Of a stretch of DNA of 64,000 nucleotides, positions 1 through 64,000 are shown in pieces. A program made the translations under genes and the position numbers. The stretch comes from SAR202 cluster bacterium (lineage in GTDB: Bacteria; Chloroflexota; Dehalococcoidia; Lucifugimonadales; GCA-2719675). A model generated the notes under the pieces. The model had not been told where the DNA came from. It did no database searches and was given only the letters and a program-made list of their open reading frames with translations. The stretch is taken from contig VFGW01000008.1 in the NCBI GenBank assembly GCA_009392295.1, positions 1-64,000 on the forward strand. The letters are read 5' to 3'. Numbering within the stretch: position 1 is the first letter of the stretch; each line of letters opens with the position of its first letter.

Positions 1-289
1 GATATATGTAATGAATGCCGATGGTTCAAATCTGACAAATTTGACTAATAACGCAGCTGATGATAGTAATCCATCGTGGTCGCCAGACGGAACAAAAATT
101 GTTTTTTATACTACTAGAGATGGCAATTATGAGATATATGTAATGAATGCCGATGGTTCAAATCTGACAAATTTGACTAATAACGCAGCTGATGATAGTA
201 ATCCATCGTGGTCGCCAGACGGAACAAAAATTGCTTTTAGGACTACTAGAGATGGCAATTATGAGATATATGTAATGATTGTCCCGTAA
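1..289 (+). CDS. TolB-like beta-propeller repeat protein, C-terminal end (5' truncated by window)
   Basis: The reading frame is open from the window edge and stops with TAA at 287-289, so only the C-terminus is present. It contains two complete 44-residue units, each with the core NPSWSPDGTKI followed by TTRDGNYEIYVMNADGSN. This is the typical WD40-like/TolB 'PD40' blade signature, in which an SPDG turn precedes a beta strand. Proteins of this family are usually secreted or periplasmic and bind proteins or glycans; the substrate here is unknown. The protein ends abruptly as a third unit begins (EIYVMIVP), so the last blade is incomplete, as is common when a propeller closes with strands from both ends. 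The stop codon overlaps the ribosome binding site of the pilin-like gene downstream, which suggests co-expression. Confidence 0.85.
   Translation, partial: IYVMNADGSNLTNLTNNAADDSNPSWSPDGTKIVFYTTRDGNYEIYVMNADGSNLTNLTNNAADDSNPSWSPDGTKIAFRTTRDGNYEIYVMIVP
2..278 (+). repeat. 132-bp in-frame tandem repeat (TolB blades)
   Basis: The units at 11-142 and 143-274 are 132 bp each and differ at only four positions by my comparison. All four lie in a 12-base stretch, where they change Val to Ala and Tyr to Arg. The bases just before position 11 match the end of a unit, so the array continues upstream of the window. The near identity, including synonymous positions, points to recent duplication or gene conversion. 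Confidence 0.9.
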
Positions 290-302
290 GGAGGGATGTT
301 TT

Positions 303-1349
303 TTGAAGAACAAGCGATTAAATAGTTTTTTAGATTTAGAATTCTTAAGATTTCAAAATGGAATTTCATTGCTTGAATTGGCAGTAACCCTTGCCATCGT
401 GGCAGTAATTTCTGTTCCGTTAATAGGTATAATTTCTCAGATTTTTTCATCACCATTGCAATGGAATGCAGAAATGACAGCAACAAATAATAGTAGTCAA
501 GTAGTACAGTTAATTACGGATGATGCTTTGCAAGCTCAGAACATTACAATTTTAGATAAACCGGATTACGTTACATTGGAATGGGTAAATCATAGTACCT
601 TTCCTTCAATAACTTATAAAGTTACTTATTCGTATGACGAAGATTCAAAATCAATTAAAAGAATTGAAAAAATAAACGATGACCAGGCGTCTACATCTTT
701 ATATGGCTCAATAGATTTATATGAAGACGTAGTTATAGAAAAAAAAGGTTCTTTGGTCAAGGTAACAGCTACATCTTCAGTAGATGGTATATTTGAGAAT
801 GCCAAGTCAACTTCTTTCAGGTCATCTTTAGCCAGGGTATTAGTTGATGATGAACCGCCTTTGCCATCTAATTATTTAATCGCCTGGGATGATTTTGAAA
901 CAAAAAATTTCATTGGTGGAGATGGTTGGAAAAATGACTGGGTTGTTAATGGAAATGGAAGTGCATCAATAATTGAAGATTCTGGCACTCATGTTATTAA
1001 AATATTTAGAGCAGAAAATGCACAAATATCTAGCATTGAAAGAAAGTTAAAATTATCAGATCATTCCAACCCAAAGCTGCAAGCTGTAATAAAGTTTGAA
1101 AATTTTGACTCAGGAGATTTGGTTAATGTACAGGTTGGTCCATCAGGGGGAAGTTTTACAACTTTAACAACATTTTCTAAAGGAAGTGATGTAGGTTCTT
1201 ATCAGAGCTTTGTTTGGAGTTTGCCTTCAATTTCATTTGGGGATGAGGCTACAGTAAGAATTCAGGTATATACCCCAAACATTGGGACATCAAAAATTGG
1301 AGTTTTAATAGATCAGGTTGAGGTTGTTAGCGAGTGGTCAAATGATTGA
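303..1349 (+). CDS. type IV pilin-like (pseudopilin) protein with extracytoplasmic module
   Basis: Start chosen at TTG 303: a perfect AAGGAGG lies at 288-294, 8 nt upstream, while the more upstream TTG at 279 has no such site. The N-terminus has a class III (prepilin) signal: a short charged leader, then NG|ISLLELAVTLAIVAVI, with Gly before the predicted cleavage, Glu at mature position 5 and a hydrophobic helix. This predicts processing by prepilin peptidase and membrane or fibre insertion. The C-terminal half carries a beta-rich module starting at DDFETKNFIGGDGW, about residue 190, which recurs in the next gene. The reading frame overlaps the next gene by 8 nt. The pilin-like N-terminus is clear. 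Whether it forms a pilus, a secretion pseudopilus or a surface sensor is not known. Confidence 0.75.
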   Translation: MKNKRLNSFLDLEFLRFQNGISLLELAVTLAIVAVISVPLIGIISQIFSSPLQWNAEMTATNNSSQVVQLITDDALQAQNITILDKPDYVTLEWVNHSTFPSITYKVTYSYDEDSKSIKRIEKINDDQASTSLYGSIDLYEDVVIEKKGSLVKVTATSSVDGIFENAKSTSFRSSLARVLVDDEPPLPSNYLIAWDDFETKNFIGGDGWKNDWVVNGNGSASIIEDSGTHVIKIFRAENAQISSIERKLKLSDHSNPKLQAVIKFENFDSGDLVNVQVGPSGGSFTTLTTFSKGSDVGSYQSFVWSLPSISFGDEATVRIQVYTPNIGTSKIGVLIDQVEVVSEWSND

Positions 1350-2958
1350 TTTAAATATAATTAAAATTAAACGAAACACATTATGGGGGGAAGATAAAAT
1401 CATCAATGAAAATGGTTCCGTTTTGAGTATTGTTTTAATTGCTATTTTTGTTGGTGCAATTTTAATTTTTGTATCTACAAGTTTTTTTTCAACGATTATG
1501 ATTAGGTCAGGACAAAATATAGATAATGTTAAAAATCGCTATTTAGCAGAAGCTGGTTTAAATTTTGTGGTGGCAGATATCTTAGAAGGAAAAGATATTC
1601 AGTCATCAAATTACACTGAGTTGATAACACTGGATGATCAAGAAATTGAGCTAAATGTTGAAAAGCCATTTTATGCAATGGGGCCTACAAGTTCATATTA
1701 TTATATAGATCCTGGTGTTGACAAAGGATTGTCCTCTCTCAGGTCACAACAAAGCTACTTCTTTTTTCTTGAATCTTTCAGGCAAGGCTCTGATTTGAGA
1801 GTGAATTGGAGCTTCACTCCCAACAACAAGAAATGGAGGATTAGGCTGTATGAAGGATACGGTGTTGATATTAATCAGAATGCAGCAGTTTTGGCAAAAG
1901 ATGATTTTGAAACTGGGGATTATCTTGGAGGAACAGGATGGAATACTGAATGGACTACTTCTGAAAACAACGTATCTGTTGTAACCGACTTTGGCCCTGT
2001 TGAGGGAAATCGTCATTTGAAATTATCTATGGAAGATGCGGAAATAGTTAGATCTTTCAATGTTTCTAATGCTAGTAATTTGAGAATTCAATTTTGGGTG
2101 AAGTTTTTAAATTTTGAACCTGGAGAATCTGCTGGTTTATCCGTTAGTCAAAATGGCTCAGATTTTTTTACTATAAAAGAATGGAAATACGGCCAAGATG
2201 ACGGGATTTATCGATATGAAGACATAGATTTATCTTCTTATGAATCGACCTCTCAATTGTGGATCAAATTTTTTACAGATATGAATTCGGTATATGATCT
2301 ATTGTTTATTGATGATTTAAAAATTGTTTCCCGAGCAAACCCTGGACATATAGCCGAGTTTTTTGGATCTAGAGGTCCTGGTGTAATGTTTGTTCCAGGT
2401 CAAAAAATTAACGGAGGGCAGTACACAATTGAATTTAAAAATGATTCTTCTGTCGATTTGGTTTCTAATGATTTTTCTAAAGATGGCAAACAATCAAAGA
2501 CGTGGATATATACTCAAGCTTATGAAGATCATTTGGTGACCGCGACAGTAAACTTACACGAAAGTTCTCTGTGGGTTAGGCAGGTTCCGGGAAAAACTCT
2601 TCCCAAAATTGTCCAGGAGGTTTATTTTTTGAGTTTTTTGCCTTACACGGTGGAACTTCTTCATTTAGGAGATGATGACGGAGACGGAATACCAAATATT
2701 ATTGACGGAAGAAAAATAGGATCCACATTTATAGATGAATCAAAGGTGTTTTCGAAACATTTTTCAGATTTACATGGGCTAGGGACAAGCTTTGGGAGTA
2801 TTGATAATCTTAATGGCCTGAAAGTAAGTGTTCAAAATTTACCTGAACCTAAAGGATTTTTAATTACAGCTTCAGGTGGTCCGGGTATAGCAGAACTTAC
2901 TGTTTGTTCTAATTATTTCACAATTTCAGATGGAGATGCAGTAGAAATCACTTGTTAA
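1342..2958 (+). CDS. PilX-like minor pilin-type membrane-anchored protein
   Basis: ATG 1342 is preferred over TTG 1318 because it overlaps the stop of the upstream gene (TGA 1347-1349), a common coupled arrangement. An N-terminal hydrophobic segment (GSVLSIVLIAIFVGAILIF) is followed by a charged stretch and RYLAEAGLN, the pattern of PilX/minor-pilin N-termini. A central module starts at DDFETGDYLGGTGW and matches the one in the upstream pilin-like protein (see finding). Near residue 444 the acidic motif DDDGDGIPN resembles a thrombospondin type 3-like calcium-binding loop. Glu at mature position 5 is not obvious, so processing by prepilin peptidase is less certain than for its neighbour. Likely works with that neighbour in one surface structure; function otherwise unknown. 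Confidence 0.65.
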   Translation: MIDLNIIKIKRNTLWGEDKIINENGSVLSIVLIAIFVGAILIFVSTSFFSTIMIRSGQNIDNVKNRYLAEAGLNFVVADILEGKDIQSSNYTELITLDDQEIELNVEKPFYAMGPTSSYYYIDPGVDKGLSSLRSQQSYFFFLESFRQGSDLRVNWSFTPNNKKWRIRLYEGYGVDINQNAAVLAKDDFETGDYLGGTGWNTEWTTSENNVSVVTDFGPVEGNRHLKLSMEDAEIVRSFNVSNASNLRIQFWVKFLNFEPGESAGLSVSQNGSDFFTIKEWKYGQDDGIYRYEDIDLSSYESTSQLWIKFFTDMNSVYDLLFIDDLKIVSRANPGHIAEFFGSRGPGVMFVPGQKINGGQYTIEFKNDSSVDLVSNDFSKDGKQSKTWIYTQAYEDHLVTATVNLHESSLWVRQVPGKTLPKIVQEVYFLSFLPYTVELLHLGDDDGDGIPNIIDGRKIGSTFIDESKVFSKHFSDLHGLGTSFGSIDNLNGLKVSVQNLPEPKGFLITASGGPGIAELTVCSNYFTISDGDAVEITC

Positions 2959-3009
2959 TTATTTTTTGAAATGTGAACATTAAAATTATCAGCAGAAAAG
3001 GCGGGAAAA

Positions 3010-4203
3010 TTGAAATCTAAAATGACATTGTCTATATTGCGAAAAGAGCTTCCAATTACTGAAAATTCACATTATTTTTTAACTGGAAGCCATGGTCCTG
3101 CGCCAATTTCTGTACTAAATGAATTCCGCAATCAAATGGAATTTGAAGCAGAATTTGGTCTACAGGGAGGATTATATAAAAAAGAAATCATTGCTCGAGA
3201 ACATGATTCTCGAACTGCTTTAGCAACCTTTTTAGGGGTTACTCCTGCAGAAATCTCTATCACAGGAAACACGTCAGAGGCTATGCAGAAAATCATTCGT
3301 TCTTTTAGTTGGGAAAAAAATTCTGAATTAGTTGTGTCTTCTTTGGAACATGTAAGTACATTTTCAATTTGCAGAGAACTGTCAGATAAATATGGAGTGA
3401 CAATCAAAACAGTGGAAGCTGATACCGATGAATCAATATTTTTGGAATCTTTTCAAGATGCTTTGTCAGAGTCCACCAAGCTAGTGGTCGTTAGTCAAAT
3501 TGCTTCTCCAGACGGAAGATTATTGCCGGTAGAAAGAGTGGTTAATATTGCCAAAGAAAAAGGCATTCCCGTTGCCGTTGATGCAGCTCAGTCTATAGGT
3601 CAATTTCCTGTGGATATAAAAGATATAAAATGTGATTTTTTAGTTGGTTCAGGTCATAAATGGCTATTGGGGCCCATGGGAATTGGATTTTTGTATGTAA
3701 ATAACGAATATGGTTTTTCAAATTTTAGGCCAGAATTTATTCCTGACGTTAAATTGTGGCACCAAAAAGAAGATCCTTTACCACCTCTAGATTTAAAGCA
3801 AAGGGCTGAAGTAGGAACGTATAGTCATGCAAAAATCATTGCATTGGGGAAAGCTTTAAACAATATTAATCAAATTGGGTTTTCTCAAATTACTAGTCAT
3901 GTCCAATCGCTGTCGAGTTTATTGTCTAACGCTGTATCCAAAATGCAAAACACACGAATGATCACTCCAATAAACAGTAGTTACCCGTCAGGGCTAATTT
4001 CCCTGAAGGTAGAAGGAAGATCCGCAAAGGATATTCAAAATGCAGTTGCAGAAATGGAAAGAGAAAAGATTTTACTAAAGTTTCAATGGTTGACTGCTCC
4101 GTATGATATCGATAAATTTGCAATACGTATTTCTTTAGCTATGTTTAATACTAATAAAGAGGTGAATCATTTAAATGACGCTCTAAAAACGTATTTAGGA
4201 TAA
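3010..4203 (+). CDS. class V aminotransferase (cysteine desulfurase / isopenicillin-N-epimerase-like)
   Basis: A fold-type I PLP enzyme of about 397 residues, normal for the family. The PLP lysine is visible as SGHKW (Lys217 counted from TTG 3010), preceded by the cofactor aspartate in VAVDAAQS. The glycine-rich, Thr-containing phosphate-binding segment ITGNTSEAM and a conserved His (SLEHVS) are in the usual order. Start is TTG 3010 behind AAGGCGGG, or ATG 3022. A clear catalytic cysteine loop like that of IscS/SufS is not evident, so a C-S lyase, epimerase or other class V activity is as likely as desulfurase. It is followed 9 nt later by a tiny cysteine-rich gene that may be co-translated. 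Family call firm, substrate unknown. Confidence 0.8.
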   Translation: MKSKMTLSILRKELPITENSHYFLTGSHGPAPISVLNEFRNQMEFEAEFGLQGGLYKKEIIAREHDSRTALATFLGVTPAEISITGNTSEAMQKIIRSFSWEKNSELVVSSLEHVSTFSICRELSDKYGVTIKTVEADTDESIFLESFQDALSESTKLVVVSQIASPDGRLLPVERVVNIAKEKGIPVAVDAAQSIGQFPVDIKDIKCDFLVGSGHKWLLGPMGIGFLYVNNEYGFSNFRPEFIPDVKLWHQKEDPLPPLDLKQRAEVGTYSHAKIIALGKALNNINQIGFSQITSHVQSLSSLLSNAVSKMQNTRMITPINSSYPSGLISLKVEGRSAKDIQNAVAEMEREKILLKFQWLTAPYDIDKFAIRISLAMFNTNKEVNHLNDALKTYLG

Positions 4204-4212
4204 AATCTTATA

Positions 4213-4332
4213 ATGAAACATATTAATGTTTATGAATTTAAATGTGATTTATGTGGTTCTGCAATGACAGGTGTCCATTGCAAGCTAAAATGTTTGGTTT
4301 GTGGATTTATTCGTGATTGTTCTGATCCGTAA
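4213..4332 (+). CDS. 39-residue six-cysteine zinc-ribbon-like microprotein
   Basis: A complete short frame, ATG 4213 to TAA 4330-4332, begins 9 nt after the aminotransferase stop. It encodes FKCDLCG at residues 9-15, then HCK, CLVCG and RDCSDP, giving Cys11, Cys14, Cys23, Cys27, Cys30 and Cys36 plus His22. Two CxxC knuckles and extra Cys/His are what a small zinc ribbon or Fe-S binding protein shows, and this pattern would be very unlikely in a chance frame of this size. No strong Shine-Dalgarno is seen, so translation may be coupled to the gene before it. I do not recognise a named family. Position suggests a partner of the aminotransferase or of the lipoprotein/transporter pair downstream, but that is inference. 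Confidence 0.6.
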   Translation: MKHINVYEFKCDLCGSAMTGVHCKLKCLVCGFIRDCSDP

Positions 4333-4365
4333 GACGTTAAAAACTTTCTAAGAATTTGAGAAAAT

Positions 4366-5100
4366 ATGTTTCATCAACAACAGTTTAATCAATTTTGTAT
4401 ATTGATCTTGGTGACCTTCTTTTTGATTGGGTGTTCAACTTTTATTAAAAATGACATTTCTAAAGATGATGTTTCTGTTAATAAAACACAAATTACACCC
4501 ATGGAAGTTCTTGAAAGTTCTTTTGAAGTAATGTCAAATCTTGACACTTTAAGATTTAGAATTGTTCATGAATCTGGACACACAGAACTTTTCCCAAGTA
4601 TATATATCGATAGAATGGACGTTTCTATCGTTTTTCCTGATGAGTACCACGTTAAATTTTATGGTAAGGGAAATTCAAACCAAATTACAAAAGGAGAGAT
4701 TATAGTTTCTGAAGGTAAAACTTTTATAACTAATCCTTTTTCAGGAAAACTGGAAGAGTTATCGGGAGGATCTTCTGCGTTAAAGTTTTTTGAACCTCAA
4801 GCTGGAATCCAGTCTATTTTTTCTAGTATTGAAGATGTAACCTTTGTTAATGAAGTTGAAGATTCTTCACAACAAGCTTTATTGTCTGGGGAAATGCCTG
4901 CGAATGCATTGTTAGCAATTTTTGGCAATTTAGTTTTGGATGAATTTGTAGACGTAGAGTTGTTGATTGATTTGAAAACAAAGTATTTAACTGAGGCAAA
5001 AATTATTGGTCCAATAGTTTCATCTGATAGTACAGAAGTAGTAAGAAAAATTGAATTTGTTTCTTTTAACAAAAAATTTCAAATAAAAAAAGTTGATTAA
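4366..5100 (+). CDS. LppX/LprAFG-family lipoprotein (LprG-like)
   Basis: A 244-residue protein with a lipoprotein signal: a hydrophobic N-terminus ending in the lipobox LIGC, with the lipidated cysteine at residue 23. The rest is a beta-rich domain of the size and pattern of the LppX_LprAFG family: a start resembling 'TPMEVLESSFEVMSNLDTL', repeated strands, then a Gly/Ser turn and a closing 'KIEF' strand. In mycobacteria LprG carries acylated glycolipids across the periplasm and is encoded just before the MFS exporter P55. Here the next gene, 38 nt downstream, is also a 14-TM-type MFS exporter, so the pair order matches. Sequence identity to LprG is low by eye, so the family call rests on length, lipobox, pattern and context. 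The cargo is unknown. Confidence 0.65.
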   Translation: MFHQQQFNQFCILILVTFFLIGCSTFIKNDISKDDVSVNKTQITPMEVLESSFEVMSNLDTLRFRIVHESGHTELFPSIYIDRMDVSIVFPDEYHVKFYGKGNSNQITKGEIIVSEGKTFITNPFSGKLEELSGGSSALKFFEPQAGIQSIFSSIEDVTFVNEVEDSSQQALLSGEMPANALLAIFGNLVLDEFVDVELLIDLKTKYLTEAKIIGPIVSSDSTEVVRKIEFVSFNKKFQIKKVD

Positions 5101-5138
5101 AGCCCCAAAGTTTTATTTAAGGTTTTTAGTAAAAAAAT

Positions 5139-6656
5139 ATGAACAACAAGCACAAATTTAGTAATCTGTATTTAGGCCTAATTCCTTTAGCTTTGGGCGT
5201 TTTTGTTGCCGCAGACGACCAAACTGTAATGGTTACAATTTTACCCGAAATCATGAAAGATACTCATTCTCAAATCACGGAACTTGATAGTGTTTCATGG
5301 ATTATTACAGCATATTTACTTGGTTATTTATGCGTTATCCCGTTTATGGGTAGCGTGTCTGATGTAGTTGGCAGACAAAAATCTTTTGTTATTTCTATGG
5401 GTGTTTTTATTTTAGGATCAGTTCTTGTAGCTATAGCTCCTCTAGATTGGAGTTTTATAGGTTTAAATTCTTTTGATTCAGATTTTAGTAAGATCACAGT
5501 AAATTATTTGGTTTTTGTGAGAGTGATACAAGCTGTTGGTGCAGGCGCTCTTTTACCTATTGGAATTGCTTCTATAGGAGATATGTTTACTTCATCGAAA
5601 AGGGCTTTTCCAATGGGGATATTATCAAGTGCTGCTGAAGCTGGAGGTGTAGTAGGTCCATTTTGGGGAGGTATCTTTGTGAGGTTTTTAAATTGGAGAT
5701 GGACGTTTTGGTCAAATATACCAATTGGTTTTGGTTTAATAGCCATATCATATTTTTTGCCTAAGTATACTCAGAAAATAAAACAAACACCGATAGATAA
5801 AGTTGGTTCTGGTGTTTTGGCTTTATTTCTTATAACAACAACTCTGGTTTTTTCTCAATTAGGAATTAGCACATCCATTTTTTTGTTTTGCGTGTTAGTG
5901 TCGTGTATTTTGGCAGCAATATTATTTTGGCTAGCTAGAAACGATTCAAATTTTTTAATACCTATAGATTTAATAAAAACAAGAGGGTTTATTTGGTTAA
6001 ATCTAACACATTTTTTTGTAGGTGTTGCATTGATTATAGTAATGATTACAGTTCCTTTAATGGCCACAACAATCTTGGAAAAAAATTCTTTCGAAGGTGG
6101 ATTAATGTTGCTTAAAATAACTCTTGCAATTCCGTTCGGTGCTTTCCTGGCAGGAGGATTATGCAGAGTAATTCATTACAAATGGGTTGTTTTAGTGGGA
6201 TTGTTTTTTACAGCTATAGGTTTAGCTTTGATGTATTATTGGATTACAGGTTCCATCAATCCAGTGATTCCAATCCAGCTAATTACTACAGGATTTGGGT
6301 TTGGTGTTATTGCAACTCCAGTTTCTGTATCTGCAATTGAGTTAGCTAGTTCTACAAATCGAGGTATTTCTGCTAGTTTAGTCACTTCGTCTCGACTTTT
6401 TGGGATGACTGTTGGGATATCAGCAATTAGTTCATGGGGCAGTTATCGATTTGGAGAATTGTTATCCAATGCAGGGGTAGGATTATCTAGCTTAGGGTCC
6501 ATGTTATCTACTGGCACCGGATCCTCGGAAATTAAAGAGGTAATGGTTCATATTGGCGAACAATTATTTAGCGAATTTTTATTGATTGGAATTGTTGTTT
6601 TGATTGCAGGATTTTTTTCTGGAATATTAATAAATCATAACAAGCAAGAGGTTTAG
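5139..6656 (+). CDS. MFS exporter, DHA2/P55-like (14-TM class)
   Basis: A 505-residue polytopic membrane protein, the length of DHA2 (EmrB/QacA) drug:H+ antiporters. The first helix carries ADDQTVMVTILP, equivalent to the 'LDxTVVNVALP' motif of this subfamily, with two acidic residues in the membrane. Motif A appears as GSVSDVVGRQK in the first cytoplasmic loop, and GAGALLPIG and GGVVGPFWGG match the antiporter motif C region. It follows the LprG-like lipoprotein gene by 38 nt and ends 1 bp from the convergent ligase gene. Together with the lipoprotein it probably exports a lipid, glycolipid or toxic compound across the envelope. The specific substrate cannot be read from the sequence. Confidence 0.8.
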   Translation: MNNKHKFSNLYLGLIPLALGVFVAADDQTVMVTILPEIMKDTHSQITELDSVSWIITAYLLGYLCVIPFMGSVSDVVGRQKSFVISMGVFILGSVLVAIAPLDWSFIGLNSFDSDFSKITVNYLVFVRVIQAVGAGALLPIGIASIGDMFTSSKRAFPMGILSSAAEAGGVVGPFWGGIFVRFLNWRWTFWSNIPIGFGLIAISYFLPKYTQKIKQTPIDKVGSGVLALFLITTTLVFSQLGISTSIFLFCVLVSCILAAILFWLARNDSNFLIPIDLIKTRGFIWLNLTHFFVGVALIIVMITVPLMATTILEKNSFEGGLMLLKITLAIPFGAFLAGGLCRVIHYKWVVLVGLFFTAIGLALMYYWITGSINPVIPIQLITTGFGFGVIATPVSVSAIELASSTNRGISASLVTSSRLFGMTVGISAISSWGSYRFGELLSNAGVGLSSLGSMLSTGTGSSEIKEVMVHIGEQLFSEFLLIGIVVLIAGFFSGILINHNKQEV

Positions 6657-6657
6657 A

Positions 6658-8190
6658 TCAATTAAATTTTTTAGAAAACATTTCTTTAATTTTAGGTTTT
6701 ATTATTTTCCCCATAGCATTTCGAGGTAAAGATTCTACGATTAAAATTTTTTGGGGCACTTTATAGTTTATAAGCTTTGTTTTTGCCCAATTGCGCAATT
6801 TGGTTCTATTAAGGGTGCTTTCTTTCTCCAAAACTAGTGCCGCGGAAACTGCTTCTCCCCATTTATTATCTTTTATACCAACTACTGCACATTCTTTTAT
6901 TTCTGGGTGTGTACGTAATACGTATTGAATTTCATTTGCTGAAACTTTTTCTCCTCCTGTCTTGATGATGTCTTGAGACGCACGGCCCAAAATTTTATAA
7001 ATTCCATTTTCGATTGAGGATATATCTCCAGTTCTAAACCAACCATCTTTTGAAAATGAACGAGAGGTTTCTTCAGGATTGTTCCAATATTCTAAAAAAA
7101 CATTTTTCCCTTTAATTTGCAACTCGCCTTCATTTCCAGGGGGGACTTCAACATCAAGGCTAACGGGATTTTCCTTTGAGTCAAAATCAATTGAACAAAT
7201 TCGTACATGCACACCGGGCAAAGGGATTCCGACGAATCCAGGGATTCTTGGTCCTATTAATGGGTTCGATAACGCCATGCCAATTTCTGTCATCCCATAT
7301 CTTTCGAGTAATGTGTGGTTTGTAATCAATTTCCATTTTTTCAATGTAATTGGCAACAAAGCGTCTGACCCCGAGACCATAAGTCTTAAATTCGAGATGT
7401 GATTGGTAATTATTTTTTGATTTTTTGAAGGTAAGTCTTCCCAAAAAGAAATTAATTTTTCATACATTGTAGGAACGGCCATGAACAATGTGGTTTTATT
7501 GTTTGACAATTTATTCCAAATCTTTGCAGGGTCAAAATCTGGTAAGAATTCACAGGTAGCACCACTCCATAAAGAACATAGCATTGCATTAACTATGCCA
7601 TGGACATGATGAAGTGGGAGAACATTTAAGATGTGGTCAGAGCTTGTCCATTGCCAAGATTTTACTAAAGTAGTAATTTGAGCTTTGATGTTTAAGTGGG
7701 TTGTTACAACACCTTTTGGCTTATTCGTAGTCCCGCTAGTATAAATTATCATCGCTTTGCGAGACTCGTCAATTTGAGGGCGTTTTTTATTTAAGGTACA
7801 AGTGTCGATTTGATTTGTATTTATGAACTGGATATCATTTTGATTTTTTATTTTGTTCAAAATTTTAGAAAATTCGGGGTCAAATATAATATTTTTAGAG
7901 AAAGTGTCATCTACGATGTGATTGATTTCTTCAACTGGATGAGATAGTGCTATTGGAACTGCGATTCCTCCTGACATCCAAATCCCCCACTGTGTTGCAA
8001 TATATTTGTGCCCTGGAGAGACCATGAACAGAATGCATTCTTCGTTCAAATCTGACTTATTTGACAGAAGTTTTTCAGATATAGAAGTAGCTAAATCTAA
8101 TATTTGAGAATATGTATATTCTCCACTTGGATCAATTACTGCAATTTGATCAGCGTAACGAGAAGCACGAGATATAATTTCTATAGACAT
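6658..8190 (-). CDS. AMP-forming acyl-CoA ligase, malonyl-CoA synthetase (MatB/ACSF3)-like
   Basis: An ANL-superfamily adenylating enzyme of 510 residues. The P-loop IIYTSGTTNKPKG, the LLERYGMTEIGMALSNP motif, the WFRTGD aspartate and the hinge GRASQDIIKTGGEKVSANE are all present. The C-terminal catalytic lysine appears in RNAMGKI. The 'ERYGMTEIGMALSNPL...PGFVGIPLPGV' stretch is closest, from memory, to malonyl-CoA synthetases such as MatB and ACSF3, which make malonyl-CoA from malonate for fatty acid synthesis. Substrate choice cannot be confirmed by eye, and another short-chain acid is possible. The gene starts 11 nt after rpoD ends and is probably read through from that operon. It converges with the MFS exporter gene, leaving a single base between stops. 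Confidence 0.75.
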   Translation of the reverse strand: MSIEIISRASRYADQIAVIDPSGEYTYSQILDLATSISEKLLSNKSDLNEECILFMVSPGHKYIATQWGIWMSGGIAVPIALSHPVEEINHIVDDTFSKNIIFDPEFSKILNKIKNQNDIQFINTNQIDTCTLNKKRPQIDESRKAMIIYTSGTTNKPKGVVTTHLNIKAQITTLVKSWQWTSSDHILNVLPLHHVHGIVNAMLCSLWSGATCEFLPDFDPAKIWNKLSNNKTTLFMAVPTMYEKLISFWEDLPSKNQKIITNHISNLRLMVSGSDALLPITLKKWKLITNHTLLERYGMTEIGMALSNPLIGPRIPGFVGIPLPGVHVRICSIDFDSKENPVSLDVEVPPGNEGELQIKGKNVFLEYWNNPEETSRSFSKDGWFRTGDISSIENGIYKILGRASQDIIKTGGEKVSANEIQYVLRTHPEIKECAVVGIKDNKWGEAVSAALVLEKESTLNRTKLRNWAKTKLINYKVPQKILIVESLPRNAMGKIIKPKIKEMFSKKFN

Positions 8191-8201
8191 TAATTATATT
8201 C

Positions 8202-9794
8202 TTATTCAAGGAAATCACGTAGTTTTTTTGATCTTGTCGGGTGTCGTAATTTTCTCAACGCTTTTGCTTCAATTTGTCGTATGCGTTCTCTTGTGACTCC
8301 AAAAGTTCTTCCTACTTCTTCTAGGGTCCTTTGGCGTCCGTCTTCAAGCCCAAATCTGAGAGAAAGAACTTCAGACTCTCGAGAGCTTAGGGTTTCTAAA
8401 ACATCATCTACTTGTTCTTTCAATAACTGATAAGATGCAGCTTCCGCTGGAGCAACTGTATTTCTATCTTCTATGAAATCACCTAGATGGCTATCTTCTT
8501 CTTCACCTATAGGGGTTTCTAGCGAAACGGGCTCTTGAGAGATTTTTAGAATTTCTTTAACCCTTTCTGGTGAAACACCCATTCCTTCTCCAATTTCTTC
8601 ATTAGTTGGCTCCCTGCCATATTCTTGAACAAGCCGACGGGAAACTCTAAGGAGTTTATTAATAGTTTCTACCATATGCACTGGTATTCTGATGGTACGT
8701 GCTTGGTCGGCGATAGCTCTTGTTATGGCTTGCCTTATCCACCAGGTTGCATATGTACTGAATTTAAATCCTTTGCGATAATCAAATTTTTCTACAGCAC
8801 GAATAAGTCCAATATTTCCTTCTTGAATTAAATCTAGCAGAGACATTCCTCGTCCAATATATTTTTTTGCAACGCTAACTACAAGTCTAAGGTTGGCTTC
8901 TGATAAATGTGATTGAGCTAATTCACCGTCGTTTTTAATTTTACTTATTGACTGAACTAATAAAAATTCAAAGGAATTAAGCTTTGTTGTGAAAGCTACC
9001 TCGTTGGTAATTTCTTTTAATGTGTCTAGAGGAGTTTTTGGTTCAATTAGATCAAAAATATTTTCAGGCAATACGCTGGCATTCATAGATAAATTTTTAA
9101 TTTGTTGAATTGCTTCTTCAGGACTGATGTTGAGTATTTCCGAGATGAAATTTGTTAGATCTTCTGATATGTCACCATCTAAAACTTCTCTGAATTTTTC
9201 ATTGGAAATCATTTCTGAAATTGTTATGTTTTCATCGATACCAGCTTTTTTAGCAATGCTTTGTGCTAAAGGGACACTTTCAGATATGTTGTTTATAATA
9301 TTTAAATAAATTCTCCATGCGCCAGGTTTTCTTCCGTCGGGGCTGGTTAGTTCAGATTCAACAGAACGTATATGTGTGGAAAGTTCCATCTCTCTGGCTA
9401 ATTTACGTTCTTCTTTAGCTTTAAGAAGGTGAACTCGGCCAATTTCGCGTAAGTATAATCTTACAGGGTCGTCAACTATTTCGGCAGGATTGGTCGCAGC
9501 TACATCAGTTGTTTCAGGTACAGGTTTTTCCCAGGATTCTTGGTTATTATTAGTAGTAGATTCAATTTTGTTTGGATCGAAACTAGGGCTTTCTTCATCA
9601 TCAATTTCTTCCATATCGAGCGCGTCAACTTCGAGGTCGTCTTCTGATATTTCAGTTTCAGTATCGGCTATGATGGATTGAAGTTTTCTAGATCGCATTT
9701 CTGACAAGTGAACGATGTCTTTTGACGATTCAGATTGTTCAACCAAATTTATTAGTAATGAGTCCATTTCGGTTTGTTTTTTTTTGGTTGCCAT
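8202..9794 (-). CDS. rpoD: primary RNA polymerase sigma factor RpoD (SigA)
   Basis: The 530-residue protein has the full set of group 1 sigma regions. Region 1.2 begins [11 protein letters not shown]. Region 2 holds [22 protein letters not shown] and [19 protein letters not shown], which recognises and melts the -10 element. Region 3 includes [14 protein letters not shown], and region 4 has [25 protein letters not shown] for -35 recognition. The N-terminal ~90 residues are strongly acidic (for example [21 protein letters not shown]), like region 1.1. ATG 9794 is preceded by TAGGG at suitable distance. It lies 34 nt after dnaG, the classic dnaG-rpoD macromolecular synthesis arrangement. The -10/-35 pairs noted elsewhere in this window assume this sigma reads the standard consensus. 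Confidence 0.97.
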
Positions 9795-9828
9795 ATTTTT
9801 CCCTATAATGAATAATTGGTTTAGCTAG

Positions 9829-11628
9829 TTAGGATGTTTTTTGATTATATTTATTCAAGCTGATTTTAAGTTTTTGGTTTAAATCTACAATTACTTTTTC
9901 AATTTCTTTTGGATTTTGAGAGCTGTCTTCTATTGATGAAAGTAATTCTCTTTGCATGTTTTTAATATGTACTTGTTCAAGTTTTGCGATCGACTGATTC
10001 AAGGTGTTAACTGCAGAAAATTCACTAACTGGTTCAATTTTCAAAGAAAGTAAATAGTTTAATTGTTCCTTAAGTATAGGCGAAAGTATAATTTCTAACT
10101 CCTCTATTGTATTAGAATTCAAGAAACTAGTAAAGATTTCCCTGTTCTCTGTTTTTTGAAAAATTTCAGTTTCTGGCGCATTGATTTGATCTTTAGATTG
10201 TGGGAATTGAAGCAATATTGCCATGATGAAATTTTCTGTTTTATAAGGATCTGATTTAAGTGCAGATAAAGAGATGGAATTATTATGTTTTTTTTGTCTT
10301 TTTAGATTCTTTGAAAAAGGCTTTGAAGCTCTTCCTATATTTGAACGTATTGCGTCAGAAGAAACCTGAAGTTTTTTTGAGAGTATTTCAATGTAATGCT
10401 CTTGTTCGATACTGCTTTTTGATGATGTGATGGTTGGAATTAATGCGTTAATTATTTGGCCTTTTCCTTCGGGTGTAGTTTTATCATTTTTTTCTGACAC
10501 AATTTCTATAATAAATTCTTTGTATGGCATTGCATTTTCAATCAGGGTTTTCCAGCCACTTAAATTGTTTTTTATTAATGAATCGGGGTCTTCACCTTTT
10601 GGAAGTGCTGCAATTTTAATTTTTGGAGGCTTTCCAAGATTAAGTAAATTATTTTGAAATAAATTGTTTTGAGTATCTAACACATGCCATGCTGATTCTA
10701 GGCTGCGTAGAGTAGCGGATTGGCCAGCAGTGTCTGAGTCCATTGCCAAAATGTAATCTTTTGCAAGGCGTTTGATAGAATTTACTTGCTGTTCTGTTAT
10801 GGCTGTGCCCATTGAAGCAATTACATTTTTTTCTTTGTTTTGGTGTGCTGTAATTACGTCCATGTATCCTTCGACAATGACTGCACAATTTAAATCTTTA
10901 ATTGAGTTAGATGCTTTGTTTAATCCAAACAATATTGATTGTTTATCGAAAATTTCTGTTTTAGGTGTGTTTAAATATTTAGGGTTAGAATCGTCTAGGC
11001 ATCTTCCCCCAAAGCCTACTATTTTTCCTTGTTTGTTTTCGATAGGAAACATGATTCTGTTCCAGAAAAAATCTGTTACTTGTCCTGGGCGTGCAATTTT
11101 GCATAGTCCTGTTTGTTCAATTTGCTTCTCGTCAAAACCGGAGCTTAAAAGTTTATTTAATAATGTATTGTTGCTTGGCAAACTAAAACCAATTCTAAAA
11201 TCCGAAATTGTTTTTTCAGTTAAATCTCTTTTGTCGATGTAATTTTTTGCTAAAGATCCAGAGCTTGAGTTTAGTGATTCTTGAAAAAACAGTGCTGCTT
11301 GTTCGTTAATTTCATATAAAAAATCTGTTTTTTGATGCTTGACGGAATCGTTAAGGTTTATTCCAGCTTGCTGGGATAATTGTTTTATCGACGTATAAAA
11401 ATCTACATTTTCAATTTTCATCACAAAAGAAAGAACATCGCCACCTGTTGAACAGGCACCAAAACAACGCCATGATTGGCGCTGGGGACTGACAATAAAA
11501 GAAGGAGTTTTTTCTGAATGAAATGGACACACGGCTTTGTAATTCGAGCCTGCCTTGTTTAAAGTAATATATGAAGAAATTAAATCGACTATGTCAATTC
11601 TATCTTTTATGTCGTCAGTGATTGCCAT
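9829..11628 (-). CDS. dnaG: DNA primase DnaG
   Basis: Makes RNA primers at the replication fork. The N-terminal CHC2 zinc finger is visible: Cys34 and His37 (CPFH), then Cys55 and Cys59 (CFGAC). The second pair is spaced C-x3-C instead of the textbook C-x2-C; I recall this variant from Chloroflexota primases. The TOPRIM catalytic core follows, with the acidic VIVEGYMDV and AMDSDTAGQ motifs. The C-terminal helicase-binding part is poorly conserved, as usual. Length (599) is normal. It sits between two small unknown genes and rpoD, all on the minus strand with short gaps, so it is probably transcribed from a promoter ahead of dgt. Confidence 0.96.
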   Translation of the reverse strand: MAITDDIKDRIDIVDLISSYITLNKAGSNYKAVCPFHSEKTPSFIVSPQRQSWRCFGACSTGGDVLSFVMKIENVDFYTSIKQLSQQAGINLNDSVKHQKTDFLYEINEQAALFFQESLNSSSGSLAKNYIDKRDLTEKTISDFRIGFSLPSNNTLLNKLLSSGFDEKQIEQTGLCKIARPGQVTDFFWNRIMFPIENKQGKIVGFGGRCLDDSNPKYLNTPKTEIFDKQSILFGLNKASNSIKDLNCAVIVEGYMDVITAHQNKEKNVIASMGTAITEQQVNSIKRLAKDYILAMDSDTAGQSATLRSLESAWHVLDTQNNLFQNNLLNLGKPPKIKIAALPKGEDPDSLIKNNLSGWKTLIENAMPYKEFIIEIVSEKNDKTTPEGKGQIINALIPTITSSKSSIEQEHYIEILSKKLQVSSDAIRSNIGRASKPFSKNLKRQKKHNNSISLSALKSDPYKTENFIMAILLQFPQSKDQINAPETEIFQKTENREIFTSFLNSNTIEELEIILSPILKEQLNYLLSLKIEPVSEFSAVNTLNQSIAKLEQVHIKNMQRELLSSIEDSSQNPKEIEKVIVDLNQKLKISLNKYNQKTS

Positions 11629-11673
11629 AAAATCTGCCGATGATTATTTTTAAGGGCTTTGGGTAAGATTATA

Positions 11674-12039
11674 TTACGATTCTGAACTTTTTGTTTTGCT
11701 GGATTCATGTTTTTTAAATGCAAATTCGGCAGTTTTGATCATTGGATTTAACATTCTTTTGGAATGCCACATAATATGCTCTAGTGAGATTTTTAAATCT
11801 ACTAAGTTATTGCCCAGATCACGATATGATTTTTTTTGAGAGTTATCCATTAGTTCTTGTAATTGAATTGCCAATTTTTTTTGAGATGTCCATATATCTC
11901 CTAGATCAACGCATAAGTCTGAAATTTTGCTGTTTTTAGAATCTGGGAATTCCATTTTTTGAAAACATGCTAAAAACTCATGTGCTACGTTTGCACTTTC
12001 GGATGCGATAATTTCATCTGTTTGTAATTCGTTTTTCAT
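11674..12039 (-). CDS. small helical protein between dgt and dnaG, unknown
   Basis: Start placed at ATG 12039, giving 121 residues: AAAGGG lies about 7 nt upstream, whereas the upstream ATG at 12087 would overlap the preceding gene and lacks a site. The protein is rich in charged residues and predicted helix (EFLACFQKMEF, KKLAIQLQELMDN, LEHIMWHSKRML), with no signal peptide or membrane segment, and ends in a Lys/Ser-rich tail. It overall resembles a four-helix bundle or DUF-type accessory protein. I do not recognise the family. Being embedded in dgt-dnaG-rpoD suggests a housekeeping or nucleic-acid-linked role, which is inference only. Confidence 0.65.
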   Translation of the reverse strand: MKNELQTDEIIASESANVAHEFLACFQKMEFPDSKNSKISDLCVDLGDIWTSQKKLAIQLQELMDNSQKKSYRDLGNNLVDLKISLEHIMWHSKRMLNPMIKTAEFAFKKHESSKTKSSES

Positions 12040-12050
12040 TTTTGTGCCCT

Positions 12051-12305
12051 TTATGGTTGTTGGTAGTGGGTTATATAGTCCATCCATGCTGGCTTAATGT
12101 TTTGAAGATTTTTTTCTTGGTTTTTATTATCCATCAAAGAAATGTTTTCAAAAACTCTTTTCCATAAGTAGTCAACTTCTGATTTCCATGAGTCAAATTC
12201 TGGGCTATGAGAATCTCTTTGCATTGCTATTAAATGTTCCTCAATTAAAACTAATAAATTTTGCACCGTTCTATTTAAAATGGAATTTGAATACGACAGA
12301 GACAT
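12051..12305 (-). CDS. 84-residue protein downstream of dgt, unknown
   Basis: ATG 12305 lies 3 nt after the dgt stop, and the gene ends 11 nt before the next start, so it is tightly packed in the dgt-dnaG-rpoD transcription unit. The sequence appears all-helical, with aromatic-rich stretches (SWKSEVDYLWKRVFENISLMD and PAWMDYITHY) and no signal or membrane segment. No catalytic motif is visible and I do not recognise a family. Tight spacing and clean start and stop positions support it as real. It may act with the 121-residue protein that follows, as both are small, soluble and helical. Confidence 0.6.
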   Translation of the reverse strand: MSLSYSNSILNRTVQNLLVLIEEHLIAMQRDSHSPEFDSWKSEVDYLWKRVFENISLMDNKNQEKNLQNIKPAWMDYITHYQQP

Positions 12306-12308
12306 TAA

Positions 12309-13373
12309 TTAATATTTTCTTGTTAAGGACTTAATGATTAGAGGGTTAAGGTTTTTTGCCGTTCTGATAGCAAATTGATCAGTCATACCCGCAATGTAAT
12401 CTATGATGGTATGGTTTTTTTTGAGCTCAATATTATTTATATTTTCTTTAGATTCATGAAAGTGAGTAAATAATAAATTAACTATTTTTCGGGCAGCTTG
12501 CCCCTCAAGGCTTTTATCTTGGGGTTCGTAAACTTCTTGGAACATGTAATCACGAAAAATATTAAGAGCTTTTTTAACTTTATTACTCATTTGAATTTTT
12601 GGATTGTTATTATAGGTTTTCTTAAGTCCATCTCCACGTGCACTCCAGGAGGTAGAAATTATATCTTTTACCATAGTGTTAATTCTTATAGAGTGAGTTT
12701 CGCCCAAGTCTTCTCCAACTATTATTGGAAGCATTTGCATATTAATAATTCCGTTTCTTAATGCATCTTTTAGATCGTGATTTAAATATGCTATAGCATC
12801 TGATATTCTACACACTTGTGCTTCAAGAGAAAGAGTTGTTGGAAGTTGTTTGTCAAAAAAATCCCCTTTAGGTTTAGAGTGATTTAGGATGCCCTCTTTA
12901 ACCTCTTGCGTGAGATTTAAACCCTCTCCATTTTTTTCTAATAAATCAACTATTCTATGGCTTTGTTTTGCGTGAGTGAATCCGTTCGGCAATAAATTAT
13001 TTAATTCATCTTCGCCTATATGGCCAAAGGGCGTGTGGCCTAAGTCGTGGCCCAATGAAATTGCTTCCGTGAGATCTTCATTTAGTTTTAAGGCACGGGA
13101 TATCGTTCTAGCAATTTGCGCAACCTCAAGTGTATGAGTTAGTCTAGTAATGTAATGATCACCTTTCGGCGAAATAAAAACCTGTGTTTTGTCTTTTAGA
13201 CGCTTGAAAGAATTGGAGTGAATAATTCGATCTCGGTCTCTTTGAAAAGCTGTGCGAATGTCACAATCATCTTCATAAATTTTTCTGCCTAGGGTGGTTT
13301 TTGATTTTGACGCAAAAGGAGATAAATTTTTCTCGCTGTTTTCGGTGTTTTCTCTGATATTAATTGAAACCAA
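12309..13373 (-). CDS. dgt: deoxyguanosinetriphosphate triphosphohydrolase-like protein (dGTPase)
   Basis: An HD-domain phosphohydrolase that removes triphosphate from dNTPs. Visible family signatures are the N-terminal YEDDCDIRTAFQRDRDRI and HSNSFKRLKDKTQVF, the metal-binding THTLEVAQIAR and GHDLGHTPFGHIGE (the HD pair), and the later ISDAIAYLNHDL, where the Asp completes the metal site. Length (354) matches the short bacterial dgt type. Start is TTG 13373, supported by a TAGGG site about 7 nt upstream; there is no ATG nearby. It heads the minus-strand unit dgt - two small genes - dnaG - rpoD - ligase, a gene order I recall from Dehalococcoidia. Confidence 0.92.
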   Translation of the reverse strand: MVSINIRENTENSEKNLSPFASKSKTTLGRKIYEDDCDIRTAFQRDRDRIIHSNSFKRLKDKTQVFISPKGDHYITRLTHTLEVAQIARTISRALKLNEDLTEAISLGHDLGHTPFGHIGEDELNNLLPNGFTHAKQSHRIVDLLEKNGEGLNLTQEVKEGILNHSKPKGDFFDKQLPTTLSLEAQVCRISDAIAYLNHDLKDALRNGIINMQMLPIIVGEDLGETHSIRINTMVKDIISTSWSARGDGLKKTYNNNPKIQMSNKVKKALNIFRDYMFQEVYEPQDKSLEGQAARKIVNLLFTHFHESKENINNIELKKNHTIIDYIAGMTDQFAIRTAKNLNPLIIKSLTRKY

Positions 13374-13464
13374 AATTTTCCCTAATTTATAAAAAATATA
13401 TTTCTACTACTAATATTCAAAAGCTTTAGTAATATTTGATGTTTATTGCTGTACGTAAAGTATT

Positions 13465-13493
13465 TTACCATTTAAAATTATTAATTGTATGTT
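13465..13493 (+). promoter_or_regulatory. candidate promoter of tRNA-Asp
   Basis: TTACCA (13465-13470) and TATGTT (13488-13493) are separated by 17 bp, each matching four of six consensus bases. Transcription would start near 13500, a few bases before the tRNA. In this AT-rich region the match is only suggestive. Confidence 0.35.
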
Positions 13494-13507
13494 AGGGTAT
13501 ACAAATT

Positions 13508-13584
13508 GGCCCCGTGGTGTAGCGGTTTAACATATCGGCCTGTCAAGCCGAAGATCGCCGGTTCGAATCCGGTCGGGGTCGCCA
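13508..13584 (+). tRNA. tRNA-Asp (anticodon GTC), CCA encoded
   Basis: The acceptor arms GGCCCCG (13508-13514) and CGGGGTC (13574-13580) pair with one G-U, followed by discriminator G and encoded CCA (13582-13584). The anticodon arm reads CGGCCTGTCAAGCCG with anticodon GTC, and the T arm is GCCGG-TTCGAAT-CCGGT. Anticodon GTC decodes aspartate. It stands alone between dgt and a convergent DUF1330 gene. Confidence 0.95.
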
Positions 13585-13635
13585 GTTTGTGTTTTTTGCG
13601 AAAATCTTTTCTTTTTTACATACATGAACACTCTA

Positions 13636-13923
13636 TTACTTTCCTTCTACTAGAATTAGGTCTGTGCTTGCTGATAACTTACGTACTGCTCTTGCTTGTT
13701 TGTAACTATCTGATTCATAAAATTTTCTAGCATTTTTAAGACTCTTGAACTCAACAATGATTACAAGGCTAGAATCGCTACCTTCTCGTATGTCTGGATT
13801 CGGGTTACGTACGATAATTTTTCCACCGTATTTAGCAATTATTGGGTCAGACATTTTTTTGAATTTCTCAAACATTTCTGTGTCGTGTACTTGAATACGG
13901 GCAACTAAGTAGCCTTTTGCCAT
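13636..13923 (-). CDS. DUF1330 family protein
   Basis: A 95-residue protein starting at ATG 13923: AAGGAG sits 6 nt upstream of this codon but directly abuts the alternative ATG at 13929. It is a ferredoxin-like alpha/beta (dimeric alpha-beta barrel) type protein with GYLVARIQVHD at the start, YGGKIIVRN in the middle and VIIVEFKSLKNARKFYESDSYKQAR near the end, the DUF1330 pattern. Such proteins are small cytosolic dimers; no activity is established that I can name. Monocistronic or the last gene of the gyrA-rpoBC-tRNA side, 89 nt after the 92-residue gene. Confidence 0.8.
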   Translation of the reverse strand: MAKGYLVARIQVHDTEMFEKFKKMSDPIIAKYGGKIIVRNPNPDIREGSDSSLVIIVEFKSLKNARKFYESDSYKQARAVRKLSASTDLILVEGK

Positions 13924-14012
13924 TATCATCTCCTTAAAATATTTGTTGGGGGTTGGTCAGAAAAATACATATATGATTAAAAGTTAAGATATATAAATTT
14001 TTTGAGATTCAC

Positions 14013-14291
14013 TTAATTTTCCAAATCATTTGTCATTTTTTCTTCCCAAAGGAATGTTAGTATTGCTTTATAGATGATTTTTTTACTAGCATTATGTCCC
14101 ATTTGATCAGGTTTAAATGGATTAACTTTTTCATTTACCCGAATTAATTTATTTTCGATAAGAATTCTGTTTAATCCCAAGTTTTTGAATGCATTATCTA
14201 CAGATTCTTGATTTGCCCCATTAATTAAATCCATGAAAAAGTTTTCAACAAGATTGTTTGCTAATGTGAAATTGTCAATTAATTCAGTCAT
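14013..14291 (-). CDS. 92-residue protein of unknown function
   Basis: ATG 14291 is preceded by AGGAGAT at 7 nt and, 57 nt further up, by a perfect TATAAT, so expression signals are good. The product is soluble, with helical stretches (LANNLVENFFMDLINGA, ASKKIIYKAILTFLWEEK) and no recognised motif, signal or membrane segment. I do not recognise the family. It is flanked by tRNA-Val upstream and DUF1330 downstream on the same strand. Confidence 0.6.
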   Translation of the reverse strand: MTELIDNFTLANNLVENFFMDLINGANQESVDNAFKNLGLNRILIENKLIRVNEKVNPFKPDQMGHNASKKIIYKAILTFLWEEKMTNDLEN

Positions 14292-14346
14292 TTTATATCT
14301 CCTGTTTATTTCTTATTAATGCTACTATCAATATCAACAGAGTGAC

Positions 14347-14352
14347 ATTATA
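14347..14352 (-). promoter_or_regulatory. candidate -10 element for the 92-residue gene
   Basis: On the minus strand 14352-14347 reads TATAAT, a perfect -10. The matching -35 17 bp away (TAAAGA) is weak, three of six. The spacing of about 57 nt to ATG 14291 is reasonable. Confidence 0.4.
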
Positions 14353-14471
14353 ATCAATCTTTAAATTCCTCTTTACCTTCCACGTACACTTCATTCAGAA
14401 TCAATCGTTTTTGGTCAAATCAAGTCAATTTCAAATAATTCGAAGTACCTGAATTTAAGTTCAAAATTTAA

Positions 14472-14549
14472 TGGTGGGCGGTAGTGGACTCGAACCACTG
14501 ACCTCTACGATGTCAACGTAGTACTCTAAACCAACTGAGCTAACCGCCC
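14472..14549 (-). tRNA. tRNA-Val (anticodon GAC), CCA encoded
   Basis: On the minus strand the gene begins GGGCGGTTAGCTCAGTTGG and ends ACCGCCCACCA. The acceptor stem GGGCGGT/ACCGCCC is perfect, with discriminator A and encoded CCA (14472-14474). The anticodon arm CTACG-TTGACAT-CGTAG carries GAC, which reads GUC/GUU valine codons. It starts 24 nt after the rpoC stop with no visible terminator in between, so it may be processed from the rpoBC transcript. Between this tRNA and 14291 no further gene is seen. Confidence 0.95.
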
Positions 14550-14573
14550 AAATAATAGGGAGGGGGGAGATAG

Positions 14574-17500
14574 TTATAAATCTGGTTCTTCTTTCTCTAA
14601 ATCTTGAACAAATTCTTCAAAATTAGGGTCCTGTTGATCAAAGTCATCAGAGAAGCCTGAGTCATTACTTGCTTCTTCTTTTAGATTTTCAACCAAGTCC
14701 TCTAAACTAGCATCTTCTTTTTCTAAACTTTGCACAATGTTTTCTATATTAGACTCTGAAGGACCTTCTTCTGGAAATGGAGAGAGCATTTCTAAGGCTT
14801 TTTGTTTCAGTGCTGCTGCTTCTGTAACAATTTCTTCTTTGGCAGGTATTAATCGTCCAATAATTACGTTTTCTTTTAATCCTTGGAGATCGTCTATTCC
14901 ACCCTTGACTGAAGCTTCAGCTAAGACCCGGGTTGTTTCTTGGAATGAAGCAGCTGCTAAAAAGCTTTCCATGTTTAAAGAAGCCCTAGTGATTCCTAAT
15001 AATACAGGAGTGGCTGAGGAAGGTTCTTTATTGTCAGAAAACATTGAAGCATTAATATCTTCATAGGTGTTTTTATCAATTAATTCACCTGGTAATAAAT
15101 CTGTTTCCCCTATTGATTCAACTCGAACTTTTCTAAGCATTTGCCGAATGATAACTTCGACGTGTTTATCATGAATACCAACACCTTGTGATTTATATAC
15201 TTTTTGTACTTCTTGTAACAAATATTTTTGCACCTCTTCAGGTCCTTGAATATTTAATATTTGTTGGGGGTTTTTTGGCCCAGAAGTTAGTGCTTCTCCG
15301 GCCTTGACAGTAGTATTGTCTTTAATTGTTATGTAAGACGCAGCAGGAATTGTATATTCTCTTAACTCTTCCTCTTCCCAAGAGATTTTTATTTTACGCT
15401 TGGAAGCTGTAATGGTTCCGTTCACTCTAGCTATAATTGGAGAAATTCCATTATCTGATTCAATTGGTTGCGCAATTGGAGAACCTATTGTAATTTTATC
15501 TCCTGTTTTAACCGTAATGTTTTGATTCTTATTTACAGGATACTCATCAACATATTTTTCGGTTGAGCTAACGGTGATAAATCTACCTTCATTTGTTTCG
15601 GTGATTTTTGCAACACCATCAATTTCTGAAAGAATAGCTTGCCCTTTAGGTGATCTAGCTTCAAAGAGTTCTTCAACTCTGGGCAATCCACTGGTAATAT
15701 CAGTTCCGGCAATACCTCCTGTATGGAAAGTTCTCATCGTTAACTGAGTACCTGGTTCTCCGATTGATTGTGCAGCTATAATTCCAACAGCCTCTCCAAT
15801 ATTTGCCAATTTCGAGTCTCCTAATGATGCGCCATAACAAAGTTGACAGACTCCTCTTTTTGATTCACATGTAAGGGGACTGCGCACAGATGCAAAATTA
15901 ACATCAGAATCTGCCAATTTTTTTAATTGATTGGTAGATATCAATTCATTTTTATCAATGATAATTTCTCCAGTAGTATTATCAACTAGTGGCTCTGATG
16001 GCACTCTGCTAGATATCGCTTCGGAAAAACTTGATTCTAATGATTGTTCATTTTCTTTTTCAATTGTAATAGATTTTTTTGTTTGACAATCTTCTTCAGA
16101 AATTGTGATTTCTTGAGCTACGTCAACTAGCCTTCTAGTTAAGTATCCACTGTCCGCAGTTCGTAGTGCGGTGTCAGCAAGACCTTTTCGTGCCCCGTGT
16201 GTAGATATAAAATATTCTAGTACTGTAAGGCCTTCTCGGAAATTAGATTTGATTGGTCTGTCAATAATTCTGCCTTTTGGATCAGACATTAATCCTCTCA
16301 TTCCAGCCATTTGCTTGATTTGAGCAATGTTTCCTTTAGCCCCAGAGGTTGCCATCAAATAAATTCCGCTGTAGTCATGTAGACTGTTTTCAATTACGTC
16401 CGTAAGTTTATCGCTAGCTTCAGTCCAGATTTTAACAGCGTTTTGATATTTTTCCAGATCCGTAATTAGACCATCCATGAATTGTTCCTCTAAGGCCTGG
16501 ATACTATCTTCAGCTTCTTTAATAATTCCACCCTTTTCTTCGGATACAATTACGTCATTAATTGCGATTGTGATTCCTGATTTAGATGCATATTTAAACC
16601 CAATGTCTTTAATACTATCTAGAATTTCTGGCGTTTTTTCCTGTCCTAATTTTTCTGAACAAATCGAAGTGATTTCTTTTAATGTAGGCTTGTCGATTTC
16701 TTTGTTATAAAAATCTAACTCTTTAGGCAAAATTTGGTTAAAAATAATCCTGCCTACAGTAGTTTGAATGTCTTTACCAGCTTCGGAATTTTTAATTTGG
16801 ATATTTGCATGGAGCCCAATTTCCTCTAAGTTATATGCAATTTCAGCATCTTCAAAATCAGCGAAGACTTTGCCTGAACCTTTAGCATTTTCTTTAATCA
16901 TAGTCATGTAATAGCAACCCATAACCATATCCAAAGTAGGCGCAACTATTGGCTCGCCCGAGCTAGGTGATAGCATGTTTTGAGAACTAAGCATTATTTT
17001 GTTAGCTTCTAAAACAGCTTCTTTGGTGAGGGGTACGTGAACAGCCATTTGGTCCCCATCAAAATCAGCATTGAAGGCAGTACAAACAAGAGGGTGAACT
17101 TGGATGGCTCCTCCTTCAATAAGTGTAGGTTTAAATGCCTGTATACCTAATCTATGCAATGTAGGAGCCCTATTGAGTAATACGGGCCTTTCTTTGACTA
17201 CTTCTTCTAGAATATCCCAAATTTCTGGCCTGGCTTTTTCTGCCATTCTTTTTGCACTCTTAATATTGTGAGCGTGTCCACTCATAACTAAGCGGTTCAT
17301 AACAAATGGTTTGTATAATTCAAGGGCCATTTTTCTTGGAATTCCACATTCATCAAGTTTTAAATTTGGCCCGACAGTTATTACAGATCTTCCGCTATAA
17401 TCTACCCGTTTTCCAAGAAGGTTTTGTCTGAAACGTCCCTGTTTGCCTCGGAGTAAATCAGACAATGATTTGAGTTTGTGATTGTGGCTACCTGAGACAG

Positions 17501-18683
17501 CCTGGCCCCTTCTGCCGTTATCAACTAAGGCATCAACAGATTCTTGAAGCATCCTTTTTTCATTTCTGATAATTATTTCAGGTGCTTGTAGGTCAATTAA
17601 CCTTCTTAGACGATTATTTCTATTGATCACTCGTCTGTATAGATCATTTAGATCACTAGTTGCAAATCTTCCACCATCTAGTTGGACCATAGGCCTAAGT
17701 TCTGGAGGGAGTACAGGTAGCACTGTCATAACCATCCATTCAGGCTTGTTGCCGCTTTTCCTAAATGACTCTACAACACGTAAGGTTTTAATAGCTTTTT
17801 TCCTTCTTTGGCCTGAAGTTGATTTTAATTCTTCCATGAATTTATCTTTCATAGAATCTAAATTGATCTCGGATAAGATTTGATATATAGCTTCTGCGCC
17901 CATGCCAGCCTGAAAAACTCCAGGTGCATTGTTTTTTAATATTCTGTATCGAGATTCTGTTAATAATTGTCCGACTCTAAGATCGTTAACCTCATCTAAT
18001 TGTTCTTGATAATCAGTTTCAAGTTCAAATTGTTTTTCTTGAAATTCTTTTCTAGATTTATTGATTTTGTTTTGGGTTTTTTTGGGCAAATTGTTGAAGA
18101 ATTCTTCATCAAGTGTGTCTATGCTTTTTTCGGGGTCTAATTCTATTTTTTCAGCTTCAAGAATTTCTGAAATTGCTAGATTAGATTCTTTTTGGTTTTG
18201 AGACAATTTTTCTGTTTTCATTAGTTCAACATTTTGAATTGCTGGTTCTTTTAATGAATCATTAACGTTTGTAACCAAATATTGAGAAAAATAAATAACT
18301 CTTTCTAAATTCCTTGGGGATAAATCAAGCAACAAACCAATTCTTGAAGGCGTGCCTTTAGAGAACCATATATGAGTTAAAGGAGCAGCAAGTTGAATAT
18401 GTCCCATACGTTCGCGTCTAACTTTTGCTCTTGCTACTTCAACACCACACCTGTCGCAAACAACACCTTTATATCGAATTTTTTTATATTTTCCACAGTA
18501 ACATTCCCAATCTTTTATAGGTCCAAAAATTCGTTCGCAAAAAAGGCCATCCTTTTCTGGTCTAAGAGTTCTATAATTGATAGTTTCTGGCTTGGTAACC
18601 TCTCCATAAGACCAAGTCTTAATTTGATCTGGAGATGCAAGTGAGATACGAATTGCACTAAATTCATTACCTGACATGTACAT
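14574..18683 (-). CDS. rpoC: DNA-directed RNA polymerase subunit beta'
   Basis: At 1369 residues this is full length. The catalytic Mg-binding loop NADFDGD is at residues 538-544. The N-terminal zinc site ([20 protein letters not shown]) and the second zinc site ([13 protein letters not shown]) are intact, and the switch/trigger-loop region includes [22 protein letters not shown] 18683 has GAAAGG about 8 nt upstream; ATG 18677 is an alternative. The gene starts 27 nt after rpoB ends. The last ~60 residues form an acidic tail ([19 protein letters not shown]... [13 protein letters not shown]) beyond the conserved end, echoing the acidic repeat tail of beta. Product is the catalytic largest RNAP subunit. 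Confidence 0.99.
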
Positions 18684-18710
18684 TTTTATAAACCTTTCAT
18701 TAGGAAGTTG

Positions 18711-21700
18711 TTAACTGAGATTACTTTCATCTGATTGATCTGGATCAGGTTCAGTATTTTCATCTGATTGATCTGGATCAGGTTCAGTATTTTCATCTGA
18801 TTGATCTGGGTCGGGTTCAGTATTTTCATCTGATTGATCTGGATCAGGTTCAGTATTTTCATCTGATTGATCTGGGTCGGGTTCAGTATTTTCATCTGAT
18901 TGATCTGGATCAGGTTCAGTATTTTCATCTGATTGATCTGGATCAGGTTCAATATTTTCAATTGACACTTCAGGAGATTCTAACGCATTAAATCCTTTTA
19001 ACAATGCATTTTCTTCTGAAGATACTTCTTCATCAAGCTTTATTTGGTTTGATTTAGATTGAAGAAGTTCAATAGATAAACCTAAGCTTTGAAGTTCTTT
19101 TAACAAAACGTGGAAAGATTCAGGGATACCTGGTTGCACAATTTCTTCACCTTTGACGATTGCTTCGTATGTTTTTACTCTACCAACAACGTCATCAGAT
19201 TTTACAGTCAATATTTCTTGTAAATTATAAGCAGCACTATAAGCTTCTAGCGCCCATACTTCCATTTCTCCGAATCTTTGTCCTCCGAATTGTGCTTTTC
19301 CTCCTAGAGGTTGTTGGGTAATTAAGGAATATGGACCGGTGGATCTTGCATGTATTTTGTCTTCTACAAGGTGAAGTAGCTTAAACATGTAAATGTATCC
19401 TACAGCAATTGGCTGGTCAAATTTTTCACCGGTTCTGCCATCGTACAAGGTTGATTTACCTAAATTAGGAGAAGCCATATGGCTTTCTCTGTTGAGCTTT
19501 AATGAATGCTTAATTAATTCTTCTGGAGACATGTTTGAAGTATCAACCCCGATGCTATCCATCCAAATCTTAACGCATGTTTCACGAGCTTTTCCAACAT
19601 TGGTACTGTCAAAGACATCTTCATATTTATACCCAAATTTTGAAAGGTAAGATTCAATTTTTTCGATGTCTATTTTAGGTTTTGAAGATCCATTAGTAAG
19701 GTTGTAATTTTTTGATATAGCACCTGATTTTTTGGTTATCCAAGATCTTGACAATGCGTCTTCAATTGCCACGTCTGGTGCACTGTCAAACACGGGAGTG
19801 ACAGCCTTGAATGAAAGATCATGGGCAGCTAATCCTAAGTGCGTCTCTAGAACTTGCCCAAGATTCATTCTCGAAGGGACACCGATTGGGTTTAATATTA
19901 TATCCAGTGGAGTTCCGTCTTCTAAGAAAGGCATGTCTTCTTCGGGTAGTATTTGTGATATAACACCCTTATTACCATGTCTACCAGCCATTTTGTCACC
20001 CACAGAGATTTTTCTTGTTTGGGCGATCCATAATCGGACTAATTTGTTGACTCCTGGTGGTAGAGTATCTCCATTCTCTTTACTTAGAATTTTTACATCA
20101 ATTATTTTTCCTCGCTCTCCATGAGGAACTCTTAAGGAAGAATCTTTGACATCTCTAGCTTTTTCTCCAAATATGGCGCGAAGTAGCTTTTCTTCTGCTG
20201 ATAGTTCTGTTTCACCCTTGGGCGTTATTTTACCAACTAAAATATCAGCCGGGCCTACTTCAGCTCCTATTCTTATTATTCCTGATTCGTCTAGATTGCC
20301 GAGGTTGTCCTCAGCAATATTTGGAATGTCTCTTGTGATTTCTTCAGGACCAAGTTTAGTATCTCTGGCTTCAATTTCGTGCTTTTCGATATGAATAGAA
20401 GTAAACCTGTCGTCTCTTACTAGTTTTTCGCTGATAATTATGGCGTCTTCAAAATTGTAGCCTTCCCAGCTCATAAATCCGACCAATAGATTTTGGCCTA
20501 ATGCTAATTCGCCTCCTGATGTAGAGGAGCTATCGGCTAATATTTGACCTTCATTAACAAGGTCACCTTTATGTACGATAGGTCTTTGGTTTATGCAGGT
20601 ACCTTGGTTACTTCTTGTAAATTTTTGAAGAGGATATTCTTCAAAATCACCTTCATTGTTTAGAACAGTTATTTGATTTCCTGTTGATTGTGTAACAACA
20701 CCTTTGGATTTTGAAATAGTTACTTGTCCGCTATCTCTGGCTACTTTAGATTCCATACCTGTACCTACCAAAGGAGATTGGGGTTTAATTAACGGAACCG
20801 CTTGGCGTTGCATATTTGAGCCCATTAGCGCTCTAGGACCATCATTATGTTCTAGGAAAGGAATTAGTGAGGTAGAAACACTAACAAGTTGCATCGGGGA
20901 AACATCCATATATTTAATGTTTTCTGGTATTTCTATAGATACGCTTTCTCCAAATCTTGTTTCAATCTCTTTATTAATAAATTGGCCTAATGCATCTATA
21001 GGAGAATTGGCTTGAGCTACATGTGCAATTTCTTCTTCATCTGCTGTTAGGTATACGATATCATCAGGGCTATTTGAAACATATGGGGCAACTAAGATAT
21101 CTTGTTCTGGCAATTTACTCAACCTTGTAAAAATCCCTTTTGAGATAGACTTTCCAGTGTTGATTAGAACTTTACCTTCTGTGTTAAGAATTTTTTGGCC
21201 AGCGGTACGTCCTACTAAATTAGGATCTGTATTTTTTAAGGTGTTGTTTATTTTTCGATAAGGAGTTTCAATAAAGCCATGTTCATTTGTTTTTGCATAC
21301 GTAGCCATTGAGCCCAACAATCCAATGTTTGGACCTTCTGGGGTTTCAATTGGGCAAATTCTACCATAGTGTGAGTGATGTACGTCTCTAACATCGAATC
21401 CAGCTCGTTCTCTCGTTAGGCCGCCAGGACCAAGTGCAGAAAGCCTTCTTTTGTGAGTAAGTTCTGCTAAAGGATTTGTTTGGTCCATGAATTGAGAAAG
21501 CTGAGATCCGCCGAAAAACTCTTTTATGGCAGCAACTATTGGGCGAATATTGATTAGTGCCGCGGGTGTAGTTTGAGCTGAATCCATTTCAATGGTCATT
21601 CTTTCCTTGATGACTCTTTCCATTCTGGTTAATCCAATTCTAACTTGATTTTGTAGCAACTCTCCAACAGCACGTACTCTTCTATTACCCAGATGGTCAA

Positions 21701-22700
21701 CATCATCAGGCTCTTTTATTCCGCGATTTATTTCTATTAATGTTTGTAATACGCTTATAATGTCTTGGGCTGAAAGCGTACTATCTTCAGTATCCGTATC
21801 TCCCAATCTTTTATTTAATTTGTATCTTCCAACCCTGCCTAAGCTATATCGCCTAGGGTTTGATATTAAGTTGTCGAGTAAAGTTCTAGCATTATCTATG
21901 CTTGGCGGCTCACCAGGCCTGAGTCGCTTGTAAAGCTCTAAAAGAGCTTCGTCATGGGAAGCTACAGCAGTATCCCTTTCTATAGTGGTTCTTATATATG
22001 GATGCTCTGGGTCGGTATCTACACTTTCAAATAGTGCCATTATTTCTTCATTGCTTGTGTAGCCAAGAGCCCTGAGAAGCATACTTACAGGTGTTTTTCG
22101 TTTTCTATCAACTTTCACAGAAATAACATCTCGATTACTAGTTTCAAACTCCATCCATGCTCCACGATGGGGTATAAGTTTGGCTGAAGCTAGAATTCGA
22201 CCTGAAGAAGGATCATTTTCAATTGTAAAATATGCGCCAGGGGATCTGACTAATTGACTAACAACAACTCGCTCTGCGCCGTTTATTATAAAAGTACCAG
22301 TTGAAGACATTATAGGTATATCACCAATGAACAAATCTTGAATTTTTCGTTCCCCTTCTTGTGGTCCTGGAGATTTTGATTTTAATTCAACCCTAACATG
22401 TAAAGGAGCAGCGAATGTAATCTCTCTTTGTTTACATTCTTTTTCAGAATATTTGGGTTCTCCAAATGTATGGCCTAAAAAATTTAGCTCAAATCGTCCC
22501 GAAGGAGAATCTTCAACAGGTGAAATTTCTTGGAATACTTCTTTTAATCCATCATTTTTAAACCAATCAAACGAGTCAGTTTGAACTTTGATTAAATTAG
22601 GAACATCGATAACAGGATTAATTTTTCCATAATAATTCTTGTGACCGTTGGAATTAACTTTTAGTTCTTTTCTTTTAACACTTTTTTTGATAGCAACCAT
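18711..22700 (-). CDS. rpoB: DNA-directed RNA polymerase subunit beta
   Basis: A 1329-residue beta subunit. Hallmarks include the rifampicin-region [43 protein letters not shown], and near the end [38 protein letters not shown]. After the usual terminus ([10 protein letters not shown]) it continues for about 95 residues, ending in seven copies of an 11-residue acidic repeat at residues 1249-1325. This extension is not part of the conserved beta fold. ATG 22700 is preceded by TAGGAGT at about 11 nt. It lies downstream of gyrA on the same strand with a 200-nt gap holding a likely promoter; rplJ-rplL are not adjacent. Followed by rpoC after 27 nt. Confidence 0.99.
18726..18956 (-). repeat. 33-bp tandem repeat, 7 copies, at 3' end of rpoB
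   Basis: Seven head-to-tail 33-bp units each encode [11 protein letters not shown] (the unit furthest from the stop codon has NI). Two silent variants exist, differing at two bases. In plus-strand order they run A-A-G-A-G-A-A, which suggests duplication of blocks larger than one unit. Because 33 is a multiple of three, copy changes stay in frame. The unit count probably varies between relatives. Confidence 0.95.
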
Positions 22701-22742
22701 GCGTTATATAACTCCTAGGGATTGATTTCTAATGAACAAAAT

Positions 22743-22765
22743 TTTCCTAATTATTAAATAGGAAA
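22743..22765 (-). other. inverted repeat in the rpoB leader
   Basis: TTTCCTA (22743-22749) and TAGGAAA (22759-22765) are perfect inverted arms around a 9-base AT-only loop, about 43 nt upstream of the rpoB start. It could be an operator or a weak RNA hairpin. There is no following T run, so it is not a terminator. Confidence 0.35.
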
Positions 22766-22850
22766 TTAAATAAAAAAATCACAGCAATAACTGCGAAAAA
22801 CTTGAATCGAAAATTGTAAGTAACGAAAACGGACATAAAACAACCAAATA

Positions 22851-22879
22851 AAATTAACATGTAGAACCTAAAATGTCAA
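22851..22879 (-). promoter_or_regulatory. candidate rpoBC promoter
   Basis: On the minus strand a perfect -35 TTGACA (22879-22874) is followed after 17 bp by TAATTT (22856-22851), a weak -10. Transcription would begin near 22844, giving a leader of about 145 nt before rpoB. It starts just upstream of the rpoB leader hairpin, and lies between the gyrA stop and rpoB. Confidence 0.45.
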
Positions 22880-22900
22880 TGAAATTATTAAAGGATAAAT

Positions 22901-25384
22901 TTATTTTTTCTTATCTTTATCTTCAGATGGCAAGATGAAATCGTGAACACACGCAATTGACGCTACCAAATCACCACTCTGAGGCTTGAATATTCTGACC
23001 CCTTGAGTTGCTCTTCCTGTACTTCGTATTTCTGACAAATTTGTTCTTACAACCATAGCTTTTTTAGAGATAACCAGAACTTCATCGCTGTCAGCTATAA
23101 CCTCTGCGTCAGCAACTTGGCCAGTTTTTGTAGTTACGTTAAAAGTTAATATTCCTGAACCGGCTCGTGATTGGCTTCTGTATTTATTTAAATCAGTTAA
23201 TTTTCCAAAGCCTTGCTTGCTAATTACTAACAATTTACTGTCTGGAATAACAACGTCCATAGATACAACCCGGTCCTTAGGTTTCAATGTGATACCTTTA
23301 ATTCCACCGGCGCCTCTTAAGCGGCTTCTAACATCTGCGGAATTAAACCTAATTGATTTGCCCTGCTGTGTAACCATAATAATATCATCTGAATCTTCAA
23401 CTAATTTTGCAGACACTAGTTCATGTTTTGGTTTTAAATTCATTATGATCAAGCCTGCACGTCGGATTTTTGAAATAAGTACTAAATTGACTTTTTTCAC
23501 AACACCTTCTGAGGTACACAACATCAAGTGTTTAGGATTTGTTTCATTAATATTTTCTAAATCCGCAACACCTATCATTGATTTTACTGTTTCACCTTGA
23601 GCTAAAGGGATAACGTTTTCTATAGGAACACCTCTAGTTGACCTAGCTATATCTGATCTTAACTCAAACGAAGTTAAAGGTAAAACTCGTCCGGTGTTTG
23701 TAAAGAACAGTAATGTATCATGAGTATCTACTACTAATAAATGTCCAACTGGATCATCTTCGCGAGTTTTCATCCCGCTGACGCCTTTTCCGCCTCTGTG
23801 CTGGTTCCTGTAAGTAGCCATAGGAATTCGCTTAATGTAACCACCTTTGCTTAATGTGACTACTACTTGTTCGTGAGCTTCTAAATCTTTTCTGTTGAAC
23901 TGCTGTATTTCACCAGAAATTTGTGTTTTTCTAGCACTTCTAACTTTCTTTTTAAGTTCTTCTGTTTCATCTCTCACAACGGATAAAACATTTTTTACAT
24001 CAGAAAGGATTTCTTTAAGTTCTTTTATTGTTATTTGGATTTCTTGAAATTCAGTTTCAATTTTTTCTCTTTCAAGAGCAGATAATCGCCTAAGCTGCAT
24101 ATCAAGGATGGCTTGTGCTTGAATTTGTGATAAATCAAAACCACTCATCAGGGATTCACGAGCCTGATTAACATCTTGGGATTGCCTAATAGTTTGGATT
24201 ATTTCATCGAGGCTTGAGAGGGCAGTCCGCAACCCTTCTAATATATGTGATCGCTCTGCTGCTTTTTGTAATTCAAACTTAGACCGTCTTGTAACCACAT
24301 CTACCCTGAAATCAATATAAGTTTGCAGGGCATCCTTTAAGTTGATGAGTTTTGGGATTCCATTAATCAAAGCAAGCATATTAGGAGAAAAGGAACTTTG
24401 CATTGGAGTGTTTTTATAGAGATTATTAAGGATGACTAGCGGCTGAGAACCAGACCTTAGTTCTATTACAATTCGCATTCCTTTTCTATCTGATTCGTCG
24501 CGAACCTCTGTGGCATTTTCTAGTTTTTTGTCTCGAATTAGGATAGCTATTTTTTCAACTAAACTTGCTTTGTTGACTTGATAAGGAAGTTCAGTGACAA
24601 CAATTCTTTTTTTATTGGCAGTTTTGGTGTCTTCAACATCTGCAGTAGCCCTAATAATTATTTGTCCTCTGCCTGTTTCGTAGCTATTTGAGATGCCCTC
24701 AGATCCCATTATTGTAGCCCCAGTCGGAAAGTCTGGGCCACGAACTTTTTTCATTAAATCTTGGATTGTGCTTTCAGGATAATCGATTAATTGAATTACT
24801 CCATTACAAATTTCTGTTGGATTATGAGGGGGGATGTTTGTAGCCATTCCAACAGCTATTCCAGACGCACCATTGACTAACAGGTTTGGAAGACGTGCTG
24901 GTAGCACAAGAGGTTCATTTAAAGTAGCGTCAAAATTTTCACCAAAATCTACAGTATCTTGCTCTAAATTATCTAGCATTTCTAATGCATAGCTAGACAA
25001 TCTAGCTTCTGTATACCTCATAGCAGCAGGAGGGTCATTATCAATACTTCCAAAGTTGCCTTGACCATCTACTAGGCATAATCGCATTGAGAAATCTTGC
25101 GCCATTCTGACCATAGCATCGTAAACAGAGGTGTCTCCATGTGGGTGATATTTACCTAAAACCTCGCCCACGAGTCGGGCACTTTTTTTGTGGGATGAAT
25201 TAGGTCGCATTCCTAATTCATGCATTGCATACAATATACGTCTCTGTACAGGTTTTAAGCCGTCCCTTGCATCAGGAAGCGCCCTAGACACAATTACACT
25301 CATTGCATATTCTAAATAGGAACTCTTCATTTCCGATTCAAGACCATGTGGCTTAATATTTCCATATGGTGTTTTTGACATCAT
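22901..25384 (-). CDS. gyrA: DNA gyrase subunit A
   Basis: At 827 residues it is the breakage-reunion subunit of gyrase, which introduces negative supercoils. The active-site tyrosine is Tyr124 in [11 protein letters not shown]. The quinolone-region [12 protein letters not shown]-type start ([14 protein letters not shown]) and [17 protein letters not shown] are present. The C-terminal beta-pinwheel contains a GyrA box, QHRGGKG at residues 528-534, close to the canonical QRRGGKG, which argues for gyrase over topoisomerase IV. Start is ATG 25384 (ATG-ATG), with AGGAG about 12 nt upstream. gyrB is not in the window. The gene is followed by rpoB after 200 nt. Confidence 0.96.
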
Positions 25385-25437
25385 AATCTAATTAACTCCT
25401 GATCAATCAATACTTATATGATATTCTTAGGTATAAA

Positions 25438-25466
25438 ATTATATCATTATTTATACAATATGTAGC
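25438..25466 (-). promoter_or_regulatory. candidate gyrA promoter
   Basis: On the minus strand a perfect -10 TATAAT (25443-25438) lies 17 bp after GCTACA (25466-25461), which matches the last three bases of TTGACA. The predicted leader to ATG 25384 is about 47 nt. The rest of the 200-base divergent gap to the MFS gene shows no other clear element. Confidence 0.45.
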
Positions 25467-25585
25467 TACTAATCGCACGGATAACGTTATATAAGGTATT
25501 TTTTTTACATTACAGAGCTAATTTGCAAGAATGATATAAAGAAAGATAGCTATTTCTGGTTAAAATATTTTCGATTTGGTGAAAA

Positions 25586-26857
25586 ATGAAATTAATCCAA
25601 AAAAAATCTGGAGGTAATTTTTGGGGGTGGAAATATGTTGCAATTGGAGCAGTTTTGAATGGATTTGCAACTGGTTTTTTTGGGCGAGGGTCATCTTTGT
25701 ATTTTTTGCCATTATCTAGGGAGATGGGTTTAACAAGAACACAAACTTCACTGATTTTTGGCGCAGCCACTGTGGAAAGTGGGATTCAAAGCCCTATTAC
25801 AGGTTATTTTATTGATCGAATTGGTCCTAGGATGATGATGATTTTGGGGTCTTGTCTTTCTGGAATTGGGTTTTTGGTTTTACCTTTATCTAGTGGTTTT
25901 ATTGATTTTATTTTAATTTTTGTTGCATTAATTTCTGTTGGAATGAATGCAGGTTTTCATAACGGAGCATCTGCTGTAGTTGTTAGATGGTTCGATATAT
26001 ATAGAGGAAGGGCTTTTGGATATATTTCTGCAGGTATTGCTGTTGGGGGTTTAGTTATAACCCCAATACTTGCAGTTATGATTAACAATTTTGGCTGGAG
26101 GTTTGGGGCATTATTTTCAGGGATAATGATATTGGCAATCTGTGTGCCAATTTCATTTTTGATCAAAGATTCTCCGCATTTAGTTAATCAAGATGTGGAT
26201 GGAAAAAACATTTCTAATTCAAAAATAAAGAGACAAATAAATTTTGTTAACCAGAAAAATTATTCTTTTCGTTCTGCAATTTCCACGTTCAATTATTGGC
26301 TTTTAGCTTGCGCAATAGCTTTGCGAATTAGCGCACAGGCTGGCGTACTGATTCATTTGGTTCCAATATTAGTTTGGAAAAATTTTGAAGAAGAATTGGG
26401 AGGTATTACAATAGCTTTTATTTCTGCAAGTGCTATTTTCACGAGAGTTTTAATGGGTTGGCTTGGAGACAAAATAGAGAAAAGAATTATCGTTTCGGTG
26501 TCTATGTTAGTAGGAATGCTTGCGTGTATAATTTTTTTATTTGGTCCGGTGACGGTTTGGACCGTTTTGTTTTTTTCTTTATTGATTTCAATTACTGATG
26601 GTGCAGCTGGATTAACGTGGGCGATGATTGGAGATTTTTTTGGGACTAAATCGTTTGCTACTCTTAGAGGTGTGATAAATTTGGTTGTAAGCGTTGGTGC
26701 CTTTGTAGTTCCGGTTATGATGGGTAGAATTTATGATGTTACTAATAGTTATCATTCTGCTTTAATTGGAATTTCTTTAATATATTTGGTTACTTCAGTT
26801 TTGTTTCTATGCATTTTGCCACCTAAACCTACTGTTAATGATAATAAAAATAATTAG
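25586..26857 (+). CDS. MFS transporter, 12-TM, oxalate/monocarboxylate-type
   Basis: A 423-residue polytopic protein with 12 predicted hydrophobic segments in two halves. The N-terminal FFGRGSSLYFLPLSREMGLTRTQTSLIFG and the motif-A-like GYFIDRIGPRMMM resemble the OFA/monocarboxylate-porter group of major facilitator proteins. The second half has a matching GWLGDKIEKR loop. Substrate is not deducible; organic acids are the common cargo of relatives. It is divergent from gyrA and precedes the cobalamin adenosyltransferase by 90 nt. There is a weak GGTG site before ATG 25586. Confidence 0.75.
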   Translation: MKLIQKKSGGNFWGWKYVAIGAVLNGFATGFFGRGSSLYFLPLSREMGLTRTQTSLIFGAATVESGIQSPITGYFIDRIGPRMMMILGSCLSGIGFLVLPLSSGFIDFILIFVALISVGMNAGFHNGASAVVVRWFDIYRGRAFGYISAGIAVGGLVITPILAVMINNFGWRFGALFSGIMILAICVPISFLIKDSPHLVNQDVDGKNISNSKIKRQINFVNQKNYSFRSAISTFNYWLLACAIALRISAQAGVLIHLVPILVWKNFEEELGGITIAFISASAIFTRVLMGWLGDKIEKRIIVSVSMLVGMLACIIFLFGPVTVWTVLFFSLLISITDGAAGLTWAMIGDFFGTKSFATLRGVINLVVSVGAFVVPVMMGRIYDVTNSYHSALIGISLIYLVTSVLFLCILPPKPTVNDNKNN

Positions 26858-26947
26858 AATACAACCTTTACCTTTTAACGATAACGCAGGCAAAACGTTT
26901 TTGTTGTATTATCAATATAACTAACAGTATTTAGTGGATCTATAATT

Positions 26948-27544
26948 ATGTGCAAAAACAAAAACCCTAAAATATATACCAAACAAGGAGATTCGGGCAA
27001 CACTTCTTTGTTTATGGGGGGAGTAGTATCCAAATCTCACTTGAGAATAGCAACTTGTGGTGGTTTAGACAATGCTGTATCTGCAATTGGGTTGGCACGT
27101 TCTTTATCTAGAGATAGTGGAATAAAAAAATTATTACTTGAGGTTCAGCATGATTTATTTACAATTTCTGCAGAAATATCATCTGTTAAAGATTTGAGCT
27201 TAAATGAGGGAAGTATTTTAACCATCGAAGAGCTACATGTTGAAAAAATAGAAAAAAAATTAGATGAACTTGGTAGTAAGATAGATATTTCTAGAGAATT
27301 TGTTTTGCCCGGTGGGAGCCCTGGTTCAGCTGCAATCGATTTATCTAGAGCATTAGTAAGGTCTAGTGAACGTCAGATAGTTGAATTTCATGAAAGCGGC
27401 GAGTTAAAAAACCAAAAAATTTTAAAATATATTAATAGATTAAGTGATTTGCTGTTTATCTTAGCTAGATTAGAAGATCATTTAAACGATTTGCAAGAAA
27501 TAACAACCTCTGATAGCAAGAGAAAAAAAATTATAGAAGAGTAA
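26948..27544 (+). CDS. PduO-type cob(I)alamin adenosyltransferase
   Basis: A 198-residue five-helix-bundle type protein that would attach the 5'-deoxyadenosyl group of ATP to cob(I)alamin. The ATP-binding N-terminus KIYTKQGDSGNTSLF is recognisable. FVLPGGSPGSAAIDLSRALVRSSERQIV and INRLSDLLFILAR match the family's C-terminal motifs, including the arginine in RSSERQ. The usual GTVDELNS motif is replaced by CGGLDNAVS, so the active-site neighbourhood is divergent. It begins a run of same-strand genes with hisH 12 nt downstream, an odd pairing with histidine synthesis. No cobalamin-riboswitch B12 box is seen in the 90-nt gap before it. Confidence 0.8.
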   Translation: MCKNKNPKIYTKQGDSGNTSLFMGGVVSKSHLRIATCGGLDNAVSAIGLARSLSRDSGIKKLLLEVQHDLFTISAEISSVKDLSLNEGSILTIEELHVEKIEKKLDELGSKIDISREFVLPGGSPGSAAIDLSRALVRSSERQIVEFHESGELKNQKILKYINRLSDLLFILARLEDHLNDLQEITTSDSKRKKIIEE

Positions 27545-27556
27545 ATTAAAGTAATT

Positions 27557-28171
27557 ATGGACCAACCTAAAGTAGCTATTGTAGATTATGAAGCTGGAAA
27601 TTTGCGGAGCGTTCAAAAGGCAATAGAGTTTTGTGGATATATTGCTAATATCACAACGGATTTAGATGAAATCAATAATTGTGATGGTATCATTTTGCCT
27701 GGTCAAGGAGCTAGTGATTCCGCTATCAGTAAACTAAATGAATTTGGCTTAAGTGAGTCAATAAAAAATCAAATTAATAAAGGTAAACCTTTTTTAGGGA
27801 TTTGCTTGGGTTTACAATTACTTTTTGAATCTTCTGAAGAAGGAGATTTGCTAGGATTAGGTTTGATTGAAGGTAGGATTGAAAAATTTCCTGAAGTTTC
27901 TAAAGTACCCCACATTGGATGGAATCAAGTAAAATTCAATCAAAATCATCCTATTAACCAAGGTCTTCCTGATGAATCAAATTTTTATTTTGCTCATAGT
28001 TATTTTGCGGCAACAGGAAGTAAATATCAATTAGCTACTACTGATTATGGAATACAATTTTGTAGTGCTATAGCAGTTGATAATTTAGTAGCTGTTCAAT
28101 TTCATCCTGAGAAAAGCGGAAGCTTAGGTTTGCGCTTATATAAAAATTTTTTAAATATGATAATTACGTAG
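27557..28171 (+). CDS. hisH: imidazole glycerol phosphate synthase glutaminase subunit HisH
   Basis: A class I glutamine amidotransferase of 204 residues that supplies ammonia to HisF. The nucleophile is Cys83 in GICLGLQLLF, and the catalytic His and Glu appear in VQFHPEKSG. The oxyanion-region motif LPGQGAS is also present. Followed by hisA after 13 nt and hisF, so HisH and HisF, which form one enzyme, are made from the same transcript. Confidence 0.97.
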   Translation: MDQPKVAIVDYEAGNLRSVQKAIEFCGYIANITTDLDEINNCDGIILPGQGASDSAISKLNEFGLSESIKNQINKGKPFLGICLGLQLLFESSEEGDLLGLGLIEGRIEKFPEVSKVPHIGWNQVKFNQNHPINQGLPDESNFYFAHSYFAATGSKYQLATTDYGIQFCSAIAVDNLVAVQFHPEKSGSLGLRLYKNFLNMIIT

Positions 28172-28184
28172 GCAAGTTTGTGAT

Positions 28185-28904
28185 ATGGAAATAATTCCAG
28201 CAATAGATATTAAAGATGGAAAATGTGTTAGGTTATATAAAGGCGATTTTCTGCAAGAAACTATTTATTCTGAATCACCATTTGAGGTGGCAAATCGTTG
28301 GATAGCAGAAGGGGCTAGTCGGCTTCATATTGTGGATCTTGATGGTGCTAGAGAAGGAAGTGGGGTAAATTATGATGTTGTTAGGCAAATAGTTTCACTT
28401 GGAGTACCTGTGCAGTTAGGGGGCGGAATAAGAAATCGGAAACAATTCAATCAAGCATTAAATTTAGGTTTAGACAGAATAATTGTTGGCACAGCTGCTT
28501 TAGAAGGTGGTTTTTTGTCTGAAATTGCAGAAGAATTTGGCGCTGAAAAAACCGTAGTTAGTTTAGACATTAAAGATCAGAAATTAAGAATTAATGGTTG
28601 GGAAGATGTTAGTTCGGTTTCAATTGATGATGCTTTGAATAAAATTAAATCTCTTGGATTAAAACATTATATATATACTGACATTTCTAGAGATGGCACA
28701 TTAATTGGTCCGAATTTTAAAGGGATTCAATCTATGCAAAACAAAATTAATATTAACATGATTGTTGCAGGAGGCTTATCGTCAATTCAAGATTTAGTTA
28801 AATTATCTAATATGAATGTTTCTGCTGTAATTGTTGGAAAAGCAGCGTATACAGGAGATATTGACATTAGTAGAGCAATTATCCAATTTCGAGATAACGT
28901 ATGA
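28185..28904 (+). CDS. hisA: phosphoribosylformimino-5-aminoimidazole carboxamide ribotide isomerase HisA
   Basis: A 239-residue beta/alpha barrel that isomerises ProFAR to PRFAR, the step before HisHF. The catalytic Asp at residue 8 lies in [14 protein letters not shown], and the second catalytic Asp is in [10 protein letters not shown]. Phosphate-binding glycines are in QLGGGIRN and VAGGLSS. It overlaps hisF by four bases (ATGA), indicating translational coupling. Confidence 0.97.
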
Positions 28905-29704
28905 TAACTAAAAGAATTATTCCTTGTTTAGATGTACATAAAGGCCGAGTAGTTAAAGGTGTTAATTTTTTGAATTTGAGAGACGCAGGAGACCCTGCTG
29001 TTTTAGCAGATTTTTATGATAAAGAGGGTGCAGATGAATTGGTGTTTTTGGATATTACTGCTAGCTCTGATGATAGAGAAATAATGATCGATGTTGTTAA
29101 AAATGTTTCCGAGAATGTTTTCATTCCTTTTACAGTTGGGGGAGGGATAAGGACTATCAAAGATATTAGAGTGTTATTGCAAGCTGGGGCTGATAAGGTT
29201 TCATTGAATACTTCTGTTATTTCAGAACCTGAATTGATATCAAAGGCTTCTAAAATGTTTGGTTCTCAATGTATTGTTGTAGCTATAGATTATAAAAAGA
29301 TTACTGATTTTAAAGAATCTAATCAAGATAAACAAATTGGTTTGGATTCAAATTCAAAATGGGAAGTGTATACACATGGCGGGAGAAATCGCACTGGGAT
29401 AGATGCAATTAAATGGGCAGAACGTGTTTCTGATTTAGGGTGCGGGGAGTTATTGTTAACAAGTATGGATATGGATGGGAAACAACAAGGATATGATATA
29501 GAATATATTCGCTTGGTCAATGAAAAGGTGAATGTGCCATTGATTGCGAGTGGAGGTGCGGGAACTCTTGAACATTTGCAGAGGGTATTTCAGGACGCAG
29601 GCGCTGATGCCGCATTAGTGGCAAGTATATTTCATTTTGGTAAATACAAAGTTGCTGATGCCAAACAATTTTTGGATAATCAAGGCGTTTTAATTAGAAA
29701 ATAA
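28901..29704 (+). CDS. hisF: imidazole glycerol phosphate synthase cyclase subunit HisF
   Basis: A 267-residue beta/alpha barrel that joins PRFAR with ammonia from HisH to give imidazole glycerol phosphate and AICAR. The start [18 protein letters not shown] carries the first catalytic Asp, and VVAIDYK the second. FTVGGGIRT and [11 protein letters not shown] are phosphate-binding loops. ATG 28901 overlaps the hisA stop. A short insertion ([18 protein letters not shown]) follows the second catalytic Asp and makes the protein slightly longer than usual. Confidence 0.97.
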
Positions 29705-29736
29705 ATTGATAATTGTATTGATATGAGGAGTAAATC

Positions 29737-30375
29737 TTGATAAATAATTCAATCAAATTTGATGAAAAAGGCTTGGCGCCAGCTATCATCCAAGATATTA
29801 ATACTAAAGAGGTTTTGATGCTAGGGTATGTAAATGAAGACTCTATTAACAAAACAGTTCAAACAGGCCAGGTTTGGTTTTATAGTAGAAGCAAAAATAG
29901 ATTGTGGCTTAAAGGAGAGGTTTCAAAAAACTTTCTTAATATGAAAGCTATTAATTTTGATTGCGACCATGATGCTTTGTTAATTTCTGTTGATCCTGAG
30001 GGGCCAGTTTGCCATACTGGTAATAAGTCATGTTTTGATTCTGATTTGTCTGATGATTTCCAATCAGATAATAAATTTATTAGAAATAAGAATGATCTGC
30101 AAATTCTTGAAAAATTGATAAATTTAATTTCTGAGCGTAAAATTCAAAAACCAACAGGAAGTTATGTCTCAAGTTTATTTGATGCGGGCGTTGATAGAAT
30201 TAGTCAAAAAGTTATAGAAGAAGCGGGCGAAGTTGCTATAGCGGCCATTAACAAAGATAAGAATAATGTAATTGCCGAAACCTCAGATTTAATATTTCAT
30301 ATTCTAGTTTTGCTTGTTGAGTCTGGTGTTGATTTAGGAGATGTACTCACAGAGTTATATTCAAGAAAAAAGTAA
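29737..30375 (+). CDS. hisI: bifunctional phosphoribosyl-AMP cyclohydrolase / phosphoribosyl-ATP pyrophosphatase HisIE
   Basis: A fused 212-residue enzyme catalysing steps 2 and 3 of histidine synthesis. The N-terminal HisI domain shows LMLGYVNEDS, WFYSRSKNRLWLKGE and the metal-binding FDCDHDALL...GPVCHTGNKSCF. The C-terminal HisE domain shows a helical repeat with VIEEAGEVAIAA and SDLIFHILVLL. Start is TTG 29737 with GAGGAG 7 nt upstream; no ATG is available. hisG, hisD, hisC and hisB are not in the window, so the pathway is split between loci. Confidence 0.95.
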   Translation: MINNSIKFDEKGLAPAIIQDINTKEVLMLGYVNEDSINKTVQTGQVWFYSRSKNRLWLKGEVSKNFLNMKAINFDCDHDALLISVDPEGPVCHTGNKSCFDSDLSDDFQSDNKFIRNKNDLQILEKLINLISERKIQKPTGSYVSSLFDAGVDRISQKVIEEAGEVAIAAINKDKNNVIAETSDLIFHILVLLVESGVDLGDVLTELYSRKK

Positions 30376-30376
30376 C

Positions 30377-31270
30377 TTATTGTTTGTTAACTTGAGTAGA
30401 ATCTTTTTCGATTGCCAAATTTAAACTTGAAATAGCTACTTCAATTTGTTCTTCGTCAGGAATTTTTGTTGTAAGTTTTTGTAATTCTAAACTAGGTTTA
30501 AAAAACATTTTTATAATGGATTGATTGTGAAATTTACCACTGATTTTAATTATTTCATAACCTATCGCCGCAATAACGGGAACCATAAATATTCTAGACG
30601 CAATCAATGTTTGAATTGTAAAATCTCTTCCAATGATTCCGAATATAATTATTGATAGAATTAATACAATTAAAATGAAAGCAGTGCCGCATCTAGGATG
30701 TTGTGTTGAGTATTTTTTAATATTTTCTACTGAAAGAGTTTCGTTATTCTCATAGCAATGTATTGCCATATGCTCGGCACCATGGTACATAAATACTCTT
30801 CTAATATCTTGCATTTGGCCAATTAATATCACATAGATTAAAAAAATGGCAATTCTGATAATGCCTTCAAATATGTTTGATAGTATTGGTAAATTTATGA
30901 AATTTTCAAATAGATTGCTAATGAACAGAGGTATTAAAAAAAATAAAGTTATTCCAAAAATTAAAGAAAATACCATAGTAATCACAAGAGATAAATTGGT
31001 ATTTGATCCTTTAGGTGCGTCAGTTTCTTGCGATGCAATTTCAGCTGAATATGAGAGTGATTTTGTACCAATTAACAACATTTCAATGAGGATAAGAATA
31101 CCTCGAAGCATTGGGATTTTTCTTGCAGGTCCATTTAAGAAATTATTAAGAGTGAAAGATTTCGTAATTATTGATCCAGTAGGATTTCTAACTGCAATTG
31201 AATAACAAGTTTTACCTCGTATCATTACTCCTTCAATTATTGCCTGTCCGCCGTATGTGAATTTTTTCAT
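30377..31270 (-). CDS. DUF1385 integral membrane protein (YqhQ-like)
   Basis: A 297-residue membrane protein with the DUF1385 signatures: the N-terminal YGGQAIIEGVMIRG, and the central YHGAEHMAIHCYEN followed by STQHPRCGTAF. Four or more hydrophobic segments lie between these motifs. The conserved His/Glu/Cys residues could bind metal, but no function is established that I can state. It is downstream of rplU-rpmA-rpmE on the same strand, 67 nt after rpmE, with a poor ribosome site. It converges with hisIE. Confidence 0.9.
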   Translation of the reverse strand: MKKFTYGGQAIIEGVMIRGKTCYSIAVRNPTGSIITKSFTLNNFLNGPARKIPMLRGILILIEMLLIGTKSLSYSAEIASQETDAPKGSNTNLSLVITMVFSLIFGITLFFLIPLFISNLFENFINLPILSNIFEGIIRIAIFLIYVILIGQMQDIRRVFMYHGAEHMAIHCYENNETLSVENIKKYSTQHPRCGTAFILIVLILSIIIFGIIGRDFTIQTLIASRIFMVPVIAAIGYEIIKISGKFHNQSIIKMFFKPSLELQKLTTKIPDEEQIEVAISSLNLAIEKDSTQVNKQ

Positions 31271-31337
31271 AGTTAGAGTTTTTATTGAGGAACGTATAGT
31301 TATTTAGAAACCGTTATAAACACACAGCAAGCTTCGT

Positions 31338-31538
31338 TTATAGTTTATACCTTCTTTTGAGTCTTTCAACTCTACCTTCAGTATCTACGATTCTTTGTTC
31401 TCCGGTATAAAAAGGATGACATTGGTTGCATATTTCAACTTGAATTGATTCTTTTGTAGATCCTGTAGTAAAAGTATTACCACATGCACATTTAACTTGG
31501 GCGTTACCATAGTAACTAGGATGAATTTTCGGTTTCAT
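31338..31538 (-). CDS. rpmE: 50S ribosomal protein L31 (zinc-binding, type A)
   Basis: A 66-residue protein with all four zinc-ligand cysteines: Cys17 and Cys19 (VKCACG), Cys37 and Cys40 (EICNQCHPF). This is the C+ form, as opposed to the zinc-independent type B used under zinc limitation. The ending VERLKRRY is typical. Its start lies 1 nt beyond the rpmA stop, so translation is probably coupled. Confidence 0.97.
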
Positions 31539-31539
31539 T

Positions 31540-31809
31540 TTATGATTTCTCTTCTAATTCAGGGTAAATACTAACCCGCTTTTTTGTTGACGAAGCATGT
31601 TCAAATTTTACTTTTCCATCTATAAGGGCAAAAAGGGTGTGGTCTCTGCCTATACCTACATTTTCGCCAGGGAATACCTTTGTACCTCTTTGGCGTACAA
31701 GTATTGAACCTGCAGAAACCAATTCAGTATCATATTTTTTTATTCCAAGACGTTGTCCACGACTATCTCTTCCATTTCTGCTACTACCTCCACCTTTTTT
31801 ATGTGCCAT
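31540..31809 (-). CDS. rpmA: 50S ribosomal protein L27
   Basis: An 89-residue protein with the canonical start [16 protein letters not shown] and [43 protein letters not shown]. It lies near the peptidyl transferase centre. There is no N-terminal extension of the kind cleaved in Firmicutes. AGAGG lies 7 nt before ATG 31809. It is placed between rplU and rpmE, the standard L21-L27 pairing. Confidence 0.98.
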
Positions 31810-31824
31810 GATAAACCTCTGATT

Positions 31825-32280
31825 TTATTTTTTGGCTATTGTTTTTTTAGCTGTTGTTTTTTTAGCTATTGTTTTTTTAGCTGTTGTTTTTTTAGCTGTT
31901 GTTTTTTTAGCTGTTGTTTTTTTAGCTGTTGTTTTTTTAGCTGTTGTTTCTTTAGCTTCAGGCTTTAGAGAAATGGCAGTGATTTCAATTTCTGTGAAAT
32001 TTTGCCTGTGTCCAAATGTTTTTCTCAACCTGGTCTTGTGCTTGTAATGGAAAACTCGAATTTTTTTATGTCTTCCGTTTTGGATTAATTTTGCTGAAAT
32101 TGAAGCTCCAGCTATTAATGGGGAACCAATAGTTAATTCACCATTTTCTGAATGAAGAAGCACGTCATTGATATCAATTTTGCCTGAAGCAGGCACTTGT
32201 AAAGATTCAACACGAACAGTATCTCCTGTCGAGACCTTGTATTGCTTCCCTCCTGTTTGAAAAACTGCATAAGTGGACAC
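31825..32280 (-). CDS. rplU: 50S ribosomal protein L21 with lysine-rich repeat tail
   Basis: The first ~103 residues are a normal L21 (YAVFQTGGKQYKV, then VFHYKHKTRLRKTFGHRQNFTEIEI). The protein then continues to residue 151 with a tail of eight TTAKK/TIAKK units at residues 112-151, which is absent from typical L21. The tail resembles the Ala/Lys-rich extensions of histone-like proteins. Start is GTG 32280 with GGAGG about 6-7 nt upstream. A stem-loop in the leader may regulate it. Heads the rplU-rpmA-rpmE-DUF1385 unit. Confidence 0.95.
   Translation of the reverse strand: MSTYAVFQTGGKQYKVSTGDTVRVESLQVPASGKIDINDVLLHSENGELTIGSPLIAGASISAKLIQNGRHKKIRVFHYKHKTRLRKTFGHRQNFTEIEITAISLKPEAKETTAKKTTAKKTTAKKTTAKKTTAKKTIAKKTTAKKTIAKK
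31828..31947 (-). repeat. 15-bp tandem repeat, 8 copies, at 3' end of rplU
   Basis: Eight 15-bp units encode K-K plus T-T-A or T-I-A. Most units contain a run of seven A residues on the coding strand, a hotspot for both unit-number change and frameshift slippage. Differences between units are one-base substitutions. Confidence 0.93.
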
Positions 32281-32313
32281 TTAGTTCCTCCGTGAAAAAC
32301 TAAACAGAAAACT

Positions 32314-32343
32314 GGCACACAAAAACAAAGTTTAATGTGTACC
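32314..32343 (-). promoter_or_regulatory. stem-loop in the rplU leader
   Basis: Minus-strand arms GGTACACA and TGTGTGCC pair over 8 bp (one U-G) around a 14-nt loop, 34 nt upstream of the rplU start. No T run follows, so it is more like a leader hairpin than a terminator. It may be an L21 autoregulatory site, by analogy with known ribosomal-protein leaders; this is inference. Confidence 0.35.
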
Positions 32344-32377
32344 AATTAAAAATTTATAATGAATTAATTCTGCTAAT

Positions 32378-32521
32378 TTATGCTTTGCCGATTCTAAATA
32401 CTTTAGTATCAGGGCAAGTAGGACAAGTACCTCTAGTAGCTGGCCTACCGTTTTTTAGCGTTACTGATTCTGGATTAGCGATTGTGACTTTTTTTCTGCA
32501 CTTGAAGCAATATGCCTCCAT
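32378..32521 (-). CDS. DUF5679 small zinc-ribbon protein
   Basis: A 47-residue protein starting at ATG 32521. GGAGG lies about 8 nt before this codon but almost touches the ATG two codons upstream, so the longer versions of the frame are unlikely. It carries YCFKCRKKV and GTCPTCPDTK, two CxxC knuckles that should bind one zinc. NPESVTLKNGRPATRG between them is the characteristic DUF5679 stretch. Function is unknown. It precedes rplU with a 97-nt gap and has its own promoter-like region. Confidence 0.85.
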   Translation of the reverse strand: MEAYCFKCRKKVTIANPESVTLKNGRPATRGTCPTCPDTKVFRIGKA

Positions 32522-32543
32522 AGTCATGACCTCCGTAATATAT

Positions 32544-32590
32544 GTACTTTTAGTACTTTGAAACATATATAGAATATTTATATATGTCAA
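32544..32590 (-). promoter_or_regulatory. candidate promoter with operator-like palindrome for DUF5679
   Basis: On the minus strand a perfect TTGACA (32590-32585) is followed after 17 bp by TATGTT (32567-32562). Directly after the predicted start region lies a GTACT-TTT-AGTAC-type inverted repeat (32544-32556), where a repressor could bind. The region is very AT-rich, so the -10 is less certain than the -35. Confidence 0.45.
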
Positions 32591-32659
32591 TAGTATTATA
32601 TGTGATTTTATATTTATATGCAATATGGCTTGCCTTATAAATGAATGAATCTTTTATTA

Positions 32660-33574
32660 CTATTGATCCAAGGTAAAAACCTTATACGGTTTCCATAGTC
32701 CTTTTTCTGAGTCTTTTGATAGTATGCCTAGAAAATCTTCCTTTGAATTATATGCTTTAATGAAATTTTCTGATTCAAAATTTTCAATAGTTGCAGTGAT
32801 AAGTATTTTTTGTCCTGTTTTTATTTTTTTTTCATCAATTTCATTTAGTATGGTATGTTGAATATTTTGCAATGCAAAATCAGGGTTTAGTATGTTTTTG
32901 TGCCAATTATTTTTTTTGAAACAATCAACCGCATTTGAAAGCGAAATTGAGTTATCAATTTTGAAGGGACCCACACTATTTCTGATTAAATAACTTAGAT
33001 GTGCTCCAGTATTTAAAATTTCGCCTAAATCTTGCGCTAAAGATCTCATATAAAACCCCTTGCCGCATTGGACAAATATCTTGGCATTTGGTGGTTTCCA
33101 TTCAAGTAGTGTGATTTTTTTAACATATACATCTCTAGGAGTTAATTTGATACTTTTTCCAGATCTAGCAATATGATACAAACGTTTACCATTATTTTTC
33201 AAAGCACTAAATAACGGAGGCGTTTGTTGGATATCGCCAAGGAAATTCTTTAGAGTATTTTCAATTTTTTTTTCGGATATATTGTTTATTTCAGAAACTT
33301 TTACTATTTTTCCTGCTGAATCAAATGTATCAGTGGATATTCCAAAACGGATAGTTCCGATATATTCTTTTTTAAATTGCATGATGTTTTCAACAACTTT
33401 AGTTGCTTGTCCAATACAGATCGGAAGGACTCCTTCGGCTGTTGGGTCAAGAGTTCCTGAGTGGCCAACTTTATTTTGCTTGGAGTGACGCTTTATTTCT
33501 CTTACAACTTGGGTTGATGTAACTCCAAAAGGCTTGTTAATGGATATAATTCCATGAATTTTTTGCATAATCAA
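32660..33574 (-). CDS. truB: tRNA pseudouridine(55) synthase TruB
   Basis: A 304-residue enzyme making pseudouridine 55 in the tRNA T loop. The catalytic Asp43 sits in GHSGTLDPTAEGVLP, preceded by INKPFGVTS. The later motifs YHIARSGK and CGKGFYMRSLAQDLG are present, and a C-terminal PUA-like region follows. Start is TTG 33574 or ATG 33568, a few bases after the rbfA stop, with no clear ribosome site, so translation is probably coupled to rbfA. Confidence 0.95.
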   Translation of the reverse strand: MIMQKIHGIISINKPFGVTSTQVVREIKRHSKQNKVGHSGTLDPTAEGVLPICIGQATKVVENIMQFKKEYIGTIRFGISTDTFDSAGKIVKVSEINNISEKKIENTLKNFLGDIQQTPPLFSALKNNGKRLYHIARSGKSIKLTPRDVYVKKITLLEWKPPNAKIFVQCGKGFYMRSLAQDLGEILNTGAHLSYLIRNSVGPFKIDNSISLSNAVDCFKKNNWHKNILNPDFALQNIQHTILNEIDEKKIKTGQKILITATIENFESENFIKAYNSKEDFLGILSKDSEKGLWKPYKVFTLDQ

Positions 33575-33576
33575 AA

Positions 33577-33933
33577 CTAATCAGCTGTTTGGGTTTTATG
33601 CTTGTTGATTAATTTTGTAATTTTTTGTCCGGTTACGATAGTTTCGTCGACAGTGAAATTGATTGTTGGGGTTTTTTTAAGAGCAATATTTTTTTGCAAA
33701 TTATGTCTAATAAAACCTGAGGCAGCTTTTAATGCTTTAATAGCTTTAGTTTTTTCTGACTCATTCCCCATTAGGCTGACAGATATTTTTGAGTTTGACA
33801 AATCTCTAGATGTTTTAACTTTAGTAATGCTAATCAATTGATTTATTCGGGGATCTCTAATGTTTTCATTGATGATTTTACTAATTTCATGGCGAATCAT
33901 AGAATTAATTCTGTCAATTCTATGGTTATTCAT
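33577..33933 (-). CDS. rbfA: 30S ribosome-binding factor RbfA
   Basis: A 118-residue KH-fold protein for late 16S rRNA maturation and cold adaptation. Visible motifs are RIDRINSMIRHEISKII, the strand TKVKTSRDLSNSKISVSLMG, and ALKAASGFIRHNLQKNIALKKTPTINF. AGGAG lies 6 nt before ATG 33933. Located between infB and truB, the standard order. Confidence 0.95.
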   Translation of the reverse strand: MNNHRIDRINSMIRHEISKIINENIRDPRINQLISITKVKTSRDLSNSKISVSLMGNESEKTKAIKALKAASGFIRHNLQKNIALKKTPTINFTVDETIVTGQKITKLINKHKTQTAD

Positions 33934-33984
33934 TTTTTTCTCCTGCTACATTTTGCGAGAATTAAGCTAAGAAATGTAAAATCC

Positions 33985-35793
33985 TTACTTGGTTTCTAGA
34001 GAATGTGCCTCAATAATATCGCCTTCTTTGATATCTTGGAAGGCTTCTAATACAAGCCCTCCTTCAAATCCAGAATTTAACTCTTTCACATCATCTTTGA
34101 AATGCCTTAGGCTTCTCATTGGGCCTTTATGTAATAATTGATTATTTCGCATTAAGTGAATGGTATTTCCTCGTTTAATAGTCCCTTCATTCACTATGAT
34201 TCCAGCTATTTTAGCATTTTTACCATATGAAAATGTTGCCTTTACTGTTGCAATACCTGCGACTATATCTTCTTTGATGGGCTCTGCTAAATCGTCAAGA
34301 AGGCTTTTAATATCATCCAGCAATTCATATATAATTGTATGGTCTCTAATTTTAATTACTTCTTTTGCAGCTAATTTTTGAGCGCTTGGTTGAGTAAAAA
34401 CATTGAATCCAAACACGATTGCATTTGATGTGCTAGCTAATAAGATATCATTTTCAGAAATACCTCCACTAGATGCATGAATCACGTTAAGTCTTTGTTC
34501 ATCATTTCCCAAATTTTCTATGCTAGCAACTAATGGTTGAATCGTTCCTTGAAAATCTGTTTTTAGTATTATATTTAATGATGTAACTTCTTGAGAGTCT
34601 GAATTAGCCCTAAGGTTTTCTAGCTGAATAGTTTTTGCTTGATTTGAAGATATGGAAGTTTCAGATAATTCTTGTTTTAAGGATTTTGAATTTTTTGTAG
34701 TCTGGAATATTGAGCCAGCTTCAGGTACGCTATCAAGACCTAAAATTTTCACAGGCAAAGATGGTTCGGCTTGAGTCAATTTTTCCCCTACATCGTTTAC
34801 AATTGATTTAATTTTCCCAGTAGATTTTTTGGTATAAATAAAATCTCCTAGCATTAATGTGCCGTTCTGAACAAGTAACGTTGTTGATGGCCCGCTGTTT
34901 TTGTCCAAACTAGCTTCGATAATTACTCCCTGAGCATTTTTGTTAATATCAGATTTAAGTTCTAAAATTTCAGACAGAAGCAGAATGTTTTCAAGTAAAT
35001 CGTTAAGTCCTTCGCCCTTAAGTGCTGAAACTTCACAAGATATTATCTCCCCACCCCATTCTTCTATCAATATATTATTTTCAGAAAGTTGCCTTTTAAC
35101 TCTATCTGAATCTGCAGTAGGGCTATCAATTTTGTTGATAGCAACAATCATTGGAACATTCGCTGCTTTAATATGATTAATTGCTTCTATTGTCTGTGGC
35201 ATTATACCGTCATCTGCAGCAACGACTAGAATAACAATATCTGTAATATTTGCTCCTCTAGCCCTCATCTGAGTAAATGCAGCATGCCCTGGGGTATCAA
35301 TAAATGTAATTGGATTTTCATTATGCTTAATTTGGTAAGCCCCAATATGCTGAGTGATTCCACCTGCTTCGTTTGAAACAACATTTGTTTTTCTAATGCT
35401 GTCTAAAAGGGTTGTTTTTCCATGATCTACATGACCAAGTATTGCTATAACTGGTGGGCGATTATTTAAATTAGGACCGTCTCCTTTTTCGTATTGGCTT
35501 TTGGTGCCAGTTGATTGTTTTGCCAAAGGTAGAACTTCGAATCCAAAATGTTTTGCGAGTAATACAGCAATATCTCTTTCAATAACATCGTTAATAGATA
35601 ACATAAATCCATTTCTCATTAGATTTTTGATTAGCTCTATTGATTCTATTGCCATCAAATGTGAGAGCTCTTTAACAGTAACAATTTCAGGAATATTAAT
35701 TTTCTTTATATCTACTTGAGATTTAGAATCTGTTGAGGGGCCTGTTGAGGAGCCTTCTATGGGATTTTGATTATTTGAAGGTTTATTAGTCAT
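33985..35793 (-). CDS. infB: translation initiation factor IF-2 (short form)
   Basis: The GTPase delivers initiator tRNA to the ribosome. G1 is GHVDHGKTT at residues 120-128; G3 is DTPGHAAFTQMRARG and G4 is NKID. A short IF2_N-type helical region (EIVTVKELSHLMAIE) precedes it. At 602 residues it lacks the long N-terminal extension of E. coli IF-2, as in many other bacteria. The ribosome site before ATG 35793 is weak. It lies 100 nt after nusA; the ylxR and ylxQ genes often found between them are missing. Confidence 0.97.
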   Translation of the reverse strand: MTNKPSNNQNPIEGSSTGPSTDSKSQVDIKKINIPEIVTVKELSHLMAIESIELIKNLMRNGFMLSINDVIERDIAVLLAKHFGFEVLPLAKQSTGTKSQYEKGDGPNLNNRPPVIAILGHVDHGKTTLLDSIRKTNVVSNEAGGITQHIGAYQIKHNENPITFIDTPGHAAFTQMRARGANITDIVILVVAADDGIMPQTIEAINHIKAANVPMIVAINKIDSPTADSDRVKRQLSENNILIEEWGGEIISCEVSALKGEGLNDLLENILLLSEILELKSDINKNAQGVIIEASLDKNSGPSTTLLVQNGTLMLGDFIYTKKSTGKIKSIVNDVGEKLTQAEPSLPVKILGLDSVPEAGSIFQTTKNSKSLKQELSETSISSNQAKTIQLENLRANSDSQEVTSLNIILKTDFQGTIQPLVASIENLGNDEQRLNVIHASSGGISENDILLASTSNAIVFGFNVFTQPSAQKLAAKEVIKIRDHTIIYELLDDIKSLLDDLAEPIKEDIVAGIATVKATFSYGKNAKIAGIIVNEGTIKRGNTIHLMRNNQLLHKGPMRSLRHFKDDVKELNSGFEGGLVLEAFQDIKEGDIIEAHSLETK

Positions 35794-35893
35794 AAGATTT
35801 AATTAATTTTTCGATATAATAGACATAGATTGAATAGCTTAAGCATTCTAAAATCTCGTCCTTTTGTTTGTAGGGTCATTGATGTTGGTTTTA

Positions 35894-37498
35894 TTATTTC
35901 CCCTTTTTAGTGTTTTTATTTTTATTGGTTTTCTTTTTTATTGGTTTATTTGCAGGTTTATTACTAGGAGCATTTGATCTGCCTAGTTCATCAATATCTT
36001 CAGCAAATCTAATTGAATTTGTTTTTTGTCCATCTAGGGCATCTAAAGACCATATTTCACTTGGCAAATCTTCAATTGAGGTTGATTCTATATTTTCGGA
36101 GATATCTTCAGTTTGAGTAGAATCAATTGAGTCTTCAAGTAATTCTTCAATCAATTGATCTTCGGAGATATCCTCAGTTTGAGTAGAATCAATTGGATCT
36201 TCACTTGGCAAATCTTCAATTGAGGTTGATTCTATATTTTCGGAGATATCTTCAGTTTGAGTAGAATCAATTGGATCTTCACTTGGCAAATCTTCAATTG
36301 AGGTTGATTCCGTATCTTCGGAGATATTTTCAGCTTCAGCAGTAGTTTCTGCAACTTGTAGATCTTCTTGAATTTTCTCTAAAGTTTGTTCGATATCAGC
36401 TGGACCTAATTCTACTGGAGTTTCAAATTCGGCTATGGTCTCAGGTTCTTCAATTTCGTCAATATCTAAGGATTCTACATTGCTTTTGATATCTAATTTC
36501 CATCCTGTTAACCTTGCAGCAAGTCTTACATTTTGGCCATCTTTGCCTATTGCTAAAGAAATTTGATTTTCAGGTACAATTGCAATTGCTGATTGGTCCG
36601 GCTGTATTATTACTCTTTGGATAGTTGCAGGGCTAAGAGCATTTGTGATATATATTTTTGGGTCTTTATTCCATTCAACAACATCAATTTTTTCACCCTG
36701 CAATTCATTAACAATGTTTTGGATTCTAACTCCACGTAATCCTACACAGGAACCGACAGCATCTATTCCTTCTTGTTTGGCGAATACTGAAATTTTGCTC
36801 CTAGAGCCAGCTTCTCTGGCAACTTGAACCATTTGTACTAAGTTATTATAAATTTCTGGAACTTCCATTTCAAATAGTCTTTTTAATAGATCTCCGTCAG
36901 CTCGGGAAATAATTATTTCTGGACCTCTTAGTGATGGTCTAACTGATTTTAAGACAACTTTAAGTTTTTGGCCTACTCGATGTTTTTCATATGGAGATTG
37001 CTCAGAGGTGGGTAAGATTGCTTCGGTTCTTCCTATGTCTGCAATTATATGCTTCGGTTCTATTTTTTGAATTACAATTGAAAAAACTTCTCCTTCTTTA
37101 TTTTCAAATTCTTTCAATATAATTTCATTTTCAGCTTCTCTTAGTCTTTGCAAAACGACTTGTTTTGCAGCTTGAGCAGCCATTCTTCCAGCAGTATTTG
37201 TTAGCTCTTTAATTTGAATTGTAGTACCAATTTCGGCGTTAGAATCAATTTTCTTTGCATCTTCAAGGCTAATTTCTAATTCTGGGTCTTCTGGAGTTTC
37301 CACAACGCTTTTTACGATATGTGCAGAGATTTCCCCAGTGCCTGGATCTAGATTAACAGAAATGTTTTGGCCTGTAGATATACTGTCTTTTTTATAAGCA
37401 GAAGCAAGTGCAGCTTCGATTGCTGAAATTACTGTCCCTCTAGGGAGGTTTCGTTCAGCTGCCAGCTGTGTTAAGGCGATAATGAAGTCACTTTTCAT
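35894..37498 (-). CDS. nusA: transcription termination/antitermination protein NusA with acidic repeat tail
   Basis: Start placed at ATG 37498 (MKSDFIIALTQLAAERN), with GAAAGGAT about 11 nt upstream; the open frame further up runs through a hairpin and is not coding. The N-terminal domain, S1 domain and KH domains are recognisable up to about residue 345 (EAGSRSKISVFA, DAVGSCVGLRGVRIQNI, SLAIGKDGQNVRLAARLTGW). After this comes an acidic tail with 26-residue repeats (about residues 387-480) and a lysine-rich end (KPIKKKTNKNKNTKKGK). rimP, the usual neighbour, is absent. First gene of nusA-infB-rbfA-truB. Confidence 0.96.
   Translation of the reverse strand: MKSDFIIALTQLAAERNLPRGTVISAIEAALASAYKKDSISTGQNISVNLDPGTGEISAHIVKSVVETPEDPELEISLEDAKKIDSNAEIGTTIQIKELTNTAGRMAAQAAKQVVLQRLREAENEIILKEFENKEGEVFSIVIQKIEPKHIIADIGRTEAILPTSEQSPYEKHRVGQKLKVVLKSVRPSLRGPEIIISRADGDLLKRLFEMEVPEIYNNLVQMVQVAREAGSRSKISVFAKQEGIDAVGSCVGLRGVRIQNIVNELQGEKIDVVEWNKDPKIYITNALSPATIQRVIIQPDQSAIAIVPENQISLAIGKDGQNVRLAARLTGWKLDIKSNVESLDIDEIEEPETIAEFETPVELGPADIEQTLEKIQEDLQVAETTAEAENISEDTESTSIEDLPSEDPIDSTQTEDISENIESTSIEDLPSEDPIDSTQTEDISEDQLIEELLEDSIDSTQTEDISENIESTSIEDLPSEIWSLDALDGQKTNSIRFAEDIDELGRSNAPSNKPANKPIKKKTNKNKNTKKGK
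36060..36340 (-). repeat. 78-bp in-frame repeat in the nusA tail
   Basis: Units beginning (plus strand) at 36204 and 36282 are 78 bp apart and nearly identical. A third related unit starts at 36060 and carries a diverged 66-bp insert before the next. They encode variants of ESTSIEDLPSEDPIDSTQ plus TEDISEN. The changes in length are multiples of three, so the frame is kept. Confidence 0.85.
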
Positions 37499-37542
37499 TT
37501 TTATTGAGATCCTTTCTATTGAAAGATTCCTCTTAAAACAAG

Positions 37543-37565
37543 AAAAGTGGGAACACCCCACTTTT
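37543..37565 (-). promoter_or_regulatory. perfect 9-bp hairpin upstream of nusA
   Basis: AAAAGTGGG (37543-37551) and CCCACTTTT (37557-37565) form a perfect inverted repeat with a 5-nt loop, 45 nt upstream of the nusA start. I recall a similar GTGGG/CCCAC hairpin before rimP-nusA in other bacteria, which would fit a conserved attenuator or leader; that comparison is from memory. Its T-ending arms could also act as a weak terminator in either direction. Confidence 0.5.
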
Positions 37566-37734
37566 AATTGATTAATAAAACTATTCTTTTAGGTATTCAT
37601 GAATACCATGTAATAATTATATCATTTATTTTATAAAGACTTCAATCTTTTAGGGTTAATTCAATTATTATTTTCTATACCAGATCTAGTGTAAAATGGT
37701 TTGAATTAGTTCATGAATTCTCAAATTAGGACGG

Positions 37735-38553
37735 ATGTTGAAATCATTTAATATTATAAATGTTTTGTTGGTAGGATTGAGTTTATTTTTAATTTCAATG
37801 ATATTTTTTCTAAGTAATCCAATTGATCAAAAAAATTCTAACTCGAAATTAGTTATTTTTGCTGCAATTAGTTTAGAACATGTGATGAGAGAAGTTATAA
37901 GTTCATTTGAATCAGAGGAAGGTATAGAAATTTCGATTAATTATGGGGGCTCTCAAAGGTTGGCACGTCAAATTGGTGCAGGCGCCAATGCTGATATATT
38001 TTTATCAGCTGGAATGTTACCTAGGGATTTTTTAAACGAGATTGGGGTTGTTAAAAAAACTAGTGTTTTTGCTTCTAATCGTATAGTTTTTGTTTCTTCA
38101 GGGGATTTTCCTTATGAGATTAAGAATACTCAGGACATTCTTAATATTCCATTGCAAAGAATAGCAATAGGAAACCCGAATTTTGCTCCAGTGGGAGTTT
38201 ATGCAAAAGATATGTTTGAATATTATAATATTTGGGAATTTTACAAAGATAAAATTATTTATGCTAATAATGCCGCAGATGCATTAAGGTATGTAAAATC
38301 AGGGAACGTTGATTTAGCTATTGTTTACGATACTGATGTTAAAATAATTGGTAATGATAAAATTCGGGTTTTTGATATCATAGACGAACGTTCTTATAGA
38401 CCTATTGTATATACTGCTGTAGAGATTGCAGATGCAAATAAATCTGCAGCTGCAAGAGATTTCATTACATTTCTTTTAGGGGATTATTCTAAGGAAGTTT
38501 TAAAAAGAAAAGGTTTTGAAATACAAAATTTAAGTGCTACTTCTGAAGAATAA
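37735..38553 (+). CDS. modA: molybdate ABC transporter substrate-binding protein ModA
   Basis: A 272-residue protein with one N-terminal hydrophobic segment (signal or anchor, about residues 8-26). The mature start LVIFAAISLEHVMREVISSFE and the GANADIFLSAG motif are characteristic of ModA. IAIGNPNFAPVGVYAKDMFEY and AIVYDTDV are further family matches. It binds molybdate or tungstate outside the membrane. Start is ATG 37735 close to AGG, or TTG 37738. First gene of modABC, divergent from nusA. Confidence 0.9.
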   Translation: MLKSFNIINVLLVGLSLFLISMIFFLSNPIDQKNSNSKLVIFAAISLEHVMREVISSFESEEGIEISINYGGSQRLARQIGAGANADIFLSAGMLPRDFLNEIGVVKKTSVFASNRIVFVSSGDFPYEIKNTQDILNIPLQRIAIGNPNFAPVGVYAKDMFEYYNIWEFYKDKIIYANNAADALRYVKSGNVDLAIVYDTDVKIIGNDKIRVFDIIDERSYRPIVYTAVEIADANKSAAARDFITFLLGDYSKEVLKRKGFEIQNLSATSEE

Positions 38554-38572
38554 TTATTAAAGGATTAAATTT

Positions 38573-39265
38573 TTGAATCAAATACAAGAATCAATTTATT
38601 ATGCACCTTTGATTGTTAGTATTAAAGTTTCTATTATTGCAACTTTAATCAACTTGCCTATAGCAACAATATTAGCTTGGTTGTCTGTTAGGCGAAAAGT
38701 AAAATATAGTTTTTTGATTGAAATTATAGGAATTATTCCTTTGGCTTTGCCTCCTGTAACGATAGGATTTTTGTTGCTTGTTGGGTTAGGAAGAAACAGC
38801 TTGGTTGGTACGTTAATGAATCAAATTTTTGGAGTAGATATAATTTTTACTTGGTGGGCAACTGCACTAGCTGCTGCTGTAGTTTCATATCCATTGGTAT
38901 ATAAAGCAATTTCTGTAGGTTTTTCTAGTATAGATTTTAAGCTTGAATTAGCTGCTAGAACTTTAGGCGCAAATGCTCTTAGTACTTTTTTAAATATCAC
39001 TGTTCCTTTAGCATATAAAGGAATTTTTGCAGGAATTGTTGGGGGGTTTGTAAGAGCTTTAAGTGAATTTGGAGCAACAAGTGTTGTAGGAGGTAATATT
39101 ATTGGAGAAACTCAAACCTTACCCATAGCTATTTATTCTAGTGTGTTATCTGGAGATAATACTGGAGCAGTAATATTAAGTTCATTGTCAGCAATATTAG
39201 CAGTTGTAACTTTATTAATTTACAATTGGATGTCAAAAAAAATTGAGTATAAAAATAGATTTTAA
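38573..39265 (+). CDS. modB: molybdate ABC transporter permease ModB
   Basis: A 230-residue inner-membrane permease with about five to six hydrophobic segments. The cytoplasmic EAA loop that contacts the ATPase is visible as LELAARTLGANALSTFLNITVPL. LPPVTIGFLLLVGLG and RALSEFGATSVVGG are ModB-type motifs. Start is TTG 38573 with AAAGGA about 8 nt upstream. It overlaps modC by 23 nt. Confidence 0.93.
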   Translation: MNQIQESIYYAPLIVSIKVSIIATLINLPIATILAWLSVRRKVKYSFLIEIIGIIPLALPPVTIGFLLLVGLGRNSLVGTLMNQIFGVDIIFTWWATALAAAVVSYPLVYKAISVGFSSIDFKLELAARTLGANALSTFLNITVPLAYKGIFAGIVGGFVRALSEFGATSVVGGNIIGETQTLPIAIYSSVLSGDNTGAVILSSLSAILAVVTLLIYNWMSKKIEYKNRF

Positions 39266-40325
39266 AATATATAAAAAATATGATTCAGGTTTCATTTTAG
39301 ATATTAATGGAATTATTGATGATGGAATTACGGCAGTTTTTGGACCATCTGCGAGTGGAAAAACTACCTTTTTAAATTGTATTGCGGGTTTTTTGAATCC
39401 AGATCAAGGGGAAATCAAGATTGGGGATCAAATTTTATATTCTGATGACCCAAAAGTATCTTTACCTATCCACAAGAGGAAAATTGGATATGTTTCGCAA
39501 GAATTAACTTTATTTCCTCACATGAATGTGAGAGACAATATATATTTTGGATACAATTTGCTTCCAGGGCATGAACGAAAAATATCACCTGAATACGTGA
39601 TAAATTTTCTTGATATAAAAAATCTTTTAAATAAAAACCTTTCTTCTCTTTCGGGAGGGGAAAAACAAAAAGTCGCTTTGGCAAGAGTGTTATCAATTTC
39701 GCCAGTTTTTTTATTACTTGATGAGGCTTTAGTTTCTATAGATAAAAAAGCATCAGGAAAAATTATTGAGAATTTAAAAAGAATTTGGTCTGAATTTAAA
39801 ATTCCAATAATTTATGTTTCTCATTCTATTTCAGAGGTTTTAGCTATAGCGAATAGAGTTTTAATTTTGGAAAAAGGGGAGTTTCAAAATTTTGTAGACG
39901 CTAATGAATTGTTATTAGGTACTGATATGATTTCATCAGAGTATTGGTTTGGTTTTGAAAATATTAAAAGGGCTGAAGTAGTTTCTAAAATTGATTCTAA
40001 TAAAATTATAAAAATCAAAATAGAAGGAGTAGTGTTTAAAATTTCAGAAGAGGAGATTTTTTTAAATGAGCAAATAAATGTTTCAATTAGTTCAAATGAA
40101 ATAATTTTGTCTAAAATTAAAACATTTGATACAAGTGTTCAAAATATCATTCAAGGAAAAATTATTTCTATTAAAGAGTTTCAAAATTTTGCTTTAGTTT
40201 GCGTGGAAGCGGGAGGGAGATATTTATCTCGCATATCATTAGCTTCAGCTAGAAAATTAGACTTGAAAGTTGGAGGTGAAATTTTTATGATGATAAAGAG
40301 TAATAGTATAAAGATATTGAGTTGA
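39243..40325 (+). CDS. modC: molybdate ABC transporter ATP-binding protein ModC
   Basis: A 360-residue ATPase. Walker A is GPSASGKTT (Ala where Gly is more usual), the signature is LSGGEKQKVALAR, and Walker B is FLLLDEALVSID. The C-terminal ~120 residues form a TOBE-like regulatory domain as in ModC. Start is TTG 39243 inside the end of modB, with no clear ribosome site, so translational coupling is likely. Ends 7 bp from the convergent leuD gene. Confidence 0.92.
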   Translation: MSIKIDFKIYKKYDSGFILDINGIIDDGITAVFGPSASGKTTFLNCIAGFLNPDQGEIKIGDQILYSDDPKVSLPIHKRKIGYVSQELTLFPHMNVRDNIYFGYNLLPGHERKISPEYVINFLDIKNLLNKNLSSLSGGEKQKVALARVLSISPVFLLLDEALVSIDKKASGKIIENLKRIWSEFKIPIIYVSHSISEVLAIANRVLILEKGEFQNFVDANELLLGTDMISSEYWFGFENIKRAEVVSKIDSNKIIKIKIEGVVFKISEEEIFLNEQINVSISSNEIILSKIKTFDTSVQNIIQGKIISIKEFQNFALVCVEAGGRYLSRISLASARKLDLKVGGEIFMMIKSNSIKILS

Positions 40326-40332
40326 CTTTTAT

Positions 40333-40920
40333 TTAACGTGATTCCTCAAATTTTCGAATTTTTTCTCTGTGTTGTAGTGTTAATCCAATTTCATCTAATC
40401 CATTAATCAAACAATTTTTCATGAAAGGATCTATCTCGAAGAGTATTTTCTCACCTGATTTGTTTTCAGTGATAGTTTGGCAATCTAAGTCAATTGTTAA
40501 TTGATAATTTGGATCTTTTTCAGAACAAACAACTATTTTTTCCATTTGATGTTCATTTATTTGTATAGGAAGCAGCCCAATTTTGAAACAATTATTATAA
40601 AAAATATCAGCAAAGCTTGGTGCAAGAATACACTTGAATCCATAGTCATGAAGCGCCCAAGCAGCATGTTCTCTTGATGATCCTGACCCAAAGTTTTTAC
40701 CAGTAGCTAAGATAGATGATTTTTTATACTTTGGATTATTTAAAATAAAATCTTTTATTGGTTTCCCTGCACTATCAAATCTCCAGTCATTGAATAAGAA
40801 TTCACCAAATCCAGTTCTTTCAATTCGTTTTAGAAATTGTTTTGGGATGATTTGATCTGTATCTATGTTAATTTGATATAAAGGTGTAACGCTACCGGTG
40901 TGTTTTTTAAAAGAGTCCAT
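40333..40920 (-). CDS. leuD: 3-isopropylmalate dehydratase small subunit LeuD
   Basis: The swivelling subunit of isopropylmalate isomerase. Start at ATG 40920 (MDSFKKHTG) avoids overlap with leuC and has GAG about 7 nt upstream; ATG 40956 is less likely. Motifs: DTDQIIPKQFLK near the N-terminus and GKNFGSGSSREHAAWAL for substrate binding. About 195 residues, normal. It is the last gene of the ilv-leu operon. Confidence 0.95.
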   Translation of the reverse strand: MDSFKKHTGSVTPLYQINIDTDQIIPKQFLKRIERTGFGEFLFNDWRFDSAGKPIKDFILNNPKYKKSSILATGKNFGSGSSREHAAWALHDYGFKCILAPSFADIFYNNCFKIGLLPIQINEHQMEKIVVCSEKDPNYQLTIDLDCQTITENKSGEKILFEIDPFMKNCLINGLDEIGLTLQHREKIRKFEESR

Positions 40921-40936
40921 GGTTTTCTCGTTTAGT

Positions 40937-42337
40937 TTACCAATTTCTAATATCAACTAGATGTCCAGCAATTGCTGATGCAGCAGCCATTTCTGGACTT
41001 AATAAGTGTGTTCTGCCTTCTTTTCCTTGCCTTCCTTCAAAATTTCTATTTGAAGTTGACGCACATCTTTCTCCAGGCTTTAGGATGTCAGGATTCATAC
41101 CCAAACACATAGAGCAGCCTGCCTCTCTCCAATCGAATCCAGCATTTTTGAAAATTAAATCTAAACCCTCAGACTCTGCTTGTTTTTTAACTTCTGTTGA
41201 CCCAGGTACAACCATTGCCTTAACTTTATCGTTTACTTGCCTATTGATTATTATTTTTGCAGCATTTCTTAAATCTTCTATTCTGGAATTTGTACATGAC
41301 CCAATAAATACTCTATCAACAGGAAGGTTTTTTAAAGAAGCTCCAGGATTTAATCCCATATATTTTAAGGCTTTACTTACTGATTTTTGTTCATTGATTG
41401 TTGGAAATGAATTGGGGTCAGGGATTTGTTCATTGATAGATATTACCATTCCAGGATTTGTTCCCCACGTAACCATTGGTTCAATAGAAGATGCATCTAT
41501 GTTTACCTCTTTATCAAATGATGCTCCCTCGTCTGTTTTGATTTTTTCCCATTCTTTAACTTTTAATTCAAAAATATTTTCTTTTGGAGCTTGAGGTTTG
41601 TTTTTTAAATAATCAAATGTTATACGATCAGGCGCAATCATTCCGGCTCTAGCACCCGCTTCAATAGACATATTACATATTGTCATGCGGTTTTCCATAG
41701 ACAAGTTTGAAATAACATTTCCGGAATATTCAATTACATAACCAGTTCCTCCGTTAACACCGATTTGGTTAATAATGTAAAGGATTAAATCTTTTGCCGT
41801 GATTCCAAATTTCAAATCACCAGCAACATTGATTCTCATTGTTTTTGGTTTGTATTGACGAAGAGTTTGAGTGGCCAGTACATGTTCAACTTCAGATGTT
41901 CCGATCCCTAATGCAAAAGATCCAAAAGCTCCATGAGTTGAAGTATGACTATCACCACAAACGATTGTCATTCCAGGTTGTGTGAATCCTAGTTCAGGCG
42001 CAATGACATGTACAATTCCTTGTCGTGGATGGTGAATATCATATAATTCTATATTAAATTCTTTACAGTTTGATCTTAAGGTTTCTATTTGTTGTTTTGC
42101 TATCGGGTCAAGTATAGGTAAAAATCTATTTGTAGTTGGTACATTGTGATCTATTGTTGCTACAGTTAGGTCAGGTCGCCTAACAGATCTTTTAGAAATT
42201 CTCAAACCCTCGAAGGCTTGCGGGGTAGTCACTTCATGAATTAGATGAAGGTCAATATAAAGGATTGCAGGTTGTCCAGGTTCTTTATGAACTAGGTGCG
42301 AATCCCATATTTTTTGGAACATAGTTTTTGGAGACAT
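40937..42337 (-). CDS. leuC: 3-isopropylmalate dehydratase large subunit LeuC
   Basis: The 466-residue catalytic subunit, an aconitase-family [4Fe-4S] enzyme that isomerises 2- to 3-isopropylmalate with LeuD. Cluster cysteines are visible in [14 protein letters not shown] and in [11 protein letters not shown]. HxHP-type and substrate motifs such as [14 protein letters not shown] are intact. CAGGTTATTAA gives the ribosome site before ATG 42337. Located between leuA and leuD. Confidence 0.97.
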
Positions 42338-42350
42338 TTAATAACCTGAA

Positions 42351-43898
42351 TCAATTATTATTTTGGTCATGTTGTTGCATTGAAATCATTCTATTTAAAG
42401 CATTGATATAAGCTTTTGCACTAGCAATTATGATGTCTGTGTCAGCGCCTCGGCCTAAATATCCTTGTTTGTTTTTTTCAACTCGAACTGTTACATCTCC
42501 TATTGCATCTATTCCTTTAGTAACAGAGTCAATTTTGAACTCAGTCAAAGTACTTGGAGATGAGACTATTTTGTTAATAGCTTTATAAACAGCATCAACT
42601 GGGCCTGTTCCAGTAGAGTTTTCTTTAATTTTTTTGCCATCAGGAGTACTAAGAATTATTGTTGCTGAAGGGATGTTAGTTGTACCTGAAGAAATATGCA
42701 TTTCCTCTAATTTATACGAGTCCTTGTCGTTGTTGTTAATACGTCGTTGTGTAGACATCAGGTTTTCTAGGTCTGCATCAGTAATAATTTTTTTTCTATC
42801 AGCTAAATCTTTGAAAGACTTAAAAGCTGAATCCAATTCTTCTTTTGAAAGCTTAAACCCTAATTCTTCTAATTTTGATTTAAGCCCTGCTCTACCGCTT
42901 AATTTCCCCATTACTAAGGAGTTATTTGTCCATCCAATTGATTTAGGATCCATAATTTCAAATGTGTCACGATTTTTTATTACACCATCTTGATGAATTC
43001 CTGAAGCGTGCCTGAATGCATTGGCACCAACGATTGCTTTATTAGCTTGGACTTGAAATCCAAAAATATCACTTACCATTTTACTAGTTCTATATATTTG
43101 TTTAGTATCAATATTCGTAGCAACCCCAAGGAATTGTTTTCTTGTTTCTATATTCATAATTACTTCTTCTAGAGAAGCATTTCCAGCTCGCTCGCCAAGT
43201 CCATTAATGCAGCCTTCAATTTGCCGTGCACCATTTTGTACGGCAGCTATGCTATTTGCTGAAGCATTTCCCAAGTCGTTATGGCAATGTACACTAATAA
43301 TAGCATCGGCAATATTATCAACATTTCGAGTGATAGATTTAATTAAATTACCAAACTCAGAAGGAACTGCAAATCCTACAGTGTCAGGTACGTTTACGGT
43401 AGTGGCTCCAGCAGCAATTACAGCGTTTAAGATTTTATAAAGATATTCTTTGTCTGTTCGCGTTGCATCCATGGGTGAGAATTCAACATCGTCACAATAT
43501 TGCTTTGCAAATTCTACTGATGACACAGCCATATCTAATACTTCTTCAGGGTTTTTACGAAGTTGATGCCAAATTTGAACATCCGAACTAGATATGAACA
43601 CATGAATTCTAGGATTTTTTGCTTTTTCTAATGCCTCTCCAGCTTTTTTGATGTCTTCTTTGTTACATCTGGCTAATGAGGCAACTTTTGTAGTACCAGA
43701 AAGTGAATTGGAAATTTTTTTAACAGCATCAAAGTCTCCTTCTGAACTAGCTGCAAAGCCAGCTTCTATTATGTCAACACCGAGCAAATTTAATTGATTT
43801 GCTATCTCTAATTTTTCGGTTACAGTGAGTCCAGCTCCCGCCGACTGTTCGCCATCTCTTAGAGTTGTATCAAAAATCAAAACTTTTTCTTGTGACAT
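42351..43898 (-). CDS. leuA: 2-isopropylmalate synthase LeuA
   Basis: Condenses acetyl-CoA with 2-ketoisovalerate, the first step specific to leucine. The catalytic FDTTLRDGEQSAGAG start and the metal-binding SVHCHNDLGNASANS are present. The C-terminal LeuA allosteric domain (residues about 370-515, with ISSGTTNIPSATI and GTGPVDAVYKAI) indicates leucine feedback control. The end GRGADTDIIIASAKAYINALNRM is the normal LeuA terminus. AGAGAG precedes ATG 43898. Confidence 0.97.
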   Translation of the reverse strand: MSQEKVLIFDTTLRDGEQSAGAGLTVTEKLEIANQLNLLGVDIIEAGFAASSEGDFDAVKKISNSLSGTTKVASLARCNKEDIKKAGEALEKAKNPRIHVFISSSDVQIWHQLRKNPEEVLDMAVSSVEFAKQYCDDVEFSPMDATRTDKEYLYKILNAVIAAGATTVNVPDTVGFAVPSEFGNLIKSITRNVDNIADAIISVHCHNDLGNASANSIAAVQNGARQIEGCINGLGERAGNASLEEVIMNIETRKQFLGVATNIDTKQIYRTSKMVSDIFGFQVQANKAIVGANAFRHASGIHQDGVIKNRDTFEIMDPKSIGWTNNSLVMGKLSGRAGLKSKLEELGFKLSKEELDSAFKSFKDLADRKKIITDADLENLMSTQRRINNNDKDSYKLEEMHISSGTTNIPSATIILSTPDGKKIKENSTGTGPVDAVYKAINKIVSSPSTLTEFKIDSVTKGIDAIGDVTVRVEKNKQGYLGRGADTDIIIASAKAYINALNRMISMQQHDQNNN

Positions 43899-43934
43899 TT
43901 TTGCTCTCTTTGTTAATTAGATTTACGTTAGTTT

Positions 43935-44936
43935 TTAATCAGAATCTTTGAGGAAGTCCATCATAGATCTTAATTCTTTGCCAATTTCTTCTATAGGATG
44001 AGAAGCATTTTTTTGTCTCATCAGATTGAATCTTGGTCTTCCTTCATCATTCTCTGCTATCCATTCACGAGCGAAAGTTCCATTTTGCACATCTTCTAAA
44101 ACAGCTTTCATGTTTTGTTTTACTTTGTCGTCAATAACTCTTGGACCTCTTGAATAGTCACCATATTCAGCAGTGTCGCTAACTGAATATCTCATGTATT
44201 CCATTCCTCCTTGATAGAGTAGATCTACTATTAATTTTAATTCATGCATACATTCAAAATATGCAGACTCAGGTTGGTAGCCTGCTTCTACCATGGTTTC
44301 GAATGCAACTTTAATTAATTCTGTAACTCCACCACAAAGAACAGCCTGTTCTCCAAAAAGATCGGTTTCTGTTTCTTCTTTAAAAGTTGTTTCTAGTACT
44401 CCAGCCCTAGTACACCCTATACCTTTTGAGTATGCTAGGGCGATATTTTTTGCATTGCCTGATGTGTCTTGATGAATTGCTAACAATCCTGGGACACCAG
44501 ATCCTTTAGTGAAAACTTCTCTAACTCTATGTCCTGGTGCTTTAGGCGCAATCATTGAAACATCAATTGATTGCGGAGGTGTAATTGTTTGGTAATGTAT
44601 TGCAAATCCATGTGCAAACATTAAGGTTTTACCCGCAGATAAATTAGGTTCAATTTCGTTTCTGTATATAGTAGGTTGGATATGGTCTGGCGCAAGAATT
44701 GTTATCAAGTCAGATTCTTTTGCCACATCATTAACAGTGCCTACTTCAAGTCCTTCATTTTGTGCTTTTTGGATACTTTTACTTTCTGGATGAAGCCCCA
44801 CTAATACAGACACCCCACTATCTTTGAGGTTTAATGCATGCGCATGTCCTTGACTACCATAACCTATTATTCCGATAGTTTTATTTTTAAAAATTTCTAG
44901 ATTTGCATCATTTTGGTAGAATATTTTTTTTGTCAT
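43935..44936 (-). CDS. ilvC: ketol-acid reductoisomerase IlvC (class I)
   Basis: A 333-residue NADPH enzyme acting on acetolactate and acetohydroxybutyrate. The dinucleotide motif [16 protein letters not shown], the [12 protein letters not shown] stretch, and the metal-site E-x-E in [18 protein letters not shown] are present, with [16 protein letters not shown] in the C-terminal domain. Length shows class I. GAGAG lies about 7 nt before ATG 44936. Confidence 0.97.
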
Positions 44937-44984
44937 GTTTTACTCTCTTATTTCAATATTAAAATTTTGTATTGTGTTGTTATA

Positions 44985-45548
44985 TTAAACTGAAGCTGCT
45001 TCTTCCCATTTGCGATTTAAAAGTTTAGATTGTTTGGATTTCTTCCCGTTTCTATTGCTAGCACGGTTCATAGCGACAGAACCAGTTCTCATAACTTCAC
45101 TAACGCCTATGTCACCAAGAAGGTTAATTAAGGAATTAATTTTATTCTCATCTCCAGTAGCTTCAACCAGCAAAAATTCTTTTGACACATCAATGATATT
45201 AGCTCTGAACATACTAGCTATTTGCATTACTTGGTCTCTATTGTCTGCACCTGCTTTAACTTTGATTAAAGCTAATTCTCTAGAGATTATATTTTCCTCA
45301 GAAATATCTACAACTTTCATCACATCAATTAATTTGTGAAGATGTTTTGTGACTTGCTCTACAACTTTATCATCTCCGTCAACAACAAATGTCATTCGGG
45401 ATAGATTTTCAGACTCACTTTGACCTACTGCTAAGCTAGAAATATTGAATCCACGCCGCCTAAACATACTAGAAATTCTATTTAATACACCAGGTTTATC
45501 TTGAACAAGAGCAGTGATGGTGTGTTTTGAAAGAGTATTTTGTATCAT
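44985..45548 (-). CDS. ilvN: acetolactate synthase small (regulatory) subunit
   Basis: A 187-residue subunit with an N-terminal ACT domain (HTITALVQDKPGVLNRISSMFRRRGFNI) that binds valine for feedback inhibition, and a C-terminal ALS_ss domain. The end is lysine/serine-rich (SNRNGKKSKQSKLLN). ATG overlaps the ilvB stop by four bases (ATGA), so the two subunits are made in a coupled way. Confidence 0.95.
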   Translation of the reverse strand: MIQNTLSKHTITALVQDKPGVLNRISSMFRRRGFNISSLAVGQSESENLSRMTFVVDGDDKVVEQVTKHLHKLIDVMKVVDISEENIISRELALIKVKAGADNRDQVMQIASMFRANIIDVSKEFLLVEATGDENKINSLINLLGDIGVSEVMRTGSVAMNRASNRNGKKSKQSKLLNRKWEEAASV

Positions 45549-47266
45549 GATGACAATGCCTTTTTAGGTTTTGGTTCTTCTATTAGATTTTCTACTGATT
45601 GTCCAGCCGGGATCATGGGATAAACATTTTCTTCTTCTTCCACTATAAAATCGATAAGAGCTGGACCATCATAATCCATTGCTTTTTGAATTGCAGGTTT
45701 CACTTGTTTTTTTTCTGTAACTTTTATTCCAAGCATTCCGAAAGCTTCTGCAAGTTTAACGAAGTTAGGGTTTTTTGAATATTGTGTGGCGACGTAATCT
45801 TTGTTGAAAAAAAATTCTTGCCATTGCCTAACCATGCCCAAAAAATTGTTGTTTAGAATTGCAAATTTTACAGGTATTTTATTTTCAACTAATGTGGCAA
45901 GTTCAGCCATGGTCATTTGAAATCCCCCATCTCCAGCTATTGACCACACAGTTTTATCAGGTCTGGCGACTTGAGCACCCATTGCACCAGGGACTTCATA
46001 TCCCATTGCTCCAGATCCCCCTGAAGTTACAAATGTTTTAGGTTCTGTATAGGTGTAATGTTGAGCTGCCCACATTTGATGTTGTCCAACCCCGGTGACT
46101 ATAATTGCATCTCCTTTGGTTACTTCATCTAAAGATTTCACAACATATTGAGGAAGCAGTTTTTCAGTATTCCTAATTTGAAGAGAAGGGTGGTCTATTT
46201 TTAATGATTCTATTTCTTGTAACCATTTTGAATGGGTTTTGTTATTAATCAGAGGGTTTAATTCTTTCAATACGTGCTTGACATCGCCAACTATAGGAAC
46301 ATCGACTTTTATGTTCTTGCTTATTTCTGAAGGGTCAATATCTACATGTATTTTTTTGGATTTTCGTGCAAATGTACTGGGTTTTCCAGTGATTCTATCA
46401 TCAAATCTCATTCCTAGAGCTATTAGCAGGTCTGACTGTTCGATGGCTAAGCTAGAATAAGCCATTCCATGCATCCCTGGCCACCCTGCGGATAAGACAT
46501 GTGTTTGAGGAAATGAACTAATTCCTAGCAGTGTTGTGATCACAGGTATTTGTGCTTTTTCGGCAAGTTCTTTAAGTTCTTGATAAGCATCTGAAAAAAT
46601 TATTCCATGACCAGCTAAAATTATTGGTTTTTCGGAATCTTCGATTAATTTTACAGCACGTTTGATTTGGGCTATATTGCCTTCTAATGTTGGTTTATAT
46701 CCAGGTAAATTGATTTTGATATTTTGATATTCTTCTTTAAAGGTGGCACTATCAAATTCAGTTTCCTCAGTTTGAACATCTTTTGGGACATCAATTAAAA
46801 CAGGCCCAGGTCTACCTGTTGAGGCAATATGAAAGGCCTCTTTAATAATTTGTGGAATTTCATTTGCGTCCATTACTAAGTAATTATGTTTTGTAACAGG
46901 TAAAGTAATTCCTGTGGTATCAGTTTCTTGAAAAGCATCACTACCTATTGCGGCCCTGGGTACTTGTCCTGTTATTAAGACCATTGGTACAGAATCCATT
47001 TGTGCAGTTGCAATTCCTGTGACTAGATTTGTTGCTCCTGGCCCAGAAGTAGCCCACGCTACACCTGGTTTCCCAGAAACTCTTGCAAAGCCATCAGCTG
47101 CATGTGAAGCACCTTGTTCATGCCTAACTAATATATGTTTTAAATCAGGATATTCTGGTAATGTTTGATACAGCGGAAGTATGGCTCCTCCGGGAAGCCC
47201 AAATACAGATTCGACTCCTTCAAGGAGCAAGCTTTCACATATGAGCTGAGATCCATTTAGTTTCAT
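45545..47266 (-). CDS. ilvB: acetolactate synthase large subunit
   Basis: A 573-residue ThDP/FAD enzyme forming acetolactate, first common step of branched-chain synthesis. The ThDP-activating Glu50 is in VRHEQGASHAADGFAR. The ThDP-Mg motif begins IAGDGGFQMTMAEL and ends with LNNNFLGMVRQWQ. FAD-region motifs such as ALGMRFDDRITGK are also present. AGGAG lies about 9 nt before ATG 47266. It is preceded by a T-box leader with a terminator, so expression of the whole ilvBNC-leuACD unit should respond to aminoacyl-tRNA. Confidence 0.97.
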   Translation of the reverse strand: MKLNGSQLICESLLLEGVESVFGLPGGAILPLYQTLPEYPDLKHILVRHEQGASHAADGFARVSGKPGVAWATSGPGATNLVTGIATAQMDSVPMVLITGQVPRAAIGSDAFQETDTTGITLPVTKHNYLVMDANEIPQIIKEAFHIASTGRPGPVLIDVPKDVQTEETEFDSATFKEEYQNIKINLPGYKPTLEGNIAQIKRAVKLIEDSEKPIILAGHGIIFSDAYQELKELAEKAQIPVITTLLGISSFPQTHVLSAGWPGMHGMAYSSLAIEQSDLLIALGMRFDDRITGKPSTFARKSKKIHVDIDPSEISKNIKVDVPIVGDVKHVLKELNPLINNKTHSKWLQEIESLKIDHPSLQIRNTEKLLPQYVVKSLDEVTKGDAIIVTGVGQHQMWAAQHYTYTEPKTFVTSGGSGAMGYEVPGAMGAQVARPDKTVWSIAGDGGFQMTMAELATLVENKIPVKFAILNNNFLGMVRQWQEFFFNKDYVATQYSKNPNFVKLAEAFGMLGIKVTEKKQVKPAIQKAMDYDGPALIDFIVEEEENVYPMIPAGQSVENLIEEPKPKKALSS

Positions 47267-47312
47267 TTAGCTAACTCCTATAAATATATTTATTTGATTT
47301 AAAAAAGGTTTA

Positions 47313-47346
47313 TAAAAAAATAAACCCGTCCCAATACAGGGACGGG
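47313..47346 (-). terminator. T-box intrinsic terminator
   Basis: Minus-strand arms CCCGTCCC (47346-47339) and GGGACGGG (47332-47325) with a 6-nt loop are followed by TTTATTTTTTT. It would stop transcription before ilvB unless uncharged tRNA stabilises the antiterminator. Confidence 0.9.
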
Positions 47347-47554
47347 AAGAAAAAATTTCCCGCGGTACCACCCGGTTTGACTGATTGCTCAGACCGCTTA
47401 TAGGCAAAAGCCTTAGACTAAATCGTAGTCATCACGCCATGTTATTTAGAAAGATTCATGGACACTCGTAGGTGAGTTCACGTTCAGTAATCTCAGGGTT
47501 CTCAGCTATATCCCATTCTCTGTAGAGCAAGAGTGCACGCTACTACTCCTAGTC
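47313..47554 (-). promoter_or_regulatory. T-box riboswitch leader of ilvBNC-leuACD, probable specifier CUC (Leu)
   Basis: The conserved T-box motif GGGTGGTACCGCGG is at 47373-47360 on the minus strand. It supplies the UGGU bulge that pairs with the tRNA 3' end; the variable U expects discriminator A. Stem I begins near 47554 (GACTAGGAGTAG), with an AGUA loop-E half and an ACAGAGAATGGG distal region. The opposite strand reads GTGAACTCACC: the GAA of the loop E, then CTC at 47476-47474 and A. This is the usual specifier position, so CUC (leucine) is my reading, as in the B. subtilis ilv-leu leader. A terminator follows at 47313-47346. Confidence 0.88.
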
Positions 47555-47583
47555 ATAATGTATGTATTAAACTATATTCAGAA

Positions 47584-47612
47584 GGCTATCATGTTGCTTT
47601 AATTGATGTCAA
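47584..47612 (-). promoter_or_regulatory. candidate promoter of the T-box/ilv-leu transcript
   Basis: A perfect -35 TTGACA is at 47612-47607 on the minus strand. The -10 at 16-18 bp is weak (GATAGC, ATAGCC or TAGCCT), and an alternative TATAGT lies further down. A start in the region 47560-47580 would just precede stem I. Confidence 0.4.
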
Positions 47613-47649
47613 TAATTATTTGGGTCTTGTAATTTTAATCAAATATACT

Positions 47650-49479
47650 TTATGTATTAATGTTTTGGGAATTTGAATGTCGACCGGAATGAATTTTTGA
47701 TAAATTAGAATATATGCCATTGAGTTTAATTAATTGATTATGGTTACCCTGTTCTGCTACTTCTCCATTTTTTAATACAATAATTTTGTCGGAATTTCTA
47801 ATTGTTGAGAGTCTATGTGCAATCACTATTGCTGTTCTGCCTTTAAGCAAAGTTTCTAGTGCTGATTGAATTAAATTTTCGAATTTTGAATCAATACTTG
47901 CAGTTGCTTCATCCAGAATTAAAAGTCTAGGGTTATGAGCTATTGCTCTCGCAAAGCTGATTAATTGTCTTTGGCCAATGCTTAAATTTTCTCCTTTTTC
48001 ATGTAACATAGTATCGTATCCATTTTCTAACTCGGAAATAAATTGATTTGCATTGATTGACTTTGTTGCATTGATCATTTGTTCATCTGACATTTCTTGT
48101 CTGTTATATTTGATGTTTTCTCTGATTGTGCCTGAGAATAAAAAAGGATCTTGCAGAACAATACTTATTTGATCCAGGAGAGATTTTTTAGTAATTTGAT
48201 TGATTGGCAAGCCATCAATTAGGATTTCACCATCCTTTTTTTCTATTTCGTATAAACGTGTAATTAATGAAATTAGAGTTGATTTTCCAGATCCTGTTTC
48301 TCCAACTAGGGCAACAGTTTGCCCAGATTCTATTGAAAGATTAATGTTTTTCAAAATTTGGTGTGAATTAGGGTAAGAATAGTTTAGATTTTTTATTTCG
48401 ATGTTGCCTTTTAAAGAAGGTAACTCTTTATTTGTCCGAGAATCTTGTTTTTCAATTGGAGTTTCAAGTAGTTCAACTATTCTGGCTCCTGAAGCCATAG
48501 ATCTTTGTAACATTGTGTAGTGTTGAGTAATATTTCGAATGGGGCCATAGAATCGTTCTATGTATAATATCATTGCTACTAGAGTACCAATTTCAATAGT
48601 TTCTGATGTAATCATTTGCGATCCGAAAAATAAGATTAATCCTGCAGATAGAGCGCTAAGTATTTCTATTATTGGACCCATCACAGAAGATATTGCAGCT
48701 GATTTGTTGTTTGAAGACTGATTTGCAAGGTTTAATTTATTAAAAACATTTATGTTAATTTGTTGCCGATTCATACTTTGAACAGCTCGTATACCAGTTA
48801 AGTTTTGATTAAGATCACTGTTCACGCCCGAAACCGCTTTTCTAGCAGAAATGTAAGTTTTTATCGCGATAGGTTGCCAAATAATTAGAGCAAATATTAA
48901 TATAGGTGTAGCTACCATTGCTAGTAAAGCTAATTTTGGGCTCATTATTGTCATTGCAATAATGATTCCTAACAAGACAAATATATCAGTGGCAGCTGAT
49001 ATTACTATATTTAAAAATTCTTGTAATTGAAATACATCGCCCATAATCCTTGACATTATTCTGCCAGTTTCTGTTGAGTTATAGAAATGCATAGAGAGTT
49101 TTTGCAAATGTTTGAATGTATCAGACCTTAGGTCGTATAAAATTTTTTGACCAGCTCTAGCAACCAAATATTGTTGGGTATAGTTTGAAATAGCAATTAT
49201 CACCCCAACGAATACGAATAATAAGAATATTGTTTGCAAACCTTGTTTGTCTTTGGTTTGTACATATACGTCAATTGCGTACTTAATAATTAGTGGTAGA
49301 GATACTTGCGCAAAAGTATAAACTAGCATTGCAATGATACTTAAAGAAACTAGTAGTTTATATCTGCTAATATAAGGCCAAAGTTTTTTTAAAACATTTT
49401 TATCGTAAGCTTTACCGAATATTTCATCAGAATTGTTTTTTTCACTTGTATTTCGTTGAATTTTTTGGAAACTTCTCAT
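47650..49479 (-). CDS. ABC exporter half-transporter (consensus Walker B, degenerate signature)
   Basis: A 609-residue fused permease-ATPase with a six-helix type IV exporter membrane domain and a C-terminal nucleotide-binding domain. Walker A is GETGSGKST and Walker B is LLILDEATASID, with the catalytic glutamate. The signature reads LSIGQ, with Ile501 replacing the usual glycine. It starts 13 nt after its partner gene ends. The pattern fits the consensus-Walker-B half of a heterodimer (see finding). Substrate unknown; lipids, peptides and drugs are typical for relatives. Confidence 0.9.
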   Translation of the reverse strand: MRSFQKIQRNTSEKNNSDEIFGKAYDKNVLKKLWPYISRYKLLVSLSIIAMLVYTFAQVSLPLIIKYAIDVYVQTKDKQGLQTIFLLFVFVGVIIAISNYTQQYLVARAGQKILYDLRSDTFKHLQKLSMHFYNSTETGRIMSRIMGDVFQLQEFLNIVISAATDIFVLLGIIIAMTIMSPKLALLAMVATPILIFALIIWQPIAIKTYISARKAVSGVNSDLNQNLTGIRAVQSMNRQQININVFNKLNLANQSSNNKSAAISSVMGPIIEILSALSAGLILFFGSQMITSETIEIGTLVAMILYIERFYGPIRNITQHYTMLQRSMASGARIVELLETPIEKQDSRTNKELPSLKGNIEIKNLNYSYPNSHQILKNINLSIESGQTVALVGETGSGKSTLISLITRLYEIEKKDGEILIDGLPINQITKKSLLDQISIVLQDPFLFSGTIRENIKYNRQEMSDEQMINATKSINANQFISELENGYDTMLHEKGENLSIGQRQLISFARAIAHNPRLLILDEATASIDSKFENLIQSALETLLKGRTAIVIAHRLSTIRNSDKIIVLKNGEVAEQGNHNQLIKLNGIYSNLSKIHSGRHSNSQNINT

Positions 49480-49492
49480 TGTTTTTTATTGT

Positions 49493-51271
49493 TTATTGTA
49501 AACTTTCAATAATATCTTTATTTTTTTCATCAGCTATCATTTGCAAATTATATATTTCTTTATACAGCCCATTACTTTTTATTAGTTTGTTGTGCGTCCC
49601 TTCTTCAGCTATTTCTCCTTCATGAAAAATTATTAATCTATCTGCATTTTTAATTGTATTTAATCTATGTGTAATGATTATTGAGGTTCTGTTTTCCATT
49701 ACTTTTTTCATTGCATTTATGATATTTTCTTCTGTGGTTGCATCCACGCTGGATGTTGAGTCATCTAACAGAAGAATTGCTGGGTTATGTAATATGGTTC
49801 TAGCTATCATTATTCTTTGTTTTTGACCACCTGAAAGATTAGAGCCGTCTTCATTTACTATGGTTTGATATGCATTTGGTAATGTTTTAATGTAATTATG
49901 TATTTGAGCTATTTTTGCAGCTTTTTCAATTTCAGATTGATTGGAATCAATATCTTGGTAAGCAATATTTTCTGAGATACTTACTGGAAATAAAGTAGGG
50001 CTTTGTCTTACTATACCTATATTATTTCTAAGCGATTTCAAACTTAGAGATTTAATATCTAATCCATCAATTTGAATTTGGCCTTCTTTTATTTCATAAA
50101 ATCTTGGAATTAACTGTGCGATAGTACTTTTGCCGCTACCAGGTGACCCAAGGAAAGCAACAGTTTCTCCAGGTTCGATTTTGAAAGAAATATTTTTTAT
50201 AGCTTGTTTTGTTTCTGTATACCCAAAGGTTACATTTTTGAATGTTATTTCTCCTTGAGGTTTTTTCAAAATTATTGGAGATTTTAGTTCTTGTACTTCA
50301 GATTTTTTATCTAAAACGTCAAAAAGCCTAGTTCCTGCGCTTACAGTCCTTGCTATATTGTTGACTAACATTCCTATCCATCTGACGGGGATAGCAAGAA
50401 CGCCAAGATAAAAAACAAATTGAGCTAATTGTCCTGCAGTTAAATCACCTTCAATTATTTTATAAGCACCTATTACAACAACTAATCCAGTAGATAAAAT
50501 ATATAAAAACTCAAGAGCTGAAGAATTTCTAGTTTGAATTTTTGTAGCCCTAATCATTGATTTTGAGATGTAGAAACTTTCTAAGTCGAATTTTTTTACT
50601 TCATGTTGTTGCGCGTTAAAAGATTTTACAACTTTCATTCCCGTAAGATTTTCTTGGAGAATTACACTTAAATGCGCTAATTGTTCTTGGACGATTTTCC
50701 ATATGCTTGATAGTTTGAGCCTTGTATATGAAGACATTATTCCTATAACAGGCATAAATGACATAGCAATTATTCCAAGGAGAAGGTCGTTATAGAGAAG
50801 GATTATTGATACGACACTGAAAAGTAGGATGAAATATGGACCTCTTATCATAGCTCCTATTACAAACATTCTCATTGCCTCTACATCAGTGATTGCCCTT
50901 GACATTAAATTTCCAGTATGAAATTCATCATGGAATTTAAAATCCATATGTTGTACATGGTCGTAAAATTTATTTCGCATAGTATAGGCAAGTTTTTGGG
51001 CAAGTTTTTCAGATAAATAAGATTGACAATATACTGCAATGCCTCGAATTAATCCTGTAATAAAGATTAAAGAAGTAGATTGAAGAATTTGATTCACATG
51101 AACTGACTCTCCTCTATTGAGAGATTCTACAACTTGATCAATAACTAATCCTATAAGATATGGTTGTAATAGCAGAGCAATGCCTGAAATAAATGTTGCT
51201 ATATATGTGGAAATTAAGAGTGTCTTATTTCCAGAGACAGTTAATTTTATTATTCTTGAGAGAGTTTGCAC
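49493..51271 (-). CDS. ABC exporter half-transporter (degenerate Walker B)
   Basis: A 592-residue fused permease-ATPase with the same domain order as its downstream partner. Walker A is GSPGSGKST and the signature LSGGQKQRIMIAR is canonical. Walker B is ILLLDDSTSSVD: Asp504 stands where the catalytic Glu is expected. This is the known pattern of one half of heterodimeric exporters such as TM287/288 or BmrCD. The gene starts 100 nt downstream of the anti-sigma-like gene, so it may belong to that regulator's transcription unit. Confidence 0.9.
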   Translation of the reverse strand: MQTLSRIIKLTVSGNKTLLISTYIATFISGIALLLQPYLIGLVIDQVVESLNRGESVHVNQILQSTSLIFITGLIRGIAVYCQSYLSEKLAQKLAYTMRNKFYDHVQHMDFKFHDEFHTGNLMSRAITDVEAMRMFVIGAMIRGPYFILLFSVVSIILLYNDLLLGIIAMSFMPVIGIMSSYTRLKLSSIWKIVQEQLAHLSVILQENLTGMKVVKSFNAQQHEVKKFDLESFYISKSMIRATKIQTRNSSALEFLYILSTGLVVVIGAYKIIEGDLTAGQLAQFVFYLGVLAIPVRWIGMLVNNIARTVSAGTRLFDVLDKKSEVQELKSPIILKKPQGEITFKNVTFGYTETKQAIKNISFKIEPGETVAFLGSPGSGKSTIAQLIPRFYEIKEGQIQIDGLDIKSLSLKSLRNNIGIVRQSPTLFPVSISENIAYQDIDSNQSEIEKAAKIAQIHNYIKTLPNAYQTIVNEDGSNLSGGQKQRIMIARTILHNPAILLLDDSTSSVDATTEENIINAMKKVMENRTSIIITHRLNTIKNADRLIIFHEGEIAEEGTHNKLIKSNGLYKEIYNLQMIADEKNKDIIESLQ

Positions 51272-51371
51272 TAAATAGATTTTTTTAAGTTGTTAGGCTA
51301 CAGGTAATATGAAATTTTATTCTATTTAGGCGGGGCATTTATAGTCAAGTATCCTTTGGTAGAATAATTGT

Positions 51372-52337
51372 TTAGTTTATGTTGGTAGAATTTTGATAGG
51401 TATTTTGTAAAGACAAGAAAAAAATATGATATGACAAAACAGTTTTACATAAAATTACATCAGAATCGTTTTGATTTTTTGTAATTTTTGAATCCTGAGT
51501 TTGATTTGATTTGATTAAATTTTTACATGAGTGTAAAAGTATATTTTTTATTTGCCAGCTGTCATTTTTCATAGATAAATTAATATAATTTTGGAAATTA
51601 GTTAATTCTTCACTTAACAACAAATTTGTTGATGTCAATTGATACTGTGACAACTCTGTGTTATTACGTGGATAATTTTTTATTGATTCAAACTTGATCG
51701 TTTGCAATACAGTATGATCATAATTGATTTGTTTATTATAAATTTGACCTGCAATTGTCAAATTATCTTGTATTTTTTTTAAAGCAATTTTCGTATCTTG
51801 AATTTTATTTTTTTCAATTAACTGTTTCATTTCGTGAACTGTAGAAGCAGAAATTTCCATATGTTTTTTTGCTTTTTGGAAATTATTTTTTTGCATTCTC
51901 AATGAAATATTATCTTCAATGTTTTTGACCCAATAAAGAGTTTCACCAGGTAAGGCATTACTACCAGAATAATATAAGCCAAATGTAGATGAACTAAAGA
52001 TTATTAGTATCAAACATACTGATAGAGACAATTGTTTTGGATATAAATTTGATTTAGAAAAATGTTTAAACAAGTTGAAAAATTTAGGACGTTCATCAGG
52101 TTCAAATTGGTTTAAATTTAAAGGTTTGATTTTGGGATTAATAGATTTAAAAGCTTGATTGATTTTAGAAGCAGTTAATAATAATTCATCAAGATTGGTT
52201 TTTGGATTAATAAATTGAGTGTTATTTCCAGAGTTTAATATTTTTTCGATGCCATCATTTAATTTTTCTATGAAGTTTTTATTTTTTATTCTTGTTTTAG
52301 GTAATAATAGCTTAAGAAGGTTTTTAATATTATTCAT
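51372..52337 (-). CDS. membrane protein with DUF5667-like domain, probable anti-sigma partner
   Basis: A 321-residue protein overlapping the ECF sigma gene by 8 nt. It has a cytoplasmic N-terminal part (about residues 1-100), one transmembrane segment (about 104-122), then an external helical part starting ALPGETLYWVKNIEDNIS. That start matches the DUF5667 pattern as I recall it: 'ALPGDPLYxxK' followed by a long helical stretch. Position next to a sigma factor and the single-pass topology suggest it restrains the sigma until an envelope signal arrives. No zinc-binding anti-sigma (HxxxCxxC) motif is visible, so it is not of the ZAS class. Confidence 0.6.
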   Translation of the reverse strand: MNNIKNLLKLLLPKTRIKNKNFIEKLNDGIEKILNSGNNTQFINPKTNLDELLLTASKINQAFKSINPKIKPLNLNQFEPDERPKFFNLFKHFSKSNLYPKQLSLSVCLILIIFSSSTFGLYYSGSNALPGETLYWVKNIEDNISLRMQKNNFQKAKKHMEISASTVHEMKQLIEKNKIQDTKIALKKIQDNLTIAGQIYNKQINYDHTVLQTIKFESIKNYPRNNTELSQYQLTSTNLLLSEELTNFQNYINLSMKNDSWQIKNILLHSCKNLIKSNQTQDSKITKNQNDSDVILCKTVLSYHIFFLSLQNTYQNSTNIN

Positions 52338-52950
52338 TGATTAAGTCTCTTAATTTTTTTATTGCTGAGTGTTGTAAGGATTTAATAGAATTTACGTTTT
52401 TATTGAGGATTATTGATGTTTCTTTTAATGACATTTGAGATGTAAACCTTAGGGTAATGACTTCTTTCTGTAATTTGGTTAAATATTGCATATTTTGAAC
52501 AACTTTATTTAAGAGTAATTTGTCATCTAATTTTTCTTCTAAATTTGATGAAGTTGACAAAGATTTTTCAGTTATGTCGTAAATTGAAGGTTCAATTTTT
52601 CCGGAATTTTTTCTGAAATAATCAATGGTTTGATTTCTGGCAATTGTAAAAATCCAAGATGAAAATGATGGTCTATAATCTCCTTCTACTTTAAATTTAA
52701 AAGATGCAATACTTTTGTAAGCTTTTATAAAAACTTCTTGCGTAAGATTTTCTGAATCTTGAACTTGACCACATTTTACATAGATGTATCTGAAAATTTT
52801 AACGTAAAAATGTTCATAAAGTTTCATGAAGGATTCATTGTTTCCTTTTTGAAACTTTAAAACTAATTGATCAATTTGTTCTTTTGTTATCTTAGACAAT
52901 TGTCTATATAAACTTTCAGTTATTGATAATAATCTTATGTTTTGTTTCAC
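52330..52950 (-). CDS. ECF-type RNA polymerase sigma factor
   Basis: A 206-residue sigma-70 family protein with only regions 2 and 4. Region 2 shows FMKLYEHFYVKIFRYIYVKCG, DSENLTQEVFIKAYKSI and FSSWIFTIARNQTIDYFRK. Region 4 shows LTKLQKEVITLRFTSQMSLKETSIILNKNVNSIKSLQHSAIKKLRDL. The start is uncertain: GTG 52950 has no ribosome site, and a downstream start is possible. It is co-encoded with the DUF5667-like membrane protein and divergent from rimI. Confidence 0.88.
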   Translation of the reverse strand: MKQNIRLLSITESLYRQLSKITKEQIDQLVLKFQKGNNESFMKLYEHFYVKIFRYIYVKCGQVQDSENLTQEVFIKAYKSIASFKFKVEGDYRPSFSSWIFTIARNQTIDYFRKNSGKIEPSIYDITEKSLSTSSNLEEKLDDKLLLNKVVQNMQYLTKLQKEVITLRFTSQMSLKETSIILNKNVNSIKSLQHSAIKKLRDLINE

Positions 52951-53076
52951 AAAAAAAGTAACGATTTATATAAAATATAGTTTGCAATAAACAAAGGTTG
53001 AAAGCTTGATTTATGTATATTTTAAATAAAAAATTTGAATTTTAATTAAATTATAGACATTTATAGACATGAAAAC

Positions 53077-53691
53077 ATGAAAATTTTATTAAGACCAGTA
53101 CAAATTAGTGATTTATTTGCTTTGCAACTGCTTGAGAAAAAAGTGTTTGGAGAGAATTTTTCAAATTCTGTTTTTGAGGTTTCAAAAAAAACAGAAGATT
53201 GGTTGGGGTATATTGCAATAATTAAAATAAAGTTTTTCGGATTTTATAAACATAAAATTATTGGATTTATCAAGATGTCTAATATACTTGATGAATTTCA
53301 TATTGATTCTTTTGGAGTTGATCCATTATTTAGAAGGATTTCAATAGGTGAATTATTACTTGTAGTTTCTTTAATCAAATCTATAGAAATTGGCTCAAAA
53401 ATTTGCACATTAGAAGTAAGAAAATCAAATTTCAATGCTCAAAATTTGTATTCTAAGTATAAATTTCAAACAAAAGGAATTAGAAAAAATTACTACTCAA
53501 TTAATCGTGAAAATGCATTGATAATGACAGCTCAAGATATCAATTCTGATGAATATTTAAGATTTTTATTTAAACAAATCAAGAAGATGAATTTGGAATA
53601 CACAACTCAAAGTTGTTATTATTATAAAATTCCAAGTGCGACAGTCATATTAAGGCGTATAATAAGCTTATTTAATAATAGATTTGGTTGA
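53077..53691 (+). CDS. rimI: GNAT acetyltransferase, RimI-like
   Basis: A 204-residue protein with a single GNAT domain in the first ~150 residues. The core reads HIDSFGVDPLFRRISIGELLL (acetyl-CoA loop, though the usual R/Q-x-x-G-x-G/A is altered to FRRISIGE), then TLEVRKSNFNAQNLYSKYKFQTKGIRKNYY, the typical RimI motif B. This ending suggests N-terminal protein acetylation of ribosomal or other proteins. ATG 53077; an ATG 8 nt upstream is followed at once by a stop. Precedes ftsY. The last ~50 residues do not match the family and are unexplained. Confidence 0.75.
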   Translation: MKILLRPVQISDLFALQLLEKKVFGENFSNSVFEVSKKTEDWLGYIAIIKIKFFGFYKHKIIGFIKMSNILDEFHIDSFGVDPLFRRISIGELLLVVSLIKSIEIGSKICTLEVRKSNFNAQNLYSKYKFQTKGIRKNYYSINRENALIMTAQDINSDEYLRFLFKQIKKMNLEYTTQSCYYYKIPSATVILRRIISLFNNRFG

Positions 53692-53741
53692 TTTTTTATA
53701 AATGTATAAATAATGAAAAATATAACTATCAGGATTTTTTA

Positions 53742-54683
53742 ATGTTTAAGAATTTTTTTTCAAAACAAAATGTAGGTGAAAATCAAGTATTTTTTTCTAA
53801 ATCTGTAGATTTTTTGAAAGATAGGCTATCAAGATTTTTAATTGAAAGTGGAGATTCTGAAGATACATGGGACGAGCTATTTGAAATGCTTATTTCATGG
53901 GACGTAGGATTTGTAACTTCAGAGAGACTTTTAGAAACTATAAAAGAACGTTTAAAATCTAAGCAATTTAATAGGTTAGATATTATAAAAGAATTGAAAA
54001 ATGAAATTCAGGATTTATTATTTTTTGAAAATAAAATTGTATTTGAAAGATCCCAGGATTCTAGTATGGTGATTTTGATGGTTGGGATTAATGGATCCGG
54101 TAAAACAACCAGTGTGGCAAAAATTGCAAATTTGTTTTCAAATCAAAACTACAAAGTTTTAATTTCAGCAGCAGATACTTTTCGTGCAGCAGCTGTTGAC
54201 CAAATGAAAGCTTGGGGGGACTCTTTAGGCATTGAAGTAATAGGCGGTAACCAAGGTTCAGATTCTGGGGCAGTTGTTTTTGATAGTATGGAAGCTGCGA
54301 ATGCACGGAAATCTAGCGTTGTAATAGTAGATACTTCAGGAAGGTTGCATACGAAAACAAATTTGATGGATGAATTGAAAAAAATTTACAGAATTATTTC
54401 TAGGTATAAAAAATCTGAAGAAGTGAAAGTAATATTAACTATAGATGCAGGGATTGGGCAAAATAGTTTATTGCAAGCAAGCTCTTTTCTGCAAAGTATA
54501 CCTTGTGATGGTGTGTTCTTATCAAAACTTGATGGAACTTCTAAAGGTGGAATTGTAATTGCTATTGCTCAAGAACTCAATCTGCCAGTTTTATTTATGG
54601 GAACGGGGGAAGATGTTTCGGATATTAGTCAATTTGATTCTGAATTATTCGTTAGTTCCCTTTTTGGAGAAATTGAATTATAG
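53742..54683 (+). CDS. ftsY: signal recognition particle receptor FtsY
   Basis: Start at ATG 53742 (MFKNFFSKQN), with AGGA about 8 nt upstream; the longer frame from 53688 overlaps rimI. The 313-residue protein has the helical N domain followed by the SRP GTPase G domain. GINGSGKTTSVAKIA (Lys121), ADTFRAAAVDQMKAWG and VVIVDTSGRLHTKTNLMDEL are all present, and SKLDGTSKGG near the C-terminus is the G4/G5 region. It lacks the long acidic A domain of E. coli FtsY, as many do. It receives nascent membrane proteins at the inner membrane, and two polytopic proteins follow in the same unit. Confidence 0.96.
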   Translation: MFKNFFSKQNVGENQVFFSKSVDFLKDRLSRFLIESGDSEDTWDELFEMLISWDVGFVTSERLLETIKERLKSKQFNRLDIIKELKNEIQDLLFFENKIVFERSQDSSMVILMVGINGSGKTTSVAKIANLFSNQNYKVLISAADTFRAAAVDQMKAWGDSLGIEVIGGNQGSDSGAVVFDSMEAANARKSSVVIVDTSGRLHTKTNLMDELKKIYRIISRYKKSEEVKVILTIDAGIGQNSLLQASSFLQSIPCDGVFLSKLDGTSKGGIVIAIAQELNLPVLFMGTGEDVSDISQFDSELFVSSLFGEIEL

Positions 54684-54689
54684 GTCAAA

Positions 54690-56969
54690 ATGATTTTACA
54701 AATTTTATTATGGATTACTATAGTTGAGTTTTTGGGGATTTTATTTTTACCCATATCTGCATATTTATTTGCATCATTTAAGGATAAGGGGTTGGCGATT
54801 TCCAAAGTGTTAGGCGTTCTAATTATTGGATATATTGTATGGATAATTAGCACTTTTAAACTTTTTCCAGCTACTCAAAATTTAACAATTGTTTTATTGT
54901 TTATTTTATTTTTTATGTGGTTGGTGTGGTTTTATTTTTCAAAAAAATATTTTTTGAAGTTGATTGTAGAAAATTTTTCTACTTTTATAATTTCAGAGGT
55001 GGTTTTTATTGGGATATTTTTATTGTTTTTGATATTTCGATTTCAAGATCCGTCGATAATTAATACAGAACAACCTATGGATTTCATGTTTTTAAATTCT
55101 GTGATTCATACAGATTTTTCTCCCCCAGAAGATGCTTGGTTTAAAGGTGAATCTGTAAATTATTATTATTTTGGTTATTGGGTTTTTGGAACTTTGGGTG
55201 AGTTAATCGGGATTAAATCTTCTGTAATTTATAATTTGTCACTACCATTAATTTCGGCTTTGTCTTCAATTTCAATATTTTATATTGTGTTTAATGTGAT
55301 TTATCTCAGATATCACACTTTTAAATATTCGATATGGAGTGGTTTTTTTTCAGTAGCATTACTTTTATTGGTGCCTAATTCAAAAATACTTTTTGATTTT
55401 ATTGCTATGATATTTTCGGGCGGCTTGGGTAATTTATTTTTCAACCCTATAGAGAGTTTTAATTCTCTTAATTCATCTTGGTGGTGGGATGTTTCACGTG
55501 TAATAGGACTTACGGAATTTGGTGTGGTCAAAGATTATACAATCAATGAGTTTCCATTTTTTTCATTTATAGTTGGAGATTTGCATCCTCATTTAATGTC
55601 AATGCCTTTTGTATTACTTTATATTGCGTCTTTGGTTGAGTTATCAGTATTTTTATCTGCGAATGTTAAATTCAATAATATTTCTGTTTATTTCAAATTA
55701 TTTTTAATGGGATTGATATTAGGTTGTGTAGGGTTTATAAATTTATGGGATTATCCATTTTTGGTTGGTTTATCTATTGTTATGATTTGTTTGCGAATCA
55801 TAATTTTTAGAGGCAATATATTCAGGATATTGGGAATGTTTGCGATTATATTTTCAGTATCTTTTTTATCAATTTTGCCGTTTTTAAATTCAATAAACAC
55901 TTCAAATTATCAAATTGAAGTGTTTATAGGTCCAAATTCTAATTGGCTGCAATTTTTATCAATTTGGTTCATGTTTTTTCTTATTACATTGCCATTTATG
56001 ATGTACTTTTTTGTCAAAAGTTTAAAAGTTAAAATTTCCTTTTCGATTTTGTTAATATCAATATTTTTAACATCTATGATTTTTAGTGTATGGGCTTATT
56101 TATTTCTAGAAAACGGAAAAATTGGCAGCGAATTATTTGATAGATTTTTTGAAATCATTCCACTTTATATTTTTATATTTTTTGGGATTTATTCAATTGG
56201 AATGAATTTAATTTTTCGTTTTGCGGATCGAATTGAAATATTAAGCGTTACCTTAATATCTTTTACTCTGTTGTTGTTAATAATTCCAGAACTAATTTAT
56301 TTGGATGATATTTTTGTTGGTGGATTTGAGAGGATGAATACTGTTTTCAAGCTTTATTTTCAGAGTTGGATTATTTTTTCATTAGCCTGTGGCTTGGTGA
56401 TAGGTATTGTGTTTAATTTGAAGATTTTTGCCGGAGGATTTATAAATTACCTGGTTAAATTTTGGGGAGGCATAATTTCTGTGGTTTTATTGATTTTATG
56501 TGTTTATACAATTATTGCACCAATAAATAAATTTCAAAAAGCACATAATAATACACTAGATGGGATTGCATATTTACAAGACAATGAATTACAAGCTATA
56601 AATTATTTATATCGAAATATTAAAAACATTGATGGAATTGTCGAGGCGGTTGGGAATGATTATTCAGAGTATAGTAGGATTTCATCTTTCACAGGATTAC
56701 CAACTATTTTAGGCTGGCCTGGACATCAAGCTCAATGGCGAAACCAAGCTGAAGAAATTTATTTTAGGGAACAAGATGTATTTAATATATATACTAGTGA
56801 TGATATAAGTAATGTTTTGGAATTGATGAAAAAATATGATGTATCACACTTAATTGTTGGGCCTAGAGAGATTAATAAATATCAGATCGATGATACTTCC
56901 AAATTTGGTCAATACATGGATGTGGTTTTTCAAAATACTGTAATTAAGATTTTCAGAGTAAGAGAATAA
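54690..56969 (+). CDS. DUF2298 (Chlor_Arch_YYY) integral membrane protein
   Basis: A 759-residue polytopic membrane protein with a dozen or more hydrophobic segments. The signature QPMDFMFLNSVIHTDFSPPEDAWFKGESVNYYYFGYW, with a run of three tyrosines, is diagnostic for the Chlor_Arch_YYY family known mainly from Chloroflexota and archaea. VGDLHPHLMSMPFVLL is another family mark. A C-terminal soluble part (GTHVIVG-type: DVSHLIVGPRE) resembles glycosyltransferases of the GT-C type. Predicted to act on lipid-linked sugars at the membrane. The gene starts 6 nt after ftsY ends and precedes the Agl23-like gene by 1 nt. Confidence 0.9.
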   Translation: MILQILLWITIVEFLGILFLPISAYLFASFKDKGLAISKVLGVLIIGYIVWIISTFKLFPATQNLTIVLLFILFFMWLVWFYFSKKYFLKLIVENFSTFIISEVVFIGIFLLFLIFRFQDPSIINTEQPMDFMFLNSVIHTDFSPPEDAWFKGESVNYYYFGYWVFGTLGELIGIKSSVIYNLSLPLISALSSISIFYIVFNVIYLRYHTFKYSIWSGFFSVALLLLVPNSKILFDFIAMIFSGGLGNLFFNPIESFNSLNSSWWWDVSRVIGLTEFGVVKDYTINEFPFFSFIVGDLHPHLMSMPFVLLYIASLVELSVFLSANVKFNNISVYFKLFLMGLILGCVGFINLWDYPFLVGLSIVMICLRIIIFRGNIFRILGMFAIIFSVSFLSILPFLNSINTSNYQIEVFIGPNSNWLQFLSIWFMFFLITLPFMMYFFVKSLKVKISFSILLISIFLTSMIFSVWAYLFLENGKIGSELFDRFFEIIPLYIFIFFGIYSIGMNLIFRFADRIEILSVTLISFTLLLLIIPELIYLDDIFVGGFERMNTVFKLYFQSWIIFSLACGLVIGIVFNLKIFAGGFINYLVKFWGGIISVVLLILCVYTIIAPINKFQKAHNNTLDGIAYLQDNELQAINYLYRNIKNIDGIVEAVGNDYSEYSRISSFTGLPTILGWPGHQAQWRNQAEEIYFREQDVFNIYTSDDISNVLELMKKYDVSHLIVGPREINKYQIDDTSKFGQYMDVVFQNTVIKIFRVRE

Positions 56970-56970
56970 A

Positions 56971-58977
56971 ATGGTCTCAGAGTTTAGAAAAATTTCCCCA
57001 AATGTTTTGTTAATAATATTTATTATAATTTTTTGTATTTCATTGTTTAGTAAGATGTGGGGTTTGGGCGATAGAGTGATGCATCATGATGAAAGTTTAC
57101 ATGCTTATTTTGCATGGGAGTTAGCGTTTGGAGAAGGCTATCAACATAACCCAATGATGCATGGGCCACTTCAAATGGAAGCTATAGCATTAATTTTTAA
57201 AATATTTGGAGACAGCAATTTCTTCGCAAGATTTTTACATGCCATTATTGGGTCCCTTTTAGTATTTTTACCTTATTTTTTCCGATTTAAATTAGGAAGT
57301 GTTGGGGCAATATTTTCAGCATGTTTAATTACTATTTCTCCCTCTATACTTTATTTTAGTAGATTTGCTAGAAACGACATTATTGTTGTTTTTTTAACAT
57401 TAAGTTTAGTTATAGTAATTTGGAATTATATAGATTCTGGAAAGAAAAGGAATTTATATTTAATTTCTTTAATTTCCTCTTTATTATTTTGCACAAAAGA
57501 GACTGGATATTTGATTATATTTAGTTTGAGTTTTTACTTGTTTTTGTATTTGATTATAAAAAACCATCGATTTTTTTCAAGAATATATAAGACAAATGGT
57601 AGTGCTAAAGAAGTGCTTGTGAATCAATGGAAAATCTTTTTGGCCTCTGTTGTTTCATTATTGTCTGTAAATGATTCTTCAAGATATAAAACATTATTAT
57701 TTTTAATGATTGGATTGGTTTTACCTATAAGTGCTGGGATTTTTAGTATTTTACAAGATTTATCATTGTTTAATTCAATTGGGTTGATTCTTGCTAGTTC
57801 AGATTATTCAATCGCTCCTGTAGGAACACCTTATGGCGGAGGAAAGGCTATAGCATTTTATATTGTACTAAGTTTGACATTATTTTCTATTTTTTTAGGG
57901 GCAAAATATATTGGCTTGAAAATTTGGTGGAAGTGTTTTGTTATATTTTATTTACTTTTTATCATTTTATTTACGGTTTTTTTTACTGATTTTAATGGCA
58001 TAAGTTCTGGATTTTGGGCTTCTTTAGGGTATTGGATTATACAACAAGATGTTGCTAGAGGAGGACAACCTTGGTTTTATTATATTTTACTTATGATAAT
58101 TTATGAGTTTGTAGTTTTTGTTATTGGTATTTTTGCTATCGTTTACTATATTAAAAATAAAGATAAATTTGGAATATTTTTATCTTATTGGGTAGTTGTA
58201 ACTTTTCTTTTATATGGAATTGCTAGCGAAAAAATGCCTTGGCTTTTGATAAATATGGTTCTTCCTCTAACTATTTTAGGCGGTAAGTTTTTATCTGATG
58301 TTTATACGAACACTAACTTGATGTATTATAAAAATTTGAAGTTTGTTGAAGTTTTTTATAAAAAAAATTACAGGCTTTTTTTTATTTTGCCAGTTGCAAT
58401 ACTGTTTGTAATTTGGAATATTTTTATTTCTTTTAATCTTACTTATAAAAATTCTGACACACCATTTGAGCTGCTGATTTATACACAAACTTCTCCAGAT
58501 GTGAAAGCTATCATGAGTTTAATTGAGAAAATAGATAATACAGAAACCGTTGATAAAAAATTAATTTTTATTGATTCGACTAATGGATTTAGTTGGCCTT
58601 GGGTTTGGTATTTACGACATTACAAAAATGTTGTTTATAGTGGTTTTGTTGAGAATTTACCACATTCAGAAGATGAATATTTTTTAGCTATTATTCATTC
58701 TAATAATGTCAAAAGATTAGATCAAATTGATGGTTTTAATTATGGAATTAGGTTTAAACATAGATGGTGGTTTCCAGAGGAATATAAAACAGCTTTGTCA
58801 AAACCTTATGAAGAAATATTCAATTCTATTGTAGATTATAAATATTGGCAGAAAAGTTTTTTATATTTGTGGAATCGTTCACTTGACAAAAAATTAGGTA
58901 GCGAAGATGGATATTTTTTTATTAGATCTGATTATAATTTTGAATATACGCCCAAAGCCATTAATCAAACCCGTTGA
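56971..58977 (+). CDS. Agl23/TIGR03663-type membrane glycosyltransferase-like protein
   Basis: A 668-residue polytopic protein of the GT39/83-like superfamily. The start MHHDESLHAYFAWELAFGEGY and HNPMMHGPLQMEAIALIFKIFGDSNFFARF matches 'flippase activity-associated protein Agl23' (TIGR03663). The conserved Asp-Glu is like the catalytic acids of GT-C enzymes. Several membrane segments follow, with a soluble C-terminal part (residues about 500-668). It begins 1 nt after the DUF2298 gene; these families are often neighbours in Chloroflexota, suggesting one glycosylation pathway. Its stop codon directly adjoins the stop codon of the convergent SDR gene. Confidence 0.88.
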   Translation: MVSEFRKISPNVLLIIFIIIFCISLFSKMWGLGDRVMHHDESLHAYFAWELAFGEGYQHNPMMHGPLQMEAIALIFKIFGDSNFFARFLHAIIGSLLVFLPYFFRFKLGSVGAIFSACLITISPSILYFSRFARNDIIVVFLTLSLVIVIWNYIDSGKKRNLYLISLISSLLFCTKETGYLIIFSLSFYLFLYLIIKNHRFFSRIYKTNGSAKEVLVNQWKIFLASVVSLLSVNDSSRYKTLLFLMIGLVLPISAGIFSILQDLSLFNSIGLILASSDYSIAPVGTPYGGGKAIAFYIVLSLTLFSIFLGAKYIGLKIWWKCFVIFYLLFIILFTVFFTDFNGISSGFWASLGYWIIQQDVARGGQPWFYYILLMIIYEFVVFVIGIFAIVYYIKNKDKFGIFLSYWVVVTFLLYGIASEKMPWLLINMVLPLTILGGKFLSDVYTNTNLMYYKNLKFVEVFYKKNYRLFFILPVAILFVIWNIFISFNLTYKNSDTPFELLIYTQTSPDVKAIMSLIEKIDNTETVDKKLIFIDSTNGFSWPWVWYLRHYKNVVYSGFVENLPHSEDEYFLAIIHSNNVKRLDQIDGFNYGIRFKHRWWFPEEYKTALSKPYEEIFNSIVDYKYWQKSFLYLWNRSLDKKLGSEDGYFFIRSDYNFEYTPKAINQTR

Positions 58978-59775
58978 TTAATTCATATAAATTCCGCCGT
59001 CAATATTTATAGCTTGTCCGGTAATATTTTTTGAATAATCTGAGGCTAGAAAAGCGGCTAAATATCCTATGTCACGGGGTTGTTGTTCTCTTTTTAAAGG
59101 CACCCAAGTTTTTACATTGTTTTCAAAAACTTTTCTAAGTGAGTTGTGTTGTTCGCCTTCTGCGATTTTTTGATTCATTGAAGTTCGATGTGCTAATTCA
59201 GTCCATACATGTCCCGGGCAAATTGTATTAATATTTATATTGAATTTTGCTAATATTACAGACATTGATTGGGTGTAATTGATGACACCTGCTTTTGTTG
59301 CGCTGTAAGGAGGATGAAATGTTCCCCCAATTCTTCCCGCAACTGAAGCTATGTTGATAATTTTCCCGTATCTAGCATCTTTCATATATCGAATGGTAGA
59401 TTCAGTCATTTTTGCCAATCCCCTGAGATTAACTTGATATGTTAAATCCCAGTCTTCTTCAGTTAGTTTTTGAGCTTCTTCCCAGTTTGGGGCAGCAACA
59501 ATTCCAGCATTGTTAACAAGGATATCAATTTTCCCAAATTGCTCAAAAATTTCTTTAGTCACTGAAAAAGTATCAATATTTTTTGTTACATCTAGTTGAT
59601 ATGCAGTTGAATTAGAATTTTTTGAACTGATTTTGTTTGAAACTAATTTTGCAGAATCTAAATTAATGTCAGTTACTATAACGATAGCTCCATTCTTTGA
59701 AAGGATTTCACAAATTCCTTTTCCTATTCCTTGACCGCCACCTGTAACTATTGCAATTTTGTTAGTTAGATCCAT
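58978..59775 (-). CDS. short-chain dehydrogenase/reductase (SDR)
   Basis: A 265-residue classical SDR. The cofactor motif is TGGGQGIGKGIC, followed by NNAGIVAAP, the catalytic Ser in INIASVAG, and the Tyr/Lys pair in YSATK. The end SDYSKNITGQAINIDGGIYM is typical. An Asp after the second strand (VTDINLD) favours NAD(H) over NADP(H). GAGAGG precedes ATG 59775. Substrate (sugar, fatty acid or alcohol) cannot be deduced; convergent with the glycosyltransferase-like gene. Confidence 0.88.
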   Translation of the reverse strand: MDLTNKIAIVTGGGQGIGKGICEILSKNGAIVIVTDINLDSAKLVSNKISSKNSNSTAYQLDVTKNIDTFSVTKEIFEQFGKIDILVNNAGIVAAPNWEEAQKLTEEDWDLTYQVNLRGLAKMTESTIRYMKDARYGKIINIASVAGRIGGTFHPPYSATKAGVINYTQSMSVILAKFNININTICPGHVWTELAHRTSMNQKIAEGEQHNSLRKVFENNVKTWVPLKREQQPRDIGYLAAFLASDYSKNITGQAINIDGGIYMN

Positions 59776-59913
59776 TGTGATCCTCTCAGTGGTATACTGT
59801 TTTATATCTATTGTTATTTTTACGTTGTAATGATTATTGAAATTTACTTGTAGTTAATTTTTATCTAATTTTACAACATAAATCAAAGTATAAAGTATTG
59901 TTTTGGCTATTAA

Positions 59914-60993
59914 ATGTCTTTTATAAAAAAACATAAAGGATTTATATCTTTATTCATAAGTATTTTTTTATTAGTAATTTTTGTTTTTACTGTAAATTTT
60001 GACGAAATGTTTTCTTCAATTTCTAAAGCAAATTATTTATTAATTACCTTAGGCGCGTTAATTTATATTTTTTCTCTAATTCCTAGGTCTTTAAGATGGC
60101 AAGTTTTACTAGAACCAACTAAAAAAACTAAATTGAAAAGAGTATATCCAGTTGTAGTGGTTGGCTATATGGCGAATAATTTACTCCCGTTTCGACTTGG
60201 GGAATTGGTTAGGAGTTATTGTTTATTTCAGCGAGAAAAAATACCATTTTCTGTAGGATTGGTTACGGTATTGCTAGAAAGGATTTTTGATGCGAATACT
60301 TTAATATTATTTTTATTAGTGGGTTTAATGTTTTTGCCAGCAGACAATTTATTTGTTGGGGGTTTTGAGAATCATATTTGGTGGTGGGAGTTTTTTAAAA
60401 TCACTATCAGCGTAGGATTTATTTTCTCAAGTACGATGATTTTTTTGATTGTTATTAAGCCTAATCAGTTTGAAAGATTTGCTAAAAATATATTTAAATT
60501 TTCCCCGAATTTTATACAAAAAAATGTTATGGATATAATTATTGCAGGAATTCAAGCAATGCAACAGCTCAGATCTCCAATGAAATTATTTTCAATAATT
60601 ATTTTATCTATTATCATTTGGGTTTTGGAAATTGCGGTGTTTTATGTTGTAGCAATGGCATTTGGGTTTTTAGAGATATATCCAGAATACTTAAAAATGG
60701 CTATGTTAATGGGTATTTTAACTTCAGTAGTTAATATTGCGAGCTCTATTCCTGCTGTTCCAGGTGGAATAGGAATGTTTGAACTTGTTTCGCGAGAGTT
60801 ATTATTATTGTTTAAAGGAGTAAATTTAAGCAGGCCTTTAGCATCTGGGTATGTATCGGTTTTACATGCTACTTTAATGATTCCGGTGACTTTGATGGGA
60901 CAATATTTTTTATGGAGAGATAGTTTGTCTTTATCTGGAATAATCAGGTCGCAAAATTTTTCTGAATATAAAAACAATAACAATAATTATTAG
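59914..60993 (+). CDS. UPF0104 / LPG-synthase-TM (AglD-like) membrane protein
   Basis: A 359-residue polytopic protein with the PF03706 pattern: RSLRWQVLLEP, then GYMANNLLPFRLGELVRSYCL, VLLERIFDANTL and SSIPAVPGGIGMFELV. Members include the flippase/transmembrane half of lysylphosphatidylglycerol synthase and the archaeal N-glycosylation protein AglD. With the two GT-C-type genes before it, a role in moving or modifying lipid-linked sugars or lipids is plausible. No LPG-synthase catalytic domain is fused. Start ATG 59914 has no obvious ribosome site. Confidence 0.85.
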   Translation: MSFIKKHKGFISLFISIFLLVIFVFTVNFDEMFSSISKANYLLITLGALIYIFSLIPRSLRWQVLLEPTKKTKLKRVYPVVVVGYMANNLLPFRLGELVRSYCLFQREKIPFSVGLVTVLLERIFDANTLILFLLVGLMFLPADNLFVGGFENHIWWWEFFKITISVGFIFSSTMIFLIVIKPNQFERFAKNIFKFSPNFIQKNVMDIIIAGIQAMQQLRSPMKLFSIIILSIIIWVLEIAVFYVVAMAFGFLEIYPEYLKMAMLMGILTSVVNIASSIPAVPGGIGMFELVSRELLLLFKGVNLSRPLASGYVSVLHATLMIPVTLMGQYFLWRDSLSLSGIIRSQNFSEYKNNNNNY

Positions 60994-61007
60994 AAGGTCT
61001 TAATTAC

Positions 61008-62408
61008 ATGAAAATAGGAATTATTGGAGCAGGAGCTGCAGGCCTTACGGCTGCGTATGAGCTAGGCAAAAAGGGACATGAGGTTGTAGTTTTTGAAAGA
61101 GCACCTTTTGTGGGTGGACAAGCATCTACTTTTGATTTGAATGGATCTAAGCTAGAAAGAGGATATCATCATCTTTTTTTAAGTGACGTTGATATTATTG
61201 ATTTAGTAAAAGAATTGGATATGGGAGAAATTTTACAATATTCAGATTCTTCTGTTGGAACGTTTTATGATAAGAAGATTTATAAATTTGGTTCTTCTTG
61301 GGATTTACTTAAATTTTCCCCTATATCAATTGTTAATAGAATTCGATTGGGATTAGTAACCCTTTTCATAAGCATGATTAAGGATTGGAAAAAAATAGAA
61401 AATTTCACAGCTGATGAATGGTTGCGGAAATATGCGGGAAATTCTGCTTATGATGCATTTTGGGGCCCTATGTTGAAAGGGAAATTTGGAGAACAATATT
61501 TCAATCAAATTGGAATGACTTGGATCTGGGGTAAAATTCATACAAGGTTTGCATCTAGGAGTAATAAATTTTCTAAAGAAAAATTAATATATCCGATAGG
61601 TGGTTTTGAGCAAATTTTTGAGAAATTAACAACTTTGATTCGAAAGCAAGGAAATAGTGTTAATATTTCTCAAAATGTTAGTAAGATTATTATTCAAAAT
61701 CAAAAAGTTATAGGTTTAGAAGTTCATGATTCTCCAGCGAGCTGGAGTTCTCCTCAACCCTTAGTAAATAAATCGGATGATCAAATCTATTCTCATTCTA
61801 ATTCCAATATTAAATTTACCAAATATAAATTTGATTCTGTTATTGCGACTTGTTCCACACCTGTTTTTTCACAGTTAATTGAAGCTCAAATTGATGTTAA
61901 ACGTTCGTATTTAACTAAGTTAAAAAATGTTGAGTATATGTCGGCTGTAATGTTGATTTTGGTGATTAATAAGCCATTTTCAAAATATTATTGGCTAAAT
62001 ATCGCTGACTCATCGATACCTTTTGTTGGAATTATTGAGCATACTAATTTAGTATCTTCTAGTTTATATGGCGGTAAGCACATATTGTATATTACAAATT
62101 ATTTAACTAAAGAAAATAGATTGTATAAGTTAGAACATAAAGATTTACTTTCAGAGTATATTCCACACTTATTGAAAATTAACCCTGAATTTGATGGATC
62201 TTTTATAGAAGATAGTTACATACATAAAGTTGATTATGCACAACCTATAGTTGGTTCGAATTATTCAAAAATAATTTTAGAACATAATACCCCAATTAAA
62301 GGATTGTATTTATGTAATACAACACAAGTTTATCCAGAAGATCGTGGAACGAATTACAGTGTACAGTTAGGAAAGAAAATTGCTGCAAAAGTTATGGAAA
62401 AGCAATAA
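61008..62408 (+). CDS. FAD-dependent amine-oxidase/desaturase-like oxidoreductase
   Basis: A 466-residue flavoprotein. The FAD-binding motif IGAGAAGLTAAYELGKKGHEVVVFE is at the N-terminus, followed by PFVGGQASTF and LERGYHHLF. The order resembles the protoporphyrinogen oxidase / HpnE / phytoene desaturase branch of the amine-oxidase superfamily. DEWLRKYAGNSAYDAFWGPMLKGKFG is the substrate-domain region. AGAAGG lies about 9 nt before ATG 61008, 14 nt after the UPF0104 gene, so they are co-transcribed. Likely acts on a lipid or isoprenoid; the substrate is unknown. Confidence 0.78.
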   Translation: MKIGIIGAGAAGLTAAYELGKKGHEVVVFERAPFVGGQASTFDLNGSKLERGYHHLFLSDVDIIDLVKELDMGEILQYSDSSVGTFYDKKIYKFGSSWDLLKFSPISIVNRIRLGLVTLFISMIKDWKKIENFTADEWLRKYAGNSAYDAFWGPMLKGKFGEQYFNQIGMTWIWGKIHTRFASRSNKFSKEKLIYPIGGFEQIFEKLTTLIRKQGNSVNISQNVSKIIIQNQKVIGLEVHDSPASWSSPQPLVNKSDDQIYSHSNSNIKFTKYKFDSVIATCSTPVFSQLIEAQIDVKRSYLTKLKNVEYMSAVMLILVINKPFSKYYWLNIADSSIPFVGIIEHTNLVSSSLYGGKHILYITNYLTKENRLYKLEHKDLLSEYIPHLLKINPEFDGSFIEDSYIHKVDYAQPIVGSNYSKIILEHNTPIKGLYLCNTTQVYPEDRGTNYSVQLGKKIAAKVMEKQ

Positions 62409-62511
62409 AAAATTGATGTTCAACAAAATTGCAGTTGTTATTATATGATGCTTAATTGTTGCTGTGCTATTATATTTTCTCATTAATATATATATCAGAG
62501 GGGAACCATAA

Positions 62512-62979
62512 TTGAGTGAACAGAAAATCAAGGATGAAATAAATAAAATTTTATCCAGCCCAACTGATGGTACTGTAACGGTTTTATCATGCTTATTATT
62601 AGTTCAAGATGAAATAGGATATATACCTGATGAGGCTGTTGAAGAAATTGCATCATTTTTGAAAACTAGTATTAATGAAGTATGGGGTGTTGCAACATTT
62701 TATACAAATTTTAGATTTACTCCCCCTTGCAAAAATATTTTAGAGGTTTGTTGGGGGCCTACTTGTCATTTAAAAGGTGCTCCTGATCTGATATCAGGGT
62801 TTTTAGACAAATTGAATTTAGAAGAAGAAGGAGACTCTAAAGACAAAGATGTTTCTGTAAGGTATAACACCTGTTTAGGTGCTTGCCAGCAAGCCCCTGT
62901 GATTAGCATTAATCATTCATTGAGAGGTAATGTAAAAGTTTCTGAAATTTCTAATATTATTGATTTTGTTGCTGATTAA
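62512..62979 (+). CDS. nuoE: NADH-quinone oxidoreductase subunit E-type [2Fe-2S] protein
   Basis: A 155-residue thioredoxin-fold ferredoxin. All four [2Fe-2S] ligands are present: Cys80 and Cys85 (EVCWGPTC), Cys121 and Cys125 (NTCLGAC). The N-terminal helical part GYIPDEAVEEIASFL and GVATFYTNFRF are typical of NuoE/HoxE. Start is TTG 62512 with GAGGGG about 9 nt upstream. The same module occurs in complex I, NAD-reducing hydrogenases and NAD-dependent formate dehydrogenases, so the whole complex cannot be named from here. Confidence 0.9.
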   Translation: MSEQKIKDEINKILSSPTDGTVTVLSCLLLVQDEIGYIPDEAVEEIASFLKTSINEVWGVATFYTNFRFTPPCKNILEVCWGPTCHLKGAPDLISGFLDKLNLEEEGDSKDKDVSVRYNTCLGACQQAPVISINHSLRGNVKVSEISNIIDFVAD

Positions 62980-63002
62980 ATTTATGAAATGGGAAAAATA
63001 AA

Positions 63003-64000
63003 TTGACGGCCAATTTTTCACAATTAAAAATAGAAGCTGAGCAAGAATGGAGCCAACTTGTTAATAGCTCTAAAGCTTGGATTAGAATTGGTTCTTCTAT
63101 GTGCGGTCAAGCGGCAGGAGCTTTTGGAACTTCTGTAGCTATATCCACGCAAACTTCTTCCAGAAAATTAGATGTTAACATCGATCAGGTTGGCTGTATT
63201 GGGCTTTGTTATTTAGAACCTATAGTTGATGTTTTAAGGCCTGGATCGTCTTCTAGAGTGTTTTTTGGAAATGTTTCCTCTGAGTCAATTGATGGTATTT
63301 TGCAGTACATTGAAACTGGGAAACTTCTTAAAGATCAAGTAAATATTATTGGTTATTTAGGGGAACAAGAAATAGATGGTCTTTCAAGTTTAAGAGATTT
63401 AAGTGGATTTAATTTACAACAAAGGGTTGCTTTGAAGAATGTGGGAAATATTGCGCCAGGGAATATACAGCAATATATCGCAAATGGAGGATATCAGGCT
63501 TTAAATGACTCTTTAGAATTGGGCAAGCCTGATGAAATTGTTAAAGTAATGCAAGAATCTGGCCTCAGAGGTAGAGGTGGCGCAGGATTTCCTACGGGGT
63601 TAAAGTGGAGTTTTATGGTAAGATCCCCTGGGCCAGTAAAATATATTTTGGCTAACTGCGAAGAAGGTGATCCAGGCGCTTATAATGACAAAGGTATTTT
63701 AGAAGGCGATCCTCACATGCTTTTGGAAGGCGTTTTACTTGCAGGTTACGCAACTGGAGCATCTAATGGGGTTGTTTTTATTCGACACGGTCATGATGGA
63801 CCTATTGACAGAACCAAAGAAGCAATTAGCCAAGCTTATTCATCAGGTTTGTTAGGTAAAAATATACTTGGTTTTGATTTTAATTTTGATATTGAAATTT
63901 CTTTAACTGGGGATTCATATGTTGCAGGTGAGGAAACTGCATTGATGGAATCTATCGAAGGCAAAAGGGCTATGCCTAGATTTAAACCACCCTTTCCTGC
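63003..64000 (+). CDS. nuoF: NuoF-type flavoprotein with N-terminal ferredoxin-like domain (3' truncated by window)
   Basis: Open from TTG 63003 (GGGA about 9 nt upstream; no alternative ATG) to the window edge; no stop seen. The first ~100 residues are a thioredoxin-like ferredoxin domain with Cys34, Cys65 and Cys69 (SMCGQAAGA, VGCIGLCYLEP), as in HoxF, HndC or FdsB-type proteins. The FMN/NADH domain follows with SGLRGRGGAGFPTGLKW, NCEEGDPGAYNDKGILEGDPH and EETALMESIEG. It oxidises or reduces NAD(H) and passes electrons to NuoE and other Fe-S subunits. The extra N-terminal domain favours a hydrogenase- or formate-dehydrogenase-like diaphorase over plain complex I, but this is not decisive. 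Confidence 0.9.
   Translation, partial: MTANFSQLKIEAEQEWSQLVNSSKAWIRIGSSMCGQAAGAFGTSVAISTQTSSRKLDVNIDQVGCIGLCYLEPIVDVLRPGSSSRVFFGNVSSESIDGILQYIETGKLLKDQVNIIGYLGEQEIDGLSSLRDLSGFNLQQRVALKNVGNIAPGNIQQYIANGGYQALNDSLELGKPDEIVKVMQESGLRGRGGAGFPTGLKWSFMVRSPGPVKYILANCEEGDPGAYNDKGILEGDPHMLLEGVLLAGYATGASNGVVFIRHGHDGPIDRTKEAISQAYSSGLLGKNILGFDFNFDIEISLTGDSYVAGEETALMESIEGKRAMPRFKPPFP

Follow-up and report, generated by a model that had tools for sequence, protein, structure and literature searches.

Lipid export by the lipoprotein LprG and the transporter Rv1410 (P55) is linked to virulence in mycobacteria, and the pair has so far been explained by the mycomembrane that it seals. The locus described here raises the question of whether such a pair also operates in a member of the Chloroflexota, and if so, on what lipid. 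The window (the whole stretch of DNA that was analysed, 64,000 nucleotides) belongs to contig 8 of a 1.45-Mb genome of a SAR202 cluster bacterium that is 90.6% complete. In the initial annotation, a lipoprotein gene was placed directly before an MFS exporter of the 14-TM type, and both open reading frames were indeed found there, on the same strand (+) and 38 bp apart. The features of the locus are as follows.

3010-4203: class-V aminotransferase, upstream of the lipoprotein gene
4213-4332: Cys-rich ORF of 39 residues, upstream of the lipoprotein gene
4366..5100, + strand: LprG-like lipoprotein of 244 aa, belonging to the LppX_LprAFG family taken broadly; its signal peptide ends in the lipobox FLIG-C23
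4432..4434, + strand: codon of the lipobox Cys23, the expected lipidation site (from sequence only)
5139..6656, + strand: P55/Rv1410-like DHA2 MFS transporter, 505 aa, 14 TM helices, long TM11/TM12
5217..5219, + strand: codon of Asp27 (Rv1410 Asp22, TM1), the expected proton-coupling carboxylate, by alignment with MHAS2168
5520-5522, + strand: codon of Arg128, partner of Asp27 (Rv1410 Arg108), by alignment
5637..5639, + strand: codon of Glu167 (Rv1410 Glu147, TM5), first half of the ion lock, by alignment
6351..6626, + strand: codons of TM11 (405-444), a loop helix (449-458) and TM12 (463-496), from the secondary structure of the AlphaFold model
6393..6395, + strand: codon of Arg419 (Rv1410 Arg417, TM11), second half of the ion lock, by alignment
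6658-8190, opposite strand: AMP-forming ligase, downstream of the transporter gene

The lipoprotein had been assigned to the LppX_LprAFG family, and the outcome of this assignment depended on the level at which it was examined. The window protein itself reached 18.7 bits (E 0.0017) with the Pfam model PF07161, under the curated cut-off of 24, and had no match in NCBIfam. Run against the window's genome, the PF07161 model gave no match, and as the control genomes likewise gave 0 matches, this absence carries no weight. However, its relatives did match PF07161 at E<=0.01. This was the case for 26 of the 29 lipoproteins adjoining P55-like transporters in the window's class and for 68 of the 73 lipoproteins of a larger alignment (A3), with the window's protein included in both counts; A3 consisted of the window lipoprotein and 72 from named loci, which had been selected using a model derived from the set of 29. 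We therefore file the window protein as an LppX_LprAFG homologue that is not certified by Pfam; the assignment stands for the family and fell short for the single protein. In the PDB, a search with the single sequence returned nothing useful (best E 0.69, an alginate epimerase). A profile of the 29 class lipoproteins (A1) had LprG (3mh9) on top at 8e-19, followed by LprF and LppX, and LprG also headed the search with the profile of 73 (4.5e-38). Only these three proteins fell below E 0.1 in the searches with lipoprotein profiles. The connection to LprG was thus made by profiles and fold, and not by the single-sequence PDB search.

An AlphaFold2 model of the lipoprotein (mean pLDDT 87.4) supports the LprG-like fold that had been predicted for it. 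Foldseek placed LprG chains first, with 3mha (with PIM) at 2.8e-10 and 4zra (the TAG complex) at 1.8e-9. In VIA-align, the model was superimposed on LprG 3mh9 with a Z of 19.1 (rmsd 3.6 over 191 residues) and on LprF with 19.0, whereas LppX gave 14.8 and LolA-type proteins 11.4 or less. Identity between the window lipoprotein and LprG in the structural alignment was ~10%, and Val91 of LprG had no safely placed equivalent. Lipidation at Cys23 is expected from the lipobox, from its conservation (this Cys is kept in at least 90% of rows in both A1 and A3) and from the presence of Lgt in the window's genome.

The transporter matched Pfam MFS_1 with 126 bits. Its closest relative of known structure was MHAS2168 (8pnl), the Rv1410/P55 homologue of M. 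hassiacum (PMC10576003); it was the top hit of a PDB sequence search at 7.5e-46, with EfpA second at 5e-18. The AlphaFold2 model (pLDDT 89.8) contains 14 helices of 13 or more residues, and 8pnl was its top fold match in both Foldseek (1.3e-20) and VIA-align (Z 45.7, compared with 39.8 for NorC), with 26-28% identity in the fold alignments. Asp27, Arg128, Gln131, Glu167 and Arg419 align with the same residues of 8pnl and are invariant both in the 30 transporters of the window's class (A2) and in a 36-row set (A4), the window's protein being included in each. The corresponding Glu147-Arg417 pair of Rv1410 has been termed an "ion lock"; it is reported from 17 mycobacterial homologues, whereas 46 other MFS transporters lack it. 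The same study gives Asp22-Arg108 as a second residue pair and proposes that lipid reaches LprG by way of the TM11-TM12 extensions (PMC10576003). In our model TM11 (405-444) and TM12 (463-496) are long and would reach past the membrane. This element is not specific to P55, as generic DHA2 proteins of the class are longer still there, and an element between TM11 and TM12 is also ascribed to QacA (PMC10576003). In the place of the TM9-TM10 beta-hairpin, no strand was found in the window transporter model; the loop has 10 residues, against 20 in 8pnl and a family median of 10. The missing hairpin is a feature of the mycobacterial structure, and therefore we do not claim the strict label "P55 orthologue". 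Sequence, key residues and predicted fold support the assignment as a P55-type DHA2 transporter.

The pairing of the two genes is real and conserved beyond chance. In 197 genomes of the class, the lipoprotein profile matched 81 places in 67 genomes. Forty-four of these places (41 genomes), all among the best 46, lay directly upstream of a P55-like MFS match on the same strand, adjacency being scored against the first 70 MFS places listed. As to the two exceptions, one (G005:C3:349-960) ends 349 bases from the contig start, and the other (G157:C24) has no adjoining MFS place among those listed. None of the weaker 35 lipoprotein places adjoined the 70 listed MFS places, and these may be other lipoproteins. 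An MFS match alone says little, because 164 of the 197 genomes have one. At the 30 highest-scoring MFS loci, an upstream ORF was detected by script in 25; in 4 others the called MFS ORF extended too far and covered the lipoprotein ORF. L002-L030 were chosen because they matched the window's MFS protein best, which biases them to the family. The thirtieth locus (L005) has 202 bases upstream.

The same arrangement was seen in a wider set, the best 80 named loci from GTDB species genomes. A lipoprotein on the same strand was present in 72 of them, and in 71 it either overlapped the called start of the MFS ORF or lay at most 430 bp upstream of it. Both lock residues were found in 76; of the four without, L085 is truncated ahead of Arg419. 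By title, these loci belong to Chloroflexota or Actinomycetota, save three titled "bacterium" (L049, L057, L065), and many of the best named relatives of the pair are titled Dehalococcoidia or Chloroflexi; the missing of other phyla proves nothing, because the set is the best 80 listed. Two named loci (L047 and L048) appear to be the same contigs as two of the other loci (L012 and L010, respectively). Actinobacteria that carry the pair include organisms that are not known to make mycolates. The proposals that the pair occurs outside mycobacteria and that the lprG-p55 order is conserved were both upheld by these counts. Neither of the outcomes that would have counted against the proposed pair, a fold unlike LprG or a lack of conservation, was observed. 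The window genes share common ancestry with LprG and P55, and with it the fold, the key residues and the strict gene pairing.

We conclude that the two genes most likely form an LprG-P55-like lipid export pair that works by the mechanism known from mycobacteria, and we give this reading a probability of somewhat more than three in four. By analogy with the mycobacterial work, from which transport, its direction, proton coupling and lipid transfer to the lipoprotein are all carried over, the transporter would draw a very hydrophobic lipid laterally out of the cytoplasmic membrane core and into its central cavity. A proton-driven switch, accompanied by formation of the Glu167-Arg419 lock, would then lift the lipid to the outer side, where the long TM11-TM12 helices might hand it to the lipoprotein; this membrane-anchored protein would shield the lipid in a predicted hydrophobic pocket outside the membrane.

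What the cargo might be was approached through the gene content of the genomes. The WS/DGAT family of triacylglyceride synthases had no match in the window's genome (~90% complete). The search gave strong matches within the class and none in the 14 control genomes; 16 of the 197 class genomes had the enzyme, and only 1 of the 41 pair genomes (Fisher p 0.20), which amounts to rarity and not to proven exclusion. The DAGAT family was unmatched, and so it was in the control genomes. Inositol-phosphate synthase (INO1) is needed for PIM and LAM; it had no match in the window's genome, and it occurred in 5 of 41 pair genomes versus 17 of 156 others, with no association with the pair. Omp85 was likewise unmatched in the window's genome, whereas 7 of the 14 controls matched; with Lgt present, this fits a monoderm cell as far as the window's genome is concerned. 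Single gene absences may be gaps, because the genome is about 90% complete. Triacylglyceride or PIM/LAM as the cargo in the window's genome is thus doubtful on gene content, and the triacylated-glycolipid substrate implied by the initial annotation found no backing, as neither WS/DGAT nor INO1 was detected in this genome and few pair genomes have them. Most likely, the cargo would be a lipid that is neutral or carries several acyl chains, other than PIM/LAM and triacylglyceride made by WS/DGAT, and its destination the outer leaflet or the cell surface of a monoderm cell.

The strict mycobacterial version of this reading, in which triacylglyceride would be exported exactly as in mycobacteria, appears unlikely; it is a cargo version of the lipid-export reading, and the odds of the two overlap. 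It would agree with the unchanged ion lock and proton-coupling residues and with the fold comparison, whose best matches include 4zra, an LprG structure with bound TAG. The WS/DGAT results speak against it, and the DAGAT result does so only to the extent that its unmatched controls permit.

Another possible source of clues was the gene neighbourhood. The immediate upstream genes of the window and 25 chosen loci (26 in all) and 36 downstream genes (25 of 43 families listed) contained no recurring lipid-synthesis family, and the neighbourhood was therefore dropped as a substrate clue. The commonest upstream family was the RskA_C anti-sigma factor (7/26), and downstream 2-oxoacid dehydrogenase and Thy1 were commonest, with 5 each among the families listed. 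The window's class-V aminotransferase and AMP-ligase were each found in the same place only once, in the window itself (1/26 and 1/36, respectively). At other loci, a single upstream gene was of the AMP-binding family. A supply of envelope glycolipids from the 54-62 kb genes had also been suggested. These genes encode DUF2298, PMT_2, SDR, LPG_synthase_TM and FAD amine-oxidase domains, and lie ~48 kb from the pair; nothing was found that ties them to it, and the suggested link is unsupported.

A different objection is that the transporter could be an ordinary DHA2 multidrug pump that lies beside a lipoprotein gene by chance, with the lipoprotein acting elsewhere. The best NCBIfam model for the transporter is TIGR00711, an EmrB-type DHA2 model (123 of 230 bits, below cut-off), and P55 was initially reported as a drug pump (PMC10576003). 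We consider this explanation quite improbable, given the pairing counts above and a nearest structure that is the lipid exporter MHAS2168 and not EfpA, QacA or EmrB. It also conflicts with the behaviour of generic relatives. As controls we used 20 lower-scoring DHA2 places of the class and 12 further places, most of intermediate score. Among the former, 19 (L112-L130) had neither Glu at the 167 position nor an adjoining lipoprotein, and L111, although picked as a lower-scoring control, proved to be a paired variant. Among the latter, 11 were paired, and one (L142) was generic like the 19. The generic group (n=20) is thus defined by outcome (19 lower-scoring places and 1 further place), and 12 of the 32 were paired.

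At the Glu167 position every one of the 20 generic proteins carries Gly, Ala or Ser, whereas all of them have Arg at the 419 position; therefore, the family is marked by the Glu and not by the Arg. The equivalents of Asp27 and Arg128 are both present in 19 of the 20, so this pair is not P55-specific either. In a tree of 140 transporters, 120 rows including MHAS2168 were split from the 20 generic proteins with an SH-aLRT of 100, the tree being a quick one with long branches and no bootstrap that was built without EfpA, QacA and EmrB. L001, L047, L065 and L085 were dropped from it, and MHAS2168 was entered as paired from the literature. A Fisher table of Glu against lipoprotein (103, 9, 8, 20) gave p 2e-11, which ignores kinship and is descriptive; its 9 include two Ktedonobacterial fusions and three contig-edge rows. 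The older and more general lipid-export pair that had been proposed at the outset is supported by the conserved pairing, residues and fold and by the contrast with the 20 generic DHA2 proteins, which lack both the Glu and the lipoprotein.

It is very improbable that the lipoprotein is instead a lipoprotein carrier or stress sensor of the LolA/RseB superfamily that is fed or reported on by the transporter, since LolA, LolB and RseB do have the superfamily fold and the pair does follow ECF sigma and RskA-type anti-sigma genes in some relatives, but Z is 19 for LprG and LprF against 11.4 or less for LolA and RseB, the sequence profiles reach only the LprG, LprF and LppX group below E 0.1, and with no Omp85 match in the genome no outer-membrane target was found.

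The LprG-P55-like pair was not uniform across the organisms that carry it. Five paired transporters (L111, L135, L138-L140) have Asp-Gln at the lock and one (L137) has Asn-Trp, and these six variants form one clade in the tree. Two Acidimicrobiales transporters show Thr-Arg in the alignment, where a Glu lies one residue away, and their C-terminal tails are long. Conversely, nine transporters with the Glu have no adjoining lipoprotein: three are at contig edges, two are fusions, and the four others (L056, L060, L061, L074) have 1.5 kb or more of upstream sequence each. In L056, a lipoprotein is located 1.6 kb upstream instead of adjoining.

The two fusions are from Ktedonobacteria (L053, L066). 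No LprG-like ORF was present within ~3.7 kb upstream of these pumps, which have an extra helix and a C-terminal domain of ~175 residues. Within the phylum, 11 of the 301 genomes encode this domain, all under one family code, and it shares one open frame with the MFS part in 8 of 12 fetched loci. Among the eight, L143 has the same sequence as the L053 domain used as query. Of the other four, L147 is truncated at the contig start, L152 and L154 come from a single contig that has the domain in one frame and the MFS part in another, and L153 gave no match in the script. Pfam offered nothing better than E 0.02 for the domain and a PDB profile search nothing at E 10. We considered that it might be a TULIP-type lipid-binding domain (DUF2140/LmeA-like), and this stays a guess because the Pfam and PDB sequence searches gave no better match. 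Two other Ktedonobacterial loci (L067, L070) have a normal lipoprotein-MFS pair.

With these variants in view, a broader proposal can be made, which we hold tentatively and at slightly less than even odds: the pair might be an old lipid-export machine of Chloroflexota and Actinomycetota and not a mycomembrane device, might carry another lipid in Dehalococcoidia, might have had its lock swapped in one clade (Asp-Gln/Asn-Trp), and in one Ktedonobacterial family might have had its lipoprotein replaced, apparently, by a fused domain. That the pair occurs, ion lock included, in a genome where neither an outer-membrane marker nor the usual triacylglyceride synthase was detected points to a more general basic role. 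This finding also suggests that the pair is older than the waxy coat of the tuberculosis group and that its cargo may be other lipids. The pair makes the cargo testable in a setting where the synthases of the known substrates were not found, and the need for the ion lock becomes testable because natural lineages changed it. The Ktedonobacterial fusions represent a single-chain version for structural work.

An LprG/Rv1410 pair in Chloroflexota was not found in the open-access literature, most subscription journals being outside that coverage. Among known systems, the DHA2 transporters EfpA, QacA and EmrB share the 14-TM architecture of the window transporter, but their similarity is lower (5e-18 and weaker), and EfpA has Ala where the window transporter has the Glu of the ion lock (alignment). 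To our knowledge, none of the three has an LprG-like partner. LppX of M. tuberculosis belongs to the same lipoprotein fold family (Z 14.8, a weaker match than LprG). Its partner is MmpL7, an RND-type pump, whereas the window lipoprotein is paired with an MFS transporter. According to PMC4709180, LppX works with MmpL7 for PDIM. The closest system is LprG-Rv1410 (P55), with its M. hassiacum counterpart MHAS2167/2168. Like the window pair, it has the lipoprotein-then-MFS order, the LprG fold and the DHA2 14-TM fold, and it shares the Asp22-Arg108 and Glu147-Arg417 pairs and the extended TM11/TM12. The window transporter differs from MHAS2168 in lacking the TM9-TM10 beta-hairpin and in the length of the TM3-TM4 loop (20 versus 5 residues), and the host differs in having no Omp85, WS/DGAT or INO1 matches and in having its kin in Chloroflexota. 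The LprG-P55 pair of mycobacteria was known already, and the members in Chloroflexota, with lock variants and Ktedonobacterial fusions, appear to add to it.

Genes for an ECF sigma factor and/or an RskA_C anti-sigma protein precede the lipoprotein-transporter pair in several Chloroflexota loci (L035, L042, L046 and L038), which hints at envelope-stress control of the pair. The ECF sigma factor was present ahead of the pair in three of the four loci tested (L035, L042 and L046, not L054), and RskA_C accounted for 7 of the 26 immediate upstream genes (the window and 25 chosen loci). Features of the window itself were as follows.

Window 279-2958: two proteins with prepilin-like N-termini.
Window 4213-4332: 39-residue Cys-rich ORF between the aminotransferase and lipoprotein genes.
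Window 5433-5492: TM3-TM4 loop stretch of the transporter.

The prepilin-like character was judged by eye from the N-terminal hydrophobic stretches, and neither protein had a Pfam match at E 0.001. The short ORF has six Cys, with two of the pairs forming CxxC. The TM3-TM4 loop stretch comprises 20 residues, against a family median of 5.

Longer transporters were observed in two other groups.

L053:3713-6202 and L066:3800-6241: P55-type transporters with a C-terminal fusion, Ktedonobacteria.
L071:3920-6100 and L078:3932-6115: paired transporters of about 727 residues, Acidimicrobiales.

The Ktedonobacterial addition, also found in L143-L151, consists of an extra helix and a conserved domain of ~175 residues, for which sequence searches detected no Pfam relatives below E 0.02 and no PDB relative. 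No LprG neighbor was seen beside the fused transporters (~3.7 kb upstream covered in L053 and L066). The Acidimicrobiales transporters carry an extra helix and a C-terminal tail with many repeated VPIxxDVxV-like segments.

In the alignment, the lock Glu of these Acidimicrobiales proteins is shifted by one residue. The Glu-Arg ion lock of Rv1410 (Glu147-Arg417) is replaced in six lipoprotein-paired transporters (L111, L135 and L137-L140), by Asp-Gln in five and Asn-Trp in one, and these form one clade in the transporter tree.
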